Shown piece after piece: positions 1 through 53,029 of a stretch of 53,029 bases of DNA. A program made the translations under genes and the position numbers. This DNA comes from Lacunisphaera sp. (lineage in GTDB: Bacteria; Verrucomicrobiota; Verrucomicrobiia; Opitutales; Opitutaceae), in contig JAQSDJ010000058.1 of assembly GCA_029945855.1 (NCBI GenBank), forward strand, positions 1,124-54,152, in the 5' to 3' direction. Under the pieces are notes generated by a model. It did no database searches and had not been told where the DNA came from. It saw only the letters and a program-made list of their open reading frames with translations. Numbering within the stretch: position 1 is the stretch's first letter; the number at the start of each line of letters is the position of its first letter.

Positions 1-19
1 GCGAGGCGTGTGGTTCGCT

Positions 20-49
20 GCGGGTAACCCGCGGGACTGGTAGTCCCGC
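20..49. repeat. Two adjacent hairpin words downstream of tlyA
   Basis: Two short perfect stem-loops lie back to back: GCGGGTAACCCGC (20-32) and GCGGGACTGGTAGTCCCGC (31-49). They follow the tlyA stop on the minus strand. No run of T follows on either strand, so they are not a canonical intrinsic terminator, although they could stall RNA polymerase or protect a 3' end. They match the hairpin-word style seen at several other gene ends in this window. Confidence 0.6.
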
Positions 50-66
50 CTCCAACGGAACGTGGT

Positions 67-813
67 TCAGCGGCTTTTCCTCAGCCCCAGCAGGTATTCG
101 CGGTTACCGTCGGCGCCGTGCACGGGGCACTCCATTTCGCCCGCCAGCGTCGCGCCCGGGAGCTCGCGCAGGGCGAAGTCTCGCACCTCGGCCAGCACGC
201 GGACGCGCACGGCGTCGTCGCGGATGACGCCCGAGCCGCGGTTGACCTCGGCCTTACCGGCCTCGAACTGGGGTTTCACCAGCGCGATGAGGGTGCCGCC
301 GGGCCGCAGGAACGGCCACACGGCGGGCAGCACGCTTTTCAGCGAGATGAACGACAGGTCCATGACCGCCGCGTCGTAACTGGCGCGGGGCAGGGCGCCG
401 GGCGCGAGGTGGCGGGCGTTGGTCTTCTCCAGATTCGTCACGCGCGGGTCGCGACGGATCTTCTCGTGCAGCTGGCCGTGGCCCACGTCGACGCAGGTCG
501 CGGAGGCGGCGCCGGCCTGCAGCGCGCAGTCGGTGAAGCCGCCGGTCGAGGCCCCGACGTCGAGGAGGTGGGCGCCGGTGAGATCGAGGGGAAACTTCTC
601 AAGGTAGGCGGCGAGTTTTTCGCCCCCGCGGCTGACGAAACGCGGCGGCTGGTCGACGGTGAGCTCGAAGTCCGCGGGGAATTCCTTGCCCGGCTTTTCG
701 AGCCGGTCGGTGCCATGGCGCACGCGGCCGGACATGATGAGCGCCTTGGCCTGCGCGCGGCTGGGGGAGAGCCCGCGCGCCACCAGCAGTTCGTCGAGTC
801 GGGTTTTGGACAT
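67..813 (-). CDS. tlyA: TlyA-family rRNA 2'-O-methyltransferase
   Basis: The 248-residue protein has an N-terminal S4 RNA-binding domain (about residues 1-60) followed by an FtsJ/RrmJ-like SAM-dependent methyltransferase domain. The SAM loop reads [14 protein letters not shown]. Residues matching the K-D-K-E tetrad of 2'-O-methyltransferases appear in SRGGEK, MDLSF, VKPQFE and NREYL. Characterised family members methylate cytidines of 16S and/or 23S rRNA and were formerly called hemolysin A. The length is normal for the family. It is transcribed toward the window start and separated from the next gene by a repeat-rich gap. Confidence 0.93.
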
Positions 814-1069
814 TTTCTATTTTGGATTCTCGATTGTCGATTGAGCCCGAATATGCGGAGGGGGCGACACGAATTCCACGAATGGTCCCGAATTAATTCA
901 GCAGGTGGGCCGGCCGGTCCCTCTGCCGGCGAGGGCAAGTAGGTGGGCCGGCAGGTCTCTCTGCCGGCAAGGAACATGCGCCATGCGGCCGCTTCCTAAA
1001 GCGGGCACAGGGACGTGCCCGCCCACCAGAGGATCAACTTGACGGAGGGTTTCGGCGGGCAACACCGCC
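814..1069. other. Repeat-filled intergenic gap
   Basis: I see no gene in this 256-base gap. It holds a word of the form GACACGAATTCCACGAATGG (868-887), the tandem hairpin words at 908-970 and another hairpin word at 1001-1022. It separates two minus-strand genes, so it lies downstream of the glycosylase gene and upstream of tlyA. A tlyA promoter should lie close to base 813, but I cannot identify one confidently. Confidence 0.5.
908..1026. repeat. Tandem and single hairpin words
   Basis: Two tandem copies of a roughly 30-bp unit built as GTGGGCCGGC ... CTCTGCCGGC lie at 908-932 and 945-970. The second has a perfect 8-bp stem, GCCGGCAG with CTGCCGGC. A third hairpin with a different word, GCGGGCAC-aggga-cGTGCCCGC, lies at 1001-1022 and is followed by CCACC. 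The architecture (GC-rich word, short connector, reverse complement, C-rich flank) is shared although the sequences differ. Confidence 0.65.
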
Positions 1070-1912
1070 TCACCGCTTCTGCCGGACGGGGGACCAGCAG
1101 GTGGTGCGGCCGCCGACTTCTTCGCGGACCAAAAGCCTCTTCGTGCGCGGGCAGCGGCCGCCGTCCTCCCAGCGGTGCCAGAACAGCCAGGTTTTCGGGA
1201 TGTGCGCGTTCAGATTCGGCGGCAGGTAGCGACCTTTCCCGGCGATGGTGCCGAGGGCCAGTCGGCAGACGCGCCGGCATTCGCGGTGCAGCGTGCGCAC
1301 CTCGGCCGGCTTCAGCGAACCGGCCAGGCGCTGCGGGTGGATTGCGGCGCGCCACAGGATCTCGTCGGCCATCCAGTTGCCGATGCCGGGAAAACGTTCC
1401 TGCATCAGCAGCACGGCCTTGATCGGGGCGCGGGCCCGGCGGCGGAGGAAGACGGCGACCGCCTCGACGGTGAACTCTTTCGACAGGATCGCCGGAGCGA
1501 TGCGCGTCCACCAGGCCGGTGGTGTTTTGCCGGTGTGAAAGAGCACGCCGCCGAACATCCGCGGGTCGTTGAAAACCAGCTGCCGCTGCTGCTGCACGAG
1601 GATGAGATGGTCATGCTTGGTGGCGGCGTAGTCGGGCGGCTCGACGCGCAGTTCGCCGCTCATGCCGAGGTGGATGCCCAGCCACCTCGACTCCGCTCGG
1701 GGCAGGCCACTGCCGCTGAAGCGAAAAAGCATCTGCTTCGCGGCGGTTTCGGAGTCGAGCAGCGTGGCGCCGGTGAGTTTTCTTTTCAGCAGCGTGGGGC
1801 TGGTGCCACGGAAGACCTTTTTGCCCGCGTGCAGGCGCACGGCGAGCACCGTGGCGCCGTGTCCGGCGCTCCAGCGCTTGCGAAAAAATTCGACCTCGGC
1901 GAGCTCGGGCAT
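1070..1912 (-). CDS. Fpg/Nei-family DNA glycosylase with degenerate zinc finger
   Basis: This 280-residue protein begins MPELAEVEFFRK, which retains the Pro2-Glu3 catalytic N terminus of formamidopyrimidine-DNA glycosylases. That family excises oxidised purines and nicks the backbone in base-excision repair. AKQMLFRF and WLGIHLGMSG match the beta-hairpin lysine and a core family motif. The C-terminal finger normally has four cysteines (CxxC...CxxC). Here only one cysteine remains in each half (GGRCPRTK and RTTCWSPVRQ), so the protein probably uses a zincless finger or has lost that function. The residues LPRAESR just before WLGIHLG are encoded by a dispersed DNA word (1685-1706). Confidence 0.85.
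   Translation of the reverse strand: MPELAEVEFFRKRWSAGHGATVLAVRLHAGKKVFRGTSPTLLKRKLTGATLLDSETAAKQMLFRFSGSGLPRAESRWLGIHLGMSGELRVEPPDYAATKHDHLILVQQQRQLVFNDPRMFGGVLFHTGKTPPAWWTRIAPAILSKEFTVEAVAVFLRRRARAPIKAVLLMQERFPGIGNWMADEILWRAAIHPQRLAGSLKPAEVRTLHRECRRVCRLALGTIAGKGRYLPPNLNAHIPKTWLFWHRWEDGGRCPRTKRLLVREEVGGRTTCWSPVRQKR
1685..1706. repeat. Dispersed word inside the glycosylase gene
   Basis: The plus-strand segment CCTCGACTCCGCTCGGGG plus CAGG resembles a class of short interspersed words (CCTCGAC, 2-3 bases, GCTC, then GGGC) that I recognise from many environmental genomes. A close relative lies inside the M3 peptidase gene at 41908-41928. On the coding strand it adds about seven residues, LPRAESR, without breaking the frame. 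That it was inserted is inference, because I cannot align homologues. Confidence 0.5.
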
Positions 1913-1943
1913 GGCTTACGGGTAGAAACCCTTCGGAATGTTC

Positions 1944-2014
1944 AACACAGAGATCGCAGAGTATTTGAAGGCAGATTGGCTGAGCTCCTCTGCGCGCTCT
2001 GCGTTCTCTGTGTT
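1944..2014. repeat. Inverted pair of reiterated words (ACACAGAG type)
   Basis: The left arm is AACACAGAGATCGCAGAG (1944-1961). The right arm (1988-2014) is its imperfect reverse complement with an additional reiteration of the GCAGAG word. A 26-base spacer separates them. The transcript could form a long imperfect hairpin between the M24 peptidase stop and the glycosylase start. No T-run follows. It belongs to the same architectural class as the elements at 14189-14302, 45236-45378 and 45423-45561. Confidence 0.65.
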
Positions 2015-2027
2015 AAATCCTCCGTGC

Positions 2028-3155
2028 TTATCGAATCTCCCAATTGTAGGGATATTTCGAGAGCGGCTTGGAGCCAGTGGCGGTGACCTGGACGACATCC
2101 TCCCAGCGGCAGCCGCCCAAGCCCGGATAATAAAGCCCCGGCTCGACCGTCATCACAGAGCCTTTTTTTAGCGGGTAGGAGACGGCCCCCGACATCCGGC
2201 CCGGGTCGTGCACCGCCAGGCCGAGGCCGTGGCCGGTGCCATGGATGAAGCCGACGGCGCCGGTCTTCGTCTGCCGGGTGACATAGCCGGCGGCGGCGAA
2301 ACAGTCGGTGACGGCTTGGTGGACGAGTTTGCCGTCGACGCCGGCACGGATGGTCTTGGTGGCGCTCACCTGCGCCTCGCGGACGGTGGCGACGAGCTTC
2401 CGCTGCGCCGCGGAAGCGCGGCCTTTCAGGTAGGTGCGGGTCATGTCGCCAAAATAGCCGGTCTTCACGACGCGCGGGAAAATATCGATGATGATGAGCT
2501 CGTGCGGCCGGAGCGCGCCGGAGCCGCGGTCGTGCGGGTCGCAGGCCTGGTTGCCGCCGGCGACGATGGTGTCCTGCGGGTTGCCGCCCTGTTCGGCGAT
2601 CGCGGTCTCGAGGGCGAAGCGGAGCGACTCGGAGGTGAGCGGCTGGCCGCGGTAAAGCAGCGAGCGGCCCTTGATCTTCGCGGCGCGCAGGATTTTCTCG
2701 GCCACGGCGTAGCCGACCGTGCAGAGACGGTTGCCCTCGCGGATGCAGCCCGCCTCCCAGGCGGTCTTGATCTCACGCTCGGGAAACATCAGGCCGTCGG
2801 CGAAGGTCAGCCGGAGGCCGAGCTTGGTGAGCTTCACATAAAGCGAAGCGGGGAAATCGTCCGGCACGCGGAAGTAGCGCAGGCGGTAGTGGGCGGCGAG
2901 GGCGGCGATGATCTCGGCGACGCCGGCCTTGGGGCCGTAGAGTTCCTGGGCGCGGGCGAGCCATTTTTCGCGCGGCAGCACGACGTCGAAGCCGCCGGTC
3001 TTCTTCACGCGGCCGAACTCCAGCGCGCTCTGGACGGTGATCTTTTTGCCGCCGACGCCGAGGGCGATGAAGGGGTCGTGCACTTCAACGCGGCCGAAAT
3101 ACAGCATGTCGGCGCTGGCGTGGGTGTCGGCATAGAGCAGGGGCGAGGGGGTCAT
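2028..3155 (-). CDS. M24-family metallopeptidase (Xaa-Pro aminopeptidase-like)
   Basis: A 375-residue cytosolic protein with a creatinase-like N-terminal region and a C-terminal pita-bread fold. The dinuclear metal ligands can be followed in order: Asp in IIIDIFPR, Asp in GDMTRTY, His in GTGHGLGL, Glu in TVEPGLY and Glu in RWEDVV. The family removes N-terminal residues, often before proline; the exact substrate cannot be read from sequence. The start follows a reiterated TTCAC-type pyrimidine tract. It lies on the same strand as the glycosylase gene, separated by the inverted repeat at 1944-2014. Confidence 0.88.
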   Translation of the reverse strand: MTPSPLLYADTHASADMLYFGRVEVHDPFIALGVGGKKITVQSALEFGRVKKTGGFDVVLPREKWLARAQELYGPKAGVAEIIAALAAHYRLRYFRVPDDFPASLYVKLTKLGLRLTFADGLMFPEREIKTAWEAGCIREGNRLCTVGYAVAEKILRAAKIKGRSLLYRGQPLTSESLRFALETAIAEQGGNPQDTIVAGGNQACDPHDRGSGALRPHELIIIDIFPRVVKTGYFGDMTRTYLKGRASAAQRKLVATVREAQVSATKTIRAGVDGKLVHQAVTDCFAAAGYVTRQTKTGAVGFIHGTGHGLGLAVHDPGRMSGAVSYPLKKGSVMTVEPGLYYPGLGGCRWEDVVQVTATGSKPLSKYPYNWEIR

Positions 3156-3157
3156 GA

Positions 3158-3200
3158 GAGTGAAGGTGAAAGTGGGAGTGAAGGCGAGGGCGGGAAGGTC
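3158..3200. repeat. Purine/pyrimidine word tract upstream of the M24 gene
   Basis: The plus strand reads as repeated GTGAAGG/GTGAAAG/GTGGGAG words. On the coding strand of the peptidase this is an imperfect TTCAC-type pyrimidine repeat ending just before the ATG. A comparable purine tract lies upstream of rhaM at 45896-45975. No clear Shine-Dalgarno sequence is visible within it. Confidence 0.5.
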
Positions 3201-3245
3201 GCGATTGGGGATTGCGGGACGGGGCCGATTCAGGTCAATGCAGTG

Positions 3246-3279
3246 AAACCACTAATTGACACGAATGAACACAAATATT
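3246..3279 (+). repeat. Word repeat covering the DUF192 start
   Basis: The sequence AACCACTAATTGACACG followed by AATGAACACAAATATT is a single arm of the word-type repeat in which CCAC, ACGAATG and ACACAAAT motifs recur. Related words occur at 868-898 and 45423-45561. Here no second arm is seen. The likely ATG of the downstream lipoprotein (3265) lies inside it. Confidence 0.5.
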
Positions 3280-3831
3280 CCAAGGGCAGGCGCGGGGCGG
3301 TTCGGCGGGATAGCCATCCGGATTCCTGCGTGGATGATCTGCGGTCTGTTGGGACTCACGCTGCTGTCGGGCTGCGGTCGCGCCGATACCGCCCAGGCCG
3401 CCGCGCCGAAGACGGTGGACGACCGTTTCGCCATCAAGGTCGGCGAGCGCACGGTGCAGATGCAGGTCGCGGCGCTGCCGGCCGAGTTGCAGAAAGGGCT
3501 CATGTTCCGGAAAACGATGGGCGAGGACGAGGGCATGCTGTTCGTCTTCACCGTGCCGCAGCCGCAGGGCTTCTGGATGCGCAACACCACGCTGCCGCTC
3601 GACATCGGCTACTTTGACGGGACGGGCGAGCTGAAGGAGATTTATCCGCTCTATCCCCTCGACGAGAAATCGGTGACGTCACGCAGCCGGGCCATCCAGT
3701 TCTGCCTGGAGATGAACCAAGGCTGGTATAAGCGCAACGAGGTGAAGCCCGGCGCCAAGCTCGATCTCAAGGCCGTGGCCGAGGCGCTCCGGGCCCGCGG
3801 GCTCAAGCCGGAAGCGGCGGGACTGCGGTGA
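3265..3831 (+). CDS. DUF192-family lipoprotein
   Basis: The 188-residue product has an arginine-containing N terminus, a hydrophobic segment and a lipobox LLSGC with Cys37, so it is probably an exported lipoprotein. The rest matches the compact DUF192 fold: GLMFRKTMGEDEGMLFVF, FWMRNT and LPLDIGYF are characteristic family stretches. The biochemical role of DUF192 is unknown. I chose ATG 3265; TTG 3256 is also possible. Both lie within the dispersed word repeat, so the repeat supplies the first codons. ATG 3334 would leave no basic n-region before the signal. Confidence 0.82.
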   Translation: MNTNIPRAGAGRFGGIAIRIPAWMICGLLGLTLLSGCGRADTAQAAAPKTVDDRFAIKVGERTVQMQVAALPAELQKGLMFRKTMGEDEGMLFVFTVPQPQGFWMRNTTLPLDIGYFDGTGELKEIYPLYPLDEKSVTSRSRAIQFCLEMNQGWYKRNEVKPGAKLDLKAVAEALRARGLKPEAAGLR

Positions 3832-4336
3832 TCCGACGAACGGACAAGTCACGCCCCTTCGCTAAACAGCGCTCAAATTGGGGCCCGGCCTGCCTCGCTC
3901 CCTCGGGTTCTCCGCCCAGTGCGGCTGCGTCGGCCATAGGCTTGGCGAAGACCGGACCCGGATGTCCGGTGGTGTGGGGGCCGGAGGCTAGGGAGTGTCT
4001 TCAAGCCCTCAAACTCCCGCGAGTTTAACCACGAATGCTCCGCCTAACGGCTTCGCTGGGATGAGCCCTCCGCCTAATCGGCTTCGGTTTTGGTCCGGAG
4101 ACGCGGCTAATCGCCACGGGGAATCCAAGCCGATCTGGCCTCCCGTTTCAGTCGGCGATGAGCCGACCCCCGAAATCCCACGCGAAGCCGATTAGGCGAA
4201 GCTCACCAAGAAGCAGCGCCGTTAGGCGATGCATTCGTGGTTAATAAAACTCTGCGTTTGTCCGGTCCTTCGCCGTTTGGAAATGGGGGTTTGAATACAC
4301 GCCCTAATTAATTCCGGCTACCTGATTCGGCTTTCT
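3832..4336. other. Gap with inverted-repeat element
   Basis: No convincing gene is present in these 505 bases. Bases 3840-3990 are ordinary GC-rich DNA with no recognisable signal. Bases 3995-4242 hold the left copy of the large repeat described separately. Open frames across it arise because the repeat lacks stops in some frames; the same peptide-like string appears on the opposite strand at the second copy. Confidence 0.6.
3995..4242 (+). repeat. Left copy of island-flanking inverted repeat
   Basis: Bases 3995-4159 match the reverse complement of 6294-6457 at about 96 percent by hand alignment (six substitutions and one 1-base gap). The element is also internally palindromic: its left arm (AACCACGAATGC, CGCCTAACGGC, CGCCTAATCGGCTTCG) recurs inverted at 4182-4242. 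Compared with the other copy, about 55-60 bases are missing near 4159. Outer core-like words are GCCTAAC (4042) and GTTAGGC (4221), reminiscent of integron attC ends, but the span is longer than a normal attC site. Confidence 0.75.
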
Positions 4337-4753
4337 TCATAACGCAGCTTGCACGTAGCTGGCGTAGAAGCTGCGATCATCCACGGGTATCAGCGAAATA
4401 TAGAGGCGCAGGCCCCGAGATTCCTTCTTTGCCTCGAATACAAATGAGGAGACTCGCCCCTGCTCCGCCGGCGGTGGGCTGCCAACCTCACGCACCTGCC
4501 AGCCCGCACCAACCAACTCGGCCTTGATCTGTAGACCGGTCGTTTCGACGAATGCCTTCCAAGGGCCCGCAGGCTTCTTCCGAAGCTGCGTCGCGTGATA
4601 AGCTCGAGGCAACGTGGTAAGTGACGCCGAGCCTTGATTTTCTTCAGGCTTAGTCTTCAACGCGGCCCATACAAAATCGGGCTCCCAATCCTCTATTCGC
4701 ATTTGAGCGATGCACGATGAGATCAAGGCAAGGAAGACAACGATGGTTTTCAT
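4337..4753 (-). CDS. Small exported protein of unknown function
   Basis: A 138-residue product starting MKTIVVFLALISSCIAQ, which looks like a cleavable signal peptide. The mature part has no family I recognise. It contains QIKAELVGAGWQVREVGSPP and LRLYISLIPVDDRSF, giving an alpha/beta impression. The reading frame extends to 4930, but that would bury the signal peptide, so I chose ATG 4753. It is the first of three minus-strand orphan genes in the lower-GC island and its upstream side carries a hairpin and a group II intron fragment. Confidence 0.6.
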   Translation of the reverse strand: MKTIVVFLALISSCIAQMRIEDWEPDFVWAALKTKPEENQGSASLTTLPRAYHATQLRKKPAGPWKAFVETTGLQIKAELVGAGWQVREVGSPPPAEQGRVSSFVFEAKKESRGLRLYISLIPVDDRSFYASYVQAAL

Positions 4754-4780
4754 GGATGGATTTGTTGCCAACATTGAACT

Positions 4781-4818
4781 CAGACACGACTGGGAGCGAA
4801 GCTCCCGGTCGTTGTCTG
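4781..4818. repeat. Long stem-loop beside the intron end
   Basis: CAGACACGACTGGGAGC, a GAA loop and the nearly perfect complement GCTCCCGGTCGTTGTCTG form a stem of about 17 bp. The group II intron 5' end begins 11 bases downstream at 4830. Group IIC introns insert a few bases after terminator or attC hairpins, so the hairpin may be the original target. On the minus strand it lies 28 bases upstream of the 4753 start. Confidence 0.6.
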
Positions 4819-4829
4819 TGGCGGCTGGA

Positions 4830-5075
4830 GTGTGCCCGGCATGGGAGTGAACTGACGGGGTGAAAGTCCTCGATGCAAGATACCAAAGTGAAAACAAAAG
4901 CATTAGACCAAGGCAACTGCGGAGCCTCAAGGCGCCGTGTGGGGAAGGAAGCCGGCGTCAAACCGACGAGCCCACGAACAGGAACAGGCGACGAAGCCGG
5001 TGACGCGGATGAGTTGGTTTCACTGTGCAATCAAAAGTAGCATCTAGCGGCCTGACCCCGTATGAATTCTTCATC
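4830..5075 (+). mobile_element. 5' fragment of a bacterial group II intron
   Basis: The sequence starts GTGTGCCCGGCATGGG, continues with AACTGACGGGGTGAAAGTCC and CCAAAGTGAAAACAAAAGC, and then GGGGAAGGAAGCCGGCGTC and AACAGGAACAGGCGACGAAG. I recognise this order as the start and domain I of bacterial group II introns, beginning with the GUGYG-type 5' end. No reverse-transcriptase/maturase frame and no domain V/VI hairpin follow: the next bases are the 3' end of an orphan minus-strand gene. It is therefore a truncated, non-mobile remnant. The right boundary near 5075 is approximate. Confidence 0.72.
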
Positions 5076-5426
5076 TCAGGCGGCCTCACGCTTCTCATCT
5101 GGAAAATGAGACTTCACGCCAGCTCTGCTCAGCCAATAGAGCACCGCAGCCGACAGCGCGATTCTGACGACAAGAAGCCACTGGACTGCGGCAGTCGAGT
5201 AATCGGCTAGGTCGCCGAGAATCGTCAGCGTAGCAATAATCATGGCCGCTCCTCGTGCCCACCTCTTCTTCGTCCAGATGCCGATGGCAATCGCGACAGA
5301 TGCCAGGATAGCGATGGCGAACCAAACTGGCGCCTTTGGGCTATAGCGCCAAAATCCGAATATGGCCTGCGCGGTGACCAAGACAGCGGCGATGTAGAAT
5401 TCTCGGATGGGGCTAGATTCTTTCAT
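5076..5426 (-). CDS. Small membrane protein of unknown function
   Basis: The 116-residue product has about four hydrophobic helices (IAAVLVTAQAIFGFW; VWFAIAILASVAIAIGIW; AAMIIATLTILGDLA; LLVVRIALSAAVLYWL) and charged ends, so it is an inner-membrane protein. I know no family. The start at 5426 (MKESSP) avoids running into the hairpin-rich gap; ATG 5447 is possible. It lies 35 bases downstream of the next orphan gene on the same strand. Composition is lower in GC than the flanking chromosome, suggesting it arrived with the island. Confidence 0.58.
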   Translation of the reverse strand: MKESSPIREFYIAAVLVTAQAIFGFWRYSPKAPVWFAIAILASVAIAIGIWTKKRWARGAAMIIATLTILGDLADYSTAAVQWLLVVRIALSAAVLYWLSRAGVKSHFPDEKREAA

Positions 5427-5461
5427 GTGGTATTGGCGGAGCATCATCTTCCGCCGATCGA

Positions 5462-5908
5462 TTACGATGAGCCGCGGCCGGGCGCCAGCCCGGACGTTGG
5501 CTCGGGCAACTGGATCGGCCGGCTTTGCCGCTGAACGCGCAATGCGACTGCAAGTCCAATGACAGAGCCGGTCGTGATGCCTGCAGCGCTCGCTAACCAG
5601 AACGGCAAATAACCGTCTTGAAATAAAAGCATGTCAACGCCGCCGGCTGAAAACATAAGGGACAGAGTGAAGAAAACAAAACCGACTCTTCTCTTTCTGC
5701 TTGGCGCGACAGCAACTCCGACCAGCACAAACACACATGCCGGAATCGCGGCAGACGTAATAAGCGGGATGAGACCGACGAGGCTGTAGAAGAATCCGCC
5801 GCCATAGGTCGAGTGAACGCCGGCAAAAATCTTCGTGTCGAGCACCCATGCGATAAATGAGGCAAGGACAGCACTTGGAAAACTGGCGATCCAACGAAGC
5901 GTATTCAT
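5462..5908 (-). CDS. Small four-helix membrane protein of unknown function
   Basis: A 148-residue product with four predicted membrane segments (VLASFIAWVLDTKIF; LVGLIPLITSAAIPACVFVLVGV; VGFVFFTLSLMFSAGG; PFWLASAAGITTGSVIGLAVAL). The final residues PEPTSGLAPGRGSS read into a GC-rich hairpin DNA segment (about 5470-5500, GGGCGCCAGCCCGG), as happens when a small gene ends inside a cassette recombination site. That comparison is suggestive only. No known family. It is the upstream member of the island's minus-strand gene pair. Confidence 0.58.
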   Translation of the reverse strand: MNTLRWIASFPSAVLASFIAWVLDTKIFAGVHSTYGGGFFYSLVGLIPLITSAAIPACVFVLVGVAVAPSRKRRVGFVFFTLSLMFSAGGVDMLLFQDGYLPFWLASAAGITTGSVIGLAVALRVQRQSRPIQLPEPTSGLAPGRGSS

Positions 5909-6184
5909 TTCTTCTTCCGCCGATCAGTTTTAGTGGGACTCGAAAACGAGTCTTTGCACGCAACAGGTCATGGGCCGAAGCAGATTGCCTAAATCCTTCT
6001 TGGGCAATTCTCGAATTTCCCGCGCAAGTCATTTCCACGCTGAAAACGTCTGGAGAAATGACTTGTTGGGCGTCTGACGACGGGCCGATTTGTCGCAAGG
6101 AAAGCTTGGGCTAACCATTCGCCAGTGAATGATGCAAACGGACGCGAATCATAGCCGCCCAGGGTCCGTCTTGAGTTCTCACTG

Positions 6185-6457
6185 TGCGAAACTCAGGCGA
6201 ATAATCGGCTCCGAGTGGGGCTTCGGGGGTCGGCTTCCTGTTGCTGCCTGCTGGCAGCCCGGGATCAGTCGCGCAGCCTGCGCTGCGGCTGAAATCGCCG
6301 ACTGAAACGGGAGTCCAGATCGGCTTGGATCCCCGTGGCGATTAGCCGCGCCTCCGGACCAAAACCGAAGCCGATTAGGCGGAGGGCTCATCCCAGCGAA
6401 GCCGTTAGGCGGAGCATTCGTGGTTAAACTCTCGGGAGTTTGCGGGTTTGAAGACAC
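6185..6457 (-). repeat. Right copy of island-flanking inverted repeat
   Basis: Bases 6294-6457, read on the minus strand, align almost perfectly to 3995-4159. Beyond that this copy carries about 55-60 extra bases (around 6238-6293, including CTGCCTGCTGGCAG) missing from the left copy. It then realigns through GCCGACCCCCGAA and degenerates in the far arm (about 6185-6235). The pair therefore bounds a 2.1-kb island in inverted orientation. Confidence 0.75.
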
Positions 6458-6468
6458 ATCCTGGCCAC

Positions 6469-6488
6469 GGCCGGTCAGGAGACCGGCC
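6469..6488. repeat. Hairpin word after the fructokinase gene
   Basis: GGCCGGTC-agga-GACCGGCC is a perfect 8-bp stem with a 4-base loop, placed 13 bases after the fructokinase stop on the minus strand. There is no T-run, so an intrinsic terminator role is unproven. It resembles the hairpin words near 908-1022. Confidence 0.6.
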
Positions 6489-6501
6489 CTCCAGAACGGG
6501 G

Positions 6502-7383
6502 TTATTCGGATAGGTTGTAGGGTGGCGTCGCGCCGTCGCGGGCGGCGACGAATTCGCCCAGGCGGCAGGCGCGGGCGAGCGCGAGGGCGGGGGATTCGCG
6601 ATGTCGGATGAAGCCGGCCAGCAGGCCCGCGAGAAAGGCGTCGCCTGCGCCCACCGTATCGCGCACCGCTACGGCCCGGCCTGGCTCCCAATGCCAGATG
6701 CCGTCGCTGAGGATTCCGGCGCCATGTTCTCCGGCGGTGATGCAGACCACGGGGCAACCGGTCTGCCGGGCGAGGGCGCGGGCGTGCGGTTCCTCGCGGC
6801 CATAGCCGGGATCGTCCTCGACGAGGCGGGCGGCCTCGGCGGAGTTTAGTTTCAGCAAGGTGGCGCGCGCGGCCAGTTCCCGCACGAGGGGCAGGTCGTC
6901 GTGCGGGGGGCGGAGGTTGACGTCGAACACCCGCAGCGCGTCGGGCGGGAGGACGGCCAGCAGGCGGGAGAGGGAGGCGCGGTTGTAGGTCGAGCGTTGG
7001 GCGAGGGAACCGAAGACCGCGGCGCGCGCCGTCACGGCGGCGCGAACGGTGTCTTCGCCGAGTGAGATCTGGTCCCAGGCGACGCTGGGGGTGATCTCGT
7101 AATGCGCGTCGCCGGAAGCTCCGAGGGTGGCGGTGACGTAGCCGGTGGGCAGGCCGAGGTGGCGGGGCAGGCCGAGGAGGTCGAGACCCCAGTGGTGCAG
7201 GCGGCGCTGCAATTCGTCGCCCAGCACATCCCGGCCGAGCGCGGAGACCAGATGCGGGCGCAGGCCGAGCTGGTGGAGGTGATAGGCGACGTTGTGCGGG
7301 GCGCCGCCGGGAAAAAGGCCGCGCGGGAGGAAATCCCAGAGAATTTCCCCGAAGCAGATGACGGTGGGGGCGGGATCAACCAT
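6502..7383 (-). CDS. PfkB-family carbohydrate kinase, probable fructokinase
   Basis: This 293-residue protein starts with the ribokinase-fold strand TVICFGEILWDFLP, has the GGAPHNVAYHL substrate-side motif and ends with the family anion-hole/catalytic motif DTVGAGDAF. The Asp of GAGD is the catalytic base. The FGEILWD and GGAP motifs favour fructokinase over ribokinase. It is the last gene of the disaccharide operon. Its ATG (7383) lies a few bases before the stop of the upstream fusion gene (7378-7376), so translation is probably coupled. In context it would phosphorylate fructose released by hydrolysis of the disaccharide. Confidence 0.86.
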   Translation of the reverse strand: MVDPAPTVICFGEILWDFLPRGLFPGGAPHNVAYHLHQLGLRPHLVSALGRDVLGDELQRRLHHWGLDLLGLPRHLGLPTGYVTATLGASGDAHYEITPSVAWDQISLGEDTVRAAVTARAAVFGSLAQRSTYNRASLSRLLAVLPPDALRVFDVNLRPPHDDLPLVRELAARATLLKLNSAEAARLVEDDPGYGREEPHARALARQTGCPVVCITAGEHGAGILSDGIWHWEPGRAVAVRDTVGAGDAFLAGLLAGFIRHRESPALALARACRLGEFVAARDGATPPYNLSE

Positions 7384-9475
7384 CGCGCAGGCTGGCGGGA
7401 TCGGCCTCGAGCTCGTGGCAGGCGCGGAGGAAGGACGCGGCGCTCCACGCCTGGAAGGCCTTGCCCATGGGCTGGCCGGTGCGGCCGTGGGCCCACTCGT
7501 TGAACTCCCACTCGTGGTCGCGGCCGAGCTTGTTCAGCTCGGCGAGGCGGACGAGTTCGCGGCAGGCGACCTCGTGGAAACCGAGGCGGTGGATGAAGCG
7601 CACCCACATGCCGCCGATGAAGGGCCAGATGCCGCCGTTGTGGTAGTGGTGCGGCAGGTTGAGGAGGTTCACCGTGTAATAGGCGCGCCAGTCGGGGTCG
7701 CCGGCCTGCACGACGGGATAGAGGTTGGTGACGGGCCAGGGCTGGTTGACGCCGACGCCCCACATGAAGCGGAAGGCGATGCGCGCGCGGTCCACGTCGA
7801 GCACGTTCATGAGGAAGGCGAGGATGTTGCCATAGGTGTCGCAGCGCCAGTTGAAGGCGAAAGGCGTGATCTCGGCCAGCAGATATTGGGTGTCACCGAG
7901 GCCGCTCTGGCGGTCGGCGAAGCGGTTGGCGCGCGGGCCGTTGGCGTCGGGCGCGGTCGTCGGCCAGAAGACGTCGAGGATGCGGCTGCGGATCTTCTGC
8001 GACCAGCGGAGGTAATCGGCGGCGCGGTCAAACTGGCCCATGAGCTCGAGGATGCGGCCGTAGCAGACGTTGGCGCGGAACCAGAGGACCTCGTCGTAAA
8101 GGACGTTGTAGCTGCGGCCGAAGAGGTCGGTCCAGTCGCCGGCCTCGGGGATCTCGAGCAGGCCGTCGTTGTTGGAATCCTGCGCGCTGAGCCAGTTCAT
8201 GATCGTCTGGAGGCGGCCGGCGTGGCGGTAAAGGAGGGAGTGGTCGCCGGTGATGTTGGCGTGGTTGTAGAGGGCGTTGATGACCCAGAGACCGCTGTCG
8301 ATGGAGGCGATGCTGCCGACGCCGGAGTAGTCGGGCTGGCCGTCGTCGATGCGGACGTTGGCGGGGATCTGGCCGTTGGGGGTGGTGGCGTTGAGGAGCG
8401 TCTCGAGGGTGGCGATCTGGGCGGCACGGATGTCGTCGTCGGCGATGTGCAGCGTGTTGGAGACGGTGATGGCGCCGTCGCGGGCCCAGACGCTGCGGTA
8501 GTTGGCGTCGGTGCCGGTGACGGTGTTGTGCGCGAGCGAGCAGGCGGAGAAGCCGAGGGGGGTGATGTTGCGGCGCAGGGCGACGAGGGCCTGCTCGTAG
8601 GCGGTGGCGAGGAAGGCGCGCTCCTTTTCGGTGAGCGAGCCGAGCTTGGTGCCGGTGAAGAGCAGGCGGAAGCCCGGGTCCATGTCGGTGCGCTTGAGAC
8701 GGGTCTTCTCCTTGGTGGGCAGGACGCAGATGACGCCGTAGTGGCAGAGGCCCTCGAGCACGCCGTCGGCGAGGATCGAGCGCGGGCTGAAGGTCGGGAC
8801 GTCGACCGTGGCCTCGAAGAGCTCGGGCAGGGCGTTTTCCACGATGATGCCGCGGACCCCGGGCAGGCGGAACATGGAGGCGTCGTTGCCGGTGTCGCCG
8901 GCGACGAGGACGGTGTCGAGCGGCACGCCGAGACGGGTGCAAAGCCAGGCGAGGGCGCCGCCCTTGGTGGCGTGGCGCGGGAGCACGTCGAGGTCGCGGG
9001 CGCTGGAATAGACGAGCATCACGTCGAGGCCGGCGTCGGCGAAATGATGCCGGAGCTCGTGGATGGCCGCGGGCGAGGCCCGGTCGAGGAACCAGCTCGA
9101 CTTGAAGTCGTGCTGGAACTCGGGCGGCTGCGGGCGCACGCCCGGGTAGCGGCCGGCGATCACGCGCACGCGGGCGAGGTCCCAGCCGTCGGCGAGGTGG
9201 GTGTTCAGCTCGTCGAGCAACCGGCCGGCGCGCACGTCGAAGATCTGCGTCCCGACGCCGCCGATGTAATAGTCGGCCTCGGGCAGCGTGCCGTTCTCGA
9301 CAAACCGCCGGAGATCGGGGACGAGCCGGCCGGTGTTGTAGACGAGCAGCGGACGGGCCTCGGGCGACAGGGCGGTCCAGGCCTCCTTGAAGCGTTGCGA
9401 CGCCTCGGGATTGCCCAGCAACGTGCCGTCGAGGTCGGTGCTGAACAGGCGGATGGAAGCGGGGGGCGGGTTCAT
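7376..9475 (-). CDS. Sugar-phosphate phosphatase fused to an (alpha/alpha)6 glycosidase
   Basis: A 699-residue two-domain protein. Residues 1 to about 245 form a HAD phosphatase of the sucrose-phosphate-phosphatase type: nucleophile motif FSTDLDGTLL (Asp14, Asp16), Lys171 and GDTGND (193-198). Residues from about 260 resemble amylo-1,6-glucosidase or GH100 invertase-type six-hairpin barrels, with SVWARDGA, GDWTDLFGRSYNVL, GIWPFIGGMW and EFNEWAHGR. The first half would dephosphorylate the phosphorylated disaccharide made by the upstream synthase; the second may hydrolyse a related glycoside. The start is 3 bases after the stop of the universal stress gene. The substrate of the second half is not certain. 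Confidence 0.85.
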   Translation of the reverse strand: MNPPPASIRLFSTDLDGTLLGNPEASQRFKEAWTALSPEARPLLVYNTGRLVPDLRRFVENGTLPEADYYIGGVGTQIFDVRAGRLLDELNTHLADGWDLARVRVIAGRYPGVRPQPPEFQHDFKSSWFLDRASPAAIHELRHHFADAGLDVMLVYSSARDLDVLPRHATKGGALAWLCTRLGVPLDTVLVAGDTGNDASMFRLPGVRGIIVENALPELFEATVDVPTFSPRSILADGVLEGLCHYGVICVLPTKEKTRLKRTDMDPGFRLLFTGTKLGSLTEKERAFLATAYEQALVALRRNITPLGFSACSLAHNTVTGTDANYRSVWARDGAITVSNTLHIADDDIRAAQIATLETLLNATTPNGQIPANVRIDDGQPDYSGVGSIASIDSGLWVINALYNHANITGDHSLLYRHAGRLQTIMNWLSAQDSNNDGLLEIPEAGDWTDLFGRSYNVLYDEVLWFRANVCYGRILELMGQFDRAADYLRWSQKIRSRILDVFWPTTAPDANGPRANRFADRQSGLGDTQYLLAEITPFAFNWRCDTYGNILAFLMNVLDVDRARIAFRFMWGVGVNQPWPVTNLYPVVQAGDPDWRAYYTVNLLNLPHHYHNGGIWPFIGGMWVRFIHRLGFHEVACRELVRLAELNKLGRDHEWEFNEWAHGRTGQPMGKAFQAWSAASFLRACHELEADPASLRDG

Positions 9476-9478
9476 GGC

Positions 9479-9952
9479 TTATTGCCGGCGGACGGACAAC
9501 ACCGGGCAGACAGACTGGCGCATGATGGTTTCGGCCGTGCTGCCGACGAGCACGCGCTTGAGTCCAGAGAGGCCCTTGGTGGTGAGGACGATGAGGTCGA
9601 TGTTGTTCTGGGCGGCGAGGGCGAGGATCTCTTCGGCCGGCTTGCCCACGAGGACAGCGTTGCCCGCCCGCAGACGCGGGGGCAGTTGGCCGGACATCTC
9701 GCCCAGCCGCTTGATGGCCGCCTGCTTGAGGCGCGGCAGGTTGGCGAGGTCTGCCTTGGCCGGCGTGGACAGGACGTGGACGAGGTGGATCTTGGCCGAG
9801 AACTTCTGGGCGATCGGCACGGCGTAGCGGAGGGCCTGGCGGGATTTGCCGGAGAAATCCAGCGGCACCAGGAGGTTGATCAGGCGCGGGTAGGAGGCCT
9901 TGACGCGGCCCATGACCGTGCGCGGGGTCTTTTCAGCAGAATTAGTCTTCAT
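9479..9952 (-). CDS. Universal stress protein (UspA family)
   Basis: A 157-residue single Usp domain: NLLVPLDFSGKSRQAL at the N terminus and TTKGLSGLKRVLVGSTAE near the C terminus. The latter matches the nucleotide loop except that the first glycine of G-2x-G-9x-G(S/T) is Thr. I chose ATG 9952; the frame extends to 10021, but that would overlap the upstream synthase. It sits between the synthase (34-base gap) and the fusion gene (3-base gap), tying the disaccharide pathway to stress physiology. Confidence 0.85.
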   Translation of the reverse strand: MKTNSAEKTPRTVMGRVKASYPRLINLLVPLDFSGKSRQALRYAVPIAQKFSAKIHLVHVLSTPAKADLANLPRLKQAAIKRLGEMSGQLPPRLRAGNAVLVGKPAEEILALAAQNNIDLIVLTTKGLSGLKRVLVGSTAETIMRQSVCPVLSVRRQ

Positions 9953-9986
9953 GGTGGATCGGAGGTTGCGGTTGGTAAGATGGGAC

Positions 9987-11324
9987 TCAGTCGCCGTCGT
10001 TCCAAGGCTCGTCCCACTCATTGTCGGTGAAGGCGAGGGCGGTGGCGCGTTCCTCGATCAGGCTCGTCAGCTGTTGGGCGATGCCGGTCCAGGTGAAGAG
10101 GCTGCGGGCCTTGTGCGCGCCCATGCGGGCGAGGCGGGCGGAGAGCCGCGGATGGCGCAGCACCTTGACGATGGAGATGCCGAGGTCCTCCTTGTCGAAG
10201 GAGTCGGCGTAGAGCGCGTGCCGGCCGAAGGTGACGGCGCGGAACAGGCCGCCGTGGGTCGTGATGACGGTGGGCGTGCCGCAGGCCATGGCCTCGATGG
10301 CGGTCATGCCGAAGGGTTCGTAGCGGCTGCTGAGCACGAAGACGTCGGCCGCGCGGTAATGGTCGGCGAGGTCGGCGTCGGCCACGAAGCCGCTGAACTG
10401 CACGCGGTCGGCGAGGCCGAGGGCCGCGGCCTGGGCCTTGAGTTCATCCAGGATCTTTTGCTCAGCGGGGTTGAGCTCGGTGCCGCCGACGGCGAGGTGC
10501 AGGCGGGCGTCGGGGATGCGTGGGGCGACGATGGAAAAGGCGTCGATCAGGAGGTCGTAGCCTTTGTTGCGGGCCAGCCGGCCGATGGCCAGCACGACCT
10601 TGCCCTCGTAGCCGAGGCGTTGGCGGGTGGCGTTGCGCGAGGCGCCGCCGACCGGGAAGAACCGGTTGTCGTCGTAGCCCGGCGGGATCATCGCCACCTG
10701 TTCGGCGGGCGCGCCATAGTCCCTCACGATCATGTCCACCTGGTCCGGCGTGGTGGCGATGATCTCCGCGCAGGTGCGAAAGAGCAGCGTCTCCTCGTTG
10801 ATGCGCTGGGTGAAGTTGTATTTCCTCTCGAATTTCGCGGCGTCATCCGGAAAATCACGCTCCATGAGCTGCTTTTTCCAGAGGCCGAGGGAGTGCGGGG
10901 TGTGGACGTGCGGCACGTTGAGCGCCTCGGTGAGGCGTTGGGTGGCGACCCCGGCGTCCCAATAGTGGCTGTTGAAGAACTGGTATTGGAGCCGGTGCTT
11001 CTGGATGAAGCGCAGCGCGTGCTCGGACCATTCGCCGAGGTGGCGGACGAGGTATTCCTTGTCGAGGAAGTTGCGGCCGCCACACGGGACGCGGAGGACG
11101 CGCACGCGGTCGTTGACGAGGTCGATCTCGGGCTGGTCCTCGAAGCGCCGGGTCCAGATGTCGACCTCGAAGCCGAGTTGGGCGAGTTTCTTGGCCAGTT
11201 CGAGCACATACACGACCTGACCGCCGGTGTCGGCCGCCCCGAGCGGGGGTTCGGCGGCGACGTAGCCGTGGGTGGAGACCATGCCGATGCGCGGGAGCGC
11301 AGACTCAGGATTCAATCCATGCAT
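9987..11324 (-). CDS. GT-B glycosyltransferase, mannosylfructose- or sucrose-phosphate synthase-like
   Basis: A 445-residue GT4-type enzyme. Near the N terminus it has PRIGMVSTHGYVAAEPPLG and DTGGQVVYVLELAKKL; near the C terminus RLARNKGYD and the E-x7-E signature in SRYEPFGMTAIEAM. As I remember it, these stretches are closer to the mannosylfructose-phosphate synthase (MfpsA) branch than to ordinary glycosyltransferases. The reaction would be transfer of a hexose from an NDP-sugar to fructose 6-phosphate. It is the first gene of the operon. I chose ATG 11324; the longer frame to 11504 adds a low-complexity, unconserved-looking extension. Donor sugar is undecided. Confidence 0.82.
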   Translation of the reverse strand: MHGLNPESALPRIGMVSTHGYVAAEPPLGAADTGGQVVYVLELAKKLAQLGFEVDIWTRRFEDQPEIDLVNDRVRVLRVPCGGRNFLDKEYLVRHLGEWSEHALRFIQKHRLQYQFFNSHYWDAGVATQRLTEALNVPHVHTPHSLGLWKKQLMERDFPDDAAKFERKYNFTQRINEETLLFRTCAEIIATTPDQVDMIVRDYGAPAEQVAMIPPGYDDNRFFPVGGASRNATRQRLGYEGKVVLAIGRLARNKGYDLLIDAFSIVAPRIPDARLHLAVGGTELNPAEQKILDELKAQAAALGLADRVQFSGFVADADLADHYRAADVFVLSSRYEPFGMTAIEAMACGTPTVITTHGGLFRAVTFGRHALYADSFDKEDLGISIVKVLRHPRLSARLARMGAHKARSLFTWTGIAQQLTSLIEERATALAFTDNEWDEPWNDGD

Positions 11325-11657
11325 AACACTGTTGGGTTTTGCCTCCGCGAGCTGAGTCGCAAGCGGGAGCAGGTGGGCGTTGACGCGGCCGTGACCGCGG
11401 GCCCCGGAGAGTCCGGAGCGATGACGCCGCTCACTTATCCGATGACGGGTGCACTGATAGAAACACGGGACGGCGAAAGGTGAGCGACCCCAAGGAGACG
11501 ACACACCCGCAGCCGGGCTATGCCAAGGATTTTTTCCTTTTTCCGGAAAAAAATCACGCCAGTCCCGGCGGCCGGGTTTTCGACAACGGGCCGAGGATGT
11601 CTCAATCTGAATCGGAAAACGCGGCGAGATCGCCGCGGCTCCCGCCGGCGGGCCGGC
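11325..11657. other. Gap upstream of the disaccharide operon
   Basis: No gene is supported in these 333 bases. The region should contain the operon promoter. Two stem-loops are visible: GATTTTTTCC ... GGAAAAAAATC (about 11529-11557) and GCGGCGA-ga-TCGCCGC (about 11622-11637). The latter lies just after the stop of the next minus-strand gene and may end its transcript. No clear -35/-10 pair stands out. Confidence 0.4.
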
Positions 11658-12143
11658 TTACGCCCCGTCGAGCTTCCGGCGCTTGTCGACCTTCTCGGTC
11701 TTGAACTCATCCTTCGGGAGGACGTTGTCGGTGACGACGACGGCGACGGGCAGCTTGGTCTTCACCCAGAGCTCGGCCTCGCGGAAATATTTGGCGCTGC
11801 CGCTCTCGAGGGCCTCGCCGACGGACTTCACCGGCAGCATGCGGCCTTTCTTCGAGGCGTTGAAATCGTAGGCGCCCTTGAAGATCCGGTCGGTGGTGGA
11901 GTAGGGGCTGGCGTTCTCGGCGATTTGCACGACCCAGCCGGTGAGATCCTTTTGCGGGAGCTTGCCCTCCATGTCGGAGAGCACGATGACGAACTGCTTC
12001 TTGGGCGCGGGCGGCTTGATGTCCTCGTCCGCGGCGGGCGAGGTGATCTCGTTCATTTCCTCGACGATCTCGCGGAGGATGGAAGGATCCAGTTTGTGTT
12101 TCTTGAGGATCTCGGCGACCTGACTGACTTCGATTTTGGCCAT
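11658..12143 (-). CDS. Conserved-looking cytosolic protein of unknown function
   Basis: The 161-residue product begins MAKIEVSQVAEILKKHKLD, then an acidic/proline linker (SPAADEDIKPPAPKK), then an alpha/beta part (QFVIVLSDMEGKL, GWVVQIAENASPYST, PVAVVVTDNVLP) and a basic C terminus. No signal peptide or membrane segment. I recognise no named family. The ATG at 12143 gives a natural N terminus; upstream extension to 12191 enters the divergent promoter space. It faces away from the Tat-oxidoreductase gene. Confidence 0.65.
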   Translation of the reverse strand: MAKIEVSQVAEILKKHKLDPSILREIVEEMNEITSPAADEDIKPPAPKKQFVIVLSDMEGKLPQKDLTGWVVQIAENASPYSTTDRIFKGAYDFNASKKGRMLPVKSVGEALESGSAKYFREAELWVKTKLPVAVVVTDNVLPKDEFKTEKVDKRRKLDGA

Positions 12144-12300
12144 GGGAAAATTTGGAGGGTCACGGATTACACGCCTGCCTCCGGATGACAAAGGAAATGT
12201 TTGGGCGGAAATCAGGTTTGCGTGCCGGCAGCGGGCTCCTAACCCTGACCAACAGCGTGACCGGCCCGTCCGCCGGCCCCAGCCCCAGTCTCATCTCCCC

Positions 12301-13641
12301 ATGAAAAACGCGATATCCCGCCGCTCGTTCCTTCATTCCGCCGGCCTGGCTTCGGTAGCCGCCGTGGCCTTTCCCGCGATCCTGCGCTCGCAGACAGCGG
12401 GCGGAGCGTCGCCCAACAACCGCCTCAATGTCGCCTGCTTCGGCGTCGGCGGGCGCGGCGCGGCGGCCGTGGACGGACTCAAGGGCGAGAACTTCGTCGC
12501 CTTCTGCGATGTCGACGACGCGCGGGCGGCGAAGACCTACGCCACGTATCCCGACGTGCCCCATGCGCGGGATTACCGGCGGGTGCTGGACAAATACGCG
12601 AACCAGATCGACGCGGTCACCATCTCGACGCCGGACCACATGCATTATCCGATCGCGCTGGCGGCCCTCCAGCTCGGCAAGCACGTCTTTGTCGAGAAGC
12701 CGATGACCCACACGATCTGGGAGGCGCGCCAGCTCGCCCGGCTGGCGGAGGAGAAGAAGGTGGCGACGATCATGGGCAACCAGGGCCATGCCAACGAAGG
12801 CCCGCGCATCCTCAAGGAATGGCTCGACGCCGGCGTGCTCGGCGAGGTGCGCGAGCTGCACAGCTGGACGGACCGCCCGATCTGGCCGCAGGGGGTCGAG
12901 GCGCCCGACCACAGCAAGATGATCCCGGTCGTGCCGGACACCCTCGACTGGAATCTCTGGCTCGGGGTCGCCGCGGACCGGCCCTTCGACCCGGCCTATG
13001 TGCCGTTCAACTGGCGCGGGTTTTGGGATTTCGGCACCGGCGCGCTGGGCGACATGGGCTGCCACATCTTTGACGGCGCGTTCTGGGCGCTCGGGCTCGA
13101 CGCCCCGACGCGCATCGAGGCCATCAGCGGGCGGGCCAACGCGCTGAGCGCCCCCACCTCGTCGATGATCACCTACCACTTCGCTGCAAAGGGCGCGCGC
13201 CCGGCGATCAAGTGGACCTGGTATGATGGCGGCCTGCAGCCGCAGCTGCCCCCGGGCTGGGAAGAAGGCCGCAAGTTCCCCATCAACGGCACGCTTTTGG
13301 TCGGCAACAAGGCCACGGTGCTCACGAGCACCTACTATGAGAGCGTGCGCATCATACCGGAGATCCAGATGAAGGCCCTCGGGCCGACGCTGCCGGCCAA
13401 GACCCTGCCGCGGGTGGAAGGCGGGCATTTCGCGGAATGGATCCGCGCCTGCAAGGGCGGCCCGGCTGCCGGGTCGAATTTCCAATACGCGGCGAAACTC
13501 ACCGAGCTGTGCCTGCTGAGCAACATCGCGGTTCGCAGCCGCCAGCCGATCGAGTGGGACGCCGCGGCGATGAAGGTCACCAACCTGCCGGCGGCCAACC
13601 AGTTCGTCACGAAGGAATATCGCGCCGGCTTCGGGGTCTGA
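12301..13641 (+). CDS. Tat-exported Gfo/Idh/MocA-family oxidoreductase
   Basis: A 446-residue protein with a twin-arginine signal (SRRSFLHSAGLASVAAV) and then the Rossmann domain: LNVACFGVGGRGAAAV, FCDVDDARA, STPDHMHYPIA and the hallmark VEKPMTHT. The C-terminal beta-sheet domain follows. The family oxidises or epimerises sugars and related polyols using NAD(P), and exported members of this group are common in Verrucomicrobiota and Planctomycetota. The substrate cannot be inferred. The NUDIX gene follows after 15 bases and may share the transcript. Confidence 0.88.
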   Translation: MKNAISRRSFLHSAGLASVAAVAFPAILRSQTAGGASPNNRLNVACFGVGGRGAAAVDGLKGENFVAFCDVDDARAAKTYATYPDVPHARDYRRVLDKYANQIDAVTISTPDHMHYPIALAALQLGKHVFVEKPMTHTIWEARQLARLAEEKKVATIMGNQGHANEGPRILKEWLDAGVLGEVRELHSWTDRPIWPQGVEAPDHSKMIPVVPDTLDWNLWLGVAADRPFDPAYVPFNWRGFWDFGTGALGDMGCHIFDGAFWALGLDAPTRIEAISGRANALSAPTSSMITYHFAAKGARPAIKWTWYDGGLQPQLPPGWEEGRKFPINGTLLVGNKATVLTSTYYESVRIIPEIQMKALGPTLPAKTLPRVEGGHFAEWIRACKGGPAAGSNFQYAAKLTELCLLSNIAVRSRQPIEWDAAAMKVTNLPAANQFVTKEYRAGFGV

Positions 13642-13656
13642 TCGCCGCCTGCCCGC

Positions 13657-14190
13657 ATGGCCCAGAACCTGGACGAACTCTTCGACGTGGTGGACGAGCA
13701 GGACCGGGTGACCGGTCAGCGGCCGCGCCGCGAAGTCCACCGGCTGGGCCTGCGCCATCGCGCCGTGCACATTTTGGTGCGGAACCAAGCCGGTCAGGTT
13801 TTCCTCCAAAAGCGCTCGATGGCAAAGGACCTGTTTCCCGGCACGTGGGATTCCTCCGCCGCCGGGCATGTCGGCGCCGGCGAGGATTACGACGGCACGG
13901 CGGTGCGCGAACTGGCGGAGGAGATCGGCTGCCGGCCGGAGAAACCCTTGCAGCGTCTTTTCCGGATCGAGGCGCGGGAGGAAACGGGGCAGGAATTCGT
14001 CTGGGTCTACCGGGCGGAGTCCGAAGGACCGTTCACGCTGCAGGCTGAGGAAATTGAGAGCGGCGGATGGTTCACCGTGGCGGAGATCGACCACTGGCTG
14101 ATGGAGCGGCCGCAGGAGATCGCCCCGGCGTTTTTGTTCATCTGGCCGCGGGCGCGCGGGTGGTTTTCGACCCAGTCGAAGGCGGTTTAG
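13657..14190 (+). CDS. NUDIX hydrolase
   Basis: A 177-residue protein with a complete NUDIX box, GHVGAGEDYDGTAVRELAEE followed by IGC, which fits G-x5-E-x7-REUxEExGU. The N-terminal DELFDVVDEQDRVTG and REVHRLGLRHRAVHI resemble the isopentenyl-isomerase-like NUDIX subgroup with unknown pyrophosphate substrates. It lies directly behind the Tat oxidoreductase on the same strand. An inverted word repeat (14189-14302) follows its stop at once. Confidence 0.87.
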   Translation: MAQNLDELFDVVDEQDRVTGQRPRREVHRLGLRHRAVHILVRNQAGQVFLQKRSMAKDLFPGTWDSSAAGHVGAGEDYDGTAVRELAEEIGCRPEKPLQRLFRIEAREETGQEFVWVYRAESEGPFTLQAEEIESGGWFTVAEIDHWLMERPQEIAPAFLFIWPRARGWFSTQSKAV

Positions 14191-14302
14191 CCACAAAGAG
14201 TCACAAAAATCCGTGGGCAAATCAGGCTCTCAAGGCGCCCATAGGCGCGCGGGCCATTAGCGCAGCCCCGGGAGATAATTTTTGCGCCTTTTGTGGCCAA
14301 AA
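14189..14302. repeat. Inverted pair of reiterated words (CCACAAAG type)
   Basis: The left arm AGCCACAAAGAGTCACAAAA (14189-14208) and the right arm at 14278-14302 (its imperfect reverse complement, reading TTTTTGCGCCTTTTGTGGCC) are separated by about 69 bases. It lies between the convergent NUDIX gene and the small minus-strand gene. A transcript across it could fold into a long imperfect hairpin. Same architecture as 1944-2014, 45236-45378 and 45423-45561. Confidence 0.65.
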
Positions 14303-14324
14303 ATCCGGGAGTGTTCGCGGGGGC

Positions 14325-14567
14325 TCACTTCGGCCGCTGGCTCAGGATGAACTCGAACTGTTTTTGGGAAAAGAGCCGGCGCGGCACCCGGCGCTGGGCT
14401 TCGCCGATGAGCTTGTCCCAATCGGCATCGGTCGGCGGCTGCGCAAAGGGTTCCCACGAGCTGTTGTGGCCGTATTTTTTGTGCCAGGTGATGTTTTTGC
14501 CGAAAACCTCGACAAACACCTGGTGCTTCTTGCCTTCATCGTCTTTTTGCCACCAGCCGAATTCCAT
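14325..14567 (-). CDS. Small hypothetical protein
   Basis: An 80-residue product: MEFGWWQKDDEGKKHQVFVE, then a tryptophan-rich middle (ITWHKKYGHNSSWEPFAQPP) and a helical end with ADWDKLIGEAQRRVPRRL. Its aromatic content and regular start suggest a real small cytosolic protein rather than a chance frame, but I know no family. It stands alone between the NUDIX gene and a divergent exported-protein gene. Confidence 0.6.
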   Translation of the reverse strand: MEFGWWQKDDEGKKHQVFVEVFGKNITWHKKYGHNSSWEPFAQPPTDADWDKLIGEAQRRVPRRLFSQKQFEFILSQRPK

Positions 14568-14760
14568 GGGGGGAGTGTGGGACGGAGGAGTTCGACCGCA
14601 AGCAGCATAGCGCCGCGGCAGATTTGTAGGGCTGCCGCTCGTCGGCAGGCCGGGTTACGTCGGGTCAAGCGGCCCGGCGGCAAGCGCCGGCCCTGCATGA
14701 ATCACGGCGGACACTCTGGCATGGACGCACCGTCCGGGATGGGCAATAAGGCTCAGCACC

Positions 14761-15480
14761 ATGCGTCCGTTTGTCATTTGCCTCGCTCTTCTCGCCGCCG
14801 TCACGACCCAGGCCCAGCTCGGGCATGAGATCGCCCGGAAGCACGCCGCGCGGGCCGGGGAGAAGCTGGCGGCGCTGACGGCGCTGCGGGTCGAGGGCCG
14901 GACCTTCATCAACACCGAGGTGGTGCCTTTCACGCTGGTGGCGCAGCGGCCGAACCGGCTGCGGGTGGAGAGCTTCACGCCGCTGCGTCGGGTGGTGCAG
15001 GCCTACGACGGGGAACACCCGCCCTGGATCAGCCACTCCGAGGCGAAGGCCGGCCGGCCCCAGGACATGAGCGCGGGCGACGCCAAGGAATTCATGGCCA
15101 ACGCCGATTTCGACGGCCCGCTGGTCGACTTCGCGGCGAAAGGCTATTCGGTCGACTATGCCGGGGAGGAGAAGATCGACGGGCGCACCGCCTACAAGCT
15201 GCTCCTCATGAGCAAGACGGACGACATTTTTTTCCTGTGCGTCGACGCGGAGAACCACGAGGTGCTGAAGCGCACGGCCTACCGCGTGTCCGGTGAGAAG
15301 CGCACGGCGGTGGACACGTTCTTCAAGGATTTTCGCGAGGTTGGCGGCGTGCTCCAGCCGCACCGGATCGAGACCGTGGCCAACGGTCGCACGCTCTACA
15401 TCATGCTGGTCGACCGGATGGAGCCGAATCCACCGGTGATTCCGCCGGAGACGTTTGCCCGGCCGCCGGCACAACCCTGA
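14761..15480 (+). CDS. Exported DUF2092/LolA-like protein
   Basis: A 239-residue protein with a signal peptide (MRPFVICLALLAAVTTQAQ). The mature part has the order seen in DUF2092 and outer-membrane lipoprotein-sorting folds: an early KLAALTALRVEGR strand, VAQRPNRLRVES, KIDGRTAYKLLLMSK, LCVDAENHEVLKRTAYR and a final RIETVANGRTLYIM. It probably forms a half-barrel that binds a hydrophobic ligand in the periplasm; the ligand is unknown. Its last 80 bases overlap the convergent membrane-protein gene. Confidence 0.75.
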   Translation: MRPFVICLALLAAVTTQAQLGHEIARKHAARAGEKLAALTALRVEGRTFINTEVVPFTLVAQRPNRLRVESFTPLRRVVQAYDGEHPPWISHSEAKAGRPQDMSAGDAKEFMANADFDGPLVDFAAKGYSVDYAGEEKIDGRTAYKLLLMSKTDDIFFLCVDAENHEVLKRTAYRVSGEKRTAVDTFFKDFREVGGVLQPHRIETVANGRTLYIMLVDRMEPNPPVIPPETFARPPAQP

Positions 15481-16831
15481 CGGCCAGCAGGCACCAGAGA
15501 AAGACCGCCGCCGGCCAGACCTGCATGAGCAGGCGCGCCAGCGAGCCGGCCAGATGTTCCGCCAGGTCGGCCGGGCCCAGCAGCCAGGCCGCGGCACAGC
15601 CCGTCAGCAGCACCAGCAGGAGTGCGGCCGCGACGACGGTCCGGCGCTCCAGCCAGCCGCGTCCGGGTCCGACAAGATGCAGCGCCAGCACGAAGAACGG
15701 CAGCGAATACCATTCGCCGAAGTGGGGCAGGTCGCGCCACCAGGCTTGGAACAGGAGCGCGTGGCGCGACCCGTCGCCGAGTTGGGCGAGGGGGCCGGCC
15801 GAGGGGAGAGGGGAGCCGAGCCAGAACAGCGGAACCAGCATGAGCGCCAGCCCGCCGAACAGCGGCGGCAGGTTGCGCCAGAGTCGCGGGCGGAGCTGGG
15901 CAAGGCCGAAGACCAGGCCCAGTGCGAGGCAGAATACCAGGCCTTCCGGCTTGATCCACGCGGTGAGCCCGGCCGCTAGTCCCGCGAGGAAGAGCAGGCC
16001 CCGGTCATTTTCATCGCGGGCGACACTCATCAGGACGGTCGCGGCCAGCAGGAAGAAACCGAACGGCACATCCGCGTGCTCGACCATGGTGAACCGGCTG
16101 AAGAAAGGCGTGCCGAGCAGGACGAGGCCGCCGGTGAGGGCGATAAGGCGGTTGCGCAGGCGGTTCACGCCGGCGACGAGCAGCGCCAGGGTGGCGAGGC
16201 TGAACCCGGCCGAGCCCAGGCCGGCCGCGACATGGGCGGTCGTGTCGCTGTAGGCAAGGGTTCGCGCCGTGCCGGCCGGCACGAGCGGGAGTTGTCCGGG
16301 CAGGGTCCCGCCGCACAGCTCCGCGGGCGCGGCCCGCCACGTGATCCACAGGGAATAAAGCGCGATCGCGCCGCTGACGGCGAAGACCATGCGCACCACC
16401 GAGCCTAGCCAGGAACGGGCGGGCGGCACCGCAGCCGGCGGGGGCGGCACGGCGCGCATCTTGCGCAACCACAGGAACAGCAGGCCGCAGCCCAGCAGCA
16501 GCTCCGCGGGGAACGCGACGGCCATGGGCTGGGCGGAAAGGCGCGAAGCAACATGGAAAAGCAGCGAGGTCACGCCCAGCCCGACGCCTGCCCCCACGGC
16601 AAGCACGAGCGCCGTCTCCCCGCGCCGCGGCCACAACAGGCCGGTGAGCAGGGCGCCGATGAGCCAGGCGAAGGCGACCGCGAAGAGGGCCGACAAGGCG
16701 GGCAGCCAGACGATCGCTTGGGCGGCGGCCGGCGACCGGTCCCAGTGCCAGGCAGCGAGGCCCGTGCGCCACAGGTTGATGCCCGCGACCGCGACGACCA
16801 ATAGCAGGGTGAGGATCCGCCAGAAGCGCAT
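15401..16831 (-). CDS. Polytopic membrane protein, possible GT-C glycosyltransferase
   Basis: The 476-residue protein has about 11-12 hydrophobic segments. One loop carries TMVEHADVPFGFFLLAAT and another FLAGLAAGLTAWIKPEGLVF; the WIKPEG stretch and the conserved-looking acidic residues between early helices are typical of dolichol/undecaprenyl-sugar GT-C enzymes, but I cannot assign the family firmly. The gene starts 5 bases after the proC stop and is likely co-transcribed. Its 3' end overlaps the convergent exported-protein gene by 80 bases. Confidence 0.7.
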   Translation of the reverse strand: MRFWRILTLLLVVAVAGINLWRTGLAAWHWDRSPAAAQAIVWLPALSALFAVAFAWLIGALLTGLLWPRRGETALVLAVGAGVGLGVTSLLFHVASRLSAQPMAVAFPAELLLGCGLLFLWLRKMRAVPPPPAAVPPARSWLGSVVRMVFAVSGAIALYSLWITWRAAPAELCGGTLPGQLPLVPAGTARTLAYSDTTAHVAAGLGSAGFSLATLALLVAGVNRLRNRLIALTGGLVLLGTPFFSRFTMVEHADVPFGFFLLAATVLMSVARDENDRGLLFLAGLAAGLTAWIKPEGLVFCLALGLVFGLAQLRPRLWRNLPPLFGGLALMLVPLFWLGSPLPSAGPLAQLGDGSRHALLFQAWWRDLPHFGEWYSLPFFVLALHLVGPGRGWLERRTVVAAALLLVLLTGCAAAWLLGPADLAEHLAGSLARLLMQVWPAAVFLWCLLAVRVVPAAGQTSPAESPVDSAPSGRPA

Positions 16832-16836
16832 CCGGC

Positions 16837-17646
16837 TCAGTCGCGCGACAGCTCGCCGGCGCGGCGGGTGCTGGCGAGGATGGTTTCCTTGATCGTCTCG
16901 CGGAACTGACGGGCGGCCAGCACCTGCAGGCCGGCGAAGGTCGTGCCGTTGGGGGAGACGACCTTGTCGCGCAGCGCCTCGGGTTCGCCGCCGTCGCGGG
17001 CGAGCAAGCGGGCCGAACCGAGCACGGTCTCGATTGAGAGTTTTTGGGCGGTCGCGCGCGGCAGGCCGGCGGCGACGCCGGCGTCGCGCATGGCGCCGAC
17101 ATATTCAAAGAGAAACGCCGGGCCGCCGGCGCTGAGAGCCGTGACGGCGTCCATGTGCTCCTCCCCGAGTTCGAGATGCTGGCCGAGCGCGCCCAGCAGT
17201 CTTTCGACCGTGGACCGGTCGCCGGCGGTGAGCGGCGCCAGGGTGCAATAGGGCGTGATGCCCGCGCCGATGGCCGCAGGGGTGTTGGGCATCGTGCGGA
17301 CGAGGTTGCGCGCCGCGGGAAAGGCCTGTGCGAGCCGCGTCAGCTTTTTGCCGGCGAGCACGGAAAGAACCAGCTTGCCGGTGGTCAGAGTGGCCAGGCG
17401 CGGGTCGGCGCCGGCGAGCGACTGCGGCTTGAAGGCGATGACGACGGTGTCGGCGCCGGCGAGCAGTTTCGGCAGGTCCGGCTCGAAGGTGATGCCGGTG
17501 TCGGCCGCGAGTTTTTGGGCGGTCATGCCGGTCTTGCTGGTGCAGGCGAGGTCGGCGGGGGCGCAGACTTTTTCCGTCAGCAGGCCGCGGACGATGGCGG
17601 AGGCGAGGTTGCCGGCACCGATGAAGGCGATTTTGGGCGAGGACAT
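16837..17646 (-). CDS. proC: Pyrroline-5-carboxylate reductase
   Basis: A 269-residue enzyme that reduces pyrroline-5-carboxylate to proline with NAD(P)H. The dinucleotide-binding start is KIAFIGAGNLASAIVRGL. The ProC signature region is present as VRTMPNTPAAIGAGITPYC, and the C-terminal dimerisation helices contain ALSAGGPAFLFEYVGAMRDAG and VVSPNGTTFAGLQVL. I chose ATG 17646; a longer frame to 17709 would read through a dispersed word repeat. The polytopic membrane-protein gene follows 5 bases downstream. Confidence 0.93.
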   Translation of the reverse strand: MSSPKIAFIGAGNLASAIVRGLLTEKVCAPADLACTSKTGMTAQKLAADTGITFEPDLPKLLAGADTVVIAFKPQSLAGADPRLATLTTGKLVLSVLAGKKLTRLAQAFPAARNLVRTMPNTPAAIGAGITPYCTLAPLTAGDRSTVERLLGALGQHLELGEEHMDAVTALSAGGPAFLFEYVGAMRDAGVAAGLPRATAQKLSIETVLGSARLLARDGGEPEALRDKVVSPNGTTFAGLQVLAARQFRETIKETILASTRRAGELSRD

Positions 17647-17735
17647 CGAAGGGCTGGATTCTTCGCTGCGCGCAGAATGGCACGCGAGCGATAATTTGGC
17701 GGCTGACACGGCTCGTCCAGAGGACTCGCCCTACC
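17647..17735. repeat. Dispersed words between the kinase gene and proC
   Basis: The gap contains the word ATTCTTCGCTGCGCGCAGAA (17659-17678) and the palindromic-style word GGCTCGTCCAGAGGACTCGC (17709-17728). On the proC strand the first would add a HSARSEESS peptide if translation began too early. Both look like members of the extragenic word families of this genome. Confidence 0.5.
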
Positions 17736-18854
17736 TTAATTCTTCGCTTTCCGGTCGAGCGGGTGGCGGATGGTGGCGACGGAGCCGCCGCCGGGGCGGT
17801 CCGTGAGGGTGACCTCGCCGCCGAGGTTGCGCAGGGAGTGGCGGGCGACCGTCAGGCCCATGCCAACGCCGACGGTGTGCTTGGTGCTGGTGAAAGGTTC
17901 GAAGGCGTGGTCGCGGATCTCGGGGTCGACGCCGCGGCCGCGGTCCTCGACGTGCACCAGGGCGAAGCGGCCCTCGTCGGGCCGCTCGACCACCTCGGTG
18001 CGGATGCTGATCACCCGCTTGTCGTCGGGTTCGTCGTGGTAGCTTTCCCACGCGTTGATGAGGAGCTTGGCCAGCGCCTCCTCGAACACCTCGACGTTGG
18101 TCTCGATGAGGACGTCGCCGGGCGCGGGCGCGGTGGTGATGGGCTGGTCGATCTTGTAGTCGATTTGGTAGCGGCGGATGCCGCTGTCGATCATGCGGGC
18201 GAGGCTGGCGCGGATGAGCGGGGGGCGGTTCTTCACTACGAGGCCGGTTAGCTGCTTGATGATGACGACGATGCGGTTGACGGCGTCCTCGAGGTGCTGC
18301 GCGTTCTTGCGCACCAGCTCGGGCTTCTCATGGTAGGCCTTGATGAGGTCGACGTAGCCGATGACGACCCCGAGGAGATTGTTGAGGTTGTGCGCGATGC
18401 CCTGGGTGACGGCGCCGATGGTGGCGGCGCGACGCGACTCGCCGAGGCGGCGCTGCAGGTCGACCAGCTCGCGGTTGATGGCGACGAAGCGGAGCTGCGT
18501 CTGCACGCGGGCCAGGGTCTCGTCGAGATCGATGGGCTTGGTGATGTAGTCCACGGCGCCGACGCCGAGGCCCTCGATCTTGCCCTCCTTGGAGGTGCGG
18601 GCGGTGATGAAGATGACGGGGATGGACTTGGTCTCGGAACTCGACTGCAGGCGCTGGCAGACCTCGATGCCGTCCATCTCGGGCATCATGACGTCGAGCA
18701 GGATGAGGTCGGGCTTGTCCGCGGCGACGAGGTCGAGGGCGTCCTTGCCGGAGTAGGCCGTGATGACGGTCATGCCTTCGCGCTCCAGCTTGCGCTTCAG
18801 CAACTGGACGTTGATGGGCTGGTCGTCGACGACGAGAATCTTGGGAGCGGCCAT
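17736..18854 (-). CDS. Response-regulator receiver fused to a histidine kinase
   Basis: A 372-residue cytosolic protein. Residues 1-118 are a REC domain with Asp54 in LILLDVMMPEMDG and Lys106 in ITKPID. A coiled linker leads to a dimerisation helix with His155 in GIAHNLNNLLG, then an ATPase domain (LLINAWESY, EDRGRGVD, GMGLTVARH). Receiver-first kinases usually act in phosphorelays without a membrane sensor. The residue after the histidine is Asn rather than the usual Glu/Asp, which may lower autokinase activity. It lies 68 bases downstream of folD on the same strand. Confidence 0.87.
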   Translation of the reverse strand: MAAPKILVVDDQPINVQLLKRKLEREGMTVITAYSGKDALDLVAADKPDLILLDVMMPEMDGIEVCQRLQSSSETKSIPVIFITARTSKEGKIEGLGVGAVDYITKPIDLDETLARVQTQLRFVAINRELVDLQRRLGESRRAATIGAVTQGIAHNLNNLLGVVIGYVDLIKAYHEKPELVRKNAQHLEDAVNRIVVIIKQLTGLVVKNRPPLIRASLARMIDSGIRRYQIDYKIDQPITTAPAPGDVLIETNVEVFEEALAKLLINAWESYHDEPDDKRVISIRTEVVERPDEGRFALVHVEDRGRGVDPEIRDHAFEPFTSTKHTVGVGMGLTVARHSLRNLGGEVTLTDRPGGGSVATIRHPLDRKAKN

Positions 18855-18922
18855 GCGGTCTGGGGGAGCGAAGTGGTTTTACCGGGACGTGGCAAGTGTC
18901 CTGTTGGGGACGCGGCGGGTGT

Positions 18923-19807
18923 TCAAACCGGGCCGGGGAGGGCGTTCTGGCGACGGGCCTTGACGGTGTTTTTCATCAGCAGCGCGACGGTCATCGGGCC
19001 CACGCCACCCGGGACGGGCGTGATCTTGCTGCACAACGGGGACACGGAGGGGAAATGCACGTCGCCGGTGAGCCGGTAGCCGGACTTCTTGGTCGCATCA
19101 GGCACACGATTAACGCCGACGTCGATGACGACCACGCCGGGCTTGACCATGGCGGCGGTGACGAACTCCGGCTTGCCGATGGCGGCGATGAGGATGTCGG
19201 CCTGGCGGGTGAAGGCGGGGAGATTGGCGGTCTGCGAATGGCAGACGGTGACGGTGGCGTTGGCCCAGGGCTGGCGCTGCAGCGCGAGGAGCGCGGCGGG
19301 CTTGCCGACGATGAGGCTGCGGCCGAGGACGACGACGTGCTGGCCGCTGAGCTTCACGCCGGAGCGCTGGAGGAGTTCCATGATGCCGGCGGGCGTGCAG
19401 GCGACGAAGCCGGTGGCGTCTTCCTGGGCGAGCTTGCCGAGGTTCATCGTGTGGAAGCCGTCGACATCCTTGTGCGCGGCGATGCGGCGGAAGACGGCGA
19501 CCTCGTTGAGGTGCTTCGGCAGCGGCGACTGGACGAGGATGCCGTCGACGCCGGCGTCGGCGTTGAGGCCGTCGATCAGGGCGAAGAGCTCATCCTGGGT
19601 GATCGTGACGGGCGGGAAGATCAGGCGGCTCTCGATGCCGATCTCGGCCGAGGTCTTCTGTTTCTTCGCCACGTAGGAGATGGAGGCGGGGTCCTCGCCG
19701 ACGCGCACGAGGGCGATGCAGGGGCGGCGGCCGGGGAGGGTGGCGACCTCGGCCTTGAGTTCGGCGATGATGTCTGCGGCGATTTTGTTACCGTCGATTA
19801 ATTCCAT
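18923..19807 (-). CDS. folD: Bifunctional methylenetetrahydrofolate dehydrogenase/cyclohydrolase
   Basis: A 294-residue enzyme that interconverts methylene-, methenyl- and formyl-tetrahydrofolate in one-carbon metabolism. The active-site [13 protein letters not shown] contains Tyr45 and Lys49 of the Y-x3-K motif. [26 protein letters not shown] and [14 protein letters not shown] are the standard FolD signatures. The length is normal. It lies between the SH3 protein gene (38-base gap) and the kinase gene on one minus-strand run. Confidence 0.96.
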
Positions 19808-19845
19808 GATGCGGTGGGAGGCGAAACCGGCTGGGGAAGCCGGGG

Positions 19846-20619
19846 TTATTTCAGCGTCATGGACTCGGCGGAGATGACGAGATCCTTGCCGTCGACGGTG
19901 TTCCGGACGGTGCCGGTGATGGAGATGAAGCGCTCGAGGTAGGTCTCGATCTTGTCGGTGAGGCGCAGGCGCTGGGTGTCGACGTAGGCGAAGCGGCGGC
20001 CGGAGGAGTCGACCAGCTGGTAGTCGTAAGGCGGGTTCGGATTGAGGATGGGGCGGCGGGCGAGCACGAGCTTGCCGGCGAGGGACCGGGGCAGATCGGA
20101 GGTGTCGCCGGTGATCGCGACGGGCCGGCCCGGGGCGGCGAGCGAACCGACCGGCGTGACCGGCGCGGCGGTGACCGGCTGCATGCGCGGGGCGGGCGCG
20201 GGCGTGTTGGCGGTCTCGCCGACGGCGATGAAGCCCTGGATGGTCTTCTCGAGCTTGATCTGCACCCAGTCGATGCCGTGCAGGCCGGTGACCTCGGTTT
20301 TGTCGCCTGCGGCGGCGGTGGTCATGACGGGCGCGTCCTTGCGCGGCGCGGAATAGATGCTGGCGCCCTCGCGGACCTCGAGGCCCTTGGTGACGTCGCG
20401 GTTCAGGACGTAGGCCTCAAACGGGCCGCTGACATTGACGCGGCGCCAGCCGGCCGGGGCTTCGCCGGCGGTGATGACGGTGCTGCCGGCCTTGAGGCGG
20501 GCGATGACGGGGGTCTTCGGGTCCGTCTGGATGAACACGGCGGTGTCGGTTGCGAGCGTGTCGGCCGCGAGCCGGGCGGCGGCGAGGGCGAGCGTGAGGA
20601 TGATGATTTTAGTTTTCAT
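19846..20619 (-). CDS. Exported SH3-domain protein
   Basis: A 257-residue protein with a signal peptide ([19 protein letters not shown]). Two bacterial SH3-like repeats follow: one around [18 protein letters not shown] and one around [19 protein letters not shown] ending in [18 protein letters not shown] proline/alanine linker leads to a C-terminal OB-like part ([38 protein letters not shown]). It probably acts in the periplasm, perhaps at peptidoglycan; no enzymatic domain is visible. Its start overlaps the end of the pseudouridine synthase gene by 11 bases. Confidence 0.78.
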
Positions 20620-21385
20620 CGGATGAGGGAGCCGCCTCGTCGCGGTAGTGCGAGCGGGGGACGGCGAAGAGGGATTGGATTTCCTTCGTAGAAAGTTGTT
20701 TCACGCCGCGCAAAGGTATTCCCTTCAGGCGGAGGGCGCCGATCTGGTAGCGGCGCAGGCGGCGGACCTCGAAGCCCAGCGCGGTGAAGAGCTGGCGGAT
20801 CTCCCGTTTCTTGCCGTGGTGCATGTGGACGTCGAGCTGGGTCGAGGTGCCGTCGGACTTCGGGTTGACGAGGTTGGCCCGCTCGACCTTCAGGTGCTCG
20901 TTCTCGATGACCACGCCGCGCAGCAGCTGGCGCAGGCGGGCGGCGGGGAAGGGCTCCTCGAGCGAGACGTAGTAGCGCTTCACGACCAGGTTGGACGGGT
21001 GCATGAGCTTGTGCGCGAGGTCGCCGTCGGAGGTGAGGATGACAAGCCCCTCGCTGTCCTTGTCGAGGCGGCCGGCGCAGAAGAGCCGGAGCTTCGCCCA
21101 TTCGCGGGGCAGGAGGTCGAAGATGGTCTGCTCGGCGTGCGGGTCGCTGTTGCTGCAGACGACGCCGCGGGGCTTGTGCATGACGAGGGCGAGCTTTGGC
21201 TGGGCGCGGGAGCGGACGGACTTGCCGTTGACGGTGACCTTGTCGGTGTCCGGCTCGACCTTCTGGCCAAGAATGGCCTTCTGGCCGTTCACATAGACGC
21301 CGCCGGCGACGATCAGCGCCTCGGCGGCCCGGCGGGAGCAAAGGCCGGAGTCGGCGATGAATTTCTGAATGCGGAGTGGCTCCAT
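20609..21385 (-). CDS. rluB: RsuA/RluB-family pseudouridine synthase
   Basis: A 258-residue protein with an N-terminal S4 RNA-binding domain (IQKFIADSGLCSRRAAEALI) and the RsuA-type catalytic domain. The catalytic Asp is in RLDKDSEGLVILTSDGDLA, followed by HPSNLVVKRYYV and GKKREIRQLFTALGFEV. Members convert uridine to pseudouridine in 23S or 16S rRNA; RluB is the likeliest assignment by layout. ATG 21385 (MEPLRIQ) is chosen; ATG 21400 is possible. It is the first gene of the minus-strand run that continues through folD. Confidence 0.88.
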   Translation of the reverse strand: MEPLRIQKFIADSGLCSRRAAEALIVAGGVYVNGQKAILGQKVEPDTDKVTVNGKSVRSRAQPKLALVMHKPRGVVCSNSDPHAEQTIFDLLPREWAKLRLFCAGRLDKDSEGLVILTSDGDLAHKLMHPSNLVVKRYYVSLEEPFPAARLRQLLRGVVIENEHLKVERANLVNPKSDGTSTQLDVHMHHGKKREIRQLFTALGFEVRRLRRYQIGALRLKGIPLRGVKQLSTKEIQSLFAVPRSHYRDEAAPSSDEN

Positions 21386-21491
21386 GTAAGCCGGCTGCAT
21401 GGCAGGCGCCGCCGGGCGGCGCAACGAGATTCCCCGCCCGGCAAAGCGAGCTTGCCAAGCCGGCGGCCCCGCGCGCTAGACTGCGGCCCTC

Positions 21492-22658
21492 GTGAGCCTT
21501 TCCCCCACGCCGAACAGCTCCTTCACGAAGGACAACCCCCTGCCCGCGAAACTGCTCGAGAACCGCGTCCTCAACAAGGACGGCTCGAGCAAGGACACGC
21601 GGCATCTGGTGATCGACATCGCCGGGAGCGGCCTGACCTACAGCGTGGGGGACTCACTGGGCGTCTACTCGTCCAACCGGCCGCAGATCGTCGAGGAAAT
21701 CATCGAATTCCTCGGCGCCACGGGCAACGAGCCGGTCACGCTGCCGCGGCTGGCCGCGCCGGTCAGCCTGCGCGATGCGCTGACCAACAAGCTTTCCCTC
21801 GCCCAGCCGACGAAGAAAATCCTCGAGACGATGGCGGCCAAGACCGGCGATGCGGAAGAGCAGGCCCGGCTGGGCAAGCTGCTGGCCCCGGAAGCGGCGG
21901 AGATCCGCGAGACCTTCCTCGGCCAGCGCGAGTTCATCGATCTGCTCGAGGAATTTCCCGGCGCGAAGCTCACGCCGCAGGAATTCACGGATCACCTGCG
22001 CCGGCTGGTGCCGCGGCTCTACTCGATCGCCTCCTCGCCGAAGATGTTTCCGGGGCAGGTGCACCTGACGATCGCCCCGGTGCGTTATGAGTCCAATGAC
22101 CGCCGGCGCTACGGCGTTTGCTCGACCTTTTTCGCCGACCGCGTCACCCGCCGCAAGACACCCATCCCGGTCTTCGTGGCGTCGTCCCACTTCGGCCTGC
22201 CGGAGGATCCGGCCAAGGACATCATCATGGTCGGGCCGGGCACGGGCGTGGCCCCGTTCCGGGCTTTTATGCAGGAGCGGGTCGCGGCCAACGCCACCGG
22301 CCGCAACTGGCTGTTCTTTGGCGACCAGCACGAGGCGACCGACTACCTTTACGGCGAAGAATGGAAGCGCTGGCTGGCCGAGGGCAAGATGGCGCGGGTC
22401 GACCTGGCCTTTTCGCGCGACCAGCCGAAGAAGATCTACGTGCAGGACCGCATGCGCGAGGCGGCCGCGGAACTGTGGGCGTGGCTCAAGGGCGGCGCGG
22501 TGTTTTATGTCTGCGGCGACGCCCACCGCATGGCGAAGGACGTCGACGCGGCACTGCACCAGATCATCGCCGAGCAGGGCGGCCTGGATGCCGCGGCCGC
22601 GGCCGACTACGTGAAGCAGATGAAGAAGGACCGGCGCTACCAGCGCGACGTGTATTGA
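21492..22658 (+). CDS. CysJ-like FAD/NADPH reductase without a flavodoxin domain
   Basis: A 388-residue protein starting with GTG. It keeps the connecting, FAD and NADPH domains of sulfite-reductase flavoprotein: LVPRLYSIASSPKMFPG binds FAD, GPGTGVAPFRAFMQER binds NADPH and RRYQRDVY is the usual C terminus. The N-terminal FMN (flavodoxin) domain of the normal ~600-residue CysJ is absent; the protein begins with an unstructured stretch and KLLENRVLN. It would therefore need another electron carrier. It is divergent from rluB and 40 bases ahead of fabG. Confidence 0.87.
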   Translation: MSLSPTPNSSFTKDNPLPAKLLENRVLNKDGSSKDTRHLVIDIAGSGLTYSVGDSLGVYSSNRPQIVEEIIEFLGATGNEPVTLPRLAAPVSLRDALTNKLSLAQPTKKILETMAAKTGDAEEQARLGKLLAPEAAEIRETFLGQREFIDLLEEFPGAKLTPQEFTDHLRRLVPRLYSIASSPKMFPGQVHLTIAPVRYESNDRRRYGVCSTFFADRVTRRKTPIPVFVASSHFGLPEDPAKDIIMVGPGTGVAPFRAFMQERVAANATGRNWLFFGDQHEATDYLYGEEWKRWLAEGKMARVDLAFSRDQPKKIYVQDRMREAAAELWAWLKGGAVFYVCGDAHRMAKDVDAALHQIIAEQGGLDAAAAADYVKQMKKDRRYQRDVY

Positions 22659-22698
22659 CAAACGGCCGGCGCGTGACGCTTTATCCCGCCCACTTCCC

Positions 22699-23445
22699 AT
22701 GACCCTGACCTACAATAATCGTGTAGCCCTCGTCACCGGCGCCGGCCGGGGCATCGGCAAAGCCATCGCGGAACTGCTGGCGAAGAGCGGCGTGACCGTG
22801 ATCTGCGTGAGCAAGTCCGCCGACAGCTGCGGCGCGACCGCCGCGGCCATCACGGCCGCGGGCGGCAAGGCCAAGGCCCTCGCCGTGGACGTGGCCGACG
22901 GCGCCGCCGTGGCCAAGGCCAGCGCCGACCTGCTCGCCGAGTTCGGCCAGATCGACATCCTCGTGAACAACGCCGGCATCACGAAGGACGGCCTGCTGTT
23001 CCGCATGTCCGAGGACGACTGGAACTCCGTCATCACGACCAACCTCACCAGCTGCTATCACTGGACGAAACACATCGGCCGCTCGATGACGCAGAAGCGC
23101 TGGGGTCGCATCGTGAACATCACCTCGGTGGTCGGCCTCATGGGCAACGCGGGCCAGGCCAATTATTGCTCGGCCAAGGCCGGCCTGATCGGCTTCACCA
23201 AGGCCATCGCCAAGGAATTCGCCGCCCGCGGGGTGACCTCCAACGCCGTCGCGCCTGGTTTCATCAAAACCGACATGACCGCCGCCCTGCCGCCCGAGGC
23301 CGCGGAAAAAATCAGCTCGGTCATTCCATTGAAACGCCTGGGCGAGGCGGCCGATATCGCCCACATGACGGCCTATCTATGCTCCGAGGAAGCGGGCTAC
23401 ATCACCGGACAAGTTTTTACCGTTGACGGCGGCATGGTGATGTGA
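22699..23445 (+). CDS. fabG: 3-oxoacyl-ACP reductase
   Basis: A 248-residue short-chain dehydrogenase that reduces 3-oxoacyl-ACP with NADPH in fatty-acid elongation. The cofactor loop is VTGAGRGIGKA and the catalytic triad is Ser143, Tyr156 and Lys160 in ITSVVGLMGNAGQANYCSAK. NNAGITKDGLLFRM and the C-terminal GYITGQVFTVDGGMVM are typical of FabG. acpP follows 39 bases downstream and fabF after a terminator, confirming the fatty-acid context. Confidence 0.95.
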   Translation: MTLTYNNRVALVTGAGRGIGKAIAELLAKSGVTVICVSKSADSCGATAAAITAAGGKAKALAVDVADGAAVAKASADLLAEFGQIDILVNNAGITKDGLLFRMSEDDWNSVITTNLTSCYHWTKHIGRSMTQKRWGRIVNITSVVGLMGNAGQANYCSAKAGLIGFTKAIAKEFAARGVTSNAVAPGFIKTDMTAALPPEAAEKISSVIPLKRLGEAADIAHMTAYLCSEEAGYITGQVFTVDGGMVM

Positions 23446-23484
23446 TGCCTCTTCCTAAACGTTTCCGACCCACTTTCCAATCTC

Positions 23485-23748
23485 ATGGCTGACCAGAAAA
23501 CAATCGACCAGCGCGTCAAAGAAATCATCGTTAACCAGCTGAATGTTAACGAGGAACAAATCACCCCGCAGGCGTCGTTTCTCGACGACCTCGGTGCCGA
23601 TTCCCTCGACACTGTCGAGCTCATCATGGCCTTTGAAGAAGAGTTCAAGGACGAGATCAAGGGCGAGATTCCCGAATCCGACGCCGAGAAGCTCCAGACC
23701 GTGGGCGATGTGATCGCCTACATCGAAGCCAAAGCCGGCAAGAAATAA
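23485..23748 (+). CDS. acpP: Acyl carrier protein
   Basis: An 87-residue, very acidic protein. Ser40 in [11 protein letters not shown] is the site of 4'-phosphopantetheine attachment. The remaining three-helix bundle ([31 protein letters not shown]) is normal for AcpP. It shuttles acyl intermediates among the fatty-acid synthase II enzymes. It is placed between fabG and fabF; a strong terminator follows its stop. Confidence 0.97.
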
Positions 23749-23767
23749 CTTTTGGCATTTGATCACT

Positions 23768-23813
23768 GCGTTCTACCGTCTGGCCTAGCGCTGGCCCGGT
23801 AGGACGCTTTTTT
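23768..23813 (+). terminator. Intrinsic terminator between acpP and fabF
   Basis: GCGTTCTACC and GGTAGGACGC form a 10-bp stem (one G-T pair) around a 20-base loop and are followed by TTTTTTATTTT. It lies 19 bases after the acpP stop and 19 bases before fabF. It would separate or attenuate transcription into fabF, allowing high acpP and lower fabF levels. Confidence 0.83.
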
Positions 23814-23832
23814 ATTTTCACCCAATTTCCCG

Positions 23833-25083
23833 ATGGAAAATGTCACACCTAACAAACGCGTCGTTGTCACCGGCATGGGCGTCATCGCCTCCCTGGGGCA
23901 CAATGTGAATGATTTCTGGGCGAACATCCTGGCCGGCAAGTGCGGGATCGACCGGGTTTCGCTCTTCGATGCCAAGGACTACAGCTGCCAGATCGGGGCC
24001 GAGGTGCGCGGCTGGGACGCCACGCAGCACATGGACCCGAAGGAAGTCCGGCGCAACGACCGCTACACGCATTTTGGCTTCTGCGCCGCCAAGCAGGCGA
24101 TCGCGGACGCCAAGCTCGACATGACCAAGGAGGACGCCGACCGCGTCGGCGTCATCATCGGCTCCGGCATCGGCGGCATGCTCACCATCGAGAACCAGCA
24201 CAAGGTCCTCATGGAACGCGGCCCCCGCAAGGTCTCGCCGTTCATGATTCCCGCCCTCATCAGCAACATGTGCGGTGGGCTGGTCGCGATCGAGCTCGGT
24301 GCGCGCGGGCCGAATTTCGGCGTGGTCAGCGCCTGCTCCACCGCGACGCACGCCATCGGCGAGTCGCTCCGCATGATCCGCACCGGCGAAGCCGACGTGA
24401 TGGTCTGCGGCGGCGCCGAGGCCGCCATCACCCCGCTGGCCTACGCCGGCTTCTGCTCGATGAAGGCCATGAGCACCTGCAACGACGCGCCGCAGAAATC
24501 GAGCCGTCCCTTTGACCTCAACCGCGACGGTTTCATCATGGGCGAAGGTTCCGCCATTCTGGTCGTCGAGAGCCTGGAGCACGCCCTGGCCCGCGGCGCC
24601 CACATCTATGCGGAACTGGCCGGCTACGCCGCGACCTGCGACGCCTACCACATCACTTCGCCCGACCCCGACGGCAAGGGCCTCTCCCTGTCCATGACCC
24701 GCGCGCTCAGCGACGCCCGGTTGCGCCCCGAGGACATCGATTACATCAACGCCCACGGCACCTCGACGCCCTACAACGACAAGTTCGAGACCCTCGCCAT
24801 CAAGAAGGTCTTCGGGGACCACGCGCGCAAGGTGAACATCAGCTCCACCAAGTCGATGACCGGGCATCTGCTCGGCGCCGCCGGCAGCATCGAGGCGGTC
24901 ATCAGCATCAAGACCATCGAGAGCGGGGAGATCCCGCCGACCATCAATTACGAGACCCCCGATCCCGACTGCGACCTCGACTACACGCCGAACGTCAAGC
25001 GCAGCGCCCCGGTCAATGCCGTGCTGACCGACAACCTCGGCTTCGGCGGGCACAACGCCTCGCTCGTCTTCCGCCGGTTTTGA
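23833..25083 (+). CDS. fabF: 3-oxoacyl-ACP synthase II
   Basis: A 416-residue thiolase-fold condensing enzyme that elongates acyl-ACP with malonyl-ACP. The catalytic residues are Cys168 in VVSACSTATHA, His308 in NAHGTSTPYND, and Lys340 and His345 in STKSMTGHLLGAAG. The start ENVTPNKRVVVTGMGVI and end NLGFGGHNASLVFRRF are standard. It follows the acpP terminator, so it either has its own promoter in the short spacer or depends on readthrough. Confidence 0.96.
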   Translation: MENVTPNKRVVVTGMGVIASLGHNVNDFWANILAGKCGIDRVSLFDAKDYSCQIGAEVRGWDATQHMDPKEVRRNDRYTHFGFCAAKQAIADAKLDMTKEDADRVGVIIGSGIGGMLTIENQHKVLMERGPRKVSPFMIPALISNMCGGLVAIELGARGPNFGVVSACSTATHAIGESLRMIRTGEADVMVCGGAEAAITPLAYAGFCSMKAMSTCNDAPQKSSRPFDLNRDGFIMGEGSAILVVESLEHALARGAHIYAELAGYAATCDAYHITSPDPDGKGLSLSMTRALSDARLRPEDIDYINAHGTSTPYNDKFETLAIKKVFGDHARKVNISSTKSMTGHLLGAAGSIEAVISIKTIESGEIPPTINYETPDPDCDLDYTPNVKRSAPVNAVLTDNLGFGGHNASLVFRRF

Positions 25084-25105
25084 CGGGCGGCGCGGACGCA
25101 TCCGC

Positions 25106-25636
25106 GTGGACAAGACCATCGCCAGTTGTCTCGCGTTGAGCTTGCTGCTCGCGATTGGCTGCGAGCGAAAGCAAGACCCCGTGCCCGATCCCGCCACGCG
25201 CGAGACCGTGTGGGTGGCCATCCAGCCGCATGCGGCACGGTATCGGATCGATCCGGCCTTCATCTACGCGCTCGTCGCGGCGGAATCCAACTTCGATCCC
25301 CGGGCCCGGAACGGCGAGGCGCGCGGGCTGTTGCAGCTCAAGCCCGCCGCCTGGCGCGAAGTGAACCCCGTGCCCTACGAGCCGGCGGTCTGGGACTGGC
25401 GGCAGAACCTGGCGACGGGCGTCGACTACCTCGCCTGGTGCCGGAGCTATTTGCATCGGAAGGGAAAATTCTCCTATCCGCTGCTGCTGGCGTCGTTCCA
25501 CTACGGCATGGATCAGGTCGAACAGCGCGGATTTGATCTCGGGCATCTCGCGGTGCCGGCCAGCCCGGTTTACCGCGAACTCTGGCGCGGCAACCTCTCG
25601 CCGGTGCCGCCGCCGAATGTGCAAATTCCCCGTTGA
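25106..25636 (+). CDS. Lytic transglycosylase lipoprotein (SLT family)
   Basis: A 176-residue protein starting with GTG. The signal ends in the lipobox LLAIGC (Cys19). The soluble-lytic-transglycosylase domain follows, with the catalytic Glu60 in YALVAAESNFDP, then GEARGLLQLKPAAWREV and a helical end. Such enzymes cleave the MurNAc-GlcNAc bond of peptidoglycan with formation of 1,6-anhydroMurNAc. It begins 22 bases after fabF and may be co-transcribed with it. Confidence 0.87.
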   Translation: MDKTIASCLALSLLLAIGCERKQDPVPDPATRETVWVAIQPHAARYRIDPAFIYALVAAESNFDPRARNGEARGLLQLKPAAWREVNPVPYEPAVWDWRQNLATGVDYLAWCRSYLHRKGKFSYPLLLASFHYGMDQVEQRGFDLGHLAVPASPVYRELWRGNLSPVPPPNVQIPR

Positions 25637-25679
25637 CGCGTCCTTCCGCCGCCCTTTTAACTCGGCCCCTTTCAGCTTT

Positions 25680-25755
<76 letters not shown>

Positions 25756-25763
25756 CTTTGGGG

Positions 25764-25788
25764 GCCCCGTGCAAACGGGGCTCTTTTG
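25764..25788 (+). terminator. Intrinsic terminator after tRNA-Phe
   Basis: GCCCCGT-gcaa-ACGGGGC is a perfect 7-bp stem with a 4-base loop followed by TCTTTT. It lies 8 bases after the encoded CCA and ends the tRNA transcript ahead of the sigma-factor gene. Confidence 0.85.
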
Positions 25789-25827
25789 CTTGGAATAAGC
25801 CCCGTTCGGGCAGACTCTTATCCCCGC

Positions 25828-26379
25828 ATGGCCGGTGATATTTTCAACCAGCTGGTGGACGCGCATTACACGCCGCTCTTCCGCTTTGCCCTCAGCCTGA
25901 CGAAGAATTCGTCGGATGCGGGCGACCTGACGCAGCAGACCTTCTTCATCTGGGCGAAACAGGGCCATGCGCTGCGCGAGGCCGGGAAGGCCAAGTCGTG
26001 GCTCTTCACGACGCTCTATCGCGAGTTCCTGCGCGGGCGCCGCCGGGCCGAGCGGGTCACCGCCCTCGAGGATCTCGGCCCCGTCGAGGCCGACCCGCCG
26101 GCGCCGGCGGTCGACGTGGTCACCGGCATGGACGCCGGTCTGGTGGTGGAGGCGTTGCAGGAGGTGGACGAGGTCTACCGCGCACCGCTGACCCTGTTCT
26201 ACCTGCAGGAACTCTCCTACAAGGAAATCGCCGACCTGCTCGAGGTGCCCATCGGCACCGTGATGTCGCGTCTCTCCCGCGGCAAGGCGCAGCTGCGCGC
26301 CGCCCTCGCACGCAAGGAATCCGGGGCCCGCGGCCAGGTCGTGCCCTTCGATAAAACGGCCGCAAGGAAACTGTCATGA
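25828..26379 (+). CDS. ECF-type RNA polymerase sigma factor
   Basis: A 183-residue sigma-70 family protein with region 2 (HYTPLFRFALSLTKNSSDAG, then DLTQQTFFIWAK) and region 4 (RAPLTLFYLQELSYKEIADL, then LEVPIGTVMSRLSRGKAQLR). The region-4 helix-turn-helix would bind the -35 element of its target promoters. I chose ATG 25828 because an upstream extension overlaps the tRNA terminator. Its stop overlaps the start of the next gene (ATGA), a hallmark of a sigma/anti-sigma operon. Confidence 0.9.
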   Translation: MAGDIFNQLVDAHYTPLFRFALSLTKNSSDAGDLTQQTFFIWAKQGHALREAGKAKSWLFTTLYREFLRGRRRAERVTALEDLGPVEADPPAPAVDVVTGMDAGLVVEALQEVDEVYRAPLTLFYLQELSYKEIADLLEVPIGTVMSRLSRGKAQLRAALARKESGARGQVVPFDKTAARKLS

Positions 26380-27116
26380 ACAACGTGGAAGCAAAATTCA
26401 TCCTGCAAGGCTACCGCCCCAGCGGCGCCGACGCCGGGGACATGACGTTCTCGGCCGCCCTGGAGCAGACCCGGGCGGATCCGGCCTTGCACGACTGGTT
26501 CGTGCGGGAGCAGTCATTTGACCGTGCGATCAGCGCCAAACTCGGCCAAGTCCAGCCGCCGCCCGGCCTGCGCGAGGCTATTTTGGCCGGCGGCCGCGTG
26601 ACAGTCCCGGGCCCCGCGCAGCGCCGCTGGTGGCAGCAGCCTGTTTTCATGGCCGCCGCCGCCAGCGGGGCGGTGCTGTTTGCCCTCGGTCTCTCCCTGT
26701 GGCCGCGGACGGCCGCGGCGAAAACCGGTCTGGCGGAATTTGCCCTGGCGGACGCGATGCACAGCGAGGCACATGGTGGCCATGGGGAGGACACCGCTGC
26801 GCTGCAGGCGATGTTGAGTGCACCCGCGAACCAGCTGAGCCGGGGGCTGCCCGTTGATTTCGAGGCCCTGCGCAAGGCCGGCTGCCGCACCGTGAATTTC
26901 GCGGAACAACCGGTCCTGGAGATTTGCTTCAAGCGGAACGGCGCCTGGTTCCACTGCTATATCGCGCGCCGGGCCGATTTTCCCGCGCTGGCGGCGGCGC
27001 TGACCCCGGTGTTGACGGACCGGAACGGGGCAAGCGTCGCCTCTTGGGCCGATGCAACCCACCTGATCGTGGTGGTGAGCAAGACCGGGCGCGCACCCTT
27101 GGAGCGGTTGCTGTAG
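26376..27116 (+). CDS. Probable membrane-anchored anti-sigma factor
   Basis: A 246-residue protein translated from an ATGA overlap with the sigma gene. The cytosolic N-terminal part (residues 1-88) has no HxxxCxxC zinc motif, so it is not a standard ZAS anti-sigma domain. A single membrane helix lies at about 90-110 (FMAAAASGAVLFALGLSLW), followed by an extracytoplasmic domain with two cysteines (KAGCRTVNF, VLEICFKR) and a hydrophobic C terminus. Its role is inferred from position and topology; sequence similarity to a named family is not evident. Confidence 0.7.
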   Translation: MNNVEAKFILQGYRPSGADAGDMTFSAALEQTRADPALHDWFVREQSFDRAISAKLGQVQPPPGLREAILAGGRVTVPGPAQRRWWQQPVFMAAAASGAVLFALGLSLWPRTAAAKTGLAEFALADAMHSEAHGGHGEDTAALQAMLSAPANQLSRGLPVDFEALRKAGCRTVNFAEQPVLEICFKRNGAWFHCYIARRADFPALAAALTPVLTDRNGASVASWADATHLIVVVSKTGRAPLERLL

Positions 27117-27488
27117 GGCACGAATGTAAAAATCCCTTTCCCGGTGGCTTTGGGGCATTTCTCGGTCATCGCATTAGCGCTGTTTCAGGCAGATTTGCCA
27201 GAGAAGTAGACTTGAATGGGGGCCTAAAAAAGAGGGCAATTGGCAGGTTTGCTTTCGATGTTTTTCCTAACGGCGGCTGTCGCATCGTCTATGAATGGAA
27301 AATGAGGCAAAACAGGGTAATTTTGAGCAAATATATTTGGGCAAGAACGGCGCGTAAAAAGCCATTGTTACAATGGTTTACGAAAGCCACCGGTAAAAAT
27401 AGCGACAGCGAGTCCCGGTGTAAAATTTTAGGATAAAAAACAGCTTGTCGCGGTCTAGGACATGGCCTTTTTCACGGCCACTTACGCT
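27117..27488. other. AT-rich gap upstream of the lysozyme-like gene
   Basis: I find no gene in these 372 bases. The segment from about 27180 is clearly richer in A and T than its surroundings, with runs such as CTAAAAAAGAG and GAGCAAATATATTTGGGC. A small inverted repeat CCATTG-tta-CAATGG lies at 27362-27376. It could hold the promoter of the following three-gene block or a non-coding RNA, but no -35/-10 pair is decisive. Confidence 0.4.
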
Positions 27489-28046
27489 ATGCAAAGACTG
27501 CTCACAAAAATCCTGCTCTTGGTCACACTCCTCGGTTTTACAAATGTAGCCGGGGCTGCCGACCGTTGGGAGACCTTGCGCGCCATCAATTGGGTTGAGA
27601 ACCCAACCAACCAGACGACGGTTGGTCGTTTTGGCGAACTGGGGCCTTATCAGTTCCGGCCAGGGACCTGGCGGATGCACACGGACAAGCCGTTCCGCCT
27701 CGCCGTGAGCAAGCCGGTGGCCGATGAGATCGCGGTCAAGCATTACGAATGGATCAAGCGGACCCTCGAGCGCCGCGGCGTCGACGCCACCGTGTTTAAC
27801 ATTGCGATGGCTTGGAACTGTGGCGTGGAGGCGGTGCTGAGCGGTCGTGTGCCGACCGTCAGCTATAATTACGCCGAGCGTGTGACCAATCTGGTCGACA
27901 CCTTCAAGCAACGGGTCCGTCCGGTGGTGGTGGAGGACAAAATGCCGGCGCTACAGGATGGAACATGGCGCTTGGAGGACAGTGCCGCGACCCTGCGCTT
28001 CCGGGTGTTGCAGGACACACCCAGGTTCGTCGTCGTGATGGGTTGA
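27489..28046 (+). CDS. Exported lysozyme-like protein
   Basis: A 185-residue protein with a signal peptide (MQRLLTKILLLVTLLGFTNV, then AGA). The mature start AINWVENPTNQ places Glu37 where a lysozyme/transglycosylase-like fold would have its catalytic acid, followed by GELGPYQFRPGTWRMH and a helical VFNIAMAWNCGVEAVLSG, which echo the fold. I infer a peptidoglycan-acting or lysozyme-like protein, but the family is not established. It precedes the CHASE2 cyclase gene by 66 bases, with a perfect hairpin in between. Confidence 0.62.
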   Translation: MQRLLTKILLLVTLLGFTNVAGAADRWETLRAINWVENPTNQTTVGRFGELGPYQFRPGTWRMHTDKPFRLAVSKPVADEIAVKHYEWIKRTLERRGVDATVFNIAMAWNCGVEAVLSGRVPTVSYNYAERVTNLVDTFKQRVRPVVVEDKMPALQDGTWRLEDSAATLRFRVLQDTPRFVVVMG

Positions 28047-28077
28047 GTTTTACCAAGTCGTGCAGAAAGCGCTTGGT

Positions 28078-28097
28078 TGTCGGCTGCGCAGCCGACA
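28078..28097. repeat. Perfect 20-bp palindrome ahead of the cyclase
   Basis: TGTCGGCTGC followed by its exact reverse complement GCAGCCGACA spans 28078-28097, 15 bases before the chosen cyclase start, and is followed by GGCTGGCGGCCC. It could be an operator, but it also fits the hairpin-word repeat style seen across this window, and sits where a 5' hairpin would affect translation. Confidence 0.6.
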
Positions 28098-28112
28098 GGC
28101 TGGCGGCCCATA

Positions 28113-30338
28113 ATGAGCCGCCCGTTTCGCAACCCCCTCACACAGCTTTGGTGGGCGCCGCTCCTGTGCTACGGACTGGCCTGGCTGTCATCGCAAACCG
28201 ACACGGTGAAGCAGTTTGAGTGGCGCACCCTCGACTGGCGCACGCAGTTTCGCGTCGGTTTCCAGCCACCGCCCGACCCGCGGGTGGTGCTGGTGCTCTT
28301 CGACGACGACACCGAGAACAACCTCGTTTCCTGGCCGCCCAGCCGGCAATACCACGCCAATCTCATCGAACTCATGTCGCTCGCGGGGCTGAAGGTGGCC
28401 ACCATGGACGTGTTCATGACGGCCTTGCGCGAGGATGGTGGCGATGCCCTGATGCGCGCCGGTGTTACCGCGGCCCAGGATCGCGGCACCTGGGTCGTGA
28501 CCGGGGCGGTCACCAGCGAATTCGAGGTGCTGGACGAGGAGAGCAAGGAGAGGGGGCCGACCCGGCCGCTGCGCGACGTGCAGGGCGACCTCAAGCAGCT
28601 GCTCGGTGAGAAGCATGCCGTCCTGCCGTTTCCGGACCTGCGGGCGGTCAGTTTCTATGGTTTCGTGGATGCGCCGAAGGAGGGCGCCGACGGCATCGTG
28701 CGCCAGCCACCGCTGGTTGTGCGGATCGGCGATGAGGTCTACCCGTCGCTGTCACTCCAGACGCTGATGGCCTACCTCGGGGTCGCGGCCGACGCCGTGC
28801 GCGTGCGGCTGGGCGACGCGGTCTACCTGCCAACCAAAGCGAAGGAATTTCGCATCCCGATCGACGCGCGGGGGTGCTACCTGATCAACTTTCGCTACGA
28901 GGCCATCAACGCGGCCGCGGTCTTCCCGACCTACGGTTACCGGGCGCTCCTGCTCGGCCTGCATTCGAAGCATGTGGAGAAGATCCCGGACATCCCGGAG
29001 CCGCCCGACCTGCTGGGCCGCATCGCCGTGATCGGCCTGTTTTCCACCGGCAACGCCGACGCCGGCCCCACACCGCTGGGGGCCTACTCACCCCTGCCGC
29101 TGGTGCACGCCAACATCATCAACAACGTCCTCGCCGAGGACTATGTGCACCCGGTGTCCGAGCGCTGGGTCTGGGGCCTGGCCGTTGTGCTGGGCTGGGC
29201 CGGGATCCTGGTGATGGCGCATCGGTCGGTGACCATGCTCTGCGCCGGCGCCGTGCTTGGAATGGCCGGCTGGGTGGCGGCCAGTTTCTGGGGTTGGGTG
29301 ACGGCCAGCCTGTGGGTCCCGCTGGTGGGTCCGCTGCTCGGGTTCGGCGCGCTGCAATTCATCCTGATCGGTCGCCGGGCGATGGAGGAGCACCGTGGCC
29401 GGCAAGAGCTCAAGGGCATGTTCGGTGCCTATGTGTCGCCGCAGTTGGTCGATCGCCTCGTCAAGGCGGGCACTCCCCCGCAACTAGGCGGGCATGTGCA
29501 GGAGATCACGGCCTATTTCAGCGATATCCAGGGATTTTCGTCCTTTTCCGAAGTGCTGCCGCCTGAGCGCCTGGTGGAACTGATGAACGAATACCTCACC
29601 GCCTGCACCGACCTCGTGCAGGAGGACGGGGGCACCCTCGACAAATACATCGGCGATGCCGTCGTGGTGATGTTCGGCGCCCCCATCACCCTGAAGGATC
29701 ACGCCTACCGGGCCTGCGTGGCGTCCCAGCGGGTGCAGCGCCGGCTCGGGGAATTGCGGGCGAAGTGGAAAGCCGAGGGGGAAAAATGGCCGCCCATCGT
29801 CCGGGCGATGCAGACGCGCATCGGTTTGAACACCGGCTCGTGCGTGATCGGCAACATGGGCAGCCGCACCCGCTTCAATTACACCATGATGGGCGACGAC
29901 GTGAATCTCGCGGCGCGCATGGAATCGGGAGCGAAAAGCTGGGGCGTCTACTCGATGTGCACCGAGGCCACCCGGCTCGCGTGCGAGCAGCAGGGGGGCG
30001 ACCGGGTGGTTTTCCGGCCGCTCGGCCGCATCGTGGTCAAGGGCCGGGCGCAGGCCGTGCCCATCCACGAGATAGTCGGCTTGAAGGAGTGGGTCAGCGC
30101 CGACACGCGCGCGGGCCTGGAGTTGTTCGGTGCCGGCTTGGAGCGGTATTATGCCCGCGATTGGGACGGAGCGGCGCAGCTTTTTCACCGCAGCGCGGCC
30201 CTTGAGGCCAACATCCCGGAACAGACGCCCGGGGTGACCAGCAATCCGTCACTCGTTTATGGCGAAATCGTGGCACGTTACAAAAACCAGCCCCCGGATG
30301 ACAATTGGACCGGGGTTTATGTCATGAAGGAGAAATGA
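28113..30338 (+). CDS. CHASE2-domain adenylate cyclase
   Basis: A 741-residue membrane protein. An N-terminal membrane segment leads to an extracytoplasmic CHASE2 sensor (from about residue 40, with VLVLFDDDTENNLVSWPPSR). Membrane helices near WVWGLAVVLGWAGILVMAH and the following WGWVTASLWVPLVG stretch end the sensor. The class III cyclase domain follows: metal Asp residues in YFSDIQGFS and YIGDAVVVMFG, the adenine-selecting Lys in LDKYIGDA and Asp in MMGDDVNLAARMES. It should make cAMP in response to an unknown periplasmic signal. A FecR-domain gene lies directly downstream. Confidence 0.9.
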   Translation: MSRPFRNPLTQLWWAPLLCYGLAWLSSQTDTVKQFEWRTLDWRTQFRVGFQPPPDPRVVLVLFDDDTENNLVSWPPSRQYHANLIELMSLAGLKVATMDVFMTALREDGGDALMRAGVTAAQDRGTWVVTGAVTSEFEVLDEESKERGPTRPLRDVQGDLKQLLGEKHAVLPFPDLRAVSFYGFVDAPKEGADGIVRQPPLVVRIGDEVYPSLSLQTLMAYLGVAADAVRVRLGDAVYLPTKAKEFRIPIDARGCYLINFRYEAINAAAVFPTYGYRALLLGLHSKHVEKIPDIPEPPDLLGRIAVIGLFSTGNADAGPTPLGAYSPLPLVHANIINNVLAEDYVHPVSERWVWGLAVVLGWAGILVMAHRSVTMLCAGAVLGMAGWVAASFWGWVTASLWVPLVGPLLGFGALQFILIGRRAMEEHRGRQELKGMFGAYVSPQLVDRLVKAGTPPQLGGHVQEITAYFSDIQGFSSFSEVLPPERLVELMNEYLTACTDLVQEDGGTLDKYIGDAVVVMFGAPITLKDHAYRACVASQRVQRRLGELRAKWKAEGEKWPPIVRAMQTRIGLNTGSCVIGNMGSRTRFNYTMMGDDVNLAARMESGAKSWGVYSMCTEATRLACEQQGGDRVVFRPLGRIVVKGRAQAVPIHEIVGLKEWVSADTRAGLELFGAGLERYYARDWDGAAQLFHRSAALEANIPEQTPGVTSNPSLVYGEIVARYKNQPPDDNWTGVYVMKEK

Positions 30339-30478
30339 AGGAACTGATTCCGCCCAACGGATCAGCGGGGAATGGCGGTTGGCCTAAGATATTTGCCGAA
30401 GTGAAATTCGGGTCTTGCCCCAATAGCCAAAATCGCAAAGTTCTTGCCTGATCCTAATCCGCTAAAACCTTTATCCTG

Positions 30479-31666
30479 ATGAAAACACGCAAACTGTTAG
30501 CTTCCCTGTCCGTTGCTCTCATAACCTTGGTCAGCACGGCCTTTGCCCAGAATACTGCCACGGAGGCCACGGTGGTCGACATCACCGGCAAGGCCACGGT
30601 CAAGCTGGCCGACGGTAGCACCGCGGACGTCGTCAAGGGCATGAAGCTGGCGCAGGGCGCCGAGATCACCACCGCGGAAAACACCCGTCTGGCCGTGCAG
30701 GCCCACGATGGCATCACCGCGGTCGCCACATCCAAGACCGTGATCACCATCGACGAGCTGAGCGTGAGCGCCAACGGCACGCGCAACGCCACCATCGGCC
30801 TCAAGTCCGGCAGCCTGGCCTCGTCGCTCGATCCAAAGAAGAAGGCCGTCAACAATTACAAGGTGAGCACGCCGAAGGGCGTGGCCGCCGCCCGTGGCAC
30901 CGTTTACTCGGTGAGCTACAATGGGGGCACCCTCTCCGTCAATGTCATCAACGGCGTGGTCCAGTCGTTCTCCCTGACCGGGGCGGCTACGGGCACCACG
31001 AATGCAGGCAACGTGAGCACCTCGACCGACGCCGGCACGACCACGCAGACCTTGGCGGAAGCGATCGCCACGAATGGTGCGGGCATGACCGAGGCGCTTA
31101 CCGCCCTTGCTTCATCGGTGGCGATCAACAGCGGAAGCGGGGCTGGCAGCACGGCGGATGTCTCCGCCGTCGTCAACGCGATCGCCACGGCAGCTGGCAC
31201 CAGCGAGGCGGCGACCGCGATCGTCGCGCAGACCACTTCATCCGCGGCCGCTATTGTGTCCGCAACTCAAGGTATGGCGGCGGCGGCTTCGGTCGTGAGT
31301 TCCGCAGTGACAGCGTCCGCACAGGCCGGCAACTCGGCTGCGGCTAGCACCATCGTTGCCACCTCCACAGCGACGATCTCAGCCGTGCAAACTCTGGTCG
31401 GAGGGGATGCGAATGTTTCGACCATTGCCAATACACTCACGACCGCCACCAACACCGCCACTGCGGCCGCCAACGTCCCGGTGACCGTGAATGCGGGCGC
31501 GGTTAGCGCCGCGGCACAAACGGCGATCAACAACGGCGGGGTGAACGTTACTATTGCTCCGGTCCAGACCTCAACGACCACCACCGCGCCGGCAGAGACG
31601 GCCGTGACCATCACGATCACCACGCCGCAGCCGATCGATATATCCACGGTCAGCCGCGCCCAGTAA
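30479..31666 (+). CDS. Exported FecR-domain protein with Ala/Thr-rich tail
   Basis: A 395-residue protein with a signal peptide (MKTRKLLASLSVALITLVST, then AFA). A FecR-type beta domain covers residues from about 30 to 160: VVDITGKATVKLADGS, GMKLAQGAEITTAENTR and NYKVSTPKGVAAARGTVYSV are typical. The rest is low-complexity, rich in Ala, Thr, Ser and Val, with many TAT/AAA-like repeats. FecR domains are often found beside CHASE2 cyclases, suggesting a shared cell-surface sensing role. A strong terminator follows the stop. Confidence 0.85.
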   Translation: MKTRKLLASLSVALITLVSTAFAQNTATEATVVDITGKATVKLADGSTADVVKGMKLAQGAEITTAENTRLAVQAHDGITAVATSKTVITIDELSVSANGTRNATIGLKSGSLASSLDPKKKAVNNYKVSTPKGVAAARGTVYSVSYNGGTLSVNVINGVVQSFSLTGAATGTTNAGNVSTSTDAGTTTQTLAEAIATNGAGMTEALTALASSVAINSGSGAGSTADVSAVVNAIATAAGTSEAATAIVAQTTSSAAAIVSATQGMAAAASVVSSAVTASAQAGNSAAASTIVATSTATISAVQTLVGGDANVSTIANTLTTATNTATAAANVPVTVNAGAVSAAAQTAINNGGVNVTIAPVQTSTTTTAPAETAVTITITTPQPIDISTVSRAQ

Positions 31667-31688
31667 GGCCGGCCATCTGCTCAAGCAG

Positions 31689-31722
31689 CAACGCCGCTCC
31701 CCGAGAGGAGCGGCGTTTTTAT
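31689..31722 (+). terminator. Intrinsic terminator after the FecR gene
   Basis: AACGCCGCTCC-ccgaga-GGAGCGGCGTT is a perfect 11-bp stem with a 6-base loop and is followed by TTTATTT. It lies 23 bases after the FecR-protein stop, between convergent genes. Confidence 0.92.
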
Positions 31723-31748
31723 TTGCCGTATCGAAAATCAGCGGGGTG

Positions 31749-32774
31749 CTATTCCAAAAACGTGGATTGCTTGGGCTGGAGGGCGGCCTTGCGGGCGGCT
31801 TCCTCCTCGGGCGAGGCGTTCAGGTGGCGCGGCGGGCGGGTCATCCGGGACGCGACGGCGGCCTCACGGTCGGCGACGAGGCGGTCGCACATCTTCTCAA
31901 TCTGCAGGTGCAGCCAGTTCGAGGTGGGGCTGTTCTCCGTATAGTCGGCCGGCCCGTAGTGGTCGATGCGGCCGGACTGGCGCAGGCGGTCGTTCTGCTC
32001 GAACTCGGCGCGCACGGCCGGATTGTAGACGGCGTAGGTCTTGCCGCCGCCCTGCTTGACCACGGAGAAGCAGGGCACGTCACTCGGGCCGTCGGCGATG
32101 TAGATCATGTTCTGCAGGGGAATGCGGCGGTCCTCCGGCGTGACCTTGGCGTTTACGTCGATCGCCGCGTTCTTGTTCGTGCCCTTGTTGATCTCGAAGA
32201 TGGCGCGGGTCTTGGTCGTGTTGTCGATCATGACGCCGATCTGGGCGATCTCGGCGGCGGCATCCATGGGAAACTCGTTCTGCTGCATGAAACCGGGCTG
32301 CAGCGGATTCTCGACGAATTCGCAGGCCCAGACGGCGTCGATGTAGGGCGCCAGGGCGCTGCCGCGGACCATCTCGGCGAGACCGGTGCTGACCACGTAA
32401 TGCTCCAGCTGGATCTCGTGCTTCACGTATTCCGGCTTGGCCTGGACCCAGGCGCGGGAGGCCTCGAAGAACTTCGGCAGGCCGGGGTAGAATTTGATGT
32501 CGGCCCCGCACTCGCGCAGCACCTTGTTGCTCAGGCCGGCCATCTGGCCGGAGAGCACGTAGGTCAGCAGGTGGTTCAGGTAGCTGATTTCCGCGGAAAT
32601 GTTGTAGCCGCGCTTACGGTAGGTCCCGACCAGCGCGTTGGTCTCCGCCCAGAAGCTCGCCTCGTCCACCCCGAAGCGGCGGAAGAGCGGCGCCTGCATG
32701 TAGTCCGGAATCAATGTCTTGTCAAAGTCCCAGACGCAGGCGACGATGTTCTGAGTGAAGAGTGTGGAAGCCAT
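31749..32774 (-). CDS. HAD-superfamily phosphatase
   Basis: A 341-residue cytosolic protein. The HAD nucleophile motif is VACVWDFDKTLIPDY (Asp16, Asp18), and a later YIADGPSDVPCFSVVKQGGG matches the acidic motif IV plus its glycine tail. A large helical cap lies between, with KFYPGLPKFFEASRAW and YVVSTGLAEMVRG. A charged helical C-terminal tail (ASPEEEAARKAALQPK) follows. The substrate is unknown. It is convergent with the FecR gene and divergent from prfA. Confidence 0.83.
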   Translation of the reverse strand: MASTLFTQNIVACVWDFDKTLIPDYMQAPLFRRFGVDEASFWAETNALVGTYRKRGYNISAEISYLNHLLTYVLSGQMAGLSNKVLRECGADIKFYPGLPKFFEASRAWVQAKPEYVKHEIQLEHYVVSTGLAEMVRGSALAPYIDAVWACEFVENPLQPGFMQQNEFPMDAAAEIAQIGVMIDNTTKTRAIFEINKGTNKNAAIDVNAKVTPEDRRIPLQNMIYIADGPSDVPCFSVVKQGGGKTYAVYNPAVRAEFEQNDRLRQSGRIDHYGPADYTENSPTSNWLHLQIEKMCDRLVADREAAVASRMTRPPRHLNASPEEEAARKAALQPKQSTFLE

Positions 32775-32879
32775 CGCGAATAAGTTTTACTAGGCGGCTG
32801 GTTCAGCCGTTGGTTTGGCCCAAGATAAAGCCGCGCCCGCCGGCTGAAGCAATTCGCAATTTCCCTCCCCCCATTCCGC

Positions 32880-34001
<1,122 letters not shown>

Positions 34002-34002
34002 C

Positions 34003-34848
34003 ATGCTGACGGTCCTCGAAATCATCAAGCGGACGACCGAGTTTTTGGACAAACGCGGCGTGGAGTCCGCCCGGCTCAACGCCGAGCTGCTCATCGGCCA
34101 TGCCCTCGCGCTGAAGCGCATGCCGCTTTATCTGCAGTTCGAGCGGCCGCTGACCGAGACGGAGCTGGAAAAAATCCGGCCGCTGGTCAAACGGCGCGGC
34201 AACCGCGAACCATTGCAATACATCACGGGCGAGACCGAGTTCGCCGGCCTGAAGCTCAAGGTGGATGCGCGCGCGCTCATTCCGCGGCCCGAGACCGAGC
34301 GGCTGGTCGAATTGTTGCAGGAGCAGTGGGTGACCCCGCCGGCCAGTATCCTCGATCTCGGCACGGGCAGCGGGGCCATCGCCCTCGCCTTGGCGAAGGT
34401 CTTCCCGGAAGCAGCGGTCACGGCGGTTGACCAGAGCGAGGCGGCGCTGGCCCTGGCGCGCGAGAATGCGGCGGCTACGGGTCTCGCGGGGCGGGTGACT
34501 TTTCTCGCCTCCGATTGGTTTTCCGCGCTGCCCCCCGACCGGCGGTTCCAGCTGATCGTGGCCAATCCGCCCTATCTGTCGGACGCGGAGACCGGCGCGG
34601 CCCAACCGGAGGTGAAGGATTTTGAACCGGTGACCGCGTTGTCCGCCGGCCCGAACAGCGCGGCGGCGCTGGAACTGATCATACCCCAAGCCCGGGCCTA
34701 CCTTGAACCGGGCGGCCTGCTCGCGTGCGAGACGGGCATAGCGCAACACCCGCAATTGCTGGCCTTGGCGGCGGGCGCGGGCTACGTCCGCACGGACTCA
34801 CGCCAGGACCTGACCGGCCGCGACCGCTACGTCTTAGCCTTTGTTTAG
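34003..34848 (+). CDS. prmC: Release-factor glutamine methyltransferase
   Basis: A 281-residue SAM-dependent enzyme that N5-methylates the glutamine of the release-factor GGQ motif. The SAM loop is ILDLGTGSGAIALALA and the substrate-binding motif is VANPPYLSD. An N-terminal helical domain with SARLNAELLIGHAL and EPLQYITGETEF matches PrmC. ATG 34003 lies one base after the prfA stop. Its last 15 bases overlap the convergent prc gene. Confidence 0.96.
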   Translation: MLTVLEIIKRTTEFLDKRGVESARLNAELLIGHALALKRMPLYLQFERPLTETELEKIRPLVKRRGNREPLQYITGETEFAGLKLKVDARALIPRPETERLVELLQEQWVTPPASILDLGTGSGAIALALAKVFPEAAVTAVDQSEAALALARENAAATGLAGRVTFLASDWFSALPPDRRFQLIVANPPYLSDAETGAAQPEVKDFEPVTALSAGPNSAAALELIIPQARAYLEPGGLLACETGIAQHPQLLALAAGAGYVRTDSRQDLTGRDRYVLAFV

Positions 34849-37044
34849 GCTGCCGAGGGCGGTGATGGGTGCGCGGCCGTCGGCCCAATACTGCGGATCC
34901 TGGTTCAGGCGCAGGGCGTCGGTCATGACGCGCAGCGTCTCGCGCAGATGGACATCGAGCTTCGCCTGCTCCTCGGCGCTGGGGGCGTCGGTGTCGCCGT
35001 CGTCCACGGTCGCCACGGCCTCCGGTTTCGGTCCCTCGGCTTCCGCCTTCAGGAGGGAGTCGAGCTTGATCTCGCGAACCGGGAAGTTCGTCTTGGCGAG
35101 CAGGTCGCGTTCGGCGTCCATCTTCTTCTTGAATTCGTCGTCGGAGAGCTTCAGCGCCTGGCGCTGTTCGAGGTTGAGCGAGATGGTCTTTTGTTCCTGC
35201 CGCTCCTTGAACCAGTCGATGTTCTTCTGCAGGTAGGTGAATTCTTCGAGCTGTGCCTGCCGTTCGCGGCTGGCCTCGAGCAACGGCTTCACGAAGGTCT
35301 GGGCGAGGGCCTTGCCCGCGAAGGGCGTGGCCTTGATCTCATCCCACACCAGGGCGTGGGGCAGGCTGGCCTCGCCGATCGGGAGGAAATCGTCGATGGA
35401 GGGCAGGGTGATGTCCGGAACCACGCCCTTCTTCTGGGTGGAGGCGCCGTTGGGCAGGTAGAATTTCCGCACGGTGAGCTTCGCCGCGCCGGTGTTCTCG
35501 ACGTTCTGGCTGAGGCGGGGGAGGTAATTCTTCATCTCCAGCACGGCCTGCACGGTGCCCTTGCCGTGGGTGGAGCTGTCCCCGATGATGACGGCGCGGC
35601 CGTAATTCTGCAGGGCGCCGGCGAAAATTTCCGAGGCGGAGGCGCTGAAGCGGGAGGTCAGCACGGCGAGCGGACCCTGGTAGGCGACGGCGGGGTTCGA
35701 GTCGCTGTCGACCGTGACTTGTCCCTGGAAATCGCGCTCCTGCACCACCGGGCCCTGGTCGATGAACAGGCCGGTGAGGTCGACGGCCTCGGACAGGAGG
35801 CCGCCGCCGTTGCGGCGCAGGTCGATGACGAGCGCCTTGATGCCCTGGGCCTTGAGCTTGCCGATGAGTTCCGCGACGTCCTGCGTGGCGGTGCTCTTGA
35901 CCGCGGATTCCTCGGAGTCGTCCGGGGGGCCGTAGAAGGAATTCAGCGCGATGACGCCGACCGGCACGGTCTGCTGGCTCTCGCCGGGCACCTCGTAGAT
36001 GGAGGCGGAGGCACGGGCGGAGTTCAGCTTGATGACATCGCGGGTGATGAGGACCTGCTTGGTCTTGGCGGCGTCGAGCGCATCGTGCGGGAGGATGGTC
36101 AGGGTGACCTTGGTGTTCTTGTCGCCGCGGATCATGTCGACGATGCGGCGGAGCTTCATGCCGATGACCTCGATGTTCTCCGCGCCGTCCTGCTGGACGG
36201 CGACGATCTTGTCGTTCACCCGGATCTGCCCGCTCTGGAAGGCCGGTCCGCCGGGCACGACCTCGCGCACCACGCAGTTGCCGTCTTCCTCGATGCTCAG
36301 CACGGCGCCGATGCCCACGAGGGAGAGCTTCATCTGGATGCTGAAATCCTTCAACGTGTCGGAGGAGAAGTAGGACGAGTGCGGATCATACATCCGGGTG
36401 AGGCTGGAGAGGAACATTTCCTGCACGTCGAAGGACTCGATGTCGCCGAGATTTTTCAGCATGCGCTCGTAGCGCTTGCGGACGGTGGTCTTGGCGTCGT
36501 CCACGGTCTTCTTGGCCAGCAGGTCCTGCAGGATCTCATATTTGATGCGCCGGCGCCAGAGGTCGTCGGCCTCGGCGGGGGTGGCCGGGAACGGGTTCTT
36601 GCTGCGGTCGGGCGTGTAGGACTCGTTGGCGGTGAAATCGAAGTCCTTTTGCAGTTCCCCAAACAGCCAGGTGGTGCGGGCCTTCACGCGCTGTTCGTAG
36701 GTCTGGTAGATCTCGAAGGCGGTATCGATGTTGCCCAGGTAGGCCAGGTCGGTCTCGATGCGCGGGCCGTATTGGCGGCGGAAGGCCTGCTCATCCAAGG
36801 CGGTGAAGAAAAGCCGCTGGGGATCCAGTTCCTTCAGGTAGTCGGAGATCAGCTCCGGATAATCGGTCGAGGATACCGCCGTCTTGTTGTAGTGAAAATA
36901 CTCGAGCATCTGCACCAGAGTGCGCGTCTCCAGGCGCATGACGGGCGTGGTCTTGAAGGTGCGGTCCGGCGCGCCGAACGTGCTGAGCAGGAGGGTCAGC
37001 GACAGGGCGGAGATTTTGAGAAGAATGCGGAGGGAGTAATTCAC
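34834..37044 (-). CDS. prc: C-terminal processing peptidase (Prc/tail-specific protease)
   Basis: A 736-residue exported protease with an N-terminal signal (MNYSLRILLKISALSLTLLL). A helical N-terminal domain (LDPQRLFFTALDEQ) precedes a PDZ domain (LVGIGAVLSIEEDGNCVVRE, VPGGPAFQSG) and the S41 core. The catalytic Ser is in TSRFSASASEIFAGAL and the Lys in STHGKGTVQ. A DUF3340-type C-terminal helical domain follows. Prc degrades or trims periplasmic proteins from their C termini, including peptidoglycan hydrolases. Length and order match the family. Confidence 0.93.
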   Translation of the reverse strand: MNYSLRILLKISALSLTLLLSTFGAPDRTFKTTPVMRLETRTLVQMLEYFHYNKTAVSSTDYPELISDYLKELDPQRLFFTALDEQAFRRQYGPRIETDLAYLGNIDTAFEIYQTYEQRVKARTTWLFGELQKDFDFTANESYTPDRSKNPFPATPAEADDLWRRRIKYEILQDLLAKKTVDDAKTTVRKRYERMLKNLGDIESFDVQEMFLSSLTRMYDPHSSYFSSDTLKDFSIQMKLSLVGIGAVLSIEEDGNCVVREVVPGGPAFQSGQIRVNDKIVAVQQDGAENIEVIGMKLRRIVDMIRGDKNTKVTLTILPHDALDAAKTKQVLITRDVIKLNSARASASIYEVPGESQQTVPVGVIALNSFYGPPDDSEESAVKSTATQDVAELIGKLKAQGIKALVIDLRRNGGGLLSEAVDLTGLFIDQGPVVQERDFQGQVTVDSDSNPAVAYQGPLAVLTSRFSASASEIFAGALQNYGRAVIIGDSSTHGKGTVQAVLEMKNYLPRLSQNVENTGAAKLTVRKFYLPNGASTQKKGVVPDITLPSIDDFLPIGEASLPHALVWDEIKATPFAGKALAQTFVKPLLEASRERQAQLEEFTYLQKNIDWFKERQEQKTISLNLEQRQALKLSDDEFKKKMDAERDLLAKTNFPVREIKLDSLLKAEAEGPKPEAVATVDDGDTDAPSAEEQAKLDVHLRETLRVMTDALRLNQDPQYWADGRAPITALGSLNKG

Positions 37045-37186
37045 AAGGGGAGGCGGATTTAGTTACGGATTAGTCGCGTAAAAACGAGAATTGTTTCTGC
37101 CATATGTTGAATTGCACAAAGGGTGAGGCCGAAGGCGCGGGCCGGGCGGTGGAATCCTTTCGCTGGCGTCCTCGAGGGGAGTTGGC

Positions 37187-38080
37187 TTAATGACGGCTGA
37201 GCAGGTCTTTGGCCTCATCAAGGATGCGTTTTTCGTCCTCAGTCAGGGCGCCGAAACCATCGCTGTTGATCTTGTCGAGGATGCGGTCGACCTCGGCCCG
37301 CAGGTGGGTGGTAGGCTGCGCGAGGTTCCCCTTGGAGCCGGTGCCGGGGGATTTGGCCGGTTTGCGCCAGCGCAGCCAGGCGGGCAGCTCGATGCTCGCG
37401 GCACGGTCCCAGCCGTGGTTGGCGTGAAAATACCGATAATAGACCCAGCCGGCCAGCATCCCGCCGAGATGGGCGGAGTAGGCGATGCCCAGATCGGAGC
37501 CTTTGCCGGGCAGTTCGCTGAACAGGAAACCGAACAGATCGACGCCAAGGAGGATCCAGGCCAGATACTTCGGCTTGATGGTGACCGGCAGGACAAAGAA
37601 CAGCAGGAAGGTGATCTCCCTTTCCGGATAGAAACAGGCAAAGAGGATGAACAGAGCCATGACGGACGCGGAGACGCCGATCAGCGTCCCGCCGCCGACG
37701 AGATAGCGCGTGGCCAGCCAGAGAATCGCCCCGGTGACCGCCGCAGCGACCATGACCGTCAGGAATCGGCGTGAGCCCAGCAGCGGCAGTAGTTCCCGGC
37801 CGAGCATGTATAGGCCCAAGCCATTGAAGAGGATGTGCAGGATGTTGGCATGCAACAGGGTGTAGGTCACCAGCGTCCACACATGCCACTCGCGCAGACC
37901 GAGCGGGGTCAGCGCGAACAGGGTCTCGACCACGTTTGATCCCAGACGGCTCCTGACCAGATCCAGACCGGCAATATTCTGCAGCACGAAGCCGGAGACC
38001 AAGGCGCACAGAATCCAGGTCAGAATCGAGGTGGTCCGGGGTGCGTAGTCATCGCGCATGTAGGATCTGTCGGACAGCAT
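37187..38080 (-). CDS. Rhomboid intramembrane serine protease with helical tail
   Basis: A 297-residue membrane protein. The catalytic dyad is Ser137 in TLIGVSASVMAL and His204 in YSAHLGGMLAGW; the membrane helix with HANILHILFNGLGL carries the conserved His and Asn. About six membrane segments are predicted. A soluble C-terminal extension follows (RAEVDRILDKINSDGFGALT and then EDEKRILDEAKDLL), a helical domain found on many rhomboids of this group. The start at 38080 is chosen; ATG 38059 is also plausible. It is divergent from the ferredoxin gene. Confidence 0.9.
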   Translation of the reverse strand: MLSDRSYMRDDYAPRTTSILTWILCALVSGFVLQNIAGLDLVRSRLGSNVVETLFALTPLGLREWHVWTLVTYTLLHANILHILFNGLGLYMLGRELLPLLGSRRFLTVMVAAAVTGAILWLATRYLVGGGTLIGVSASVMALFILFACFYPEREITFLLFFVLPVTIKPKYLAWILLGVDLFGFLFSELPGKGSDLGIAYSAHLGGMLAGWVYYRYFHANHGWDRAASIELPAWLRWRKPAKSPGTGSKGNLAQPTTHLRAEVDRILDKINSDGFGALTEDEKRILDEAKDLLSRH

Positions 38081-38205
38081 GGCCGGAAGTTAAGCCGCAT
38101 GTGGGCAAAGACAAGTCCGCCTGCGTCATCACCACCATCGCGGCAGGACAACCTAAGTCTGGCCTCTTCTTGACAGGCCGGTGGATTATCTTTGAGTTGC
38201 CGCAA

Positions 38206-38442
38206 ATGGCCAACAAAGCAGAAAAGTGGAAAGACAATGCAGCTGGCAAATTCTATGTCGATCAGCAGTGCATCGACTGTGATCTTTGCCGTGAAACCGC
38301 CCCGGGCTTCTTCAAACGGCATGAGGAGGGTGGTTATTCCTTCGTGCATGCCCAGCCTACCACGGAAGAAGAAACGCAGCAGTGCACGGAGGCGCTGGAA
38401 GGCTGCCCGGTTGAAGCCATCGGCAACGACGGCGAGGAGTAA
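38206..38442 (+). CDS. Small ferredoxin
   Basis: A 78-residue acidic protein with one iron-sulfur motif: CIDCDLC followed by a distal CP in LEGCPVEAIG. This arrangement fits a single [4Fe-4S] (or 3Fe-4S) cluster as in Fer4_13/15 ferredoxins. It transfers electrons in the cytosol, but the partner is not evident from the neighbourhood. ATG 38206 is chosen since the upstream extension runs into the divergent promoter space. A terminator follows 8 bases after the stop. Confidence 0.87.
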   Translation: MANKAEKWKDNAAGKFYVDQQCIDCDLCRETAPGFFKRHEEGGYSFVHAQPTTEEETQQCTEALEGCPVEAIGNDGEE

Positions 38443-38450
38443 CCCTTGCA

Positions 38451-38476
38451 AGCCGCTCATTCGGGCGGCTTTTCTT
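38451..38476 (+). terminator. Intrinsic terminator after the ferredoxin gene
   Basis: AGCCGC-tcattcgg-GCGGCT is a 6-bp GC-rich stem followed by TTTCTT. It starts 8 bases after the ferredoxin stop and separates it from the TonB-dependent receptor gene. Confidence 0.75.
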
Positions 38477-38517
38477 GGCCCTTCGTGTTAAGTAGGCTTC
38501 CGTCGAAAGGTAACCCA

Positions 38518-40383
38518 ATGGCATCCGGTCTAAGGTTTTTCCACCGGTCAATGTTGACCGGAATCGGTCTGCGCTGCGGATTGGCCGTGATGGGCGTCGT
38601 CGGCAGTCTCCGGGCTGATGACGCGGCCTATGCTTTGCCCAAGTATGTCGTTTTTTCCGCACAGGTGGCCAATCAGACCCCGGTCAGCACCTTCGCCATG
38701 CCGGTCTCCGGTCTGCGCTTCGAGCCCCGGGTCGATGTGCAGGAGCGAAACCTCGCCGAGGGGCAGGCGGATGTCGCCATCCGCGGCGGAGTGTTCGAGA
38801 ACACCGGATTCAAGATCGGCGCGGTCGCGCTTTTCGACCCGCAAACCGGTCATTATTTCGCGGAGATTCCCGTCGCCCCGGCGATGCTGCAATCACCGAA
38901 GGTCCTGACCGGCGCGCAGAATGCCGTGGCGGGATTCAATGCCGGGGTCGGCACCATCGCCTATGGCTGGCGGCCCATCGAGCAGCGGGGCGAGGCGGCG
39001 TTGGCGGCGGGTGATTACGCTTCCAATCGGCAGAGCTTGTATCAGGGCGTGGTCGCTCCCGCCACGCCTGCCGGCCTGACCCTGGCTGCGGATGCGGAAC
39101 TGTCCCGTTCCGAGTCCGATGGCTCGGTGCCGTTTGGCGACCACCACTTCGAGCGTGCGGCCGGCCGGCTCCAGTTGCGCGGGGCACAGAGCCAGACGGA
39201 TTTCTTCGCCGGGTGGCAGCGGAAATTCTTCGGCTGGCCCAATCTCTACACGCCTTTCGGCTTCAACGAGACCGAAGATCTCCGCACCGACCTTTATGTT
39301 GTCAACCACCGGGCCTGGTCATCCGGCGGGGATTTCTGGCAGCTCGGTGCCTACTACCGGCGCAACTATGACGATTACGAATTCAACCGCGTGGTGCCGG
39401 GCGCCTCGAATCCCTTCCAGCACACCACCCGTGTTCGCTCCGTTTCGCTCGAGGGACGCCACACCTTCGCCGGCTGGGCCCTCGCCGCCAGCGCCCAGGC
39501 CATGCACGACAGCCTCGAGTCCACCGCGCTGACGTTCGGCCGATTCAGGAATCGCTCCTATCTCAAGCTCGCCGCGGTGCCGGAATTCAACCGCGAGACC
39601 TCCGCGGGCAGACTCCTGCTGCGGGCCGGCGCGACCTATGACGACACCAATCGCGATCCCTCCGCGATTTCACCGCTCGTGTCCGCCGCGCTGACCCGGC
39701 CGGACGGCTCGCGGCTCTACGCCGAATATTCGGAAAGCACCCAGGTGCCGACCTACACCGCCCTCAATTCCAATCCCACGGCCGGTCTTTTCCGCGGCAA
39801 CCCCAACCTGGGCCGCGGAACCAGCCGCAATCTGGAGGCGGGAGTCACCGTCAAGGCGGACGGTTGGACCGTGGAGTCAGCGGCATTTTATCGGTGGGAT
39901 GACGCGCTGACGGACTGGACCTTTGCGCGGGGCGTCACGGCGCGCACCGCCAATCCCGTGGACATCGGCACGTTCGGCCTCGAGGTCGTCGCCACCCGCC
40001 GGTCGCCGCGCTATGATTTGGTCCTGGGCTACACCTGGCTCGACAAGTCTGCCGATTACGGTTCCGCCAACGTCGACGCCAGTTTCTATGCGCTGAATTT
40101 CGCCCGGCACCGGCTGACCGCCGCGGTGGTGCTGCGGCTCGGCGCCGGCTTTGAGCTGCGCTTGGACAATGAATACCGCGTGCAGGAGAAAAACTTCCTG
40201 CGCACCATCGGTGGCGACCAGGCCTTCCTCTCGGCGCTCGGCCTCCATTACCTGCCGCCCGGGGTGAGCGGCCTCGAGTTCTCGCTGCTGGTGGACAATC
40301 TCTGGGACAGCGATTTTCAGGAAGTGCCGGCTGTGCCCGCCGCGCGCCGCCAGTTCTCCGCCGGCGCCGCCTACCGCTGGTGA
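38518..40383 (+). CDS. TonB-dependent outer-membrane receptor
   Basis: A 621-residue protein with a signal region and then a plug-like section (VSGLRFEPRVDVQERN and ADVAIRGGVFENTGF), followed by alternating beta strands rich in Tyr, Trp and Arg pairs typical of a 22-stranded barrel. The final residues AGAAYRW give the aromatic C terminus of outer-membrane barrels. The plug is compact and I cannot find a clear TonB box. The ligand is unknown; no riboswitch is seen upstream. Confidence 0.85.
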   Translation: MASGLRFFHRSMLTGIGLRCGLAVMGVVGSLRADDAAYALPKYVVFSAQVANQTPVSTFAMPVSGLRFEPRVDVQERNLAEGQADVAIRGGVFENTGFKIGAVALFDPQTGHYFAEIPVAPAMLQSPKVLTGAQNAVAGFNAGVGTIAYGWRPIEQRGEAALAAGDYASNRQSLYQGVVAPATPAGLTLAADAELSRSESDGSVPFGDHHFERAAGRLQLRGAQSQTDFFAGWQRKFFGWPNLYTPFGFNETEDLRTDLYVVNHRAWSSGGDFWQLGAYYRRNYDDYEFNRVVPGASNPFQHTTRVRSVSLEGRHTFAGWALAASAQAMHDSLESTALTFGRFRNRSYLKLAAVPEFNRETSAGRLLLRAGATYDDTNRDPSAISPLVSAALTRPDGSRLYAEYSESTQVPTYTALNSNPTAGLFRGNPNLGRGTSRNLEAGVTVKADGWTVESAAFYRWDDALTDWTFARGVTARTANPVDIGTFGLEVVATRRSPRYDLVLGYTWLDKSADYGSANVDASFYALNFARHRLTAAVVLRLGAGFELRLDNEYRVQEKNFLRTIGGDQAFLSALGLHYLPPGVSGLEFSLLVDNLWDSDFQEVPAVPAARRQFSAGAAYRW

Positions 40384-40398
40384 GGGGTGGGTGTTTTT

Positions 40399-40463
40399 GT
40401 GGGCCAGCGAGCTTGCTCGCGCTTTCAGGATGACCGAAGGCGTGAGCAAGCTCACTCGCCCAC
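40399..40463. repeat. Inverted pair of GAGC hairpin words
   Basis: GTGGGCCAGCGAGCTTGCTC followed by GCGC (40399-40422) and GCGTGAGCAAGCTCACTCGC followed by CCAC (40440-40463) are imperfect inverted copies. Each arm contains its own small hairpin (GCGAGC-tt-GCTCGC, GTGAGC-aa-GCTCAC). It lies between the receptor stop and the M3 peptidase start. Confidence 0.65.
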
Positions 40464-40540
40464 CTCATACCCCAGCTATCAGGTTTCCCGCCTTTTCCTC
40501 CCTTGACACCTCCGCGCTCCCCGCGGTCATTACGCGGCCG

Positions 40541-42619
40541 ATGGACAATCCCTTTCTCGATCGCTCGTTCCTGATCCGCTGGTCGCAACTCACCGCCGGG
40601 CAGGTCGTGCCCGCCGTCGAACAGGCGCTCACGGACGCGGAAGCCGCGCTCGCTCGCCTCACCCGCCTTGATCCGGTCGCGGCCGATTTTCCCAACACTT
40701 TCCTCGCCCTGGAGGAAGCCGGCGACCTGTTGAATGAAACCTGGGGGAAGGTCACGCACCTGACCTCGGTGGCCGATTCGCCGGAGTTGCGCGCGGCGCA
40801 CAATGCCGTGCTGCCGAAAGTCTCCGCTTTCTTCGCCCGCATCCCCCTGAATGCGGCCTTGTGGCTCCGCCTGAAGGCCGCGGCGGCGCATCCGCTGTCC
40901 GCCGCCCTGACCGGCGAGCACCGGCGGCTGCTTGACGAAACCATGGCCGAGTTCCGCCAGCAGGGTGCCGACCTGCCGCCGGAGAAAAAGCAGCGGCTGG
41001 AGGCTTTGCAGGCGGAGCTGGCCCAGCTGACGCAGAAGTATGCGGAAAACGTCCTCGACGCGACCAACGCCTGGGAACTGGTCGTTCGTGATGTGGCCCG
41101 CCTGCGGGGTTTGCCCGCGCATGCGCGCGAGGCGGCCCGCCAGAACGCGTTGCAGAAAGGGCAGGGGACGGAGGCGGCCCCCGCGTGGCGCTTCACCCTG
41201 CACGGGCCTTCGCAGGAACCGGTGATGCTTTACGCGGAGGATGCGGATCTGCGGCGCGAGGTCTGGCAGGCCGCGGCGGCTGTCGGCGTGCAAGCGCCGC
41301 ACGAAAACCGGGAACTGGTCCAACGCATCCTCTCCCTTCGCCAGGAAAAGGCCGCGCTGCTGGGGCAGGCGCATTTTGCCGACCTCGTGCTCGCACGCCG
41401 CATGGCGAAGTCCGGCGCGCAGGCCCTGGCGTTCATCGAGGATCTGCACCGGCGGATCACGCCCGCCTTCGCGCGCGAGTGCCGCGAACTCGAGCAGTTC
41501 AAGGCGGAGCAGACCGGATCGGCGCCGGCGCCCCTGGCGCCGTGGGAGGTGGGCTTCTGGGCCGAGCGGTTGCGGCGCTCCCGCCATGATTTCGACGAGG
41601 AACAGCTGCGGCCGTATTTCCCGATGGAGCGCGTGCTCGCGGGAATGTTCGAGATCACGCATCGTGTGTTCGGCATCAAGGTGACGGAGCGGCCGGCCGG
41701 GGCGGTCGAGGTCTGGCATCCCGAGGTGAAGCTCTACGACGTGCACGACGAGGCGGGCCGGCATCTCGGTTCCTTTTACGCCGACTGGTTTCCCCGCGAC
41801 TCCAAGCGCGGCGGCGCGTGGATGAACTCCCTCATCACCGGCGGTCCCCGCGACGGCCGGCGCCTGCCGCATCTCGGGCTCATGTGCGGCAACATGACGC
41901 CGCCGATCCCCTCGACGGGCTCAGGGCCGGGGGTCGGCCGGCCCGCGTTGCTCACCCATCGCGAGGTCGAGACGGTCTTCCACGAGTTCGGCCACCTGTT
42001 GCACCACCTGTTCGGCGAGGTCGGGGTCAAGTCGCTCAACGGCACGAACGTCGCGTGGGACTTCGTCGAGCTGCCCTCGCAGATCATGGAGAACTGGTGC
42101 TGGGAACGCGCCAGCCTCGACCTGTTCGCCCGCCATCATGAAACCGGCGAGGTGATCCCGGACGCGCTCTTCCAGCGGATGGTCGGGGCCAAGAATTTCC
42201 GCAGCGCCGCGGCCACCATGCGCCAGCTGGCTTTCGCCCGTCTGGACCTCGAACTGCACCTGCGCACGTCCGACTATACGGAGGGCGACCTGTCGCCGAA
42301 GCTGCAGACGTTGTTGCACGGCTATCTCGTGCCCACCCGGCCGCCCGCGCCCACGGCCGAAAACCGCTTCACGCACATCTTCGCCGATCCCGTGGGCTAC
42401 GCCGCCGGCTACTATTCCTACAAGTGGGCGGAGGTGCTCGATGCGGACGCGTTCACGCGGTTCAAGCGCGAGGGCATCTTCAACCGCGCGGTCGGCGCCG
42501 AGTTCGTGGCCAAGGTGCTCAGTCGCGGCAACGCGGCCGACCCGATGCAGCTGTTCGTCGACTTCATGGGCCGGCCGCCCGATCAGGCGGCCCTGCTGCT
42601 CCGCGCCGGGCTGGCCTGA
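40541..42619 (+). CDS. M3-family oligopeptidase
   Basis: A 692-residue cytosolic zinc peptidase that cleaves short peptides, similar to oligopeptidase A/Dcp. The metal-binding motif HEFGH is at residues 481-485 and a further glutamate ligand is available in the following WDFVELPSQIMENW. ATG 40541 (MDNPFLDRSF) fits the family; the upstream frame reads through the hairpin words. Upstream of HEFGH, the family's TPPxGGRPALLTH stretch is interrupted by STGSGPGV, encoded by a dispersed DNA word at 41908-41928. Confidence 0.93.
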   Translation: MDNPFLDRSFLIRWSQLTAGQVVPAVEQALTDAEAALARLTRLDPVAADFPNTFLALEEAGDLLNETWGKVTHLTSVADSPELRAAHNAVLPKVSAFFARIPLNAALWLRLKAAAAHPLSAALTGEHRRLLDETMAEFRQQGADLPPEKKQRLEALQAELAQLTQKYAENVLDATNAWELVVRDVARLRGLPAHAREAARQNALQKGQGTEAAPAWRFTLHGPSQEPVMLYAEDADLRREVWQAAAAVGVQAPHENRELVQRILSLRQEKAALLGQAHFADLVLARRMAKSGAQALAFIEDLHRRITPAFARECRELEQFKAEQTGSAPAPLAPWEVGFWAERLRRSRHDFDEEQLRPYFPMERVLAGMFEITHRVFGIKVTERPAGAVEVWHPEVKLYDVHDEAGRHLGSFYADWFPRDSKRGGAWMNSLITGGPRDGRRLPHLGLMCGNMTPPIPSTGSGPGVGRPALLTHREVETVFHEFGHLLHHLFGEVGVKSLNGTNVAWDFVELPSQIMENWCWERASLDLFARHHETGEVIPDALFQRMVGAKNFRSAAATMRQLAFARLDLELHLRTSDYTEGDLSPKLQTLLHGYLVPTRPPAPTAENRFTHIFADPVGYAAGYYSYKWAEVLDADAFTRFKREGIFNRAVGAEFVAKVLSRGNAADPMQLFVDFMGRPPDQAALLLRAGLA
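41908..41928. repeat. Dispersed word inside the M3 peptidase gene
   Basis: CCCTCGACGGGCTCAGGGCC resembles the interspersed word also present in the glycosylase gene (1685-1706). It adds about eight residues, STGSGPGV, between MTPPIP and GRPALLTH without breaking the frame. On the antisense it reads PGPEPVEG, a peptide string I recognise from spurious genes annotated across this repeat class. Insertion is inference. Confidence 0.55.
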
Positions 42620-42722
42620 GGCGTTTACAACGGTCAGTCCCGTTTCCAGCGGGGTATTTTCCGCTGGAAAAAACACCCCGGCTGGCAATCAGTCTTCCCA
42701 TCCCAACCAACCCGTTTTCACC

Positions 42723-43415
42723 ATGATGATCTACATCGCTCTCCTGATTATTCCGTTCCTGTTCGGCTTCTACGCGCAGATGCGCGTGTCGAGCGCCTAC
42801 AACAAGAATGTCCGGATCCCCTCGCGCGGCCGCATCACCGGCCGTGAGGCCGCCGCTGCTGTGATGCAGAGCGCCGGCGTCCAAGGGGTCGAGATCGTCG
42901 AGATCCCCGGCCATCTGACCGACCACTACGATCCGTCGAAGCGGCGGCTCGCGCTGTCCTCCGAGAACTACCACGGCTACAGTCTGGCCGCGCTCGGCGT
43001 GTCGGCCCACGAGGCCGGTCATGCCATCCAACACAAGGTCGGCTATTCCATGATGACGCTGCGACAGACGCTCGTGCCCGCCACGCAGATCGCCGCGGGC
43101 GCCTCGAATTTCCTCATTTTGGCCGGCGTTCTCCTGATCAGCACCGCGATCGGCGGCAAGATGCTCGTGCTTGGCGCGGTTGCCCTCGGGGTCATCTGTC
43201 TTTTCCAGCTGGTCACGCTGCCCGTCGAGTTTGACGCCACCCGTCGTGCCAAGCTGCAGCTGGTCAACCTGGGCATTGTCGAGCCCAGCGAGATGAAGGG
43301 CGTGCATGAGACGCTCGATGCCGCGGCGCTGACCTACGTGGCGGCGTTCGTCGCCTCGCTCGGCAGCTTGCTGCACATCTTGCTCATCCTGTCCGGCAGC
43401 CGCCGCGACGACTGA
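42723..43415 (+). CDS. YugP-type membrane zinc metallopeptidase
   Basis: A 230-residue membrane protein with an N-terminal helix (MIYIALLIIPFLFGFYAQM), the zinc motif HEAGH (residues 96-100) in LGVSAHEAGHAIQHKVGYS and two to three C-terminal membrane segments. This is the Zn_peptidase_2 (PF04298) layout, whose cellular substrates are unknown. ATG 42723 gives the short N terminus of the family. It is followed by a strong terminator. Confidence 0.9.
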   Translation: MMIYIALLIIPFLFGFYAQMRVSSAYNKNVRIPSRGRITGREAAAAVMQSAGVQGVEIVEIPGHLTDHYDPSKRRLALSSENYHGYSLAALGVSAHEAGHAIQHKVGYSMMTLRQTLVPATQIAAGASNFLILAGVLLISTAIGGKMLVLGAVALGVICLFQLVTLPVEFDATRRAKLQLVNLGIVEPSEMKGVHETLDAAALTYVAAFVASLGSLLHILLILSGSRRDD

Positions 43416-43441
43416 GTTCGGATCCATTTCTCGGATCTGCA

Positions 43442-43467
43442 AGCCGGCCGCAGGGCCGGCTTTTTTT
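43442..43467 (+). terminator. Intrinsic terminator after the zinc peptidase gene
   Basis: AGCCGGCC-gcag-GGCCGGCT is an 8-bp GC-rich stem followed by TTTTTT. It starts 27 bases after the stop of the YugP-type gene. Confidence 0.9.
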
Positions 43468-43636
43468 GCGCAGCTAAGTCCGGGGACAATCGGACTGGTC
43501 GATTTTGGCGGGATTGCCGGCGATCAGCCCAGGGGGCAGGAACACGGGGAAAATAGTATTGTGACCATTCACTGCTTGCGGCCAGCTAAGGGCCGATTGT
43601 TACCCGTTCCAGTCAGTTTGGTTGTTCCCTTCACCC

Positions 43637-45016
43637 ATGACCACCCCTCCTGCTGTAGTTCCTGCCGATCATTCCGGTGAATTTGAACGCGAGCGCGTGC
43701 CGGACCGCGCCCTCAAGGGCCCCACCGCCTTTTGGGGCATGTATGCCGGGGAGCACACGGCCGGCACCGAGTTCATGCTCGGGCCGCTCTTCATCGCCTG
43801 GGGCGCCACGGCCAACAGCATCATCTTCGGCCTGCTGATCGGCAATCTCCTCGCCGTGCTCACCTGGCGCTTTCTGACCGCCCGCATCGCCACCGCCCAG
43901 CGGCTCACGCTCTATTACAAGATGGAGAAGATCGCCGGCGGCAAGCTGGTGGTGCTCTACAACCTCGCGAACGGCCTCCTCTTCTGCTTCCTCGCCGGCG
44001 CCATGGTCACCGTCTCGGCCACCGCGGTCGGTCCGTTCTTTCCGAGCATGACGATGCCGACCTTCGACACCATGCTGCCCACCGGCCCCGGCTGGATCGC
44101 CGCCTGTGTGATCATCGGGGCGGCGATGACCCTGGTCGCCCTGAAGGGCTACGGTTTCGTCGCCAAGGTCGGGCACTGGGCCGCGCCGTGGATGTTCCTG
44201 GTCTTTGTCGCCTGCGCCTTCGTCACCTTGGGTCGGCTCGAGAGCTTCGACCTGATGGCATTGCTCACGCCGCCGCCCGGCACGGTGACCAAGATCAGCT
44301 TCTGGGGCGTGGTCTTTTTTGCCTGGTTCTGCAACGCCGCCATGCACCTCGGCATGGCGGATCTGTCCGTGCTGCGCTTTGCGAAAAAAGCTTCCTCCGG
44401 GTGGGCCTCGGCCGCCGGCATGTTCCTCGGGCACTACGTCGCGTGGATCTGCGCCGCGCTCCTGCTGGTTTACTGGGTGCGGTTTCACGGCGTCGATCCG
44501 ACGGTGGGCAAGGATCCGGGCACGATGGTCAACGATGCCGTCGGCTGGGCTGGCCTGATCTGCATCATCATCGCCGGCTGGACGACGGCCAATCCCACGA
44601 TCTACCGCGCGGGTCTCGCCTTCCAGGGCATGGTCCCCGGCATGACCCGCAGCACCGGCACCCTGATCGCCGGCGCCCTGTGCATCGGCGCGGGCATCTT
44701 CCCGGCCTTTGCGATGAACCTGCTCTCGTTCGTCGGCCTCTACGGCACCGTGCTGGCGCCCATCGGAGCGATTATCGTCGTGGATTTCTACTTCGCCGAG
44801 CGCTGCGGGATACCGACCGATCCGGCCGAACGCGCCGGTGCCGGTTTTAATGTCGCGGTGCTGCTGGCCTGGCTCATCCCGGTGGCGGTCGCGATGTATT
44901 GCTACAAATACCAAGGGGTCTTCGCCTCGTTCCTGCCCCTGCCGTGCGCCCTCGCCTGTGCGCTGCTCTATATTGTCTTCTCCAAGGCCTTCGGGCCGAA
45001 GCCGGCCACCGCCTGA
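43637..45016 (+). CDS. NCS1-family permease
   Basis: A 459-residue inner-membrane transporter with about 12 hydrophobic helices. The opening FWGMYAGEHTAGTEFMLGPL and the central TTANPTIYRAGLAFQG match the nucleobase/cation symporter-1 (cytosine, purine, allantoin) layout. The cargo is unknown. ATG 43637 gives a hydrophilic cytosolic N terminus. A 56-residue membrane protein gene begins 12 bases after its stop and probably shares its transcript. Confidence 0.83.
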   Translation: MTTPPAVVPADHSGEFERERVPDRALKGPTAFWGMYAGEHTAGTEFMLGPLFIAWGATANSIIFGLLIGNLLAVLTWRFLTARIATAQRLTLYYKMEKIAGGKLVVLYNLANGLLFCFLAGAMVTVSATAVGPFFPSMTMPTFDTMLPTGPGWIAACVIIGAAMTLVALKGYGFVAKVGHWAAPWMFLVFVACAFVTLGRLESFDLMALLTPPPGTVTKISFWGVVFFAWFCNAAMHLGMADLSVLRFAKKASSGWASAAGMFLGHYVAWICAALLLVYWVRFHGVDPTVGKDPGTMVNDAVGWAGLICIIIAGWTTANPTIYRAGLAFQGMVPGMTRSTGTLIAGALCIGAGIFPAFAMNLLSFVGLYGTVLAPIGAIIVVDFYFAERCGIPTDPAERAGAGFNVAVLLAWLIPVAVAMYCYKYQGVFASFLPLPCALACALLYIVFSKAFGPKPATA

Positions 45017-45028
45017 CCCCCGCCTCCC

Positions 45029-45199
45029 ATGCAATCATTTGCCAAATACCTTGGTCTGCTGGCCCTCGCGGCCACGATTGTTCCGCCGGCCCTTTTCATG
45101 TTCAAGCTCATGCCGCTGGCCGCCATGCAGTGGACGATGCTGGCCGCCACCTTCGTGTGGTTCGCCACCGCCCCGGTCTGGCTGAAGGGCAGCGACTGA
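45029..45199 (+). CDS. Small two-helix membrane protein
   Basis: A 56-residue product beginning MQSFAKYLGLLALAATIVPP. Two hydrophobic helices are separated by FKLMP, and the end is FATAPVWLKGSD. It lies 12 bases after the NCS1-type permease stop and keeps the window's normal coding composition, so I regard it as a real small gene. I infer an accessory subunit or stabiliser of the permease; no family is known to me. Confidence 0.68.
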   Translation: MQSFAKYLGLLALAATIVPPALFMFKLMPLAAMQWTMLAATFVWFATAPVWLKGSD

Positions 45200-45235
45200 C
45201 CCGCGCCGCCGGCCCCAGGCAAAACGATTCAGTTG

Positions 45236-45378
45236 CCCGCGAATAACGCGAATGGCCGCAAATCAAAATGCCTCCGACCTTCCCGGTTTCAGCGGTCACT
45301 GAACGGTGCGTGCAGCCAGGCCGGATCGATTAGGCCGCTGTCCTTTGGGGATTTGCGTCCATTCGCCTCATTCGCGGG
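45236..45378. repeat. Inverted pair of reiterated words (GCGAATAACGCG type)
   Basis: Left arm CCCGCGAATAACGCGAATGG continues with CCGCAAATCAAA (45236-45267). The right arm (45344-45378) reads TTTGGGGATTTGCGTCCATT, then CGCCTCATTCGCGGG, its imperfect reverse complement. About 76 bases lie between. It follows the small membrane protein gene. With the next element it fills the convergent gap before rhaM. Confidence 0.65.
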
Positions 45379-45422
45379 AGATGTGCTGTGGGGATGCGGC
45401 CTCAGCCGGAACAATTCATTTC

Positions 45423-45561
45423 AACCACAGATAAACACGGATGCACCCGGATCGATCAAGGGTTGGAACTCCCCGAGTCGGAACCATTCGGTTCCCGGGT
45501 GCTGGTTCCCTTCAGCTGCTCGGTCCGGGCTATCTGTGTTCATTTGTGTTCATCTGTGGTT
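45423..45561. repeat. Inverted pair of reiterated words (CCACAGAT type)
   Basis: The left arm AACCACAGATAAACACGGAT continues to 45452. The right arm 45532-45561 (ATCTGTGTTCATTTGTGTTC, then ATCTGTGGTT) is its imperfect reverse complement. The 79-base centre contains a hairpin GGAACC-attc-GGTTCC. The words recur two to three times per arm. It ends 20 bases before the rhaM stop. Confidence 0.7.
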
Positions 45562-45580
45562 CTCAACTGCAAGATCCGTA

Positions 45581-45895
45581 TCAGGCCAGGTGGAAGACTT
45601 CCGTCAACTCCCGCGCCACCGGGCTGTGGTCCGGGTTGCTCGGCATGATGTCACCCATGAATTTCCACCAGCGCTGGCAGACCTCGGTCTGCGCCACGGC
45701 CGCCCAGCGGGCCTCGTCCTCGATCTCGACATAGCCGAAGAGCTGGCGCGTCGTCGGGTCGAGGAAAATGGAATAGTTGTGGCTGCCGTGCGCGCGCAGC
45801 ACGGCGGCGAGCTCGTCCCAGATGGGCTGGTGGCGGCGGGCGTATTCCGCCTCACTGCCGGGGTTGACGGACATGACGAAAGCTTTGCGGATCAT
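45581..45895 (-). CDS. rhaM: L-rhamnose mutarotase
   Basis: A 104-residue ferredoxin-like protein that interconverts alpha and beta anomers of L-rhamnose. [20 protein letters not shown], the catalytic-region [19 protein letters not shown] and [20 protein letters not shown] match RhaM. Earlier codons in the same frame run through a purine word tract, so I chose ATG 45895. It is divergent from the oxidoreductase that opens the rhamnogalacturonan genes, consistent with shared control. Confidence 0.92.
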
Positions 45896-46174
45896 GATGG
45901 GGAGGGGGGAGGAGGAAGGTGGAAGGCGGTAGGGGGAAGGCAGAAACCTGAGACCTGAAAGCTGAAGGATGAGAGATTCCGATGGAGCTGCAGCGACCTC
46001 GCTGCAGTCCCCGCGGGCGGGGTCGCCCGCGCTCCAGAGGGTGGGGCGGGAACGTCGCCGACTCCAGCCTGGTCCGGCCGTCCCGTCAAACCGCCAAGAA
46101 ATGCGGACAGTCAGAAATACCCCGGCCAGTCTTGCGCCGGAGCGCAAATCGGACTGTTTTAGTTGGTCATCCCC
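45896..46174. promoter_or_regulatory. Divergent control region with word repeats
   Basis: This 279-base divergent space lies between rhaM and the Gfo/Idh/MocA gene and must contain both promoters, but no -35/-10 pair is clear. Bases 45896-45975 hold a purine-rich tract with AAACCTGAGACCTGAAAGC words. Bases 45988-46007 hold CTGCAGCGA-cc-TCGCTGCAG and 46013-46030 GCGGGCG-gggt-CGCCCGC, both perfect hairpins. Confidence 0.55.
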
Positions 46175-47530
46175 ATGGAGAAGAAACGCATTGCCTTCGT
46201 CGGCACCGGCGGACGCGCCCTGAGCTTCATCGAGCCCGTCGCCACCACCTATCGCGACAACAACGAGATCGTCGGCCTCTGCGACCTTAGCCCCGCGCGC
46301 ATGGCCTACTACAACGGCCTGCTGGCCGGCGAACTCGGCTATCACGCCGTGCCGGCCTACCCGGCCGACCGCTTCGACGAGATGCTGCGCACGGAGAAGC
46401 CCGACACCGTCTTTGTGTGCACCGTCGATTGCACCCACGCCGACTACATCGTGCGCGCCCTGCGGGCCGGCTGCGACGTCATCACGGAAAAACCCCTGAC
46501 CACCGACGCGGCCATGTGTCGCGCGATCCTCGAGGCCCAGGCCGCTTCCGGCCGCCGGGTGCGCGTGGCCTTCAACTACCGCTGGGCCCCGTTCCGCACC
46601 AAGGTCAAGGAACTCATCGCCACCGGCACCATCGGCCGGATCCGCTCGGTCAATCTCGAATACCTGCTCGATACCAACCACGGCGCCGACTACTTCCGCC
46701 GCTGGCACGCGCATGCCGCCGAGTCCGGCACGCTGCTCGTGCACAAGAGCACGCACCACTTCGACCTCGTCAACTGGTGGCTCGACGCCATCCCGCGGCA
46801 GGTCTTCGCCTACGGCGACCTCGTGTTTTACGGCCGCCAGAACGCCGAGGCCCGTGGCGACGGCGCCCTGACCAAATATCCGCGCTACACCGGCCACCCC
46901 GAGGCGAAGAACGACCCGTTCTGCCTCGACCTCGACGAAAGCGAGCCCTTCCGGAAGATCTACCGCGCCGGCGAGGCCGACTCCGGCTACATCCGCGACC
47001 GCAACGTGTTTCGCGACGACATCGACATCTACGACCAGATGTCGCTCAACGTCCGCTACCGCACCGGCGAGGTGCTGACCTATTCACTCACCTGCTACAG
47101 CCCCCGCGAGGGCATGCGCGTGTGCTTCAACGGCGACCGCGGCCGCATCGAGTATCACGAGTTCATCGGCACGCACATGAACCGCGCCGTGCGGCCGAAG
47201 GATTTCAAGCTCGACGACAAGCCCGGGGCCGAGGCCGAGGGCGAGTGGATCAAGGTCTTCCCGCACTTCAAGCCGAGCTACACCGTGCCCATGCCGCCCG
47301 CCACCGGCGCGCACGGCGGCGCCGACGAGATCCTCAACCGTTCCTTTTTTGCCCCGGCGGCCGGCCCGGCGACGGACGAGTGGGGGCGTTTCGCCGGCCA
47401 CGAGCAGGGCGCCGCCTCCATCCTCGTCGGCATCGCGGGCGTCGAGTCCATCAAGCGCAACGTCCCCGTGAACATCACCGACCTTGTGCCGCTCCGCCCC
47501 GAGGCCCAGCATCTCAGCCAGCTGGTCTGA
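46175..47530 (+). CDS. Cytosolic Gfo/Idh/MocA-family oxidoreductase
   Basis: A 451-residue protein. The Rossmann start is [36 protein letters not shown] and the hallmark [16 protein letters not shown] follow. [14 protein letters not shown] and [20 protein letters not shown] carry the region of the usual catalytic Lys/His. It has no signal peptide. Position, ahead of esterase, PL11 and GH105 genes and divergent from rhaM, suggests oxidation of a rhamnose- or galacturonate-derived sugar. Confidence 0.88.
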
Positions 47531-47555
47531 GCCCGGTCTGTTCCTACCCCCTACG

Positions 47556-48470
47556 ATGAAAAACCTGCTGCTTTCGTTCCTTCTGACTTCACTCGCGGTT
47601 GGCGCCGCTGCGGCCGGTCCCGCCGTGATTCCCCTCTGGCCCGAGGGCGTGCCGGGCGCCAAGGACATCGGCCTCGAGCGGCTGGGGGAGGGCGGCCGCA
47701 TCTCCCACGTCTCGGAACCCACGCTCACCGTCTACGGCCCCGCCGTCGACCGGCCCAACGGCACCGCCGTGATCGTCTGCCCCGGCGGCGGCTACACCAT
47801 TGTTTCCAACGAACGTGAGGGCGTCCAATTCGCCCACTGGCTCGGCACGCTCGGCGTCACGACCTTTGTCCTCAAATACCGCATGCAGGAATTCGGGCAT
47901 CCCGCACCCCTGCAGGACGTGCTGCGCGCCGTGCGGCTCGTCCGGTCGCGCGCGGCGGAATTCAAGGTCGATCCCGCCCGCATCGGCGTCATGGGCAGCT
48001 CGGCCGGCGGCCACCTCGCGGCCAGCGCCGGCACCTTGTTCGATCACGCCGACGGCCGGACCGGCGCGGCCCTCGACGCCACCAGCGCGCGCCCCGACTT
48101 CCTGATCCTCATGTATCCGGTGATCTCAATGGACGATCCCGTCGCCCACGCCGGCTCCCGCAAGGCCCTGCTCGGCGTCACGCCGGCGCCCGAATTGCTG
48201 CAGCTGATGTCCCTCGAGAAACAGGTGACCGCCGCCACTCCGCCGACGCTGCTGATCCACACCCAGGAGGACAAGACGGTCCCGGTGGAAAACAGCATCC
48301 TGTTCTTCCAGGCCCTGACGCGCGCCAAGGTGCCGGCCGAGATGTATCTGTTTGAGCACGGTTCGCACGGCATGGGCATGCGCGACGGCCTCGGCACCGC
48401 CTCCGACTGGCCGCAGCGCGCTGCGGAATGGCTGCGTAACCGTGGGCTGCTCACCGCCGTCAAGCAGTGA
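47556..48470 (+). CDS. Exported alpha/beta-hydrolase esterase
   Basis: A 304-residue protein with a signal peptide (MKNLLLSFLLTSLAVGAAAA). The oxyanion-hole sequence is VIVCPGGGYTIV, the nucleophile is the serine of GVMGSSAGGHLAAS, the acid is in TQEDKTVPVENS and the histidine is in EHGSHGMGM. It resembles acetyl-esterase/feruloyl-esterase-like enzymes of plant polysaccharide loci. In context it may remove acetyl groups from rhamnogalacturonan. It starts 25 bases after the oxidoreductase stop. Confidence 0.86.
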   Translation: MKNLLLSFLLTSLAVGAAAAGPAVIPLWPEGVPGAKDIGLERLGEGGRISHVSEPTLTVYGPAVDRPNGTAVIVCPGGGYTIVSNEREGVQFAHWLGTLGVTTFVLKYRMQEFGHPAPLQDVLRAVRLVRSRAAEFKVDPARIGVMGSSAGGHLAASAGTLFDHADGRTGAALDATSARPDFLILMYPVISMDDPVAHAGSRKALLGVTPAPELLQLMSLEKQVTAATPPTLLIHTQEDKTVPVENSILFFQALTRAKVPAEMYLFEHGSHGMGMRDGLGTASDWPQRAAEWLRNRGLLTAVKQ

Positions 48471-48483
48471 CCCCACGTTCCCC

Positions 48484-50535
48484 ATGCGATTCCTTGCCCG
48501 TGTCCTCGGTCTGATTGCAGCCACCGCCGGTTTTTTCGGCGCCGTTCACGCCGGCCCGGTGCCGGTCATGGAAAGGCTCGACCGGGGCGTCGTCGCGGTC
48601 CACCAGCCCGACGGCAAGGTCTTCGTCAGCTGGCGGCTGCTGGCGTCCGATCCGGCGAACACCGCCTTTAACGTCTACCGCACCACCGCCCCGGGGCCGG
48701 CCCGCCCCGGCTGGCCGGGACAACCCGCGGCCCAGCGTGAGCAGGGCCCGGGCATGGTGAAGCTCAACGACCAACCGCTGATCGGGCCGACCTGGCTGCT
48801 GGATTCGTCGCCGATGTTGGAACGCGAAACGGCGTATTTCGTTCGGGCCTCGGTCGATGGCCTGGAAGCGGCCCCGAGCCCGGCCTTCGTGCTCCCGGCC
48901 GGCGCGCCGCCGCTCCCGTATCATGCCGTGCCGATCTCGACCCCCGAGGGCTACACGCCCAACGACGCCTCGCTCGGCGATCTCGACGGTGACGGCCGCT
49001 ACGAAATCATCCTCAAGCAGGAACAGCGTCCGCGCGACAACTCCCAGGCCGGCGTGACCGGCGAGACCCTGCTCCAGGCCTACACGCTCGACGGGAAACA
49101 GCTTTGGACGATCAACCTCGGGAAAAACATCCGCGAGGGCGCGCACTACACGATGTTCATGGTCATCGACCTCGACGGCGATGGCCGGGCCGAGGTCGCC
49201 TGCCGGACCGCCGACGGCACCGTGGACGGCACGGGCAGGATCATCGGCGATGCGACGGCCGACTGGCGCGAGCCGGATGCGAACACCGTGCCAACCAGCG
49301 ATCGCAGCGGCGCCACCACCACGCCGGCGGGCCTGGTGGCCCGGATGGAAGGCCGCATTGTCCGTGGGCCGGAGTATCTGACCGTGTTCGACGGCCGCAC
49401 CGGAGCCGAGCTCGCCACCACCGCCTATCTGCCCGGCCGACACCCCGACACCCAGAATCCCACGCCGGAGCAGATGACCGCCGTCTGGGGCGACGGCTAC
49501 GCCAACCGTTCCGACCGTTTCCTCGCGGGCGTCGCCTACCTCGACGGCGAGCTGCCCTCGCTCATCTTCTGCCGCGGATATTACACCCGCGCGGTCATCG
49601 CCGCGTGGGACTGGCGCGGCGGCCAACTGACTTCGCGCTGGGTGTTCGACAGCGACAAGCTCGGTCCGCCCGACAAGACCAATCCGTGGCGCGGTCAGGG
49701 CAACCACAACCTCTCGGTTGCCGACGTCGATGGCGACGGCCGGCAGGACATCATCTACGGCGCCATGGTCGTCGGTTCTGATGGCAAGGGGCTCTATTCC
49801 ACCGGCTGGGGCCATGGCGACACGCTGCATGTCGGTGATTTCGTGCCCGACAATCCCGGGCTTGAGGTGGGCGACATTCAGGAACGTTTCGACCAGCAGG
49901 GCCTGAGCCTGCGCGACGCCCGCACGGGCAAACCTATTTTCACCATCCCCTCCACCAAGGCTGATACGGAAGGAGGCGACAAAGGGGAGGGGCCCGGTCG
50001 CGGCAACACCTTCAACATCGACCCGCGCTATCCGGGCGCCGAATCCTGGGCCGCCGGTGCCGGCATGGACGGCCTCTTTGACGCCACGGGTCGGAAATTC
50101 CTCGAGCACCGCCCGCGCGGCTTCCCCGTCAATTTCGGCCTCTATTGGGACGGCGACCTGCTCAACGAACTCCTCGACGGCAACCGCATCGTGAAGTGGA
50201 ACTGGGAGACCGGCGTCCTCGACCCGTTGCTGGTCGCCCACGCCTGCACCTCCGGCAACGGCACCAAGTCCACCCCGGCCGTCAGCGCCGATCTCTGGGG
50301 CGACTGGCGTGAGGAGGTGGTCTGGACAACTCGGGACAAGCAGGAGCTGCGCATCTATACGAGCACCATCCCGACGAAGCACCGGTTGGTGACCTTCATG
50401 CATGATCCGCAGTATCGCGTCGCGGTCGCCTGGCAGAACACCGCCTACAACCAGCCGCCGCATCCCGGTTTCTACCTCGACGAGTCCGCCCCGCTGCCCC
50501 CGCGTCCGTTGGTCCGGTATCCCTCCTCCCCCTAA
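48484..50535 (+). CDS. Rhamnogalacturonan lyase (PL11)
   Basis: A 683-residue exported protein (signal MRFLARVLGLIAATAGFFG, then AVHA). It starts with VPVMERLDRGVVAVHQPDGK, typical of the family, and its beta-propeller carries several calcium-binding DxDGD stretches: DLDGDGRYEIIL, DLDGDGRAEVACR, DVDGDGRQDIIYG. SADLWGDWREEVVW near the end is also characteristic. It cleaves the rhamnogalacturonan I backbone by beta-elimination, giving unsaturated galacturonyl ends. It begins 13 bases after the esterase. Confidence 0.92.
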   Translation: MRFLARVLGLIAATAGFFGAVHAGPVPVMERLDRGVVAVHQPDGKVFVSWRLLASDPANTAFNVYRTTAPGPARPGWPGQPAAQREQGPGMVKLNDQPLIGPTWLLDSSPMLERETAYFVRASVDGLEAAPSPAFVLPAGAPPLPYHAVPISTPEGYTPNDASLGDLDGDGRYEIILKQEQRPRDNSQAGVTGETLLQAYTLDGKQLWTINLGKNIREGAHYTMFMVIDLDGDGRAEVACRTADGTVDGTGRIIGDATADWREPDANTVPTSDRSGATTTPAGLVARMEGRIVRGPEYLTVFDGRTGAELATTAYLPGRHPDTQNPTPEQMTAVWGDGYANRSDRFLAGVAYLDGELPSLIFCRGYYTRAVIAAWDWRGGQLTSRWVFDSDKLGPPDKTNPWRGQGNHNLSVADVDGDGRQDIIYGAMVVGSDGKGLYSTGWGHGDTLHVGDFVPDNPGLEVGDIQERFDQQGLSLRDARTGKPIFTIPSTKADTEGGDKGEGPGRGNTFNIDPRYPGAESWAAGAGMDGLFDATGRKFLEHRPRGFPVNFGLYWDGDLLNELLDGNRIVKWNWETGVLDPLLVAHACTSGNGTKSTPAVSADLWGDWREEVVWTTRDKQELRIYTSTIPTKHRLVTFMHDPQYRVAVAWQNTAYNQPPHPGFYLDESAPLPPRPLVRYPSSP

Positions 50536-50546
50536 TCCACCCTCCC

Positions 50547-51959
50547 ATGTTCTCCCGACTGATCCCCGCCGCTGCGGGGTTGCTGTTCGCCTTGCCGCTG
50601 CTGGCCCAGACGCCGGCACCGGTTCCCGCCGCCGGAACGCCCGCGCCCGCGGTGATCAATCCCGGCCGCATTCCGCCCGCTTACCCCACGCCGTATGCGC
50701 CCGCCACGGCGGATGAAATCAAGGCCGTCCTCGGCCGCGTGCTGGGCTATCTCGAGACCGCCAGCCCCATCAAGGTCGTCAAGGTCATCGATCGCAATAC
50801 GCGCGAACCGGTCACCGATCTCACCCGGCTGTCGGGCAACGTCGCCTTCGACCGCACGGACTTCCTGATCACCAGCTACGAGTGGGGCGTCACCTATTCG
50901 GGCATGCTGCTGGCCGCGGAGGTCACCGGCGACACCCGCTATCGCGACTACGCCGCCGCCCGGCTGCAGGCCATCGCCACGGTCGCCGCCCACCTGAAGA
51001 CGCTGCCGCCGCCGGCCACCGAGGCGACCGGCCCGCAGCGGATGTTCGCGCTCCGCCCCGTGCTCCGGCCGCAGTCGCTCGACGACTCCGGCTCCATGGC
51101 CGCCGCCTTCCTCAAGGCCGCCCGCGCCGGCATCGACCCCGGCCAGCTCCGGCCGTGGATTGACAATTACCTCACGTGGATATCCACCGGTCAGTTCCGG
51201 CTGGCCGACGGCACGCTGGCCCGCAACCGCCCGCTGCACAATTCACTCTGGCTCGACGATCTCTACATGAGCGTGCCGGCGCTCGCGCAGATGGGTGCAT
51301 TGACCGGCGAACAAAAATACTTCGACGACGGAGTGAAGCAGGTCCGGCAGTTCTCGGCGCGCATGTTCGTCCCCGCCACCGGCCTCTACCGGCACGGCTG
51401 GGTGCAGGAGATGGAACCGCATCCGTCGTTCCATTGGGCCCGCGCCAACGGCTGGGCCATCGTCGCCATGGCGGAGCTGCTTTCCGTGCTGCCGGAGGAT
51501 CATCCCGGCCGCGCCGCGGTGCTCGCCCAATACCGCGCGCATGCCGCCGGCCTCGCCGCCGTGCAGGGCCGCAACGGGCTCTGGCACCAGCTGCTCGACC
51601 GCCCGGATTCCTACCTGGAGACCTCGGCGTCGGCCATGTTCGTCTACTCGATCGCGCGCGGCGTCAACCGCGGCTGGCTCGACCCGCTTGCCTACGGCCC
51701 GCTCGTGTCGCTCGGCTGGAACGCCGTGGCGACCCAAGTCAACGCGTCGGGCCAGGTGGAGAACACCTGCGTCGGCACGGGCATGGGCTTCGATCCGATG
51801 TTCTACTATTACCGCCCGGTGAGCGTCCTCGCCGCGCACGGTTATGGCCCGGTGCTGCTCGCCGGCGCCGAGGTGCTTGCGCTCCGGCAGGGCCGGGGCG
51901 CCGCCGCCAACCTCAACGACGGCTCCGTCCAGTTTGCCCCGTCGCCGTCCCGTTTTTAA
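50547..51959 (+). CDS. Unsaturated rhamnogalacturonyl hydrolase (GH105)
   Basis: A 470-residue exported (alpha/alpha)6-barrel (signal MFSRLIPAAAGLLFALPLLA). The catalytic acid lies in LWLDDLYMSVPALAQMG, and HWARANGWAIVAMAELL is the conserved aromatic/helical stretch. It hydrolyses the unsaturated galacturonyl residue left by the upstream lyase, releasing 4-deoxy-5-ketouronate and rhamnose. The gene begins 11 bases after the PL11 stop, so the two steps are coupled on one transcript. Confidence 0.9.
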   Translation: MFSRLIPAAAGLLFALPLLAQTPAPVPAAGTPAPAVINPGRIPPAYPTPYAPATADEIKAVLGRVLGYLETASPIKVVKVIDRNTREPVTDLTRLSGNVAFDRTDFLITSYEWGVTYSGMLLAAEVTGDTRYRDYAAARLQAIATVAAHLKTLPPPATEATGPQRMFALRPVLRPQSLDDSGSMAAAFLKAARAGIDPGQLRPWIDNYLTWISTGQFRLADGTLARNRPLHNSLWLDDLYMSVPALAQMGALTGEQKYFDDGVKQVRQFSARMFVPATGLYRHGWVQEMEPHPSFHWARANGWAIVAMAELLSVLPEDHPGRAAVLAQYRAHAAGLAAVQGRNGLWHQLLDRPDSYLETSASAMFVYSIARGVNRGWLDPLAYGPLVSLGWNAVATQVNASGQVENTCVGTGMGFDPMFYYYRPVSVLAAHGYGPVLLAGAEVLALRQGRGAAANLNDGSVQFAPSPSRF

Positions 51960-51970
51960 CCCGCAGCGCC

Positions 51971-52849
51971 ATGAAATCCGTGATCCGACCGCTCTGCCTG
52001 TGTGTCGCCGCGGTGGCCGGTTTCGCCCAAGTCCCCGCCAGCCTGCCCCTGCCGCCTGATGCCGTGGTGGAAAACCGGGGCTTCCATCTCGACCTGCTGC
52101 CCAAGGCCTTCACCGCGAACCCGACGATCGAGATGACCGTTTACAGCGAGCGGACCGACTACGGCCGCACGCTGCCCGAGGCCTCTCCGGAAACCCCCGT
52201 CTACTATGTTTCCCACAGCGATGGGTTCCACCCGATGGGTGCGGTCGTGGGCGGCGAACACCCGCCGATGCCCGAGGAACTGGCGCAGATCCTCCACCGG
52301 ACGCTGACCGATCGCGGCTATCTCCCCGCATCGGACCAGGCGCATCCTCCGGCGCTCATGTTGAATTATTTCTGGGGCTCCCATGCCGCTCTCGATCCGG
52401 AGCTGGCCCTGATGTTCCGCGAATTGCACGAGCAGAATATTCTCGAGCGGGCGCTGCTCGTGGGTGGTCGCGCTTATGCCCGCGAGCTGCGACAGGATAT
52501 GGAATTTGGCCGGGCCCTCCTCGGTGGCAGTTTGAAGCGGGACTACCTGCGCTACCAGGCGACGCACGACCTCTATTACGTCGTGGTCTCCGCCTACGAC
52601 TTCAAGAGCGTCGCCAGCGGTGAGCGCAAACTCGCCTGGCGCACCACCCTGACGGTCAATGCGCAGGGGGTCTCCATGCAGGAGACGCTGTCGCCCCTGA
52701 TCTTCAGCGGCGGGTATTATTTCGGGCGCGACAGTGGCGAGCCGGTGGCCATCCGCCGCGACGTCCAGCGCACCTCGGTGAAACTCGGACCGATGCGCAT
52801 CATCGAGAATGACGTGAAGCTGCCGAAGGCACCGGAGAAAACCAAATGA
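51971..52849 (+). CDS. Exported protein of unknown function
   Basis: A 292-residue protein with a signal peptide (MKSVIRPLCLCVAAVAGFA). The mature part begins with PLPPDAVVENRGFHLDLLP and contains a long helical DPELALMFRELHEQ segment and YYVVVSAYDFKSVASGERKL, then a strand-rich end. I know no family; it is probably periplasmic. It starts 11 bases after GH105 and overlaps the next gene by ATGA, so it belongs to the same operon. Confidence 0.72.
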   Translation: MKSVIRPLCLCVAAVAGFAQVPASLPLPPDAVVENRGFHLDLLPKAFTANPTIEMTVYSERTDYGRTLPEASPETPVYYVSHSDGFHPMGAVVGGEHPPMPEELAQILHRTLTDRGYLPASDQAHPPALMLNYFWGSHAALDPELALMFRELHEQNILERALLVGGRAYARELRQDMEFGRALLGGSLKRDYLRYQATHDLYYVVVSAYDFKSVASGERKLAWRTTLTVNAQGVSMQETLSPLIFSGGYYFGRDSGEPVAIRRDVQRTSVKLGPMRIIENDVKLPKAPEKTK

Positions 52850-53029
52850 TCCTTTCCCGTCCAACCCGGTTGCTGCTGGTCGCAGTCGTGCTCCTGTCGT
52901 TCACGCTGGCGCCGTCAGTCCGTGCCCTCGAGAAACCCGACATCACCTACCAGGTCTTCCAGTTCCCGGCCGACCAGATCCCCCGCATCGACGGCGCCGC
53001 CGCCGATTGGGCGATGGTCCCGGAGTCCT
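52846..53029 (+). CDS. Exported protein, 5' part only
   Basis: Only the first 61 codons are inside the window. The ATG overlaps the previous stop (ATGA). The N terminus MILSRPTRLLLVAVVLLSFT and the following LAPSVRALE look like a signal peptide. The mature start DITYQVFQFPADQIPRIDGA, then AADWAMVPES, resembles the beginning of sugar-binding CBM9/DOMON-like domains (IDG-x-ADW), but that is only a suggestion. It continues the rhamnogalacturonan operon beyond the window. Confidence 0.65.
   Translation, partial: MILSRPTRLLLVAVVLLSFTLAPSVRALEKPDITYQVFQFPADQIPRIDGAAADWAMVPES

Follow-up and report, generated by a model that had tools for sequence, protein, structure and literature searches.

A sucrose-phosphatase domain fused to a GH100-like glycosidase in a four-gene operon of Lacunisphaera sp. 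and in relatives from several phyla

The window analysed here, a stretch of 53,029 nucleotides from Lacunisphaera sp. (contig JAQSDJ010000058.1), carries at positions 6502-11324 of its minus strand four closely packed genes for a GT4 synthase, a universal stress protein (Usp), a fusion of a sucrose-phosphatase (SPP) domain with a glycosidase, and a PfkB fructokinase. The domain fusion is real and widely shared, and it is set in a familiar pathway logic: all four functions, namely sps, spp, frk and a cleaving enzyme, lie within one cluster, as assigned by homology.

We read the operon, with a probability of about 0.6, as a self-contained cycle inside the cell in which a disaccharide with a fructose unit, most probably sucrose, is made and broken down again. 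The synthase would join a nucleotide-activated hexose to fructose 6-phosphate (F6P) to give a disaccharide-6-phosphate, from which the SPP domain would release the free disaccharide; the GH100-like domain, with Asp450 and Glu660, would split the disaccharide into hexose and fructose, and the PfkB kinase would return the fructose to F6P. How much of the disaccharide accumulates would depend on how the two fused activities are balanced. Both of these activities are predictions, as are the sugar named here and any control across the two domains, and the putative osmolyte role of the sugar is suggested by the family.

Operon layout

The features of the operon are as follows.

9987-11324, minus strand: GT4 synthase (hexosyl-fructose-6-phosphate synthase, SPS/MfpsA type), from Pfam GT4 domains
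9479-9952, minus strand: universal stress protein (Usp), PF00582 at 2.4e-27
7376-9475, minus strand: fusion of a sucrose-phosphatase domain and a GH100-like six-hairpin glycosidase, 699 aa, from Pfam and fold matches
8735-9451, minus strand: SPP (HAD-IIB) domain, residues 9-247, S6PP at 1.9e-57 and 1s2o at 1.3e-28
7397-8638, minus strand: GH100-like glycosidase domain, residues 280-693, PF12899 and GDE_C, fold match to InvA/InvB
8126-8128, minus strand: Asp450, equivalent of InvA Asp188, from the alignment to 5goo
7496-7498, minus strand: Glu660, equivalent of InvA Glu414, from the alignment to 5goo
6502-7383, minus strand: PfkB-family fructokinase, PF00294 at 9.7e-31

The original prediction had described four coupled genes with junctions of 34 and 3 nt and an overlap. 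This arrangement is present, the 34 nt between synthase and Usp resting on the Usp ATG at 9952; alternative Usp starts at 10021 and 9913 give an overlap with the synthase and a gap of 73 nt, respectively. Usp and fusion are separated by 3 nt, and fusion and kinase overlap by 8 nt. The open frame of the synthase extends to 11504, and a codon-based start call places its beginning at 11282. A scan for promoters and terminators gave one terminator-like minus-strand site at 11570-11557, upstream of the synthase (shuffles average 3.6), and a sole promoter-like site on the opposite strand; neither is given weight.

Domain homology bears out the predicted gene set for making and breaking a disaccharide. 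The fructokinase expected as a partner is in the operon (PfkB, 9.7e-31), with 2qhp, annotated 'Fructokinase', as its best solved relative (4.9e-44), and the phosphatase-glycosidase fusion is confirmed, as both domains lie on one chain with the catalytic residues of both intact. The Usp, also predicted as a member of the operon, is present in the window but is not a general part of the system. Among the 66 named loci described below it was found in four (L021, L024, L036 and L042), and within the genus of the window in L002, L004, L005, L007 and L015 besides the window itself; in L003 and L006 of the same genus it was not found between synthase and fusion. The Usp is a lineage-specific insertion, confined to close relatives.

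The two domains of the fusion protein

The SPP domain is matched by S6PP over residues 9-247 with 195.1 bits against a Pfam gathering threshold of 20.3, and by NCBIfam TIGR01485 with 137 bits, which is under the cut-off of that model (183.65). The fusion of the window has all residues of the HAD motifs, D14/D16, T48, K171 and D194/D198, presumably in the roles usual for such motifs. Of the 47 fusions whose aligned sequence covers the nucleophile D14, 46 retain it. In the SAR324 fusion (L051) the nucleophile has changed from D to N and the first Asp of motif IV is lost as well, and another fusion (L057) has Asn at that motif IV position. A Planctomycete fusion (L147, which like L148 stands outside the residue count of 49 fusions) has its SPP nucleophile changed from D to P and is immediately preceded by a separate SPP that keeps its motifs; L086 also has a free SPP ahead of its fusion, and there the fused SPP keeps its motifs as well. 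The fusion can thus lose its phosphatase half or have it replaced; no loss of the glycosidase acid/base occurs among the 49 fusions.

These variants bear on how the two halves might work together. A possible, though doubtful, extension of the cycle is a bifunctional toggle, in which one polypeptide would both complete and undo the stress disaccharide, and ionic strength, or phosphate or a sugar-phosphate held by the SPP domain, would act as the gate of the hydrolase. If this were true, the pool would be set by switching one protein rather than by two separately regulated enzymes, and the degenerate SPP domains kept in L051 and L147 would be sensors of the hydrolase.

The same proteins could also form a cycle that releases hexose and holds no osmolyte store, with F6P as a reusable carrier and with free hexose made from nucleotide-hexose as the net outcome, paid for by the ATP that the fructokinase consumes. 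The enzymes of a closed cycle are indeed all co-encoded, and a phosphatase and a hydrolase on one chain would favour immediate splitting, but such a cycle would presumably be wasteful unless regulated, and the loss of SPP with the glycosidase kept, together with the free SPP next door in L147, speaks against strict channelling. We consider this reading quite improbable.

In the glycosidase domain, Glyco_hydro_100 (PF12899) is matched at 1.5e-13 with 50.7 bits against a gathering threshold of 23.6, over residues 530-687 only, which is the last third of the domain. In alignment A2, PF12899 matches all 17 glycosidase rows at E ≤0.001, GDE_C (PF06202) likewise matches 17 of 17, and the mannosylglycerate-hydrolase-like PF22422 matches 14 of 17. 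When the family profile was compared with solved structures, the top four were GH100 invertases (2.9e-20 to 2.1e-15) and the next match reached only 1.5e-08, the nearest solved relatives by sequence being the invertases InvA, InvB and CINV1. Asp450 corresponds to InvA Asp188 and Glu660 to InvA Glu414, and all 49 fusions examined, the window included, carry both residues; the catalytic roles of these residues in InvA and InvB are taken from excerpts of PMC6995568 and PMC10661998. Asp450 falls within a low-confidence stretch of the structure model (444-456). By our own count the position of the catalysis-linked Arg430 of InvB is a three-residue gap across the whole family; this sets the site apart from that of known invertases, and the domain is therefore termed GH100-like and not a canonical invertase.

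In a Foldseek search the glycosidase part of the model matched best, among glycosidases, to InvB, the neutral invertase of Arabidopsis and InvA. VIA-align gave a higher Z score for a different glycosidase, 5z3e (28.8), than for InvA (27.1), and parts of the (alpha/alpha)6 barrel of the model, Asp450 included, have pLDDT <50. Since many other six-hairpin enzymes also match at Z of about 23-29, the fold alone was not used to name the glycosidase family. In sequence the domain comes closest to the invertases (PF12899/GH100), and an activity of this type is predicted.

The original prediction had pointed to a C-terminal domain acting on glycogen or other glucans as what would speak against it. A debranching-type enzyme for glycogen or another alpha-glucan, with an incidental SPP fusion, would be in keeping with GDE_C, which matches all glycosidase rows and covers more of the window domain than PF12899 (66-422 against 268-425 in domain numbering), and with a fold that does not by itself separate the six-hairpin families. 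In the window, however, PF12899 outscores GDE_C (50.7-52.8 against 38.4-40.8 bits), the four best solved relatives are invertases with a step to the next match, the linkage to the synthase is conserved, and Planctomycetes have unfused glycosidase genes in the vicinity of genes for synthase and SPP. Action on glucans is thus made unlikely by the invertase relatives and the synthase linkage, with the GDE_C match on the other side, and we hold it to be very improbable.

Distribution and origin of the fusion

The genome of the window contains a single copy of the fusion. Full-length matches occur in 13 of 57 genomes near the window, its own among the 57, and the match in G056 carries an in-frame stop; in G005, G016 and G020 the fusion is split across contigs or pieces, G025 has the SPP part only, and weak partial domain matches in G006, G022, G027 and G039 were not counted as fusions.

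A scan of genome contigs, seeded by six peptides of the window protein, so that distant fusions can escape it, gave 66 loci with a relative. In 48 of these the fusion is encoded in one frame of more than 600 codons, two of them (L031 and L038) with an SPP domain that lacks its beginning. Synthase calls of ≤380 aa and fusion calls of ≤600 aa were excluded. Relatives reach down to 50% identity in alignment A1, which holds 32 of the 49 fusions, the window included. Because 48 of 66 loci encode it in one frame and at identities down to this level, the fusion is not a product of chance or assembly. By NCBI origin the 48 loci belong to Verrucomicrobiota (33), Bacteroidota (6), Chloroflexota (3) and Planctomycetota (2), with one locus each in Armatimonadota, Spirochaetota, Rhodothermota and SAR324. 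The fusion is thus carried by seven named phyla and SAR324; most of the records are titled as MAGs, and the phyla with a single record call for caution. One carrier of the fusion, Verrucomicrobium sp. BvORR034 (L058), is recorded without a MAG label.

A synthase gene is located in the same locus and on the same strand in 45 of the 48 fusion loci, at distances of up to 2.4 kb, upstream of the fusion in 34 and downstream in 11. The loci without one are L032 and two, L031 and L044, whose contigs end beside the fusion on one side. A fructokinase gene follows the fusion in 16 of the 48 loci; in the other 32 none was found after the fusion, which speaks against the cycle, although four of those contigs end within 1.6 kb.

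In a tree of the glycosidase domain (62 rows thinned to 39 by identity), the 28 fused rows form one side of a single branch with support of 99/98, and the 11 unfused rows lie outside it. All of 200 bootstrap trees contain one change between the fused and the unfused state, and the tree fits a single origin of the fusion. In Planctomycetes, unfused glycosidase genes occur beside or near synthase and SPP genes (L067, L071 and L145), and in L146 the glycosidase adjoins the synthase, with no SPP found within the 18 kb read. With unfused glycosidases near synthase and SPP genes in this phylum, the linked gene set probably preceded the fusion.

The outgroup of the tree consists of GH100-like proteins from Deinococcus and Caldilineales. 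These more distant GH100-like genes lie in sugar-uptake settings, which speaks against the cycle as well.

A fusion of SPP and invertase is not described in the titles and beginnings of abstracts of the open-licence PMC literature, among the matches listed. If both domains are active, at least seven phyla would place the synthesis and the breakdown of a compatible-solute sugar in one protein, apparently from a single origin, and the setting of an osmolyte pool would become testable on one purified enzyme. In the same case the invertase-like relatives of GH100 would extend beyond cyanobacteria and proteobacteria, the prokaryotic groups, with no others, in which a survey of plant invertases reports homologs (PMC10661998, in excerpt); the GH100-like proteins described here, more distant from the invertases, come mostly from other groups.

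Synthase, sugar and closest known systems

The synthase scores 226.8 bits with the NCBIfam model MshA and 190.1 bits with SPS-N, both far under cut-off; for the canonical SPS model TIGR02472 the cut-off is 576. It is the only strong SPS-like match in its own genome, where 11 other matches to TIGR02472 reach at most 38.5 bits. In a tree of 36 rows, thinned from 57 by identity and with no MfpsA among them, the 26 synthases of the system form one clade with support of 100/99, which takes in unfused Planctomycete synthases and one from a Paracoccus plasmid. The clade is apart from the bidomain SPS of Pan216 and Acidithiobacillus together with the SPS of H. orenii, and likewise from a group of MshA and the SPS of T. 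elongatus (TeSPS). The resemblance of the synthase to MfpsA suggested originally is thus putative; on the SPS side of the phylogeny envisaged there, the synthase belongs to a clade separate from both sampled SPS groups. The position in the tree cannot name the donor, because enzymes with SPS activity are not confined to a single GT4 group.

Residues of TeSPS for fructose 6-phosphate and donor were taken from an excerpt of PMC7264703. The equivalent of Gln51 (Q36) is found in all 25 synthases reaching that position and also in four GT4 rows without assigned function, whereas both MshA rows have M. K89, at the position of Arg105, is present in 26 of 26 synthases, the SPS of H. orenii likewise having Lys, and R174, at that of Arg178, is also present in 26 of 26. 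The equivalents of His158, Arg249, Glu331 and Glu339 are kept in the synthase, and Arg253 and Leu335 are replaced by N and M in all 26 clade synthases. The Gln51 equivalent excludes an MshA-like site without proving F6P; taken together the pocket residues favour F6P as the acceptor and do not fix the donor. A clade of SPS-like synthases is thereby marked out whose donor sugar is easy to assay.

The choice of sugar lies mainly between sucrose and mannosylfructose, which would be made in the same cycle by an MfpsA-type synthase using GDP-mannose and split by the glycosidase. MfpsA is an alphaproteobacterial enzyme encoded with a phosphatase and a fructokinase gene, which counts for mannosylfructose, as do the place of the synthase outside both sampled SPS groups and the clade-specific N and M at Arg253 and Leu335 of TeSPS. 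An alphaproteobacterial glycosyltransferase, that of Paracoccus sp. TOH (49% identity to the synthase of the window), belongs to the same clade and lies beside an SPP gene; PF22422 is found on most glycosidase rows, and the fold matches include a mannosylglycerate hydrolase of family GH63. Against it stand the occurrence of the same glycosidase with a canonical SPS-SPP in two Planctomycete genomes, Pan216 and G409, and the GH100 invertases as nearest solved relatives by sequence, InvA being specific for the alpha-1,2 bond of sucrose (PMC6995568, in excerpt).

The glycosidase of Pan216 (L070) is 56% identical to that of the window and is encoded right after a PfkB gene. The sole SPS-like match of this genome, at E of both 1e-20 and 1e-30, is a canonical SPS-SPP scoring 700.9 bits (cut-off 576) and 294.7 bits (cut-off 209.75); its gene is not beside the glycosidase gene. 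With the glycosidases of L067 and L071, which are encoded beside or near synthases of the clade, that of Pan216 shares 66-67% identity; in the comparison that gave these identities, a Variovorax row proved to be in the wrong frame and was ignored. G409 (L072), an incomplete MAG of Pirellulaceae, has as its only match at 1e-30 a partial canonical SPS-SPP with 63% identity to that of Pan216. A canonical SPS-SPP is thus the only strong SPS-like match in two of 18 glycosidase-bearing genomes, hand-chosen from those behind the 66 loci; of the others, 12 have matches of 176.9-214.1 bits (below cut-off, as in the clade), G063 has 108.7 bits, and three have none at E 1e-30. The pairing of a canonical SPS with this glycosidase in Pan216 and G409 makes sucrose a likelier product than mannosylfructose, the hexose remaining putative; if the hydrolase has kept its substrate, both synthase types would make sucrose. 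Mannosylfructose we regard as unlikely.

Direct searches for MfpsA found none in 337 alphaproteobacterial genomes at E 1e-70, in many of which only the top candidates were scored, nor in further alphaproteobacterial sets (0/9, 0/9 and 0/61, the last at 1e-60); searches through plasmid records matched 1 and 22 records, none of them from Rhizobiales. These searches had no positive control and carry little weight. Neighbouring genes were inspected for hexose-specific kinases or isomerases: the Pfam matches of 20 hand-picked genes, one of them without a match, were to transporters, oxidoreductases, transketolase, a GH2 enzyme and others, mostly of unrelated function, and none tells the hexose; a clustering of neighbouring ORFs was swamped by antisense frames. 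Oxidoreductases of the Gfo/Idh type were seen twice among the neighbours (L049 and L059). The synthase and SPP genes of Paracoccus sp. TOH are accompanied by a gene for a GH32-like protein (2.2e-05), GH32 being a fructoside-splitting family.

Genes for a synthase and an SPP-like phosphatase acting on a fructoside, mfpsA and mfppB, are also known from Agrobacterium and resemble the operon of the window in this respect. The Agrobacterium mannosylfructose genes were reportedly described by Torres and Salerno in 2007, and we know of no glycosidase fusion for them.

The accumulation of sucrose by R. baltica (PMC3694870, in excerpt) was considered as a clue to the product, L067 being a Rhodopirellula MAG, and was rejected: only one of six genomes of the GTDB genus of L067 has an SPS-like match at E 1e-30, and this sucrose can thus not be credited to the synthase discussed here.

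The spsA-sppA-frkA-amsA sucrose operon of Synechococcus sp. PCC 7002 (PMC11046441, in excerpt) likewise brings together a synthase, a phosphatase, a fructokinase and a sucrose-cleaving enzyme. Its cleaving enzyme is an amylosucrase, a family 13 enzyme (PMC4390843, in excerpt) that performs glucan transfer, whereas here an invertase-type six-hairpin domain, for which hydrolysis is predicted, is fused to the phosphatase and the glycosyltransferase comes from a separate clade. A looser parallel, which also counts for sucrose, comes from plasmids p6 and p7 of Acidithiobacillus sp. AMEEHan, with PfkB, GH100 and SPS genes side by side. There the GH100 protein stands alone and is InvA-like, with 27% identity over 179 residues to the glycosidase of the window, and an SPP-like domain (131.3 bits, cut-off 209.75) is fused to the SPS, whereas here SPP is fused to the hydrolase.

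InvA and InvB of Anabaena have the D188/E414 pair in common with the glycosidase of the window and are among its fold matches, but are only about 18-20% identical to it; they have chains of 457-476 residues without an SPP domain, and the Arg430 of InvB is absent here by our own count. In bidomain SPS (GTD-PHD) the SPP domain is fused to the synthase and is sometimes non-functional as a phosphatase, according to an excerpt of PMC4390843. As in the fusion described here, SPP is joined in these proteins to another enzyme of the same pathway, the partner being the synthase there and the hydrolase here.

Altered phosphatase domains in the fusion

L147 (Planctomycete, G652), 3348-4076: fused sucrose-phosphatase (SPP) domain
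L147, 2557-3297: free SPP
L051 (SAR324 metagenome-assembled genome), 7986-10073: fusion with an altered SPP domain

In the planctomycete the nucleophile Asp of the fused SPP domain is replaced by Pro, and a free SPP with intact motifs lies immediately ahead of this domain; the phosphatase step has apparently been handed over to the free enzyme. The fused SPP domain of the SAR324 locus carries Asn in place of the nucleophile Asp and has also lost the first Asp of motif IV, and a search for a second SPP across the 18-kb locus gave no match.

Loci with a joined frame or an intervening gene

L074, 2813-4156: single reading frame with synthase start and glycosidase end
L048, 4423-6147: sodium:solute symporter gene

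The first part of the synthase runs into the last part of the glycosidase domain in L074, which comes from a metagenome bin; either DNA was deleted here or the contig was misassembled. In L048 the symporter gene separates synthase and fusion; similar ORFs occur at four loci.

Plasmid-borne variants

L099 (Paracoccus sp. TOH plasmid p1), 3668-7260: synthase, SPP gene, GH32-like protein
L100 (Deinococcus peraridilitoris plasmid), 5166-7278: GH100-family gene after a ROK family gene
L129 and L136 (Acidithiobacillus sp. AMEEHan plasmids p6 and p7), 10.8 and 17.6 kb: PfkB-GH100-SPS cassette

The Paracoccus synthase belongs to the fusion-system synthase clade, and the GH32-like protein (a weak match) occupies the place expected for the GH100-like domain. 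Because the unfused Deinococcus gene is accompanied by the ROK family gene and nearby sugar ABC transporter genes, its position suggests that the unfused glycosidase branch serves catabolism of sugars taken up. Both small plasmids of the single Acidithiobacillus strain carry the cassette with identical GH100 and SPS protein accessions.
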